Of a stretch of 34,745 nt of DNA, positions 1 through 34,745 are shown piece after piece (the first letter of the stretch is position 1; each line of letters opens with the position of its first letter). The stretch lies in the NCBI GenBank assembly GCA_028817305.1, contig JAPPPX010000088.1, positions 1-34,745 on the forward strand, given 5' to 3'. Under the pieces are notes generated by a model, which searched no databases, was not told the origin of the DNA, and saw only the letters and a program-made list of their open reading frames with translations. The stretch is from Gammaproteobacteria bacterium (GTDB lineage Bacteria; Pseudomonadota; Gammaproteobacteria; Porifericomitales; Porifericomitaceae). Both the position numbers and the translations under genes were made by a program.

Positions 1-24
1 CTTGACAAGGGAGCGGGAGGCCCG

Positions 25-347
25 GCAAGCCGTTACGCAATCGAGGGGAAAAGATTCCCACCCCGCCATTCCTGTGCATCACTCCCCCCTTGAGGGGGAG
101 TCGGCAAGACGAGGGCGCCAGCCCGAAGTCGCGCCGGTGGGGGGAGCATCGAAAGCGCCTGCTACGCCGCCGCGGCTAGGGGAGCCGCAAGTGCCGCCTA
201 CCCCCCACCGCAGCAGGCGGCGCCTGGCGGCTTGCCTGCCGCGACTCCCCCTCAAGGGGGGAGTGATGGGAAGAATGAGGCGCAGGCAGGAATCTGCCCT
301 CCATGGCGGGGTGGGAATCTTTTCCCCTCGATTACGCAACGGCTTGC
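25..347. repeat. Large imperfect inverted-repeat element upstream of rnr
   Basis: The outer arms, 25-69 and 303-347, are reverse complements at 43 of 45 positions. Inner arms, 77-103 and 242-268, match 27 of 27; each inner arm is itself nearly palindromic (CCCCTT/GAGGGG type). The centre (about 104-241) contains more weakly paired G/C tracts and a small hairpin at about 171-189. No gene is convincing here: open frames on both strands are mirror images of the repeat. No target-site duplication was seen directly outside the outer arms. It resembles a MITE or an intergenic palindromic repeat family, but could also be a strong RNA structure in the rnr leader. The right arm contains an ATG at 303 that is in frame with rnr but is not its likely start. 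Confidence 0.8.
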
Positions 348-392
348 GGGCGTCATGCCGCCGGCCGCCGCCCGCCAAACAAGGATGCCGCC

Positions 393-2498
393 ATGCCCGA
401 GCGTAACCGCATCCTCGCTTACCTGGAGGGATGCGCCCGTCCGCGCACCCTGGAAGAGATCGCCGAGGCGCTGGCCGTGCCGTCGGGCCGCGGGGGGAAG
501 CTGTCGCGCCTCCTGCAGGACATGGTCCGCGACGGCCAACTGCTGCGCAACCGCCGCGGCGGCTACGGCCCGGTGCGCAAGATGGATCTGCTGGCAGGGA
601 GGGTACAGGCACATCCCGACGGCTACGGCTTCTTCGCCCCCGACGAAGGGGAGCAATCTCTTTTCCTCCCGGCGCGCCAAATGCGGGGCGTACTCCACGG
701 AGACCGCATCCTGGCGAGGATTACCGGCGAGGGCCGCTCCGGACGCCCCGAGGGCATGGTGGTCGAGGTGCTGGAACGCGCGAACCGGCGCCTGGTGGGG
801 CGCTACCGGCAGACGGACGGCATTGGCCTGGTAGTGCCGGACAACAATCGCCTGCCCGACATCGTCGTCCCCCATGCGGAGCACACTGCCGCCGAGGCGG
901 ATTACGTGGTCGTGGAGATCACGCGCCAACCCGAGCCCCATGCGCCGGCACAGGGCAGAGTCGTAGAGGTATTGAGCGCCGAATCCGCACCCGAATTGGC
1001 GGTTACAATCATCATCCGCTCGCGCGAGCTGCCCTGCGACTGGCCGGAGGAAGTGCGGCAGGAGATGAGCCGGCTCCCGTCGCGGGTGGAGCGGGCACAG
1101 CACCGCGGGCGCAAAGACCTGCGCGGACTCCCGCTGGTAACCATAGACGGCGAGGATGCAAAGGATTTTGACGACGGCGTCCATTGCGAGCCGTGCCCGG
1201 AAGGCGGCTGGCGGCTCAGGGTGGCCATCGCAGACGTCTCCCATTACGTGCGTCCGCACACTGCGCTGGACCGGGAAGCGCGCCGGCGGGGCACTTCAGT
1301 CTATTTCCCGAACCGGGTCCTGCCGATGCTGCCGGAGGCTCTGGCCAACGATCTCTGCTCGTTGCGCCCCGGGAAGGATCGCCTCTGTCTGAGCTGCGAA
1401 TTGCGCATCGGCCAGGACGGCCAAGTGCTGAGCGCGGAATTTTTCCCCGCCCTGATCCGCTCGGCCGCCCGCCTCAGCTACGCCGACGTAGCCGCGATGA
1501 TGGAAGACGGCGACAAAACCCGGCGCCGGCGCCACGCCGAGATACTGCCGAATCTGAGCGCCCTGTACGAGCTGTTCCGCGGCGTCCGCGGCCGGCGGCA
1601 GCGGGAAAGCGGCCTGCTGGACTTCGACATCCCGGAAATGAAGTTCGCCTTCGACAAGCGCCGCCGGGTATGCGCTGTGCGACCCCAGCAACGCAGGGAC
1701 TCGCACCGGCTCATCGAGGAATGCATGTTGTTGGCCAACGTGGCGGCGGCACAGCTGCTGCAGGAACAGGAATTGCCCGCGCTGTACCGGGTACACGACC
1801 CGCCGACGACGGAGCGGCTGCAGGAATTGCGCGCCTTCCTGGGCCGGATGGGGCTGACCCTGGCGGGCGGGAAAAAGCCGACTACGGCGGACTATGCCCG
1901 GCTGCTGCGCCAAGCGCAGAAACGCGGCGCCGGCAAGCTGGCGCAGACCATGATCCTGCGCAGCATGTCACTGGCCCTTTACTCCGGCGAAAACCGCGGG
2001 CATTTCGGCCTGGGTTTCGCAAGCTACGCGCATTTCACCTCGCCGATCCGGCGCTACCCCGACCTCTGGGCGCATCGCCTGATTCACCGCCACCTGGGCC
2101 GCCGCGACGGCGGCGACGACGATGCCGATCCCGAATCCCTGGCCGGACAATGTTCCCTGGCCTCGCGCCGGGCGGAAGAAGCGGAGCGCGACATGGACCG
2201 GTGGTGCAAATGCGACTACCTGCGCGACCGGAGCGGAGAAGAGTTCGACGGCACGGTCAGCGGCGTCTGTGCCTTCGGGCTGTTCGTGGAACTACAGGGG
2301 CTCGGCATAGACGGCTTGGTGCACGTGACCGCCCTGCCCAGCGACTACTACCACTACGACCCCGCCGGACAGAACCTGCGCGGCGAGCATCGCGGCAAGA
2401 CCTACCGGCTACTGCAGCAACTGCGGGTACGCCTGTTGCGGGTAGATATGGACAACCGCCGGTTGGATCTGACGCTCGCCCCCGGCGCGCCATCGTGA
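393..2498 (+). CDS. rnr: Ribonuclease R (RNB-family 3'-5' exoribonuclease)
   Basis: Processive 3'-5' exoribonuclease of RNA decay and rRNA quality control, able to degrade structured RNA; cytoplasmic. About 701 residues from ATG 393. An N-terminal winged-helix segment (about 1-60) precedes cold-shock-type OB domains (about 65-215). The RNB catalytic core carries the acidic motif DGEDAKDFDDG at about 252-262, and a C-terminal S1 domain lies at about 616-695. The reading frame stays open back to 303, but an AAGGA box at 381-385, 7 nt before ATG 393, and the conserved start of the protein favour 393; the upstream part is the inverted-repeat arm. The lysine-rich tail of E. coli RNase R is absent, so the protein ends just after S1. 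It overlaps rlmB by 4 nt, a common gammaproteobacterial pairing. Confidence 0.95.
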   Translation: MPERNRILAYLEGCARPRTLEEIAEALAVPSGRGGKLSRLLQDMVRDGQLLRNRRGGYGPVRKMDLLAGRVQAHPDGYGFFAPDEGEQSLFLPARQMRGVLHGDRILARITGEGRSGRPEGMVVEVLERANRRLVGRYRQTDGIGLVVPDNNRLPDIVVPHAEHTAAEADYVVVEITRQPEPHAPAQGRVVEVLSAESAPELAVTIIIRSRELPCDWPEEVRQEMSRLPSRVERAQHRGRKDLRGLPLVTIDGEDAKDFDDGVHCEPCPEGGWRLRVAIADVSHYVRPHTALDREARRRGTSVYFPNRVLPMLPEALANDLCSLRPGKDRLCLSCELRIGQDGQVLSAEFFPALIRSAARLSYADVAAMMEDGDKTRRRRHAEILPNLSALYELFRGVRGRRQRESGLLDFDIPEMKFAFDKRRRVCAVRPQQRRDSHRLIEECMLLANVAAAQLLQEQELPALYRVHDPPTTERLQELRAFLGRMGLTLAGGKKPTTADYARLLRQAQKRGAGKLAQTMILRSMSLALYSGENRGHFGLGFASYAHFTSPIRRYPDLWAHRLIHRHLGRRDGGDDDADPESLAGQCSLASRRAEEAERDMDRWCKCDYLRDRSGEEFDGTVSGVCAFGLFVELQGLGIDGLVHVTALPSDYYHYDPAGQNLRGEHRGKTYRLLQQLRVRLLRVDMDNRRLDLTLAPGAPS

Positions 2499-3280
2499 GC
2501 GGCCGGAACGACAGCGAGATCGTGTACGGCGTCCATGCCGCGCGCCACGCTCTGGAGGCGGACGCAAAAGCGGTGCGCCTGCTGTGGCTGCACGACGACG
2601 GGCGCCCGCGCCAGGTCCTGCGCGCCATCCTGGAATTGGCCGGGCGACAGGGAGTGACGGTGCGACGAGTGGAACGGCGGCGCCTGGACCGGCTGAGCCG
2701 CGGCGGCAGGCACCAGGGCGTGGCCCTGCTGCGCAGGCGCCCGCCGATGGCCTCCCCCCGTGACTTGCAGGCCCTGCTGGCCATCGAACGGTCCCAACGG
2801 CTGCTCCTGGCGGTGGACGGCATACAGGACCCGCACAATCTCGGCGCCTGCATGCGGGCGGCGGATGCCGCCGGCGCCGACGGAATCGTCGTGCCCCGCC
2901 ACCGTTCCGCCCCCCTGACGCCCGCAGCCCGCAAGGTGGCCTGCGGCGCTGCCGAGCGCCTGCCCCTGTTCTGCGTCCCCAACCTGCGGCAAGCGCTGGA
3001 GCGTCTGCGCGAAACCGGGTTGTGGCTACTCGGGCTGGACGCCGACGCCCCCACCGCAATCTATGACCTGGATCTGTGCCGCCCCCTGGTCGTGGCGGTG
3101 GGTTCGGAGGGTACCGGGCTGCGCCGCCTGACGCGGCTCTGTTGCGACCGATTGGCCCGCATCCCCCTGCGCGGCAGTGTGGAAAGCCTGAACGTCGGCG
3201 TAGCCGCAGGCATCGCGCTGTTCGAAGCCGTGCGTCAGCGGCGCGCCCAGGAGGGGAAGGCGTCCGAACCCGGGCCGTAA
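2495..3280 (+). CDS. rlmB: 23S rRNA (guanosine-2'-O-)-methyltransferase RlmB (SPOUT/TrmH family)
   Basis: Methylates the 2'-O of G2251 in 23S rRNA (E. coli numbering) using S-adenosylmethionine. About 261 residues. An N-terminal substrate-binding domain (1-100) is followed by a SPOUT catalytic domain with the three knot motifs: DGIQDPHNLGACMRAA from about 108, VAVGSEGTGLRRL around 203, and IPLRGSVESLNVGVAAG with the conserved Asn near 233. The GTG start at 2495 overlaps the rnr stop (GTGA), so the two genes are probably translationally coupled. The open frame extends far upstream inside rnr, but that part is out-of-frame rnr sequence. The family assignment is secure; the exact target guanosine is inferred from RlmB homology. 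Confidence 0.93.
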   Translation: MSGRNDSEIVYGVHAARHALEADAKAVRLLWLHDDGRPRQVLRAILELAGRQGVTVRRVERRRLDRLSRGGRHQGVALLRRRPPMASPRDLQALLAIERSQRLLLAVDGIQDPHNLGACMRAADAAGADGIVVPRHRSAPLTPAARKVACGAAERLPLFCVPNLRQALERLRETGLWLLGLDADAPTAIYDLDLCRPLVVAVGSEGTGLRRLTRLCCDRLARIPLRGSVESLNVGVAAGIALFEAVRQRRAQEGKASEPGP

Positions 3281-3314
3281 CCCGGAGCGGTTGCGCGCGC
3301 GAACGAACGGCGCA

Positions 3315-3357
3315 CTGGGGGCGCCCTGGGGGCGCCCTGGGGGCGCCCTGGGGCGCC
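3315..3357. repeat. 11-bp GC-rich tandem repeat between convergent genes
   Basis: Four copies of the unit CTGGGGGCGCC; the last copy is one G shorter. Each unit contains the palindrome GGCGCC, so the array can fold into alternative short hairpins. It lies in the 88-bp gap between the convergent stops of rlmB and ubiK and could serve as a bidirectional, non-U-run terminator. That role is inference. Confidence 0.8.
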
Positions 3358-3368
3358 CGCCGCTGCCT

Positions 3369-3632
3369 TCAGGGTTCCCCGTCTCCGCCCTGCAACTGGC
3401 GCTCCAGGGACTCCACCCTCCGTTCCAGCTGCTCCAGCCGTTCCTGCAGGCGCGCCAGCAACCGCGCCTGGATCTCGTACTCCTCGCGAGTGACCAACTC
3501 CATGCGCACCAGGCCAGCCTGTAGCAATGCCCGCATATTACGTCCCAGTTCGCTGCGCAGGCGCCGCAGGTCTTCTCCGGCGCCGGGCCGAAAAAAACCG
3601 CCGTTATCGGTCTTGTCCGCCGTTTCGTTCAT
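3369..3632 (-). CDS. ubiK: UbiK-family accessory factor (BMFP domain, YqiC-like)
   Basis: Small coiled-coil protein of 87 residues. Known UbiK/YqiC members help the aerobic ubiquinone biosynthesis complex and have membrane-fusogenic activity. The core reads LVTREEYEIQARLLARLQ, the family hallmark (VTREEF-x-VQ), followed by a leucine-heptad helix at about 55-80 and an acidic/Gly tail. An N-terminal segment of about 20 polar residues precedes the amphipathic helix (RLRSELGRNMRALLQAG). The length fits the family (80-100). A GAAGGA-like ribosome-binding site lies about 8 nt upstream of ATG 3632. It is transcribed divergently from glnK and converges on rlmB, so it is probably a single-gene unit here. 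Confidence 0.85.
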   Translation of the reverse strand: MNETADKTDNGGFFRPGAGEDLRRLRSELGRNMRALLQAGLVRMELVTREEYEIQARLLARLQERLEQLERRVESLERQLQGGDGEP

Positions 3633-3834
3633 AAAACCGTCCTTCGAACCCGCTGGCGAAGCAGGTGCCAGCGGGGCTATTTTGCCATTGCCCGCCCGCC
3701 GCTGACCACTAGCCGCGGAGATCCGCTATATCCGCGCTCGGGATGGCGCCAGCCAAAGCGTCGGACCCGGGCGTCTGACCCGGGGACCGTTCCCCGCAAA
3801 CGGGCCAGAAAACGGGCAAGAAACGGGCCGCAGC

Positions 3835-3851
3835 TGCACCGTAGCGGTGCA
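3835..3851. promoter_or_regulatory. NtrC-type binding palindrome upstream of glnK
   Basis: TGCACCGTAGCGGTGCA is a perfect TGCACC-N5-GGTGCA palindrome, the classic NtrC (NRI) consensus. Its centre is about 110 bp upstream of the start expected from the sigma-54 box at 3927-3942, the usual distance for an NtrC enhancer. Only one full site was found; a partial half-site (TGCACC) recurs near 3950. It implies induction of glnK-amtB under nitrogen limitation. Confidence 0.82.
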
Positions 3852-3926
3852 CCCCAGGGGACGGCAGGAGACTCGGCGGTGCGGGAAAGCGCGCGAATCC
3901 CGCCGCAACAGCGGGCGCGAAGCGAA

Positions 3927-3942
3927 TGGCACGCAAAATGCA
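3927..3942 (+). promoter_or_regulatory. Sigma-54 (-24/-12) promoter for glnK-amtB
   Basis: TGGCACGCAAAATGCA matches the RpoN consensus TGGCACG-N4-TTGCA except for A instead of the first T of the -12 element. GG (3928-3929) and GC (3940-3941) are exactly 10 nt apart, as required. The predicted transcription start near 3953 gives a glnK leader of about 90 nt. The NtrC palindrome upstream supports the assignment. Confidence 0.85.
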
Positions 3943-3960
3943 TTCTCAATGCACCGTAAC

Positions 3961-3983
3961 CGCGGCCACATTGGGTGGCCGCG
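3961..3983 (+). other. Stem-loop in the predicted glnK 5' leader
   Basis: CGCGGCCAC (3961-3969) pairs perfectly with GTGGCCGCG (3975-3983) around a 5-nt loop. It begins about 8 nt after the predicted sigma-54 start, so it would sit at the 5' end of the glnK-amtB mRNA. A role in mRNA protection or weak attenuation is possible; no U-run follows, so it is not an ordinary terminator. Confidence 0.6.
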
Positions 3984-4022
3984 CGTGTTTCCCGGGGACG
4001 CGACGGCGCCGGTTCGCCATAA

Positions 4023-5790
<1,768 letters not shown>

Positions 5791-5826
5791 TTACCGGAGC
5801 CTGCGCGTTCCGGAGAGAACCGTTCT

Positions 5827-6882
5827 ATGGACAAGCGCCAGGCCATCACCCTATTAAAACAGGCTTTCCCGCCCAATCAGTTGCAGCCGAAGCTCCTGCA
5901 AAAACTTTGCGAACACACCAAATTGCTGATGGTCCCCAAGGGCCAGGTTCTGTTTAAAAAGGATCAAACGGACAATAGCGCCTACTACCTGCTCAGGGGC
6001 AGCATCCTGCTGCAAACCGGCAAAGGGGAAGAAGTGTTGCGCGCGGGTTCGATATCCACGGCAACCGGCAAGAAGCCGGTCCACCCGTTCCAACCCCGGC
6101 GGTGCACTGCCGTAGCCGGGGAAAAAAGCCTGGTCATGGCAATTGACAGGAAGCAACTCGACATCGCGCTGACCCTGGACCAAACGCCGGACTTGAAAGG
6201 CAAACTGCCCGAATCCGAGGATCCCGACTCGGACCAAACCGGCGACTGGATGACCCTGATATTGAAATCCAAGGCGTTTATCAAGGTGCCGCCCGCCAAC
6301 ATCCAGGCCATGTTCATGCGCATAGAGAAGGTGTCGTACAAGAAAGGTGCCCTCGTCATCAAGCAGGGCGACCCCGGCGACTATTTCTACCTCATCCGCC
6401 AGGGAAAATGCGCGGTGACGCGCACGGCCCCCGGGGGCAAGGAAATGCAACTGGCCATATTGCAGCGAGGCGCGTCCTTCGGAGAAGAGGCGCTGCTCTC
6501 GGGCGCCGTCCGCAACGCCAATGTCAAAATGCTCAGCGACGGCATACTGATGCGCCTCTCTAAAAAGGACTTCGAGCAACTCCTGAGTGAACCCATGCTG
6601 CGATGGGTGGATCTGACCGAGGCGCAAAAGATGGTGCAGGAATCCGGGGCCCGCTGGCTGGACGTGCGCCTGGAGGGAGAACACCAGGAAAACGGGTTCG
6701 ACGGCAGCCTGCACATCCCGCTGATCATGCTGCGCTTGAAGTCGGACACCCTGGACCCGAAATGCAAATACATTCTGTACTGCAACTCCGGGCGCCGCAG
6801 TTCCACCGGGGCCTATCTGTTGAACCAGCAGGGCATGGAAGCCTATTGCCTGCGCGGCGGTCTGGAAAAAACCAAAACATGA
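5827..6882 (+). CDS. Double cyclic-nucleotide-binding domain protein with C-terminal rhodanese domain
   Basis: 351 residues, cytoplasmic, with no membrane segment or DNA-binding domain. Domain 1 (about 20-118) is a degenerate CNB/cupin fold: the phosphate-binding cassette is unclear. Domain 2 (about 148-255) is a good CNB domain with KQGDPGDYFYLIRQG and the cassette FGEEALLSGAVRNANV (219-233, Arg229). A rhodanese domain (about 262-346) has the active-site loop CNSGRRS with Cys319 and ends in LRGG. It probably couples nucleotide sensing to sulfane-sulfur or redox chemistry; the ligand and reaction are unknown. It follows amtB by 36 nt with a GGAGAG box at 5812-5817 and overlaps aroE by 4 nt (ATGA), so it could be read with either. 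Confidence 0.88.
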   Translation: MDKRQAITLLKQAFPPNQLQPKLLQKLCEHTKLLMVPKGQVLFKKDQTDNSAYYLLRGSILLQTGKGEEVLRAGSISTATGKKPVHPFQPRRCTAVAGEKSLVMAIDRKQLDIALTLDQTPDLKGKLPESEDPDSDQTGDWMTLILKSKAFIKVPPANIQAMFMRIEKVSYKKGALVIKQGDPGDYFYLIRQGKCAVTRTAPGGKEMQLAILQRGASFGEEALLSGAVRNANVKMLSDGILMRLSKKDFEQLLSEPMLRWVDLTEAQKMVQESGARWLDVRLEGEHQENGFDGSLHIPLIMLRLKSDTLDPKCKYILYCNSGRRSSTGAYLLNQQGMEAYCLRGGLEKTKT

Positions 6883-7859
6883 AAGAGGCGGAGGCGCGAG
6901 GCGCCATGGCCGCGCCTGGAGACCGCCCCTCTCCCGCCGTCCGCGACGACTATGCGGTGATGGGGCATCCGGTCGGGCACAGCCAATCCCCCCACATTCA
7001 CACCCTGTTTGCCCGGCAGACGGACCAGGCAATCCGCTACCGGGCGATTGAGGTAAGCCCCGGCCGCTTCGAACAGGCCGTGCGCGAGTTCCGGCGCGCC
7101 GGCGGCAAGGGGTTGAGCGTGACCGTGCCCTTCAAGAGCGAGGCCTACCGGCTGGCGCAGAGCCCCGGCCCGCAGGCGCGGCGGGCGGGGGCCGCGAACA
7201 CGCTGTGGTTCGGACCGGACGGTTGCTGCTATGCCGACAACACCGACGGCACCGGCTTGCTGCGCGATCTGCGCGACAACCTGGGCCTTTGCATCGCCGG
7301 CGCTCGGGTCCTGGTGCTGGGCGCGGGCGGCGCCGTGCGCGGCGTGCTGGGGCCGTTGCTGGACGAACGCCCCGCGCGGGTGGTGATCGCCAACCGCACC
7401 CTGGAACGCGCGCGCGGGCTGGCGACGGCCTTTGCCGCGCAAGGGGAAGTACAGGCCGTTGGCTACCCGGAATTGCAGGGACGGCAGTTCGAGCTCGTCG
7501 TCAACGGCACCTCGCTCAGCCTTCAGGGCCGGCTGCCGCCCCTGGCCGACGGTCTGCTGGCGCCTGGAGGCGCCTGCTACGACTTGGCCTACGGCGACCA
7601 GCCCACCCCGTTCATGCGCTGGGCGGAGCGCCAGGGGGCGGGCGTCAACGAGGATGGGCTCGGCATGTTAATCGAGCAGGCCGCCGAGGCATTTCTCCTG
7701 TGGCGCGGCGTCCGGCCCGATACCCGGCCGGTGGCGGAGGCCCTGCGCCGGGGACGCGAGCGCCGGACGCGCGGGGACCGCGCTACAGCCCCTGCAGGCG
7801 GTCCGCCAGATCGGGCAACCAGAGGGCGCAACGCGGACAAGAGGCCAACAGAACGATGA
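6879..7859 (+). CDS. aroE: Shikimate 5-dehydrogenase AroE with long C-terminal tail
   Basis: NADPH-dependent reduction of 3-dehydroshikimate to shikimate in aromatic amino-acid synthesis. The substrate domain has YAVMGHPVGHSQSPHIH (25-41) and TVPFK with catalytic Lys86. NTDGTG carries catalytic Asp123. The Rossmann glycine motif LVLGAGGAVRG is at 146-155, and the C-terminal GMLIEQAAEAF helix at 262-272 is present. ATG 6879 overlaps the preceding stop (ATGA). ATG 6906 is another possible start, since the first 20 or so residues are not conserved. The protein is 326 residues against the usual 270-290. The last 36 residues or so are basic and low-complexity, and their final 77 bp overlap dctM on the other strand, so the tail may be a recent run-on. 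Confidence 0.93.
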   Translation: MKEAEARGAMAAPGDRPSPAVRDDYAVMGHPVGHSQSPHIHTLFARQTDQAIRYRAIEVSPGRFEQAVREFRRAGGKGLSVTVPFKSEAYRLAQSPGPQARRAGAANTLWFGPDGCCYADNTDGTGLLRDLRDNLGLCIAGARVLVLGAGGAVRGVLGPLLDERPARVVIANRTLERARGLATAFAAQGEVQAVGYPELQGRQFELVVNGTSLSLQGRLPPLADGLLAPGGACYDLAYGDQPTPFMRWAERQGAGVNEDGLGMLIEQAAEAFLLWRGVRPDTRPVAEALRRGRERRTRGDRATAPAGGPPDRATRGRNADKRPTER

Positions 7860-9105
7860 CCGCGACTTGTATGCAGACAAAAGGAACGATCCCGCGATAA
7901 AGCGCCCTCAGGGGAAGGCTCGGCACCGCTCCCTTCAAATAGAACAGGGAAAACCCGACCGGCGGGGTGAGGAAGGCGGTTTGTAGATTCAAAGCGATCA
8001 ACAGGCCCAGCCACAGCGGGTCCAACCCGAAATAGACGCCGATCGGGGCCAGCACCGGCACCACGATGAAACAGATTTCCAGGAAGTCCAGAAACAGACC
8101 GAGCAGAAATATCAGGACCATACTGGCCAGCAGAAACCCGGCGGCACTGCTGAAGTGGGAGGTCATGAATCCGAAGATGGCGGCGTCTCCGCCGATGCCG
8201 CGAAACACGAGCCCGAAGGCCGTGGCGCCAATCAGGATGAGAAACACCATGCTGGTCAGGCGCAGGGTCTGAAGCATCGCCTGGTACAGGCTGGCCAGGT
8301 TCAGCCGCCCGCGGACAACAGCCAGCAGCACGGCGCCCAGGGCGCCCAGCGCCGCCGACTCGGTAGGAGAGGCAATGCCCAGAAAGATCGAGCCCAGCAC
8401 GGCAGCCACCAGCAGCAGAGGCGGCAACAGGCCGCAGACGGCACGCAGCACCAGGTCCCCGTCCAGCCCCTCGGCCGCCGCCGGCGCTACCGCCGGCGCC
8501 GCTTGCGGCCGCCGCCAGGCAACCAGCAGGATATACAGCAGATACAGGAATATCAGCAGCATCCCCGGCAACACGGCGCCGACGAACAGCCTGCCCACCG
8601 GGACGCCCATGACATCCCCCAGCAGAATCAGGACGATGCTCGGCGGGACGATCTGCCCCAGCGTCCCGGCGGCGGCTACCGTACCGGAGGCCAGAGACGG
8701 GGAATAGCCGTGCTTGAGCATAGCAGGCAGGGCGATGACGCCCATGGTCACCACCGTCGCGCCGACCACGCCGGTAGTGGCGGCCAACAATCCCCCAATC
8801 AGCACGCTGGCAAAGGCCAGCCCGCCCCTGCGCCTGCCGCATAACCGGCCGGCGGTTTCCAGAAGATCCGCGGCCAGCCCGGAGCGCTCGAGCACCATTC
8901 CCATGAAAACGAACAAGGGCACCGCCAACAAAGTGAAATTCGTCATCACCCCCCAGATGCGCAGCGGCAATAGCCCGAAAAAATCGAGCCCCAGGAACAG
9001 CCAGCCGAAAACCAGGGCGACCGCCCCCAGGGTAAAGGCCACCGGATACCCGAGCAGCAGCAACAGAAACAGCACCGGGAACATAAGCAGAGCCCAGGTC
9101 TGCAT
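7783..9105 (-). CDS. dctM: TRAP transporter large permease (DctM family)
   Basis: 12-TM-type membrane subunit of a tripartite ATP-independent periplasmic transporter, driven by a sodium or proton gradient and specific for an unknown organic acid. About 440 residues. Family motifs include LLAVPLFVFMGMVLERSG, TGVVGATVVTMGVIALPAML, GTLGQIVPPSIVLI and NLQTAFLTPPVGFSLFYLKG. ATG 9105 overlaps the dctQ stop (TGATG), which fixes the start; the reading frame is open far upstream but only as shadow of other genes. The 3' end overlaps aroE by 77 bp tail-to-tail. No DctP binding protein is encoded in the window, so the substrate cannot be guessed. Confidence 0.94.
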   Translation of the reverse strand: MQTWALLMFPVLFLLLLLGYPVAFTLGAVALVFGWLFLGLDFFGLLPLRIWGVMTNFTLLAVPLFVFMGMVLERSGLAADLLETAGRLCGRRRGGLAFASVLIGGLLAATTGVVGATVVTMGVIALPAMLKHGYSPSLASGTVAAAGTLGQIVPPSIVLILLGDVMGVPVGRLFVGAVLPGMLLIFLYLLYILLVAWRRPQAAPAVAPAAAEGLDGDLVLRAVCGLLPPLLLVAAVLGSIFLGIASPTESAALGALGAVLLAVVRGRLNLASLYQAMLQTLRLTSMVFLILIGATAFGLVFRGIGGDAAIFGFMTSHFSSAAGFLLASMVLIFLLGLFLDFLEICFIVVPVLAPIGVYFGLDPLWLGLLIALNLQTAFLTPPVGFSLFYLKGAVPSLPLRALYRGIVPFVCIQVAVIVLLASCPRCALWLPDLADRLQGL

Positions 9106-9686
9106 CAGCGGTCCTCGCCGAACAGGCGGCGCAGATTGCCGAGGATATCCGCCACCCCCTGCAGCAACAGCAAACCGAAACCGAACGGGATCGCCGCTTT
9201 GAGCAGCCAGCGATAGGGCAGCCCGCCCGGGTCGGGGGAAACCTCCGCATGCACGAAGGACTGCGAGACAAAGTTCCAGGAACTGGCGATAACCAACAGG
9301 CAGAAAGGCACCAGAAAAAACAGTCCTCCCAGCAGATCGATCCAGGCGCGGCGCCGGTCGTTCAGCCACCGGCTGCGGTAGCACAGGTCCAGGCGCACGT
9401 GCTGGCCGCAACGGAGGGTATGGGCCGCACCCAGCAGGAAGACCAGGGAAAACAGGTGCCACTCCAGTTCCTGCAGCGCCACCGAACCCCGGTGGAACAG
9501 GAACCGCATCGAGACATCGTAGGAAACGACCAGCACCATGGCCGGGATTGACCAAGCCACCAGCCGCCCCACCCGATCTCCTATGGCCGCCAAGCCCCGC
9601 TCCAGCCGTTCCGTCTGTCGCCACAGCGACGGCCATACCCGACCGGGCCTGCCGGATTGCCGCGGACTGTGCACAACGCGGGGCAT
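9105..9686 (-). CDS. dctQ: TRAP transporter small permease (DctQ family)
   Basis: Four-TM small membrane subunit that pairs with DctM; 193 residues from ATG 9686. Hydrophobic segments lie at about 42-60, 77-95, 118-140 and 165-182. Visible family features are SYDVSMRFLFHRGSVALQELEWH and HVRLDLCYRSRW (a DctQ-type R-x-D). About 35 basic N-terminal residues precede TM1, so the true start could be internal. It begins 6 nt after the rsmA stop with only a weak Shine-Dalgarno, which suggests coupling to rsmA translation. It stops in a TGATG overlap with dctM. Confidence 0.88.
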   Translation of the reverse strand: MPRVVHSPRQSGRPGRVWPSLWRQTERLERGLAAIGDRVGRLVAWSIPAMVLVVSYDVSMRFLFHRGSVALQELEWHLFSLVFLLGAAHTLRCGQHVRLDLCYRSRWLNDRRRAWIDLLGGLFFLVPFCLLVIASSWNFVSQSFVHAEVSPDPGGLPYRWLLKAAIPFGFGLLLLQGVADILGNLRRLFGEDR

Positions 9687-9692
9687 ATCCCG

Positions 9693-10508
9693 TCAGCGCC
9701 CGGAAAGGCGCGGCTCGCCGAGGCCAACCGGTGCCGCCAGCCGGGCGTAATCTTCCGGCGCCAGATCTTCGGCGCGGGCCGAGGCAGGGATGGCGGCGGC
9801 CTCCAGGCGTTGCATATCCAGGAACCCGGCGAGGGCATTGCGCAACAGCTTGCGCCGGCCGGAAAAAGCGCGCCGCACCAACTCCGCGAACAGCGCCGGG
9901 TCGGCGGCGCCGCACAGGGGGGCGGCGCGCGGCGCGAAATGCAGCATGGAAGACTCCACGCGCGGCGGCGGGGCAAAGGCCGCCGCCGGCACATCGAACA
10001 GCCGCCGCATGGAAAAACGGCACTGCATCATGACCGAAAGCCGTCCGTAACGGCGGCTGCCCGGCGCGGAGACCAGCCGTTCCGCAACTTCCCTTTGCAG
10101 CATAAATACCATGTCATGCAGGCATTCGCGCAAGTCGTACAGCAGAAACAGCAGGGGAGTGGAAATGGAATACGGCAGATTGCCCACCAGGCGCAAGCGG
10201 CCGCCGCCGACGCACAGGCGCCGGTAATCGAAGCGCAGCGCGTCCGCCCGGTACAGGCGCAATCCGCTGGCGGGAGGGTAGCGCAAGCACAGCAGGTCCC
10301 CCAGCGCCGGATCTTTCTCCACTGCGTCCAGGGCGCCGGCGGCGTCCAGCAGCGGGCCAGTGAGGGCGCCGTCCCCCGGTCCGATCTCGACCAGGCGCTG
10401 GCCGGGGCGCGGCGCGATCGCCGCCACCGCCTGCGCGATCGCATCCGGGTCGCGCAAAAAGTGCTGCCCCCAACGGCGGCGCGCGCGGCTCCGCCCGGCC
10501 GCCCTCAC
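9693..10508 (-). CDS. rsmA: 16S rRNA dimethyladenosine transferase RsmA (KsgA)
   Basis: Dimethylates A1518 and A1519 of 16S rRNA (E. coli numbering), a late 30S maturation step. 271 residues. Motifs: WGQHFLRD at 13-20, SAM-binding EIGPGDGALT at 41-50, acidic AVEKD near 62-66 and catalytic NLPYSIS at 110-116. The C-terminal RNA-binding domain has RRAFSGRRKLLRNAL. The GTG start at 10508 overlaps the pdxA stop (GTGA) and has a GAGAGG box about 5 nt upstream, so no long N-terminal extension is needed. It stands fourth in the lptD-surA-pdxA-rsmA order, but apaG/apaH do not follow; TRAP genes do. Confidence 0.95.
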   Translation of the reverse strand: MRAAGRSRARRRWGQHFLRDPDAIAQAVAAIAPRPGQRLVEIGPGDGALTGPLLDAAGALDAVEKDPALGDLLCLRYPPASGLRLYRADALRFDYRRLCVGGGRLRLVGNLPYSISTPLLFLLYDLRECLHDMVFMLQREVAERLVSAPGSRRYGRLSVMMQCRFSMRRLFDVPAAAFAPPPRVESSMLHFAPRAAPLCGAADPALFAELVRRAFSGRRKLLRNALAGFLDMQRLEAAAIPASARAEDLAPEDYARLAAPVGLGEPRLSGR

Positions 10509-11602
10509 CGGGCCTCTCCCTGCCGCAAACGGGGCGCAACGCCCGCTGCCGCACCGGCAGGCGCAGCTGCCTGCCCGTGCCCGCAACCGGCGGACAACTC
10601 CATCGCGAGGCGCAACGCGGCCCGGAGACTGTGCGCCCGGGCGCGACCGGTGCCCGCCAGCGCCAACGCCGTGCCGTGATCCACGGAGCAGCGCGGGAAC
10701 GGCAGTCCCAGCGTAATATTGACCGTCTCGCCGAAACCCAGGGCCTTGACCGCCGGCAGCCCCTGGTCGTGGTACATGGCCAGCACGGCGTCTGCGCCAC
10801 CGGCGCCGGCCGGCCCCGCCTCGCCGCTCCCGGCAGGGACAAAGGCCGTGTCGGCCGCCAGCGGCCCCTCCAGGCGCATCCCGCCGGCGCGCAATTCGTC
10901 CAGCACGGGGGCGATCACCCGCCGCTCGGCATCGCCCAGACTCCCGTCCTCGCCGGCATGCGGATTCAGCCCGCAGACCCGGATGCGGGGCGCGGCGAGC
11001 CCGTAGTATCGTCCGAGGTCGCGACACAGAACGACCAGCACTGCCCGCAACCGCCGCGGCGTAATCGCGGCGGGCACGTCGGCCAGGGGCAGGTGCGTGG
11101 TCGCCAGGGCCACGCGGAGGCCGCCGCCGGCCAGCAGCATCACCGGTTGCGGCACCTGGCACAGATCGGCGAGATACTCTGTGTGCCCGGTAAAAGGGAA
11201 GCCCGCCGCCCGGATCGCGGATTTGTGCAGCGGCCCCGTCACCAAGGCGGTAAAACGCCCGGCGAGGCAAGCCCGGCAGGCGCGCTCCAAAGCCTGCAAC
11301 AAGCTCCGGGCGTTGGCCGGGTCAGGCCGGCCGCAACGCACGGCCGCCGCCAGCGGCAGGGGCCAAACCTTGAGGACGCCGGGGCGGGCCGGGCTGGGCG
11401 GGTCGGCGTCGTGGAACTCTGCGATCCGCAGGGCAAGATCCAGGCGCCGGGCACGTTCGCGCAACAATTCCGGGTCGGCAACGACGACCAACTCCGCCGC
11501 CGGCGGCCGGGCAGCAAGCGACACCGCCAAGTCCGGCCCAATGCCCGCGGGTTCGCCCGGTGTCAGGATCAGCCGCGGCATCCGGCCCGGCATCTCGGCC
11601 AT
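10505..11602 (-). CDS. pdxA: 4-hydroxythreonine-4-phosphate dehydrogenase PdxA
   Basis: NAD-dependent oxidation step of the DXP-dependent pyridoxal 5'-phosphate pathway. 365 residues, slightly longer than usual (about 330). Motifs: LTPGEPAGIGPD (13-24), FTGHTEYLADL (137-147), metal His170 in TTHLPL, His215 in GLNPHAGEDG and His278 in MYHDQGLPAVK, plus LPFPRCSVDHGTALALAGTG (300-319). A Gly/Ala-rich insert at about 256-268 and a low-complexity C-terminal tail of about 25 residues account for the extra length. ATG 11602 overlaps the surA stop (TAATG), with GAGGAGC a few nt upstream; ATG at codon 4 or 8 is also possible. Confidence 0.95.
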   Translation of the reverse strand: MAEMPGRMPRLILTPGEPAGIGPDLAVSLAARPPAAELVVVADPELLRERARRLDLALRIAEFHDADPPSPARPGVLKVWPLPLAAAVRCGRPDPANARSLLQALERACRACLAGRFTALVTGPLHKSAIRAAGFPFTGHTEYLADLCQVPQPVMLLAGGGLRVALATTHLPLADVPAAITPRRLRAVLVVLCRDLGRYYGLAAPRIRVCGLNPHAGEDGSLGDAERRVIAPVLDELRAGGMRLEGPLAADTAFVPAGSGEAGPAGAGGADAVLAMYHDQGLPAVKALGFGETVNITLGLPFPRCSVDHGTALALAGTGRARAHSLRAALRLAMELSAGCGHGQAAAPAGAAAGVAPRLRQGEAR

Positions 11603-12906
11603 TAGAGCTCCTCGCCCCAGTCCAGGCGGTACTCTACATATGCCTCGTCGCGCAGTTGATGCAACCAGGACTTGTACGCGTTCTCGCTCTTGCGCCGGCG
11701 TATCGTTTCACGGGCCTGTTCCCGGCGCGCGTCCTCGGTGCGGTCCTGGCGGCGCCGCTCCAGCAATTGGGCAACATGCCAACCGAAGGAGGAACGGAAG
11801 GGCTCGCTGAGTTCCCCCGGCTCCAGATCGTCCAGGGCCTGCTGGAAAGCGGGATCCAGCGCCCCCCGGCCGACCCAGCCCAGGGCGCCGCCCTCGGTAG
11901 AAGTGCCCAGGTCATCGGAATATTCCGCGGCCAGGGCCGCGAAATCCTCGCCCTGCTCGAGCCGCTCGCGCAGCCCGGCAATGAGTTCCCGAGCCTCCGT
12001 GCCGTCGTTTCCCTCCTCCACGCGCGCCAGGATATGCCGCGACCGGGTCTGTTCCTCCATGAACAGGTCGCTGGCGCGCACCTCCGCCAGCCGCACAAAG
12101 TGCAGACCGTCCCCGCCCTCGAAGGGGCCGGTGAAACCCCCCACCTCCAGGTTGGGCACATGCTCCAGGAAAACGGTAGGCACTTCGGGCAACCGCCGCC
12201 AGCCCAGGTCGCCGCCCTGGGCGGCATCTTCCGCGTCCGAGAGTTCCTCGGCCAGCGCGGCGAAATCTTCCCCGCCCTCCAGACGCTTGCGCAGATCCTC
12301 GGCGCGCTGACGCATCTCCTCCGGCTCACCGTCCTCAAGTATCAGGATATGCTGCAGGCGGTACTCCCGGCCCATCCCTCCCTGGCTCTCCAGCGTAGTC
12401 AGATAATAATCAATCTCCTCCTCGCTGATGGAGACGCGGGTGTCAATCTCCTGCGAACGCAGCCGCCGAACGAGCAGCTCTTCGCGCATTCCCTGTCGAA
12501 AGCCCTCATAGCTGAAACCGTCCTCCTCCAACAGCCGCTGAAACCCGTCCACCGACATGCCGTTGCGCGCGGCGATATCGCCGACCATGCGGTCGAGCAC
12601 CCCCTCCTCCACCGTAACGCCGCTGACCGTCGCCTGCTGCAACTGCAGCTTGGTCATGATCAGGAGGTCCAGCACCTGCTTCTTAATAATCAGAGGATTG
12701 GAGATATACGTCCCCTCCTTCCGCAACCGCTCCTGAAGCAGGCGCTCGCGGTTCTCGAACTCGCTCTGCAAGACGACATCGTCGTTGACGACGGCAATAA
12801 TCCGATCCAAGGTCACCGATTGGGCATGGCCCGCGCCCGCCCAGCAAAACAGGATTCCCGCCAACAGCACGGGAACCGTTGGCCGCTTGCTACCAGTCGT
12901 CTTCAT
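11602..12906 (-). CDS. surA: Periplasmic chaperone/peptidyl-prolyl isomerase SurA
   Basis: Escorts outer-membrane beta-barrel proteins, including LptD, across the periplasm. 434 residues. The signal peptide is 1-28 (hydrophobic PVLLAGILFCWAGAGHA, cleavage before QS). The SurA N-domain begins RIIAVVNDDVVLQSEFENR. Two parvulin (PPIC) domains follow, at about 178-280 (RLQHILI...GGDLGW) and 288-390 (RSRHILA...GGALGWVGRG). The C-terminal helix that packs on the N-domain is present. The start overlaps the last 17 nt of lptD, so translation is probably coupled. It is adjacent to its main client gene, as in most Gammaproteobacteria. Confidence 0.96.
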   Translation of the reverse strand: MKTTGSKRPTVPVLLAGILFCWAGAGHAQSVTLDRIIAVVNDDVVLQSEFENRERLLQERLRKEGTYISNPLIIKKQVLDLLIMTKLQLQQATVSGVTVEEGVLDRMVGDIAARNGMSVDGFQRLLEEDGFSYEGFRQGMREELLVRRLRSQEIDTRVSISEEEIDYYLTTLESQGGMGREYRLQHILILEDGEPEEMRQRAEDLRKRLEGGEDFAALAEELSDAEDAAQGGDLGWRRLPEVPTVFLEHVPNLEVGGFTGPFEGGDGLHFVRLAEVRASDLFMEEQTRSRHILARVEEGNDGTEARELIAGLRERLEQGEDFAALAAEYSDDLGTSTEGGALGWVGRGALDPAFQQALDDLEPGELSEPFRSSFGWHVAQLLERRRQDRTEDARREQARETIRRRKSENAYKSWLHQLRDEAYVEYRLDWGEEL

Positions 12907-15304
12907 AACCCGGGATGCTCCGCCTCAGCAGGTTGCCGCCGGCGCGACCGATCCCGGCCAGGCCCAGCAACTCCAACTGCAAAAAGATATTGCTAGTGTA
13001 CTCCCGATCCTTTCCTGTCAGGAAGCGGCGACCCACCAGGCGCAGGGCCCAACAGCAGGAACGATATTGCGCGCCGCCGATCCATTCCAGCGGGCGGCGC
13101 GCGGCCAGAGAGTGATTCCAGAGGCCAAACAGCGCCCACCGCGCCCCCAACGGCCGGCGGAACGAAAGACCGACCTGCCGCAGGTCCCGGTCCGCCGCGC
13201 CGCCGATGCCGCCGGCGCGGGCGCGCCGGTACCGGTAGTGCAGATTCAACAAGCGCCGCGTCTGCAAATCCCGGTAGCGCAAGCCCAGGGTCCAGCGTTC
13301 GGTGCCGGCGTCTTCCGGGTCCCAATCCCACTGCTGGCGCAGCTCGAACCCTGCCGGCAGACGCAGCGACAGCGCCTGCAACAGCGGCGACACGGCGGCG
13401 TCTTGCGGCGCCTCGCCGGGCAACCCCACCCGGCGGTCGCGGAAAAAATACGCCTGTCCCAGGGTCAAGCGCCCCCGCTCGCCGCCGGTGTCGCCCGCCA
13501 GCAGGCGGGAACTGAGGGCCAGGGTCAGCCGATTGACGTCGCCCACCCGGTCGGCCCCCGTGAAGCGGTCCGGATAAAACAGCGACGACGCCGAAAGAGC
13601 CGTCCGCCCGGTATCGAAGACCGGCAGCGCGGCCTGCGCCCGGTGCGGCGCGTAGCGGTAATAGAGCCGCGGTTCCAGGGTTTGCAGATAATCGCGTCGC
13701 AACCAGCGCACGGGGCGCAGAAAGAACATCCCGCCGCGCAGTTCCAGGCTGGGCAGCCAGCGTTCCAGCACGGCCGGCGTCCCTGCCTGCCTGCGATCCA
13801 GCGCGTAGCGGGTATAGCGCAGCGCCGCCTCCGGGCGCAGGAAGCCCGCCGCGCCGCGCCGCGTCCAGAACAGCGCGGGCCGCAGATCCAGACGCGCGCC
13901 CGCGGGCCCCGCCTCACGGTCAAAATACGCTCCCTCCCCGCGCACCGAGAAACCGGGCCCGCCGGCGGCCCGCGGCGCCTGCCGCCCATAGTCGAACAAG
14001 AAGCGAGGCAGGCGCCGGTAGGGCTCCTCCGCGGGCGCGATGTCCTCGTCCAGGCTCTGGTATCCCTGAAACAGCAGCGTCCAGCCGCCATGCGCGCCCC
14101 CATGCGCGAAGCGATAGTCGGCCTCGGCGCGCTGCTGCAACAGGCGGCTGGCGCTCAGCCCGATCCCGGCGCCCAAATCGCGCAGGTAGCGCCGGTCGGA
14201 AACCCGCTCCGCGTCCAGGCGCAGGCGCCTCGTCCCCGTGTCGCCGCTCCCCGCATCCCAATCCAGGCGCAGCGAGACCAGCCCCCGGCCGCGGTCCCGG
14301 TCCTTACGGTCGCGCGGCAAGCCCTCGGCGTACAGGCTTCCGTTTCCGCGCCGCCACAGGCGCCGATACTCTGCGCTCAGCATCTGGCCGCGGCGCTCCA
14401 TGCCGCGCCAGACGAAAGTGAAATCCCGGTCGGGCGCCAGGTTCCAGTAATAGGGGACGCGCAGATCCGCGCCCGTGCTGGTGGAGATGCCGAAACGCGG
14501 CGTCAGGAACCCCGTCTTGCGCCGTTCGTCCAGGGGGAAGGAAAAGAACGGCGCGTACAGCACCGGCAAGCCGCCGAGGCGCAGCACCAGGTGCCGCGCC
14601 CGCCCTTCCCCGGCGGCGCGATCCAGCCGCATGCGGCGGGCATGGAGGCGCCAGAACCCGGCATCTCCCGCGCAAGTGCTGTAATCAATCCCCTCCAGGC
14701 GGGTCACGTCCCCGTCATTTTGCAGGACATCCGCCGTTCCCCTACCGCCCGTCGCCGGCAGCAAGTAATGCGCCTCCTCAAAGCGCGCGCTGCCCGAGGC
14801 GGCATCGAAACTGCCGCGCCGCCCGCGCAGGCGCAACACCGGGTCGCGATACTCCAGGGGCGCGTCCGCCCACGCCTGCCGGGTCTGCGTGTCGTAACGC
14901 AGGGACTCCGTGCGCAGGCGCCGCCGACCTTGGGCCAGTTCCACGTCGCCCTGCATCAGGACCTCCCCGCCCACAAAATAATTCGCGCGCCGCGATTCCA
15001 GCCGCAGCTCCCCGGCGGGCAGCTCCGCCGGCGGCGCCTCCGGCACCGATTGCGCGGGACACAAGCCCCGCGCCGCCGCCAAAGAAGACGCCGACAACCC
15101 CAGCGCCAGCGACCAGACGGCCAGCAGGCGCCGGCCCCCGCAGCCCCCGGCCGCCGCCCTGCCGTCCCGGCATTTTGCCGGCCCCCCCGCTTCCCTCCAT
15201 GCAACGCTGCCGAACAAATGCCTCTCCCGATCTCGCGCCCCGCAAGCGCCGCCCGCCAGCGCCGGGATTCGCGCCCCGCGCATCATACCGCAAGCCGCCG
15301 CCAT
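12890..15304 (-). CDS. lptD: LPS-assembly protein LptD (outer-membrane beta-barrel)
   Basis: Outer-membrane translocon component that inserts lipopolysaccharide, with LptE. 804 residues from ATG 15304. The N-terminal OstA/LptA-like jellyroll is about 95-215, followed by the large LptD barrel. The cysteine pattern of the disulfide switch is kept: Cys82 and Cys211 at the N side, and the adjacent pair Cys750-Cys751 in SCCW near the C-terminus. A hydrophobic stretch at about 59-77 is probably the signal peptide. That leaves about 55 residues in front of it, far too many, so the true start is probably downstream of 15304 (no good internal ATG or RBS is obvious). The upstream DNA is the low-GC island, so the native promoter may have been altered. 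Confidence 0.92.
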   Translation of the reverse strand: MAAACGMMRGARIPALAGGACGARDRERHLFGSVAWREAGGPAKCRDGRAAAGGCGGRRLLAVWSLALGLSASSLAAARGLCPAQSVPEAPPAELPAGELRLESRRANYFVGGEVLMQGDVELAQGRRRLRTESLRYDTQTRQAWADAPLEYRDPVLRLRGRRGSFDAASGSARFEEAHYLLPATGGRGTADVLQNDGDVTRLEGIDYSTCAGDAGFWRLHARRMRLDRAAGEGRARHLVLRLGGLPVLYAPFFSFPLDERRKTGFLTPRFGISTSTGADLRVPYYWNLAPDRDFTFVWRGMERRGQMLSAEYRRLWRRGNGSLYAEGLPRDRKDRDRGRGLVSLRLDWDAGSGDTGTRRLRLDAERVSDRRYLRDLGAGIGLSASRLLQQRAEADYRFAHGGAHGGWTLLFQGYQSLDEDIAPAEEPYRRLPRFLFDYGRQAPRAAGGPGFSVRGEGAYFDREAGPAGARLDLRPALFWTRRGAAGFLRPEAALRYTRYALDRRQAGTPAVLERWLPSLELRGGMFFLRPVRWLRRDYLQTLEPRLYYRYAPHRAQAALPVFDTGRTALSASSLFYPDRFTGADRVGDVNRLTLALSSRLLAGDTGGERGRLTLGQAYFFRDRRVGLPGEAPQDAAVSPLLQALSLRLPAGFELRQQWDWDPEDAGTERWTLGLRYRDLQTRRLLNLHYRYRRARAGGIGGAADRDLRQVGLSFRRPLGARWALFGLWNHSLAARRPLEWIGGAQYRSCCWALRLVGRRFLTGKDREYTSNIFLQLELLGLAGIGRAGGNLLRRSIPGYEDDW

Positions 15305-15458
15305 CCCCGCCCGAACAACGCCGGGCTCTTGTGCGGTTTTCGGAACCGCTTTAGTTTGAATGTTTTTGCGTTTCGCTTTGGATCATGATAACTTGAAAAC
15401 ATTCAGAGAGTGCGTAACTCTTTGATATTCAAGGAAGAATTGCTATGTTTCCCATTCG
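15305..15458. other. Gene-free stretch at the left edge of the low-GC island
   Basis: Base composition drops sharply after about 15345, from GC-rich to roughly balanced. No gene is seen. An AAGGAAGAAT purine run at about 15431-15440 precedes an ATG at 15445, but the frame it opens is not the transposase frame. The segment probably includes the lptD upstream region plus the left leader of the decayed insertion sequence; its inverted-repeat end could not be defined. Confidence 0.5.
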
Positions 15459-15707
15459 CGAGTTTCCGAGGTGCAATTCCGCCGAATTTTGCGCCTGGCC
15501 TGTTTTCTTTCTATCTGAACGCCTTGCGCGCGCACGTGGTGCCCGGAGAAAGAGAAATCAACTTCGTTACCAGACCACATTGCCGATGAATGGCGAATTG
15601 AAGTCGATGAATCATATTTCGGCGCCCGTCGCCTCAAAGACCGAAGCGGGCATGGTGCATTTGGCAAAACCGCCATGTTCGGCTTGTTCAAACGCAATGA
15701 GCAGGTG
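15459..15707 (+). pseudogene. IS1595/ISXO2-type transposase, N-terminal remnant
   Basis: In one frame (codons starting at 15459) the DNA reads RVSEVQFRRILRLACFLSI, then a stop at 15516. After a degraded stretch, the same frame from 15561 reads through IADEWRIEVDESYFGARR and KTAMFGLFKRNEQV. EVDESYFGARR (Asp and Glu at 15606-15611) and GKT-x-x-FGLFKR are hallmark blocks of IS1595-family (DDE_Tnp_IS1595/ISXO2-like) transposases. The helix-turn-helix part that should join the two blocks is missing or scrambled, and homology stops at about 15707. An 87-residue open frame from ATG 15445 overlaps this in another frame and is not considered real. Its C-terminal half is found beyond the cassette at 17482-17669. 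Confidence 0.85.
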
Positions 15708-15742
15708 ATACGAGCCAAAAAACTGGAGGAGATTGCAGGCAA

Positions 15743-16780
15743 ATGAGCGAACGCGACGACCTGACGGCGTTAATCGCCGACACGATTAAGGATTATCGTG
15801 CCGGAAAGCCGTTCGCGCCTACGCCCGACCACGTTGACCGTTGGGTATGCCAATTCGACGAGATCGTCCAAGTGCCGCTGTTGCGGGAGATGGATTTTGT
15901 GCTGAAACGCACCTACTTCTCCTCCGAAAGAGTTACTGATTTTTTAAAGACAGCGATTACCACCAAAAAATGGGCTGGCGATAACCCTTGCGAGTTCTGG
16001 AAGCGGGCTAATTTTCTTAACATCCAATTGGGCGGAAACAGTCAGCGCGAAATGCTGACATTGTTCGATAAACTGCTCATTGAGCAGTGCGGCTATAGCA
16101 ATGAGAGTTGCGGTGGTGGCGATAATTTTATATACCTTGATGACGCTGTTTTTACGGGCAACCGTGTGCTGAAAGACCTCAAGAATTGGATTAAGGGAGA
16201 TGCTCCGAGCAAAGCAACCGTCCACATAGTGTCCATTGTGTTACATAAGGGGGCGGATTATTATGTCTCGCGTGAGATTCACACCATTGCCGACGGTGTG
16301 GGAAAAACCATTCATGATAAATGGAGTCCCTTCCTCAAATTAGAGACACGAAAAGCCTACAGCGACAGGGCGGATGTGCTGCGGCCGACGGTTATTCCGG
16401 ACGACCCCGATGTGCGAGAGTATGTCGCGGGCATGCGCCATAAGCCAACGATGCGTAGCCCGGGAAATATCGGGGGAAACAAACTGTTTTCAAGCGATGA
16501 AGGGAAGGCGTTGCTTGAACAAGAGTTCCTTAAGGCAGGGGCAAAAATTCGCAAAACGTGCCCGAATTTGGGTGAATATATGCGGCCTCTTGGTAACATG
16601 CTCCTTGAGGAGCTTGGTTTTGGCTCGCTTTTCGTCACCTACCGGAATTGCCCGAACACTGCGCCTTTAGCGCTTTGGGTCGCTGACCCGTGGTATCCTC
16701 TGTTTCCGCGAACAACCAACCGGCAGACAGAGGACATACGTTCTATATCCACTTTAATTCCGTTTGAGGGAAGCGAATGA
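15743..16780 (+). CDS. Phosphoribosyltransferase-fold protein (PRTase-CE-like, conflict-system type)
   Basis: 345 residues, no signal peptide or membrane segment. The type I PRTase PRPP-binding motif is intact: FIYLDDAVFTGNR at about 129-141, with Asp133-Asp134 and Thr138-Gly139. The N-terminal part (HVDRWVCQFDEIVQVPLLREMDFVLKR, about 28-54) and the C-terminal block (RNCPNTAPLALWV, near 314-326) do not fit housekeeping PRTases such as Apt, PyrE or PurF. They resemble the PRTase-CE group reported from prokaryotic conflict loci; that name is from memory and unverified. The substrate is unknown. GGAGGA lies 12 nt upstream of ATG 15743, and the start overlaps the stop of the frame running out of the transposase remnant. 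It is coupled to the NADAR gene by ATGA. Lower GC than its flanks points to horizontal transfer. Confidence 0.75.
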   Translation: MSERDDLTALIADTIKDYRAGKPFAPTPDHVDRWVCQFDEIVQVPLLREMDFVLKRTYFSSERVTDFLKTAITTKKWAGDNPCEFWKRANFLNIQLGGNSQREMLTLFDKLLIEQCGYSNESCGGGDNFIYLDDAVFTGNRVLKDLKNWIKGDAPSKATVHIVSIVLHKGADYYVSREIHTIADGVGKTIHDKWSPFLKLETRKAYSDRADVLRPTVIPDDPDVREYVAGMRHKPTMRSPGNIGGNKLFSSDEGKALLEQEFLKAGAKIRKTCPNLGEYMRPLGNMLLEELGFGSLFVTYRNCPNTAPLALWVADPWYPLFPRTTNRQTEDIRSISTLIPFEGSE

Positions 16781-17418
16781 GTTTGAGCCAAGAACGGCAA
16801 TATTCCCGGCCCGATAGTGTCATCTTCCACAAGACGAGGGAGCGGTTCGGTGGGCTGTCCAACATGGCGGGCGGCTTCCCGTTGCGCGTGAATGGCGTCC
16901 GCATCTTAACGTCGGAGGCGCTCTATCAAGCGTGCCGTTTCCCGAAGATGCCGAAGGTGCAAAAAGAGATTATTGCACAAAAGAGTCCGATGACGGCAAA
17001 AATGAAAAGCAAACCGCACCGCGTTAACTCGCGACGGGATTGGGAGCGTGTTCGCGTTGAAGTTATGCGTTGGTGTCTGCAGGTGAAGCTCATCCAAAAC
17101 TGGGAGAAATTCAGCGGGCTGTTGCGTGAAACAGGGGATCGGAACATTGTCGAGTATTCCCGAAAAGACGATTTTTGGGGCGCAAAGCCGGCGGACGACA
17201 ACACTCTTGTCGGAAAAAATGTGCTGGGGCGTTTGCTGATGGAGTTGCGGAAAAATGCTTTGGGAGGGAGTTTCACGTCGTCGCAGACGGCATCACCACC
17301 TGAAATTGACGATTTTTTACTCTACAACGAGCCCATCCGACCCGTCGTTGCCGACATTGCCCCAGTAATGGTGGAAACAACGTCTATTCCCAGACAGATG
17401 GAGCTGTTTTCAGCCTGA
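16777..17418 (+). CDS. NADAR-domain protein (YbiA-like, predicted N-glycosidase/ADP-ribose-processing)
   Basis: 213 residues; the NADAR domain spans about 10-163. Family blocks: LSNMAGGFPLRVNG, TSEALYQACRF with Glu47, KSPMTAKMKS, RRDWERVRVEVMRW, DDFWG with Trp134-Gly135, and the closing NVLGRLLMELR. Known NADAR proteins hydrolyse N-glycosidic bonds in riboflavin-pathway intermediates or remove ADP-ribose from guanine in DarT-type systems; which applies here is unknown. A low-complexity tail (about 166-213) ends in ETTSIPRQMELFSA, and part of it is echoed in frame just after the stop codon. ATG 16777 overlaps the PRTase stop (ATGA), with GAGGGAAG just upstream. The two genes almost certainly act together. 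Confidence 0.88.
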   Translation: MSLSQERQYSRPDSVIFHKTRERFGGLSNMAGGFPLRVNGVRILTSEALYQACRFPKMPKVQKEIIAQKSPMTAKMKSKPHRVNSRRDWERVRVEVMRWCLQVKLIQNWEKFSGLLRETGDRNIVEYSRKDDFWGAKPADDNTLVGKNVLGRLLMELRKNALGGSFTSSQTASPPEIDDFLLYNEPIRPVVADIAPVMVETTSIPRQMELFSA

Positions 17419-17460
17419 AACATTACACCGGTAACGGGGGAGACGATGTCTATTCCCATG
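17353..17460 (+). repeat. In-phase degenerate duplication of the NADAR tail across its stop codon
   Basis: Codons 17353-17394 read DIAPVMVETTSIPR; 66 bp later, codons 17419-17460 read NITPVTGETMSIPM, then TAA. Nine of 14 residues agree and the core GTCTATTCCCA is identical. The second copy lies in the same frame immediately after the TGA at 17416-17418. It suggests that the gene once ran on to 17463, or that the tail was partly duplicated. Confidence 0.7.
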
Positions 17461-17481
17461 TAACCACATTATGCTTAAAGC

Positions 17482-17669
17482 CATGAGATCGCGTGCGGGC
17501 GCATCCACATCAACGGTATATAGGACTTTTAGGGGGTTCGCCAAAAGTCGCTTGGCAAATTCGGTGGCATGAGCCGCGAGATATTCTACTTACACTCTGA
17601 AAGAGTGTGAGCCCCCACTTCAATCATTGCCACGAAAAGGTCTATGAAATCCTGATGTTAGCGGTGTGA
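17482..17669 (+). pseudogene. IS1595/ISXO2-type transposase, C-terminal remnant
   Basis: The frame starting at 17482 reads HEIACGRIHINGI, a stop (TAG 17521), DF, another stop (TAG 17527), then GVRQKSLGKFGGMSREIFYLHSE. After a frameshift, FNHCHEKVYEILMLAV ends at TGA 17667-17669. The blocks GR-x-HINGIE-x-FW, LAKF-x-GM and FYLHLKE..FNHRHE are the C-terminal signature of IS1595-family transposases; the two stops fall where Glu and Trp normally stand. It is the counterpart of the fragment at 15459-15707. A short stem-loop (ACACTCT/AGAGTGT, 17592-17608) lies inside it. Confidence 0.82.
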
Positions 17670-17709
17670 GGCGGGGGACAGCCGGCATCCGTACCCGGCC
17701 CGTCAAGTA

Positions 17710-17753
17710 TATAATTCCTCCCGTCACGCCCTGCATAAGACATTCCAGGAAGG
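17710..17753 (+). promoter_or_regulatory. Possible promoter -10 box and strong RBS at the right island boundary
   Basis: TATAAT at 17710-17715 is a perfect -10 hexamer in otherwise GC-rich DNA; no good -35 is seen at 16-18 bp. AGGAAGG at 17747-17753 sits 8 nt before ATG 17762 and is a strong ribosome-binding site. Together they suggest a start of transcription and translation for the small protein and efflux genes that follow. Confidence 0.4.
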
Positions 17754-17761
17754 TATCCCCC

Positions 17762-18148
17762 ATGAACAATCTCTACATCGGCAATCGCATCCGGGGCATC
17801 GCCGCCGACGCGCCCCAGGGACAAGAGGGACAAGGCATTAACAGGCGCCTCCAGGACGGGCATGGGGGCGGCAAGAGGCGCGATTTCCTCCCGCCTGCGA
17901 CGGGTATCCGTTGCCGCGACGGCGCCCCGGCGCCCGCCAGGCAGGCCGTACTCCAGATGCGGCGACACCCCCCAGGCGCGGCAGGCGCCGCCGGCTGCGC
18001 CCCGCGCCGGGACGCGAACAAGGCCTTCTACAACGGCTCCCCCTTCCGCCGGCGCGGGCGCAAGGCCGGCAACCGCCGCCGGCAACCGGAGCGCAACTCC
18101 CGCGCCGGCGCCGGAAACGACTCGCGCCACTCGTTACAGGGCCCATGA
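17762..18148 (+). CDS. Small basic Gly/Arg/Pro-rich protein of unknown function, upstream of efflux genes
   Basis: Not recognised. 128 residues beginning MNNLYIGNRIRGIAADAP, then low-complexity and rich in Arg, Gly, Pro and Gln, with two Cys near the middle and a strongly basic C-terminal third. There is no signal peptide or membrane segment. Support for it being real: a strong AGGAAGG box 8 nt upstream of the ATG, high GC at third codon positions, and an ATGA overlap of its stop with the start of the periplasmic adaptor. Against it: no known domain, and a 162-residue frame on the opposite strand covers the same DNA. It could be a frameshifted remnant of an older gene or a translated leader. 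Confidence 0.42.
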   Translation: MNNLYIGNRIRGIAADAPQGQEGQGINRRLQDGHGGGKRRDFLPPATGIRCRDGAPAPARQAVLQMRRHPPGAAGAAGCAPRRDANKAFYNGSPFRRRGRKAGNRRRQPERNSRAGAGNDSRHSLQGP

Positions 18149-19341
18149 TACGTGTCGCCATACGCAAGCTGCGCCATATCCTGAGCATCCTCGCGGCGCT
18201 GGTCGCTGGCATCGGCATCAGCATGACGCTGGTCCTCTCGGCGCCGGAAAAGCAGCAACCGCGGCTGACGCCCTTGCCGGTGCACGTGCTGCCCTTCGAG
18301 GTGCGGGAGCGGGACTTCGCCACGGCCAGCCGCGTCCAGGGGCAACTGAAGCCCGTGCAGCAAACATGGTTGCACTTCGATATCTCCGGGCGCGTGGCGG
18401 AGCGGCGGGTAGAGCCTGGCCACACGGTCGCGGCCGGGGCGCAACTGTTGCTGCTGCACAAGGAGCAGTGGTTCGACGCCCTGCAGCGCGCCGAGGCGAT
18501 GCTGAATGCGGAACGCAAGGCGCAGGAGCGCGACCGCCGCCTGCTGGAACTGACCCGGGAACGGGGCATGCTGTTGCAACGGGAGACCGAGCGGCTGCAG
18601 CGGCTGGAGTACGACTCCCTTGCCTCCAAGGCCAACCTGGAAGAGGCCCAGCGGCGCATGTTGCAGCAAGCGGAAGAACTGGCCCGGCTGGAGCACCAGG
18701 AACGCACAGCCGAAGAGCGGCTGGTCAACCTGCAAACGGAGCTGCGGCAGGCGCGGCGCGACCTGGAGAGCAGCCGGCTCAGCGCCCCCTTCGCCGGCAT
18801 CGTGAACCGTGTGGAGCTGGATGTGGGGGACCGCGCGGCCCCTAGCATCCGGGCGGTCGAACTGGTGGACACCCGCAACCTGGACCTGCATCTGGAGGTC
18901 ACCGGCGAGGTGGCGCAGGGCTTGCGCCTGGGTCAGGAAATCCAGATCCGGCACCCGGGCAATCCCGGCTCGCGGGAAAAACGACTGGGGCGCATCGTCG
19001 CCCTGGCCCCCGCCCCGGCGGCGGACACCCATACCCATTCCCTCCGGGTACGGGCGGAAAGCTCCGGGGACTGGTATCCCGGCCAGATCGCCGAGGCGGT
19101 GCTGCCCGTGCCGCCGTTGCGCGGCGTGCCAGTGGTGCCGGGCACGGCGCTGCTGCGCGACGAGGGCCGCAGCTACGTGTTCCGCATCGGGGAAGACCTG
19201 CGGCTACAGCGCATGGAGGTAGAGGCGTTGAAAACCTACGACGGCGAGGTCGCGGTGCGGGGCCTCGCGCCGGGGACGCGTATCGTCTCCGACAACGTGG
19301 CCGCCCTGGCGGACGGCCAGGAAGTTCGCCTTGCCCCCTGA
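18145..19341 (+). CDS. Efflux RND transporter periplasmic adaptor subunit (HlyD/MFP family)
   Basis: 398 residues. The N-terminal signal anchor (about 12-32, ILSILAALVAGIGISMTLVL) tethers it to the inner membrane. The first half of the lipoyl domain (SGRVAERRVEPGHTVAAGAQLLLL) is followed by a long Gln/Glu/Arg-rich coiled-coil hairpin at about 110-210. The second lipoyl half (SAPFAGIVNRVELDVGDRA) and beta-barrel and membrane-proximal domains (VVPGTALL) follow. ATG 18145 overlaps the stop of the small upstream gene; no strong RBS, so coupling is likely. The RND gene starts inside its last codons. The exported substrate is unknown, and no outer-membrane channel gene is in the window. Confidence 0.92.
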   Translation: MIRVAIRKLRHILSILAALVAGIGISMTLVLSAPEKQQPRLTPLPVHVLPFEVRERDFATASRVQGQLKPVQQTWLHFDISGRVAERRVEPGHTVAAGAQLLLLHKEQWFDALQRAEAMLNAERKAQERDRRLLELTRERGMLLQRETERLQRLEYDSLASKANLEEAQRRMLQQAEELARLEHQERTAEERLVNLQTELRQARRDLESSRLSAPFAGIVNRVELDVGDRAAPSIRAVELVDTRNLDLHLEVTGEVAQGLRLGQEIQIRHPGNPGSREKRLGRIVALAPAPAADTHTHSLRVRAESSGDWYPGQIAEAVLPVPPLRGVPVVPGTALLRDEGRSYVFRIGEDLRLQRMEVEALKTYDGEVAVRGLAPGTRIVSDNVAALADGQEVRLAP

Positions 19342-22300
19342 AGCGCCCCCTGAAACGCCCCCTGAGGCGCCCCCACCCATAGGCGGCGGAAAAGACGCAG
19401 CCGGCGGGGCGACGGCCCGGTTGTTCGCCGTCTTTATCGAGAACCGCCTGCTGGTCAACCTGGGACTGCTGTTCGTACTGATCCTGGGCCTGCTGTGCTG
19501 GCGCGCCACGCCGCAAGAGATGTTCCCCGTGGTGCAACTGGACACGGCCAGCATCTCCACCGTGTTCGAGGGCGCCGCGCCGCGCGAGGTGGAAGAACAG
19601 GTCACGGCGGTGATCGAAGAAGAATTCGAGAACAGCCGCGACATAGACTATATCAGTTCGGTCAGCATCGAGGGCGTATCGAACATCTACCTGAAGCTGA
19701 AGTCGGACGGCGACATGGACGACTTCCTGGAAGAAGCGCGCACGCTGGTGGACGGGCTCGCCGGCGACCTCCCCGAGGGAGCCGAAGAGCCGCGGTTATC
19801 TCGCATCCGCACCCACTTTCCGGTGATCAGCCTGACCCTGTACGGCGGACTCTCGAAGGAGCGGCTGCACGACATCGCCGAGCAGGTACGCCTGCAAATA
19901 CAGGGCCTGCCGGGCGTCGCCAACGTCGGCCTCGCGGGCGAACAGGAGCGGGAGCTGCGGGTCACCGTGGACCCGCACCAGTTATCCGCCCTGGGGATTC
20001 AGCTGGGGGAGATCGTCGCGGCGTTGCGCAACAATCTGCAGGATCTGCCCGGCGGCACGATCAAAGCGGCGGAGGGCGGCATCCGCCTGCGCGGGCGCGG
20101 CGAATCCTCCGACCCCCGGGTGCTGGAGCGGCTGGTGTTGCGCGCCACCGACGACGGCGGGCAACTGCTGCTCGGCGAAGTGGCCCAAATCGAACTGCGA
20201 TTCGAGGAGGCGACCACTTACGCCCGCTTCAACGGCCAGCCCTCGATCAACATGACGGTGACCAAATCGGCGGAGGCCTCGACGATCGCGGTCTCCCGAC
20301 AAATACGGGAACTGGTGCGGGAACTGCGCCCGCAACTCCCTCCCAGCGCACAGCTTGGCGTACACACGGACATGTCGAAATACGTCAAAACCCGTCTCAA
20401 CACCGTCAAGTCCTCGGGGTTAATCGGACTGACGCTGTTGCTGCTGGCCCTGTGCCTGCTGCTGGACCTGCGGGTGGCCCTGATCACCGCCTTCGGCATC
20501 CCGTTCTCCTTCCTGTTCGCGGTCATCCTGCTGCACTACCTGGGCTATACGATCAACATGATCTCGTTGTTCGCCTTCCTGGTCGTACTCGGCATGATCG
20601 TGGACGACGCCATCATCGTGACCGAAAACGCCTACCGGCACGTGGAGGCGGGACTGCCCCCGCACCAGGCCGCGCTGCGAGGCGCGCGCGAGGTGGCCGC
20701 CCCGGTGGTCGTAGCCACGCTCACCACCGTCTCGGCCTTCCTGCCAATGACCACCATCGGGGGCACGCTGGGGCTGTTCATTCAGGCGATCCCGGTGATC
20801 GTCGCGGGCGCCCTGCTGGGCTCGATGCTGGAGTCCTTCATCGTCCTGCCGGGTCATGCGGCGCTGCTGCTGCGCGCCCGCAAACGACCGCGCCGATGGT
20901 CCGGGTGGCGGCGCCTGCGGGACGGCTACGGGCGCCTGCTGCGCTGGGCTACGGGGCGCCGCTACCTGGTGCTGGCCATGACCGCCAGCCTGCTGGCCGC
21001 CAGCGTCAGCTACGCCGCGACCCGCATCCCCTACCAACTGTTCGGACACGTGGATCTGGGCCAGTTCTTTATCAACATCGAGGCGCCGAACACCTACAGC
21101 CTGGAACAGAGCGAACAACTGGCACAGCGCGTCGAAAAAGCCATTTTCGAGGCGATAAACGAAGACGAGCTGGACACGCTCTACACCAACATCGGGATCA
21201 GCTTTACCGACTTCCAGCGCTTCAGCAAGGGCAGCAACCTGTTGCAACTTGTGGTGGACCTGAAGAGTCCGGCACCGCGGGGCTTCATCGAACGCTGGGT
21301 CTCGCCGCTGGTCAGCCTGGATTTCTCCGGCCACAGCGGCAAGCGGCAGCGCAGCGTTGACGCCATCAGCGACGCGGTGCGCCAGCGGCTGTCGCAGATC
21401 CCCGGCATCCGGCGGCTTCGGATCGTGCGCCAGGACGCGGGCCCCCCCGGCAACGACATCGAGCTGGGCATCGTCAGCCGGGACCCGGCACGGCTGCGCG
21501 CCCTCAGCGACGAGGTCCAGGACTTCCTGCGCCGGCTGCCGGGAGTCCGCGACGTGCAACACGACCAGGAAGCCGGCAAGGTAGAGTTCCATTACACCCT
21601 GAACGAGAAGGGCCGCCGCCTGGGACTCACGCAGGAAGCCCTGAGCGAGGCCGTGCATATCGGCTACCTGGGCCGCAAGGTCACGCACGTGACCCTGGAG
21701 GGCAAACGGATCCCGGTGCGGTTAATGTACTCGGACCAGCTGCGCCGCGAGGCCGACAGCCTGGCCCGCCTGCCGATCATCCTGCCCTCGGACAGGACCG
21801 CGTACCTGGGCGACGTGGCCGAGATCCGCGCCGCTCGCGGCCCCAATCACCTGCGCCACCGGGACGGCCTGCGCATGGCGCGGCTGAGCGCCGACGTCAA
21901 TACCGAATTCATCACCGCCCTGGAGGCCAGCGCCCTGATCCAGGAGCGCTTCGCCCCCGCCGGCGCCGAGGCCGACTATAAACTCTTGTTCCTGGGCGAA
22001 AAGAAACGGGCGCGGGAATCCTTCGCCGGGATCTCCCAGGCGCTGTTCATCAGCCTCGCCCTGATTTCTTTCCTGCTGACCGCCCTGTTCCGCTCCCTGC
22101 TTGACCCGCTCGCGGTCCTACTGACCATCCCGCTGGGTTTCGTCGGCGTCATCGCGGGCCATGCGCTGTTCGGGTACAACCTGCAATTCCTTTCCGTCAT
22201 CGGGATGCTCGCCCTCTCCGGCATCATCATCAACGATTCGCTGATCCTGGTGGATTTCTGCAAGCGGCTGCGGGCCGCGGGAATGCCGTTGCGCGAGGCA

Positions 22301-22609
22301 ACGATCCGCGCCGGGCTTATGCGCGCCCGGCCCATCCTGCTGACCACGATCACCACCTTTCTGGGCTTGTCGCCGTTGATTTTCTTCGCCACCGGCCAGA
22401 CGGCCTTCCTGGCTCCCATGGCGGTCAGCCTGGGTTTCGGCCTGCTGTGCGCGACGCCATTGATCCTGATCACCCTGCCCTGCCTCTGCCTGGCCGCCGA
22501 AGATCTGCGCCTGCTGGCGCGGCGGACGCTTCGTCGAGCAGCCGCGCGCGATGCGCCGCATAGAATCGCAGGCAGTCCCGCACCCCCAGAACCACCGCTC
22601 TCGAACTGA
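19331..22609 (+). CDS. Efflux RND transporter permease subunit (AcrB/MdtB superfamily)
   Basis: Proton-driven inner-membrane exporter of about 1092 residues (family about 1030). TTG start at 19331 with AGGAAG 6 nt before; it overlaps the adaptor gene by 11 nt. The first 17 residues are a proline-rich run from a 12-bp repeat (three copies at 19334-19369, PPEA/PPET/PPEA). TM1 is LLVNLGLLFVLILGLLCW. The TM4 proton-relay pair Asp425-Asp426 lies in MIVDDAIIVTENAYRH. Two large periplasmic loops and the second TM half (SVIGMLALSGIIINDSLILVDF) are complete. The sequence looks closer to cation/multidrug RND types with FEGAAPREVEEQV than to AcrB itself. The last 140 bp overlap rnfG on the opposite strand. 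Confidence 0.93.
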   Translation: MPPEAPPETPPEAPPPIGGGKDAAGGATARLFAVFIENRLLVNLGLLFVLILGLLCWRATPQEMFPVVQLDTASISTVFEGAAPREVEEQVTAVIEEEFENSRDIDYISSVSIEGVSNIYLKLKSDGDMDDFLEEARTLVDGLAGDLPEGAEEPRLSRIRTHFPVISLTLYGGLSKERLHDIAEQVRLQIQGLPGVANVGLAGEQERELRVTVDPHQLSALGIQLGEIVAALRNNLQDLPGGTIKAAEGGIRLRGRGESSDPRVLERLVLRATDDGGQLLLGEVAQIELRFEEATTYARFNGQPSINMTVTKSAEASTIAVSRQIRELVRELRPQLPPSAQLGVHTDMSKYVKTRLNTVKSSGLIGLTLLLLALCLLLDLRVALITAFGIPFSFLFAVILLHYLGYTINMISLFAFLVVLGMIVDDAIIVTENAYRHVEAGLPPHQAALRGAREVAAPVVVATLTTVSAFLPMTTIGGTLGLFIQAIPVIVAGALLGSMLESFIVLPGHAALLLRARKRPRRWSGWRRLRDGYGRLLRWATGRRYLVLAMTASLLAASVSYAATRIPYQLFGHVDLGQFFINIEAPNTYSLEQSEQLAQRVEKAIFEAINEDELDTLYTNIGISFTDFQRFSKGSNLLQLVVDLKSPAPRGFIERWVSPLVSLDFSGHSGKRQRSVDAISDAVRQRLSQIPGIRRLRIVRQDAGPPGNDIELGIVSRDPARLRALSDEVQDFLRRLPGVRDVQHDQEAGKVEFHYTLNEKGRRLGLTQEALSEAVHIGYLGRKVTHVTLEGKRIPVRLMYSDQLRREADSLARLPIILPSDRTAYLGDVAEIRAARGPNHLRHRDGLRMARLSADVNTEFITALEASALIQERFAPAGAEADYKLLFLGEKKRARESFAGISQALFISLALISFLLTALFRSLLDPLAVLLTIPLGFVGVIAGHALFGYNLQFLSVIGMLALSGIIINDSLILVDFCKRLRAAGMPLREATIRAGLMRARPILLTTITTFLGLSPLIFFATGQTAFLAPMAVSLGFGLLCATPLILITLPCLCLAAEDLRLLARRTLRRAAARDAPHRIAGSPAPPEPPLSN

Positions 22610-23120
22610 CAGTCGCGCCGCTCACCTGATCGAAGGCCCCGTCGTCGCCGCCCACCGCCCAGCGCGCCGCCGGCAACCGTTCCAGGGAATGGCCGCGCAA
22701 GGCCGCCAACCAACCCGGGGCGGCAACGCCACCGCCCAGCCCCGGCGTCTCTTCATGGCGCAACACCCGCACCCCGGTCACCGTGCCGTCGCGCTCGATT
22801 CCCACCGCCAACTCCAGGGCGCCGTGATAACCGCGCACAACGACCGGCAACAGGGCCACTCCCAGCACTTCCCCGGCACGACGCAAGCGATAGGCATGAA
22901 ACTTCTGAGGCTGAGAAAAAAAGACCCGCTCTTCCACATGCATGCGGTCCAGGTGCGGACGGTTGTCGTAGGACAACGGCGCCACCTGCTCGATCACGCG
23001 CAGCACCTGCCGTTGCCACCGTTCCTCCATACCCTGCCGGGAGAGCGCATGCAACGACAGCGCCAGCCCCAGGCAGGCGGCGGCAACCAGCGCCGCCAGC
23101 AGGCGACCCGGGCCTTTCAA
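22470..23120 (-). CDS. rnfG: Electron transport complex subunit RnfG (FMN-binding)
   Basis: Periplasm-facing flavoprotein of the ion-translocating ferredoxin:NAD oxidoreductase (Rnf/Rsx). 216 residues with an N-terminal TM anchor (about 7-27). The FMN is attached covalently through Thr170 in DQVSGATVSSRAV; HEETPGLGG (122-130) is the conserved block before it. The TTG start at 23120 overlaps the rnfD stop (TTGA). The last 25 residues or so are low-complexity, and the final 140 bp run antisense under the RND gene. Without rnfABCE nearby it may serve an Rnf complex encoded elsewhere or another electron-transfer system. Confidence 0.9.
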   Translation of the reverse strand: MKGPGRLLAALVAAACLGLALSLHALSRQGMEERWQRQVLRVIEQVAPLSYDNRPHLDRMHVEERVFFSQPQKFHAYRLRRAGEVLGVALLPVVVRGYHGALELAVGIERDGTVTGVRVLRHEETPGLGGGVAAPGWLAALRGHSLERLPAARWAVGGDDGAFDQVSGATVSSRAVVLGVRDCLRFYAAHRARLLDEASAAPAGADLRRPGRGRAG

Positions 23121-24073
23121 GCGCTCGTCCCCAGTACGCGAGGCCGCGTGATCCGGTCAATCAGCGGCACGGCGGCGTTCATGATCAAAACGGCAAAGGC
23201 CACGCCATCAGGAAAGCCGCCAAAGCGGCGCACGCTCCAGGCGAGCAGCCCGATCCCGGCTCCGTACAACACCCGTCCCCAGGCGGTGGTGGCCGAGGTG
23301 GCCGGGTCGGTAGCGACGAAGAAGGCGCCGAGCAGGGCGCCGCCGCTCGCCAGGTGAAACCACGGCGAAGCGTGACGCTGGTCGTCGTACAGGTAAAACA
23401 AAGCGGCGACGCAAAACAGGGCCAGCAACATGGCCGCGGGGATTCGCCAATCAATCAGCCGCCGCGCCAGCAACCAGCAGCCGCCGGCCAGCCAGGCCGG
23501 CGCCAGCCACTCCCAGCCGCGCCCGCCCACCGCGCCGAACACCGGAGCGGCGCGCAATTCCTCCAGAGTTGCCATGCCGGCCAGCCCGCTCTGCACGTAG
23601 CCCAGGGGCGTCGCTCCGCTCACGGTATCCAGGCCGGGCGCCGCCGGCCACAAGGAGAGCCGGACCGGAAAGCAAAGCAGCACGAAGACATAGCCCGCCA
23701 TGGCCGGGTTAAAGAGGTTGCGCCCCAGACCGCCGTAGCAATGCTTAACGACCAGAATCGCAAAGGCCGCGCCCGCCGCCGACAGCCACCAGTCCGCCAG
23801 GGGACTGATGCAAAGGGCCAGCAGCCAGGCAGTGACCAAGGCGCTGCCGTCCGTCAGGGCAGGCCGCAGGGGGAGTCCGCGCAGGCGTAGCGCCAGCGCC
23901 TCGCAGGCCAGGGCGGTCAGACTGGCGACGGCCAGGTGCAACAGCAGACGCGGACCGAACAGCCAACAAGACAGCAACAGGCCAGGCGCCAGGGCAGCCA
24001 GCACCTCGCGCATGAGCGCGGCAACGGATGTCCCTGCATGCAGATGCGGCGAAGATACCGGGGCGGCGCTCAT
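23117..24073 (-). CDS. rnfD: Electron transport complex subunit RnfD (NqrB-like)
   Basis: Polytopic membrane subunit of Rnf, 318 residues, with about eight to ten hydrophobic segments. Covalent FMN site at Thr155 in TVSGATPLG. Further RnfD signatures: LTDGSALVTAWLLALCISP (74-92), KHCYGGLGRNLFNPAM (110-125) and FFVATDPATS. ATG 24073 overlaps the purF stop (ATGA), so it is translationally coupled to purF, an unusual neighbour. rnfC, which normally precedes rnfD, is absent. The pairing with rnfG is conserved. Confidence 0.92.
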   Translation of the reverse strand: MSAAPVSSPHLHAGTSVAALMREVLAALAPGLLLSCWLFGPRLLLHLAVASLTALACEALALRLRGLPLRPALTDGSALVTAWLLALCISPLADWWLSAAGAAFAILVVKHCYGGLGRNLFNPAMAGYVFVLLCFPVRLSLWPAAPGLDTVSGATPLGYVQSGLAGMATLEELRAAPVFGAVGGRGWEWLAPAWLAGGCWLLARRLIDWRIPAAMLLALFCVAALFYLYDDQRHASPWFHLASGGALLGAFFVATDPATSATTAWGRVLYGAGIGLLAWSVRRFGGFPDGVAFAVLIMNAAVPLIDRITRPRVLGTSA

Positions 24074-25533
24074 GCGCCGTCGCCCGCTACGGCGAGCGGC
24101 GCCCCCGCGTCGGCCGTCGGCCCCCGGTCCCCGGTCATGTACACGCCATCGAAGCAGGAGGCGTCAAAACGGGATATGGAGGGATTGCCCTGCCTGACCG
24201 CCTGCACCAGATCGTCCAGCCCCTGGTAGAACAGCCGGTCGGCGCCCACCAATTCGCAGATCTGCCGCTCGCCCCGGCCATGCGCGATCAACTCTTCCAC
24301 CGAGGGGATATCAATCCCGTAATAGTTCGGATAGCGCACCGGCGGCGCGGCGGAGGCGAAATACACCTTGCGGGCGCCGGCGTTGCGGGCCATCTGGACG
24401 ATCTCGCGGGAGGTCGTTCCGCGCACCAACGAGTCGTCCACCAGGAGAACGTTCTTGCCGCGGAACTCCGCCCCGATGGCGTTCAGCTTCTGGCGCACGG
24501 ATCGTTTGCGCACGCGCTGCCCCGGCATGATGAAGGTGCGCGGCACATAGCGGTTCTTGACCAGGCCCTCCCGGTACTCGACGCCCAGGCGCCGCGCCAA
24601 AGGCAGGGCCGCCGTGCGCCCGGTCTCCGGGACCGGAATGACGACGTCTATGTCGTGCTCCGGCCACCGCTTCTGGATCGCGCGGGCCAGCGCCTCGCCC
24701 ATGCGCAGCCGGGCCTCGTACACCGAAATGCCGTCAATCACCGAGTCCGGGCGGGCAAGATAGACGAACTCGAACAAGCAGGGAGAGGGGGCGGCCGACA
24801 TGCCTTGCCAGGAACGGGAATGGAAGGCGCCGTCCCCGGAAACGAACACGGCCTCTCCCGGCGCCAGGTCGCGCACTCGCTCGAAGTCGAGGATATCTAT
24901 GGCGACACTCTCGGAAGCAAAGACGTACTCCTTGCCGCCGCTGCTCTCGCGGCAGCCGAAGACCAGCGGGCGAATGCCATGCGGATCCCGAAAGGCCAAC
25001 AGACCGTGACCGGCGATCAGCACCACCACGGCATAGCCTCCCCGGCAACGGCGGTGTACGCCCCGCACCGCCTCGAAAATCTGCACTGGCTCCAGACGGG
25101 TTCGGTCCGCCCGGCGCAGTTCGTCGGCCAACACGTGCAACAGCACTTCCGAGTCGGAGCCCGTGCGCAAACGATCCGGCCGCCCGCGGGAGATTTCGCG
25201 CCGCTGCTCCGCGCTGTTGGTCAACTGACCGTTATGCGCCAGCACCATGCCGTAGGGAAGCCGCACGTAGAGCGGCTGCGCTTCGGCGGCCGAGAACCCC
25301 CCGGCAGTGGGGTAGCGTACATGGCCGATCCCCTGCCTGCCCCGCAGCTGGATCATGTCTTCGGCGGAAAAGACATCGCGCACCAAGCCGTTCCCCTTGC
25401 GCAGAAACAAACGATTGCCTTCGCAGGTCACCAGGCCGGCCGCATCCTGCCCCCGGTGTTGGAGCACCGTCAGGCACTCGCAGAGGGCCTGGTTAACCGG
25501 CCCCTGGGCGACAATACCGATCAGTCCGCACAT
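24070..25533 (-). CDS. purF: Amidophosphoribosyltransferase PurF
   Basis: First committed step of purine synthesis: PRPP plus glutamine to 5-phosphoribosylamine. 487 residues. Mature nucleophile Cys2 in MCGLIGIV. The class II glutaminase domain (about 1-230) has RGQDAAGL, GIGHVRYPTAG and NGQLTN. The PRTase domain carries the PRPP loop LLVDDSLVRGTTS with Asp366-Asp367. YPNYYGIDIPS and the C-terminal SRFDASCFDGVYMTG are typical. The 124-bp gap to dedD (25534-25657) contains no gene; cvpA, usual here, is missing. No strong RBS is visible before ATG 25533. Confidence 0.96.
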   Translation of the reverse strand: MCGLIGIVAQGPVNQALCECLTVLQHRGQDAAGLVTCEGNRLFLRKGNGLVRDVFSAEDMIQLRGRQGIGHVRYPTAGGFSAAEAQPLYVRLPYGMVLAHNGQLTNSAEQRREISRGRPDRLRTGSDSEVLLHVLADELRRADRTRLEPVQIFEAVRGVHRRCRGGYAVVVLIAGHGLLAFRDPHGIRPLVFGCRESSGGKEYVFASESVAIDILDFERVRDLAPGEAVFVSGDGAFHSRSWQGMSAAPSPCLFEFVYLARPDSVIDGISVYEARLRMGEALARAIQKRWPEHDIDVVIPVPETGRTAALPLARRLGVEYREGLVKNRYVPRTFIMPGQRVRKRSVRQKLNAIGAEFRGKNVLLVDDSLVRGTTSREIVQMARNAGARKVYFASAAPPVRYPNYYGIDIPSVEELIAHGRGERQICELVGADRLFYQGLDDLVQAVRQGNPSISRFDASCFDGVYMTGDRGPTADAGAPLAVAGDGA

Positions 25534-25657
25534 GATGGGAACAGGCCGCGCCGCTGCAGGGAAGGCAATGGCGGCCGCGCACGGCCCAACCCGAGCGTTA
25601 CCCCTCCGGAAGCAAAACCAAGCAAGTGAACCTCCGACTCCCCGTGGTCGCGACGCG

Positions 25658-26335
25658 CTAAGGATAGCGCTGGATTATACCCTTGATCTTGAGCTTCTGC
25701 CGCAATTCGTCGCGCTGCCGCGCCGCCGTTCGGCGGGACAGCTCCGGCCCCACCTGAACACGGTAAACGGCCTCGCCGCCGCTGTCATGCTGGCTGACGA
25801 AGGCGCGATAACCTGCCTTGCGCAACCGATCCTGCAAGGCGTCCGCATTTTTCCGGCGTGCGAAGCTGCCCATCTGCACTACCCAGGCATCGCCGTCATC
25901 CGGCGCCCCTGTGCCCTCGCCGGCGGCGGCCGGCGACAAGGGCGGCGGCTTGGCTGCCGCGGACGGCGGCGGCGAAGGCGATTTGACGGCCGCCGGCGGC
26001 GGCTTGGCTGCCGCAGACGGCGGCGACGAAGGCGGCTTGACGGCCGCCGACGGCGGCTCGGCTGCCGCGGACGGCGGCGGCGAAGGCGGCACCTCGGGGA
26101 GGCCATCCAGCACGACCCCCTTCAGCGGCGCCGTCCCGGCTTCTCCCGCCACTTCCTCCGCGGCATCCTTCGCTGGCTGGAAACCGGGATCGAAGTCCAC
26201 CGCCGGCGGCGGCGGGGGAGGCTCCACGGGCGGCAGCTCCGTGACCGGTTCGTCCAGAATCAGGGGGATAAAGATCGCCGCCAAGACCACCAGTATGGCC
26301 GCGCCCGTCAGCCGTTCCTGCAGTTGCCGCTCCAC
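25658..26335 (-). CDS. dedD: SPOR-domain cell-division protein (DedD-like)
   Basis: Inner-membrane protein that binds denuded septal peptidoglycan. 225 residues: cytoplasmic start (ERQLQERLTG), a single TM at about 11-28, a long Pro/Ala/Ser-rich periplasmic linker (about 32-140), and a C-terminal SPOR domain (about 148-224) with WVVQMGSFARRKNADAL and YRVQVGPE. GTG start at 26335, 19 nt after folC. Its place between folC and purF is the standard gammaproteobacterial one and supports the name. The linker holds an 18-residue repeat. Confidence 0.9.
   Translation of the reverse strand: MERQLQERLTGAAILVVLAAIFIPLILDEPVTELPPVEPPPPPPAVDFDPGFQPAKDAAEEVAGEAGTAPLKGVVLDGLPEVPPSPPPSAAAEPPSAAVKPPSSPPSAAAKPPPAAVKSPSPPPSAAAKPPPLSPAAAGEGTGAPDDGDAWVVQMGSFARRKNADALQDRLRKAGYRAFVSQHDSGGEAVYRVQVGPELSRRTAARQRDELRQKLKIKGIIQRYP
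25940..26089 (-). repeat. 54-bp tandem repeat in the dedD linker
   Basis: About 2.8 copies of an 18-residue unit of the type PPSPPPSAAAEPPSAAVK (residues 83-132), differing at a few positions. It forms an extended periplasmic spacer; copy number could vary between strains. Confidence 0.75.
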
Positions 26336-26354
26336 AAGCGTCCCGCCGGTCCGT

Positions 26355-27746
26355 TCAGCGCCCGCCCAGCGCCCCGGACGCCAACTCGCCGCCGTCCAGG
26401 CCGCGCCAGGCCGCGCGCCCCGCGCCCACGCCGCAATTCAGCCAGTTCAAGGCGCCTCCCACAGTCAGGAAAGAGCCCGTCACCACCGCCCGGTCGGCGG
26501 CGGAAGCGGAATGGCTCAGGCGGTCCAGCGCGCCCCAGATATGGCGATAGACCCGCACTGGCTTATCCGTTACCGGGCGCAGCTCCGCCAGCAACGTAGC
26601 GGCGGACGCGCCGCGCCACCCCGGCAATCCCACCACGTGCCAATAATCCGCGGCCCGATCGAGTTCGGCAAACACGGCACGGTGATCCTTATCCCGGAGC
26701 ATGCCGACCACCATGTGGGTGGCGCCGGACACCGGCAAATCGGCGAGGCCGCGGCGCAGCTCCAGTGCCGACTGAGGGTTGTGCGCCACGTCCAGGAGCA
26801 GCGGCGGCAGCCCCGGCACTACCTGGCAACGGCCGGCAAGCCGGCAGGACTTCAACCCTTCGACAATCGCGGACTCCGGCACCGGCAAACGGCCGGCAAG
26901 CCGGTCCAGAGCCATCAACGCGCCCGCGGCGTTGCGCACCTGACAACTGCCATAGGGGTACGACAGGGGCAGTCCCTCGTACTCGCGCCCTCCCCCGCGC
27001 CAGCACCACGACCCGGTCCCATCCTCTTTTTTTTCGCAGGAAAAATCGCGCCCGAGAATGCTGAGCGGCGCCCGCAATCTCCGGGCGCAAGCGACCAGGG
27101 ACGCGGGCGGCGCCGGGTCCGAACACACCGCGGGCACACCCGGGCGAAAGATGCCCGCCTTCTCCCTGCCGATCGCTTCCCGGTCGTCCCCAAGCCACTC
27201 CTGGTGATCCATGGCGACGGAGGTTACCAGAGCCAAGTCGGCATCGAGGACATTTACGGCATCCAGCCTGCCCCCCAGGCCAACCTCAAGCAAGGCCACA
27301 TCCACGTCGGCCTCCCGGAACAACTGCAGAGCGGCCAGGGTGCCGAACTCGAAATAGGTCAACACGGTGCCGCAACGCGCCTCCTCGACGCGGGCAAAGA
27401 CGCGGCACAAATCGGCATCCGTCGCCTCCCGGCCCGCGACCCGGATGCGCTCGTTGTAGCGCACCAGATGCGGAGAATAATACGCGCCGGTGCGATACCC
27501 GGCGCGGCCCAACACCGCCTCCAGCACCGCCACGCTGGAACCCTTGCCGTTGGTGCCGGCCACGCTGATCACGCAGTAGCCGGGAGCGAGCAAACCCATG
27601 CGCGCGGCAACCTGGCGGCAACGGTCCAAACCCAATTCCACGGCACGGGTATGGATCTGCTGCTGCCAGGCCAGCCACTGCTCCAGGCTGCGGTTGCCGG
27701 CGACAGGCAGGCCGTTGCCGGAGAACAGAGTCGCCGGCTCGCTCAC
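26355..27746 (-). CDS. folC: Bifunctional dihydrofolate synthase/folylpolyglutamate synthase FolC
   Basis: ATP-dependent addition of glutamate to dihydropteroate and to reduced folates. 463 residues. Mur-ligase-like ATP loop GTNGKGS at 64-70. [14 protein letters not shown] and [16 protein letters not shown] are family signatures, as are [22 protein letters not shown] and [12 protein letters not shown] start at 27746 overlaps the accD stop (GTGA) with GAAGGAG about 7 nt upstream. The frame is open far upstream only as shadow of accD. The C-terminal 30 residues are low-complexity. Confidence 0.95.
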
Positions 27747-28648
27747 AGCGTCGCTCCTTCGAGCAGCGTCATGGCCCGCTCCTCCGGCGGCATCGGAAGG
27801 CCCAGCATCAGGGCCAGCATAGAGGCGATCCGATCCCGCAATTGCCCACGGGAGACAATCATGTCCACCGCCCCATGCTCCAGCAACGACTCGCTGCGCT
27901 GAAAGCCCTCCGGCAACGGCTCGCGTATGGTCTGCTCGATCACGCGCGGCCCGGCAAAGCCGATCAGGGCGTCCGGTTCCGCGACTATCACGTCGCCCAG
28001 CCAGGCAAGGCTGGCGGAGACGCCACCCATGGTCGGGTCGGTCAACACGGCAAGGTAGGGCAGGCCGCGCTCCCGGAACCGGGCCAGGGCGACGCTGGTC
28101 TTGGCCATCTGCATCAACGAAGCCAACCCCTCCTGCATACGGGCGCCGCCGCTGGCACAGAAACAGACCAGGGGCAGCTCCCGCTCCAGCGCATGCCGCA
28201 CGGCCCGCACAAAGCGCTCCCCCACCGCGGAACCCATGGAACCGCCCAGGAAATGGAAATCGAAGGCACAGGCCACCAGGGGAATCCCCTTGACGCGCCC
28301 CGCCAGCACGACCAACGCGTCCGTCTCGCCGGTACTGCGCCGCGCCTGCTGCAAGCGATCGCGATAACGTTTCCGGTCCTTGAATTTCAGTCGGTCCACG
28401 GCAAGCAAGCCGGCGCCCACCTCTTCCTTTTTTTCGTCCGGGTCGAGAAAAAATTGCAGGCGGAGGCGCGCCGGGATACGCATATGGTAACTGCATTTCG
28501 GACAGACGTGCAGGCACCGCTCCAATTCCGGGCGATACAAGACCTCGTTGCAGCGCTCGCAACGGGTCCACAGTCCCTTGGGCACCTGGCGCCGGTTGCC
28601 ATTCTTGCTCTTAACGCGCGGGCGCAGCAGCTTCTCGAACCAACTCAC
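27743..28648 (-). CDS. accD: Acetyl-CoA carboxylase carboxyltransferase subunit beta AccD
   Basis: Transfers carboxyl from biotin to acetyl-CoA, forming malonyl-CoA for fatty-acid synthesis; partner of AccA. 301 residues. The N-terminal zinc ribbon is C30-x2-C33 and C49-x2-C52. The crotonase-type core has [35 protein letters not shown] and [19 protein letters not shown] 28648 gives the family start MSWFEKLL; GGAGG lies 8 nt upstream (28661-28657). The open frame continues upstream to 28804 but would add unrelated residues. 31 nt after trpA. Confidence 0.96.
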
Positions 28649-28679
28649 CACCAGCGCCTCCGTTCCGCCGCCGGCGCGT

Positions 28680-29498
28680 TCACCCCGGGAGCCCCGCGCC
28701 GTCCACTGCCATGCGGATCTCCCGCGCGAAACCGCTCGCGACCTCGGGCAGGCGGCCAGGTTCCCCGGCAACCGCGGCAAGACGCTCCACCAGGGCGCTG
28801 CCAATCACCACGGCATCGCCCAAGCCGGCGGCGCCGGCCGCGGCGCGCGAATCCTTGATCCCGAAACCCACCGCCACGGGCAAGGAACTGCTGTGCCGGA
28901 CACGATCCAAGGCCGTCGCCACTTCCTTCAATTCCAGGTGCTCGCTGCCGGTCACCCCCTTGAGCGACACGTAATAGAGGAATCCCCGGGCGGACCGGCA
29001 GATCCGTTCCAGCCGCCGCTCCCCCGTGGTGGGGGAAAGCAGAAAGATCTGGTCCAGCCCGCGGCGGCGCAATTCCTCCGAGACCTCCGCCGCCTCTTCG
29101 GGGGGGAGATCGACCAGCAGGACGCCGTCAACCCCGGCAGCGGCCGCCGCCGCGCCGAAAGCCGCCACCCCCATAGCCTCCACCGGATTGAGATACCCCA
29201 TCAGGACCACCGGCGTGACCCGGTCTCGCTCCCGAAAACAGGCCACCATCCGCAGTACGTCCGACAGGCTGGTACCGTGCTCCAGGGCGCGCTCGCTGGA
29301 ACGCTGAATCGCCGGCCCGTCGGCCATCGGGTCGGAGAAGGGCACGCCCAGCTCGACCAGGTCGGCGCCGCCCTCCACGAGAGCGTGCATAAGCGGCACG
29401 GTATGCTCAGGGCACGGATCCCCGGCGGTGATAAAGAGGATCACCCCCCGGCGGTTGCGGGCGCGAAGCCCCCGAAAACAGTTCTCAATGCGGTTCAT
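28680..29498 (-). CDS. trpA: Tryptophan synthase alpha subunit TrpA
   Basis: Cleaves indole-3-glycerol phosphate to indole and glyceraldehyde 3-phosphate; indole is channelled to TrpB. 272 residues with ATG 29498 as start, which puts the catalytic residues at Glu49 and Asp60, exactly the E. coli numbering ([15 protein letters not shown]). [16 protein letters not shown] and VAVGFGIKD are visible. GTG 29537 or ATG 29504 would add up to 13 non-conserved residues. No strong RBS is seen; probably coupled to trpB, 54 nt upstream. Confidence 0.95.
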
Positions 29499-29552
29499 TG
29501 CCATAGCTATGGACGGGGCGGATGCCGATAGCGGCACTGCGGAGCCGGCGCG

Positions 29553-30782
29553 TCATGCCACGGGTTCCAGGATGCCCCCGCCCTGAGCCGCGACGATCTC
29601 GATATCCTTGTCGCCCCGACCGGAAAGGCAGACGACGGCCGCCGCATCGTCGCCTGCATCCCGGGCCCACTGCGCCGCATAGGCCAGGGCATGGCTGGAT
29701 TCCAGCGCGGGGAGAATGCCCTCGACCCGGGTAAGCTCGTGAAAGGCGGCCAACGCCTGCTCGTCGGTGACCGTCACGTAATGTACGCGGCCCGTGTCCT
29801 TAAGCCAGGCATGCTCGGGGCCCACGCCGGGATAGTCCAGCCCCGCCGAAATCGAATGGGTCGCAAGGATTTGGCCATGCGGGTCCTCGATCAGGTAGGT
29901 GCGGTTGCCGTGCAACACCCCCGGGCGGCCGGCATTGAGCGAGGCGGCGTGGCGGCCAGTGGCCAACCCCATGCCCCCGGCCTCGACGCCATACATCGCC
30001 ACCTGCGCGTCCTCGAGAAAGGGATGAAACAACCCGATCGCATTGGAGCCCCCGCCGACGCAGGCGACCAACGCATCCGGCAGGCGCCCGACCTGTTCCA
30101 GGAATTGCCGCCTCGCCTCCTGGCCGATCACCGACTGGAAGTCGCGCACCATAGCCGGGTAAGGATGCGGCCCGGCGGCCGTGCCGATGATATAAAACGT
30201 ATCGTCCACGTTACGCACCCAGTCCCGCATCGCCTCATTGAGGGCATCCTTGAGGGTGCGGGAACCCGAGCGCACCGGCGCCACCTCGGCGCCCAGCAGC
30301 CGCATGCGATAGACATTGCTGGACTGGCGGCGCATATCCTCGGTACCCATATACACCGTGCATTCCATCCCGAAACGAGCGGCGACGGTGGCGGTAGCCA
30401 CGCCATGCTGCCCGGCGCCAGTCTCGGCGATCAGACGCTTCTTGCCCATGCGCCGGGCCAGCAACGACTGGCCCAGGGTATTATTGATCTTGTGGGCGCC
30501 GGTGTGGTTCAGGTCTTCGCGCTTGAGATAGATGCGCCCGCCGCCCAACTCCCGGCTCCAACGACGGGCGCAATACAGCGGCGAGGGCCGGCCCACGTAA
30601 GCCGACAACTCCTGCCGCCATTCCCGCTGAAAATCGTCTTCCGACAGGTAGTGCCGCCAAGCCAGTTCCAACTCTTCGAGAGGCGCCACCAGGGTCTCCG
30701 CGACGTAGCGCCCCCCGTAGGGCCCGAAGCGGCCGCGCGCGTCCGGCAACGCCCCGGAAGGCTCAGGAGAAACCGACTTCAT
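29553..30782 (-). CDS. trpB: Tryptophan synthase beta subunit TrpB
   Basis: PLP enzyme joining indole and serine to make tryptophan. 409 residues. PLP-binding Lys98 in [29 protein letters not shown]; phosphate-binding [10 protein letters not shown]; and [10 protein letters not shown] are all canonical. ATG 30782 gives a start close to [13 protein letters not shown], the conserved beginning. It overlaps the last 20 nt of trpF. An open frame reaches 30869 but lies inside trpF. Confidence 0.96.
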
Positions 30783-31395
30783 GCTCCGCACCGCGCACCT
30801 CCTCGACAAAGGCCGACATCCGCTCCGAACTCTTGACCCCGGGAGCGGATTCGATGCCGCTACTGACATCTACTCCATCGGGGGACACCTGCCGGATCGC
30901 CTGGGCGACATTATCCGGCCGCAATCCGCCCGCCAGGACGATCCGCGCCCCGCGCAAACGCGGGATCCGGGACCAATCGAAGGCCTGTCCCGTGCCCCCC
31001 CAGGCCCCGGGCCGAAAGCTATCCAATAGTATGCCAAAGGCATCCGAAAAAGTAGTGGCCGCCCGCTCGAGATCCGCGCCCGGCGCGCAGTGCACGGCCT
31101 TCAGGTAGGGCAAGCCGTAGCGCCGGCATGCCTCCGGCGTCTCCCGGCCATGGAACTGCAACAGGTCCAGGGGCAGAGCGGCCAGCACTTCCTCCACCTG
31201 CGCGGGCCGGGGATGCACGAACAGGCCGACACGGGTCACGGAGTCAGGCAACTCGGCGACGATCTCGCGAGCCAGGGGCAGCGCCACCGCCCGCGGGCTC
31301 GGCGGGTAGAACACCAGGCCCACGGCATCCACCCCCAGCCGGGCGGCATGCCGCGCATCCTCCGGGCGGGCGAGCCCGCAAAATTTAATCCACAT
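30763..31395 (-). CDS. trpF: Phosphoribosylanthranilate isomerase TrpF
   Basis: TIM-barrel isomerase converting N-(5'-phosphoribosyl)anthranilate to CdRP in tryptophan synthesis. 210 residues. [12 protein letters not shown] with general base Cys6; [24 protein letters not shown]; general acid Asp125 in [36 protein letters not shown] 31395 lies 17 nt after truA. The frame is open upstream, with an ATG at 31440, but that would precede the conserved start. Confidence 0.95.
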
Positions 31396-31412
31396 GCCGC
31401 CCGCGGCCCCGT

Positions 31413-32204
31413 TCAAGGCGGCGCCCCCCCCGGATAGCATAGCGGCCGGGGCAGGTCGTACTCGGCGGGATAGCGCACGTCCGCCAGGTACAAACCGGCG
31501 GGCGAGGCGGTGAAGCCGCCCCGGGAACGGTCCCTGGCATACAGCACTTCCCGCGCCCATGCCGGCTTGCGCCGGCCCAGCCCGACCATGATCAACACCC
31601 CGGCAATATTGCGCACCATACGCTGGAGAAAGGCATTCGCCTCCACCTCCAGGATAACCAAATCGCCCCGTTTCCACACTTGCAGGCGATAGATCGTGCG
31701 GCGGGGATTCTTTGCTTGGCAGCCGCCGCCCCGATACGATGTGAAATCATATTCGCCCACCAGGTGGGCAGCTGCCTCGCCCATGGCCGCCACGGCCAGT
31801 TCCCGGGGCTCCCAGGCCACCATAGCGGCGCGCAGCCCCGGACGCGCCGGGCGATTCAGGATCAAGTAGCGGTAACAGCGCCTCTGGGCCGCATAGCGGG
31901 CATGGAACTCCGCCGGCGCCGGACGCGCCCACAGCACGGCGATATCGGCTGGCAAAAGGGTATTCGAGCCCAGCGTCCAGGCGCGCAAGGGACGGCCCGC
32001 GCAGCCCTCTCCGTCGAAATGCGCCACCTGGTAGCTCGCGTGCACGCCGGTATCGGTACGGCCCGCGCACTGTACGCAGATACTGCGCCCCGCCACGGAA
32101 GACAAGGCATCCTCCAGGCAGGCTTGGACGGTGCGTTCCCCGCGCTGGCGTTGCCAGCCGCGGAACCGCACCCCGCAGTACTCCAGTGCCAGTGCGATTC
32201 TCAC
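31413..32204 (-). CDS. truA: tRNA pseudouridine(38-40) synthase TruA
   Basis: Makes pseudouridine at positions 38-40 of tRNA anticodon arms. 263 residues. MRIALALEYCGVRFRGWQRQ is the family start. Catalytic Asp51 is in CAGRTDTGVHA. FHARYAAQRRCYRYLI and RMVRNIAGVLIMVG are typical. GTG 32204 overlaps the stop of the upstream membrane-protein gene (GTGA). Its place between fimV and trpF is conserved among Gammaproteobacteria. Confidence 0.95.
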   Translation of the reverse strand: MRIALALEYCGVRFRGWQRQRGERTVQACLEDALSSVAGRSICVQCAGRTDTGVHASYQVAHFDGEGCAGRPLRAWTLGSNTLLPADIAVLWARPAPAEFHARYAAQRRCYRYLILNRPARPGLRAAMVAWEPRELAVAAMGEAAAHLVGEYDFTSYRGGGCQAKNPRRTIYRLQVWKRGDLVILEVEANAFLQRMVRNIAGVLIMVGLGRRKPAWAREVLYARDRSRGGFTASPAGLYLADVRYPAEYDLPRPLCYPGGAPP

Positions 32205-32890
32205 GCCCAGCGCCCCAGGGCAGCCAACAGGGCGAACAGCGACAGGACGCCAAGCCATTCCCGGGGCCGCGGCCGGCCCGGGTCCGGCGGCAGGCGCAAA
32301 CGCCGCGGCAGGTCTTGCGAGGAGGGGGCGCAACGCTGCATCAGGACGCCCATCGCCTCCTCCAGAAGGCGCGCCCCGGCAGCGGCCGGGGGGCCAGCCC
32401 GCGGCCGGGGGGCCGGGACCCGGCGCCCGGCCAGCAAACGGGAAAGCCGCTGCTGTTCCTCCGGAAGACACTCCAGGGTCAACCACAACCGCGCCGCCAA
32501 CCGCTCCCCCGGAACTCCCGCCCGGCGCAACGGCCGCAACCACCACAACAGCCCCGCAAGCAGTTCCTCACGGGAACTGGCCTGACGCAGGGTGTCAACC
32601 GCAAGCGCCAGCAGCGCCAAGCCCAGGCAATTCCGCAGGGCGGCATCCAGTGCCGGGCGCCAGGAGCCCTGCGGCGCAGACGACGGCGCATACATCCACA
32701 GGTGAGCCAACAAGATAGCCAAAAACAGCCAGCGCGTGCGCCATAAGGGCTGCCAACTCCACAGCCGCCCGACCGCCCGCGACCGCACCATCGCAAGCAA
32801 CAGCGCAACGCCCGTCAGTATCGCCCAATTGCCGGCGGCGAGAAACATGGCGAGCACGAGCACATTCGCAATGCGCACAGCCGGGTGCAT
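32201..32890 (-). CDS. EcfT/CbiQ-like integral membrane protein
   Basis: 229 residues, mostly hydrophobic in the first half: about 5-35, 52-68, 85-98 and a last TM at about 213-226. The middle segment (LRRAGVPGERLAARLWLTLECL, about 120-141) resembles the coupling-helix region of EcfT/CbiQ transmembrane components of energy-coupling factor transporters. No ATPase or S-component gene is nearby, so a transporter role is uncertain. A basic Pro/Arg-rich cytoplasmic loop (about 150-205) precedes the last TM. ATG 32890 has GAGGAG about 8 nt upstream. It lies between fimV (52-bp gap) and truA (GTGA overlap). Confidence 0.55.
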   Translation of the reverse strand: MHPAVRIANVLVLAMFLAAGNWAILTGVALLLAMVRSRAVGRLWSWQPLWRTRWLFLAILLAHLWMYAPSSAPQGSWRPALDAALRNCLGLALLALAVDTLRQASSREELLAGLLWWLRPLRRAGVPGERLAARLWLTLECLPEEQQRLSRLLAGRRVPAPRPRAGPPAAAGARLLEEAMGVLMQRCAPSSQDLPRRLRLPPDPGRPRPREWLGVLSLFALLAALGRWA

Positions 32891-32942
32891 GGTTCGAACT
32901 CCTCCAGCCGTAACCCCTGCAGCCGCAAGGAGAAAAGGAATG

Positions 32943-34745
32943 CTATTGCGGGGCCTGGGAAAGCAATTGCTGCGCCTCCTTGCGTTGCGCCTCGTCGCCC
33001 TCGGCTATGACCTCGTCCAAAGCGGATTTCGCATTATCCATGTCGCCGAGTTCGATATAGGCGCGGGCCAGGTCCAGCTTGCTGGCGGGAGTATCGGACA
33101 CCGAGGTGGTGGGACCCGTCTCCGTGGTCTCGGGCGCCGCGGCCGCATCGGGTCCTTCTTCCAGCTCAAGGGCCAACTCGATAGAGTCGTCGCCGGCGCC
33201 GGCATCGGCGGCGGCCTCCGCCTCGGGGGCAGCTTCCCCGCCCGCGGCGGAATCCTCGCTCTGGACTCCATTGCGGGCAATTTCGTCCAGCGTCTTCCCG
33301 GGGGGCATGGCGGCCTCGTTGCCGCCCGCAGGCGTCAAATCCAAACCGTCGCCCGCTTCGTCCAGGGACAACTCCTCGCCGCCTTCGTCGCCGCCCGCCG
33401 CATCCAGGGACAATTCCTCGCCGCCCTCGCCGCCGCCCGCTTCGCCTGCCGCCGCCAACTCCACGCCGCCGCCCTCGTCCAGGGACAGCTCCTCGCCGCC
33501 CTCGCCGCCGCCCGGCACCGCGAGATCGAGTTCGCCCACATCGTCCAGGGACAACTCCTCATCGGCAGCTTCGCCCGCTACGGCCTCCTGCGGTGGCGGC
33601 GATTCCTCGCCGGGAATCTGGATCTCCCCCGGCTCGAGCGCGGATGTCCGATCCAGCGCATCCTCCGGCGACGGCTCCTCGCCCCCGACAAGCAACTCGG
33701 TGGCATCCTCCGTGTCGCCTTGTTCGCCCGCGGACTGATCCAGGTCGAAATCCAGGGCCTCCATAAGTTCCCCCGTCTCCTCGGCCTGGGTATCGTCCAC
33801 CGCCGCGGCATCCCCGCCCGCCGCCACCTCGGCAAGAGCCTTTTCCGCCTCCTCCCTGGGCAGACGCTGGGTGGCGGCAATGTTTGCCGAAGTGGCCTCG
33901 ACGGCAGCGACCTCCCCTTCCGCAGACGCCTCGAACAACGCGCGGCCAACCCCCATCTCCTGCCACATATTGACGGCGGCCTCCCACTGTTCTCCCTCGC
34001 CCCCGGTCTTCTCGTGCAGAGCGCCCGCCGCCTTCTCGAAGGCGGCAGGATCGTTCTGCGCGCCGTATATCTCCAACAGCTTGAGATGGTAATTGAGATT
34101 TTCCGGGTCCTCGGCAAGCGCGGAATGGATAAACTCCGCCGCCTTGTCGTACTCGCTGTAGGCGAGCAGCACGTTGACCTCGGCAAGACGCGCGCCGATC
34201 TCCGCCTCATCGTCGTCGGACACCTCGAAATCCAGACTAGCCGCCTCGTCCAGCGGCAACTCCTCGATCTCCGTACTTTCCAGACCCTGCTCTTCGTCGG
34301 CGATCTCCGCCGCCGGCGTCCCGGTTTCCTCGATGCTGTCGAAATCGGCCTCGGTGTCGGCCTCGCCCTCGACTTCGGCATCGGCCCCGGAAGCAACCTG
34401 CGTTACCTCGCTATCTTCCATCCATTCCTCGTCCAGGATCTCCTCGTCCGAGGCGGCCTTGCGCCGGCGATACAACAGCAGACCCACCCCGGCAATCACC
34501 AGTACAGCCAGGCCGCCGCCCGCCGGGAGCGCATACTGCGCCGCCATCGCCTTCACGGGCCCGGCCATGGCGCTCGCACGGCCCATCAAGTTATCCAGAA
34601 ACCCGGCGCCCTCGGAGCTGGAATCCTCCGCCGGCGGCGGCTCCACCGGCGGCGGCTCCACCGGCGGCGGCTCTACCGGCGGCGGCTCCACCGGCGGCGG
34701 CTCCACCGGCGGCGGCTCCACCGGCGGCGGCTCTACCGGCGGCGG
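32943..34745 (-). CDS. fimV: FimV/HubP-family polar landmark protein, C-terminal part (5' end outside window)
   Basis: 600 codons without a start; the frame is open at the window edge, so the LysM-bearing periplasmic N-terminus is missing. In order: a run of VEPPP pentapeptides (34633-34745), one TM (about 34470-34535, LAVLVIAGVGLLLYRRR), an acidic cytoplasmic region, a TPR-like segment (LLAYSEYDKAAEFIHSALAEDP, about 34080-34190), and a long acidic stretch with four EELSLD motifs (33340-33570). The FimV C-terminal domain follows (SKLDLARAYIELGDMDNAKS, 32960-33085). FimV proteins anchor type IV pili, twitching and polar signalling factors. Its position before truA fits. Confidence 0.9.
   Translation of the reverse strand, partial: PPPVEPPPVEPPPVEPPPVEPPPVEPPPVEPPPVEPPPAEDSSSEGAGFLDNLMGRASAMAGPVKAMAAQYALPAGGGLAVLVIAGVGLLLYRRRKAASDEEILDEEWMEDSEVTQVASGADAEVEGEADTEADFDSIEETGTPAAEIADEEQGLESTEIEELPLDEAASLDFEVSDDDEAEIGARLAEVNVLLAYSEYDKAAEFIHSALAEDPENLNYHLKLLEIYGAQNDPAAFEKAAGALHEKTGGEGEQWEAAVNMWQEMGVGRALFEASAEGEVAAVEATSANIAATQRLPREEAEKALAEVAAGGDAAAVDDTQAEETGELMEALDFDLDQSAGEQGDTEDATELLVGGEEPSPEDALDRTSALEPGEIQIPGEESPPPQEAVAGEAADEELSLDDVGELDLAVPGGGEGGEELSLDEGGGVELAAAGEAGGGEGGEELSLDAAGGDEGGEELSLDEAGDGLDLTPAGGNEAAMPPGKTLDEIARNGVQSEDSAAGGEAAPEAEAAADAGAGDDSIELALELEEGPDAAAAPETTETGPTTSVSDTPASKLDLARAYIELGDMDNAKSALDEVIAEGDEAQRKEAQQLLSQAPQ
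34633..34745 (-). repeat. 15-bp tandem repeat encoding VEPPP in fimV
   Basis: Seven full copies of GGCGGCGGCTCCACC plus a partial eighth that runs off the window. Copies 3 and 7 share the same variant (CTCTACC), pointing to a higher-order 60-bp (4 x 15) duplication. It encodes a proline-rich periplasmic spacer next to the TM segment; assembly length here should be treated with caution. Confidence 0.9.

Follow-up and report, generated by a model that had tools for sequence, protein, structure and literature searches.

Background

The closest described relatives of the locus analysed here are the DS-32 proteins, for which NCBIfam holds two equivalog models, NF053875 (DS32_1_antiphage) and NF053876 (DS32_2_antiphage), and whose E. 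coli pair is named anti-phage in RefSeq. The DS numbering of these labels agrees with that of DefensePredictor (Science 2026; PMC13092281), a study in which, according to parts of the paper, 42 of 94 cloned E. coli units were phage-protective. The string DS-32 is absent from its main text, which speaks of NADAR domains in section 6 and of a PRTase in the legend of Fig. 4, and in the parts of the main text covered here no mechanism is stated for DS-32.

Members of both protein families occur in other described systems. Passages of PMC11125620 and PMC11543638 present NADARs as erasers of guanine ADP-ribosylation, working as antitoxins versus DNA-guanine ADP-ribosyltransferases, and in the DarT1-NADAR and YarT-YbiA toxin-antitoxin systems a NADAR likewise stands beside a partner of the ribosyl-transfer type. 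Type III-A retrons feature a PRTase effector, while type I restriction-modification and Hma systems enter the comparison through operons into which relatives of the pair are built.

The pair studied here lies in the window, that is, the whole analysed stretch of 34,745 nucleotides of a gammaproteobacterial contig. An earlier, sequence-only reading had proposed it as a conflict or defence cassette inside a broken insertion sequence.

Identity and setting of the gene pair

The cassette is made of two genes on the forward strand, a PRTase-CE family phosphoribosyltransferase-like protein of 345 aa (15743..16780) and a YbiA-type NADAR protein of 213 aa (16777..17418), coupled by an ATGA stop/start overlap (16777..16780, forward strand). 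Both ORFs, and their coupling, are confirmed from the sequence where the sequence-only reading had placed them, and the family assignments hold in Pfam, the first protein matching PF24390 (5e-53; 181 bits, cut-off 27) and the second PF08719 (5.2e-25; 89 bits, cut-off 35.1). An imperfect 39-base direct repeat (79%) was also seen, at 17354-17392 and 17420-17458: part of the code for the NADAR tail is repeated, in a decayed form, just 3' of the stop codon.

Against the NCBIfam models, the PRTase reaches 386 bits with NF053875 (cut-off 250) and the NADAR 283.8 bits with NF053876 (cut-off 240), in a two-gene unit with the PRTase first, as in DS-32. As both proteins exceed the curated cut-offs, the pair appears to be a divergent member of a known defence system: we consider it very probable that it is a mobile anti-phage system of the DS-32 type, the link to DefensePredictor passing through the NCBIfam and RefSeq names. 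The earlier statement that no experimentally described system consists of exactly these two genes is thus not supported, since both are listed as DS32 anti-phage proteins in NCBIfam and RefSeq. The pair itself is already known; what is new are the fusions and the tail described below, and the mechanism which they suggest.

Shared with DS-32 are the two families, their order and the scores above the curated cut-offs. There are also differences: identity to the E. coli pair is about 26% for the PRTase and 48% for the NADAR; the window copy sits in a broken IS1595 amid housekeeping genes, whereas the E. coli loci are in lambdoid prophages; and the best matches of the window by identity carry a NADAR::HsdS fusion, whereas the E. 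coli pair is solitary.

Base composition sets the cassette apart, as had been claimed: GC content is 50.6% in the PRTase gene and 53.0% in the NADAR gene versus 66.8% in the whole window, and GC3 is likewise lower, 56.9% and 62.6%, compared with 84.7% in lptD and 85.9% in the RND gene. Horizontal movement of the pair is supported by this composition. Chromosomal housekeeping genes flank the pair, with pdxA, surA and lptD to one side and HlyD and the RND gene to the other; the pair occurs once in its own genome, and Rfam gave no match anywhere in the window.

Pieces of one IS1595-family transposase border the pair, both on the forward strand. The upstream remnant (15588..15707) corresponds to residues 60-98 of a Psychrobacter homologue (tblastn E 3e-9), the Pfam model DDE_Tnp_IS1595 (PF12762) scoring 15.6 bits on it, under its cut-off of 27. 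The downstream remnant (17467..17611) corresponds to residues 143-192, with stops and a frame change inside: residues 143-187 align at 17467-17595 (tblastn E 1e-4), and LKECE (residues 188-192), in another frame, is a five-residue match. Residues 99-142 found no match within the 2.5 kb searched, and the cassette occupies that gap. A tblastn search with the IS fragment returned nothing at 1e-5; a looser one gave IS1595 transposases, with E values from about 4e-5 upwards among the matches listed. As the upstream stretch has no second copy in its own genome, there is no empty site for comparison. Inverted terminal repeats could not be assigned, with the best candidate arms agreeing at 14 of 20 bases, and a repeat search gave no pair flanking the element. 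The idea of a defence cassette within a broken IS is supported by the DS32 matches, the composition and these remnants taken together.

Predicted folds and conserved residues

The AlphaFold2 model of the PRTase (pLDDT 92.9, pTM 0.89) finds its best structural matches in the PDB, by VIA-align, among UPRT, PyrR and OPRT, the top one being to UPRT (Z 9.7, 121 residues, 2.7 A); of the best 50 matches, those with titles naming a function are PRTases, PyrR, UMP synthase and PRPP synthetases. Foldseek returned no match at E <= 0.001 for this protein, and the best of the PDB sequences, a nickel regulator, matched at E 0.009. On the strength of the VIA-align Z and of the families named in the match list, the modelled protein has a type I phosphoribosyltransferase fold. 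No housekeeping family was matched.

The PRPP-loop sequence quoted in the sequence-only reading, FIYLDDAVFTGNR, is present and begins at residue 129, the loop-like motif spanning residues 129-141 (16127-16165, forward strand). Within it D133, D134 and G139 are invariant in 63/63 rows of alignment A3, which holds 63 of 69 dereplicated PRTases (59 of those 63 form alignment A4), and this invariance suggests catalysis. The canonical PRPP loop ends in T/S. Here, of the 120 rows that remain without the partial L105, 118 have [ST] before the G, and 119 end in R, K or H: a basic residue lies where T/S is expected, and PRPP may therefore not be the ligand.

For the NADAR, the model (pLDDT 92.4) matches the folds of YbiA (2b3w, E 5e-9) and of an ADP-ribose-bound NADAR (8bau, E 7e-7). 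In the P. nicotianae protein, as given in section 12 of PMC11543638, contacts to ADP-ribose include E43, K50, W89, R93, E125, D130 and W133; by our alignment, from which the correspondence of numbers derives, the window equivalents are E47, R54, W89, R93, E126, D131 and W134. The Glu of the YbiA subfamily (E125 of P. nicotianae NADAR) is therefore E126, invariant in 57/57 sequences of alignment A5, which comprises 57 of 60 dereplicated NADARs. A Glu of the last helix (LLMELR) had been tried as the YbiA-defining residue and was rejected, as section 12 of the same paper points to the equivalent of E126, and the LLMELR Glu varies.

One contact departs from the described enzymes: in place of the conserved Lys at the ADP-ribose phosphates (K50/K95), R54 is invariant in 57/57 DS-32 NADARs, other NADARs having K at this position in all 7 readable sequences out of 9. 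The K95R variant of E. coli C7 NADAR, according to passages of PMC11543638, kept guanine-ADPr hydrolysis in vitro and lost cell rescue from DarT1, so that R54 may mean another substrate or a weaker removal. In both enzymes, then, basic residues particular to the family lie close to where phosphate contacts are expected, and they may serve one and the same ligand.

With respect to the DarT1-NADAR and YarT-YbiA systems, the window NADAR retains the catalytic Glu. Its partner, in contrast, has the fold of a PRTase rather than an ART and matches only PRTase-CE in Pfam, and DS-32 NADARs feature R for the phosphate-binding K and, in many cases, a clamp-like tail. As to type III-A retrons, the similarity of their PRTase effector to the window PRTase is a weak one at the profile level; the partner in the window is a NADAR, no Rfam match is found there, the tested flanks are LptD, SurA, PdxA, HlyD and RND, and none of the genes annotated here is named a reverse transcriptase.

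Distribution of the pair

A PRTase profile, run against a single genome of each species, yielded 158 relatives, the best 80 of which were kept; 32 loci came from a scan of viral contigs, and plasmid, E. coli and further genome loci brought the collection to 121. The best 80 of the 158 relatives cover 8 phyla, 59 of them belonging to Pseudomonadota. The pair is thus not unique to this genome, being recovered in many genomes and viral contigs. A NADAR gene follows close behind the PRTase in 117 of 120 loci, genome, viral, plasmid and E. coli ones pooled; of the three others, one has a gap of 1082 bases, and in two the locus stops no more than 140 bases from the PRTase. In one set of 398 genomes of the phylum, the 3 above the NADAR cut-off are the same 3 above the PRTase cut-off, and 33 further genomes have a NADAR below cut-off and no PRTase match. 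Pairing of the two genes is nearly obligate.

Closer to home, among 114 searched genomes of relatives the PRTase is found in the window's own genome and is absent from the other 113. No PRTase relatives were found in phage records at 1e-5. In E. coli, relatives of the pair occur in 62 or 63 of 5426 genomes, depending on the query. The three loci examined there are lambdoid prophages, with the pair lying between replication gene P and ybcN/ninE; two are intact, and L011, the third, has a broken methyltransferase gene and an IS in between and a PRTase without its start. Broken copies are few and point both ways: E. coli genomes with a broken PRTase and a whole NADAR exist among the matches listed, a viral contig (L125) has a NADAR cut to 92 aa beside a whole PRTase, and one further genome (H93) showed only a 458-base PRTase piece. 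No toxin/antitoxin asymmetry emerges from them.

On the repressor side of the E. coli prophages L010 (1-2300) and L012 (709-2310) lies either a HipA/DUF3037 pair split by IS3 or a gene of the SIR2 family; HipA and DUF3037 are the domains of DS-6 in DefensePredictor (parts of PMC13092281). These two prophages may hold further defence genes. Of the 32 solitary genome loci, 31 (all but the near-copy L084) gave 116 neighbouring genes; among these, a tally with no background rate, matches to Kiwa (KwaA/KwaB), HerA, QatA, DpdE, RES-domain proteins and type I methylases are found along with other genes. No metabolic operon recurs as a setting in the locus layouts, where most neighbours of solitary pairs are unnamed.

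Fusions with restriction-modification and Hma proteins

In 43 of the 121 loci the NADAR is fused to an HsdS-like part: 5 of the 32 viral contigs and 38 of the 80 genome loci, the latter share being biased to window-like relatives because these 80 are the best of 158. The fused ORFs are 663-734 aa long, and towards the C-terminus they are similar, by BLAST versus reference proteins, to a type I specificity subunit. HsdM lies upstream in 41/43 and HsdR downstream in 41/43 of these loci, the 4 exceptions falling at contig ends. A gene of the GmrSD-N type is found between hsdM and the PRTase in 14/43 fusion operons, including L045 (6164-7960), where it was recognized by Pfam, the rest by BLAST. 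Hma genes accompany the pair in 8 loci, 4 of which feature a NADAR::HmaB methylase fusion. PADLOC or Pfam bore out one example of each kind, namely the specificity subunit (L016), HsdM (834 bits), HsdR, HmaA, HmaB, HmaC and GmrSD. In the loci examined it is always the NADAR that is joined to HsdS or HmaB, never the PRTase.

Type I restriction-modification and Hma operons thus incorporate relatives of the pair as NADAR::HsdS or NADAR::HmaB, whereas BLAST found no hsd or hma homologues beside the window pair. In the open literature on NADAR with HsdS or restriction, including parts of PMC13092281 and PMC9503650 and leaving most subscription papers outside its scope, we found no mention of the NADAR::HsdS fusion.

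A quick PRTase tree was built for 89 of the 121 loci, cut PRTases, lengths outside 300-400 aa and copies more than 93% identical being excluded. The fusion label takes 10 changes on it, at least 6 forced by starred branches, with several long branches flagged by the program; the pair therefore moved into or out of restriction operons repeatedly, a tree of this kind being unable to tell fusion gain from fusion loss. Of the 30 rows in the window's branch, 22 are HsdS fusions (support 92, not starred). A Nitrococcus fusion comes closest to the window both in identity (61%) and in path, while the solitary L056 is its sister row (support 84).

A clamp-like motif in the NADAR tail

The tail of the window NADAR, modelled at low confidence (blocks from residue 191 at pLDDT 60-64 in the AlphaFold2 model), contains QMELF at residues 207-211 (17395..17409, forward strand), a candidate sliding-clamp-binding motif of the QxxLF type. 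Similar motifs, such as QMELF, QSLSLF, QPSLFEQ and QGSLFG, are found in the tail of many solitary NADARs and in the linker of most HsdS fusions. The bacterial clamp-binding consensus, as given in passages of PMC12309361 and PMC4549789, is QL[S/D]LF, more generally QxxLF. According to the former, QMGLF of B. subtilis DnaE bound DnaN about 20-fold more weakly than the PolC motif did, and a match to the consensus does not, therefore, ensure strong binding.

Of 52 dereplicated tails, 15 contain exact QxxLF, where 5000 shuffles gave 0.32 on average and never more than 3; 20 contain the looser Q.{2,3}[LM]F, the other 32 being without it, where 1000 shuffles averaged 0.76 and reached at most 4. Within the last 45 residues, a span not length-matched to the tails, the looser pattern occurs in 15 of 1430 further ORFs from these loci, a control from simple ORF calling that includes spurious ones, and in 0/9 non-DS-32 NADARs. 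By architecture and with no dereplication, the motif is present in 37/43 HsdS fusions, 14/14 lambdoid, 24/49 solitary, 0/8 Hma-type and 0/3 other loci; these counts cover 117 of 119 NADARs, L056 and L125 being excluded as the tail pattern was not found in them. A looser motif used earlier had also caught part of the folded domain, and was replaced by counts past that segment. From the motif, we infer that the tail may bind DnaN, the sliding clamp.

Proposed mechanism and alternatives

PRTases catalyse phosphoribosyl transfer between PRPP and a base. As NADARs erase and PRTases transfer phosphoribosyl groups, the most economical arrangement would be a PRTase which makes an adduct and a NADAR which removes it. 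Starting from the gene pair, the predicted folds, the conserved residues, the fusions and the tail motif, all of them observed, we infer the use of PRPP, the adduct, the toxic partner, the binding to the clamp and the trigger. During infection the PRTase, with PRPP, would attach phosphoribosyl, or a group related to it, to a base, either in DNA or among free nucleotides, and this adduct would block phage replication; the NADAR would act as an N-glycosidase cutting base-ribose adducts, so keeping host DNA clean. In many solitary pairs its tail would hold it on DNA by binding the clamp, and in relatives its fusion with HsdS or HmaB would do so. Since fusion to HsdS or HmaB affects the NADAR and in no case seen the PRTase, and the motif, scanned for in NADARs, lies in the NADAR as well, removal on DNA is suggested, and the NADAR keeps E47, E126, D131 and W134 of the ADP-ribose site. 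Against the scheme count the basic end of the loop, the failure of K95R to rescue cells from DarT1, the lack of toxin/antitoxin asymmetry and the housekeeping flanks of the window copy; the tail motif, moreover, is absent from 32 of 52 tails even in its looser form and from all 8 Hma-type loci, and need not bind strongly. As a whole, the mechanism is offered tentatively, as a reading that is somewhat more doubtful than not.

The same association of the NADAR with DNA-handling proteins, or with the motif, would fit a system in which the roles are exchanged, the NADAR being the effector, an N-glycosidase whose targets would be bases in phage DNA, modified or not, located at the fork or at HsdS/HmaB sites, and the PRTase-like protein a sensor or regulator of a phage-altered nucleotide or of PRPP. 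The atypical PRPP-loop-like motif and the presence of PyrR, a regulator with a PRTase fold, among the structural matches go in this direction; yet the invariant D133, D134 and G139 (63/63) suggest catalysis by the PRTase, and known NADARs, in the passages of PMC11125620 and PMC11543638, serve as erasers or antitoxins where guanine-ADPr is concerned, or remove riboflavin intermediates. We regard such an exchange of roles as rather unlikely. Quite unlikely, in our judgement, is abortive infection by metabolite depletion, where the PRTase would consume PRPP or break down nucleotides or NAD, and the NADAR would clear or finish the products: it agrees with the PRTase effectors known, from part of the literature, in type III-A retrons, whose PADLOC models match the window PRTase weakly (4e-7), and with the action on small ribosyl compounds that is known or proposed for NADARs (parts of PMC11125620), but it leaves the fusions with HsdS and HmaB and the clamp-like tail unexplained.

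The operon context suggests a further role, by analogy with PrrC, which acts beside EcoprrI when phage blocks restriction. In hsd and Hma operons the pair might guard restriction-modification, acting when a phage blocks it, and solitary copies such as that of the window would have escaped to act alone. Both the HsdM upstream and HsdR downstream in 41/43 HsdS fusions and the position of the window in a branch where 22 of 30 rows are HsdS fusions (support 92) would suit such a backup; however, solitary copies include both the E. coli pair, with its anti-phage label, and the sister row L056 (support 84), and fusion gain and loss look alike on the tree, so that we hold this account to be improbable. 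Far less credence is given to the idea of a decaying relic, or of a nucleotide-repair operon with no defence role in this host: the broken IS, the housekeeping flanks, the single copy and the absence from 113 of the 114 searched genomes of relatives would agree with it, but both ORFs are whole, the invariant residues are kept and the scores are well above the family cut-offs.

The preferred reading, an adduct made by the PRTase and removed by the NADAR, can be carried one step further, since both the fusions and the clamp-like tail suggest that the pair acts on DNA. The pair would then confer a PRPP-dependent immunity based on ribosylation of nucleic-acid bases, with the NADAR eraser steered to self DNA by the clamp, when solitary, or by the sequence-reading subunit of restriction-modification, when fused, and a mark written and erased would separate self from phage; this extended form we deem unlikely as it stands. 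Should the proposed chemistry prove right, phosphoribosyl transfer to bases would, to our knowledge, be new to anti-phage immunity, and a second layer acting by base ribosylation would be built into some restriction operons.

A fusion of another kind was noticed in L075 (10057-11724), where, about 1.1 kb past the PRTase, a NADAR is joined to a DUF4365 domain.
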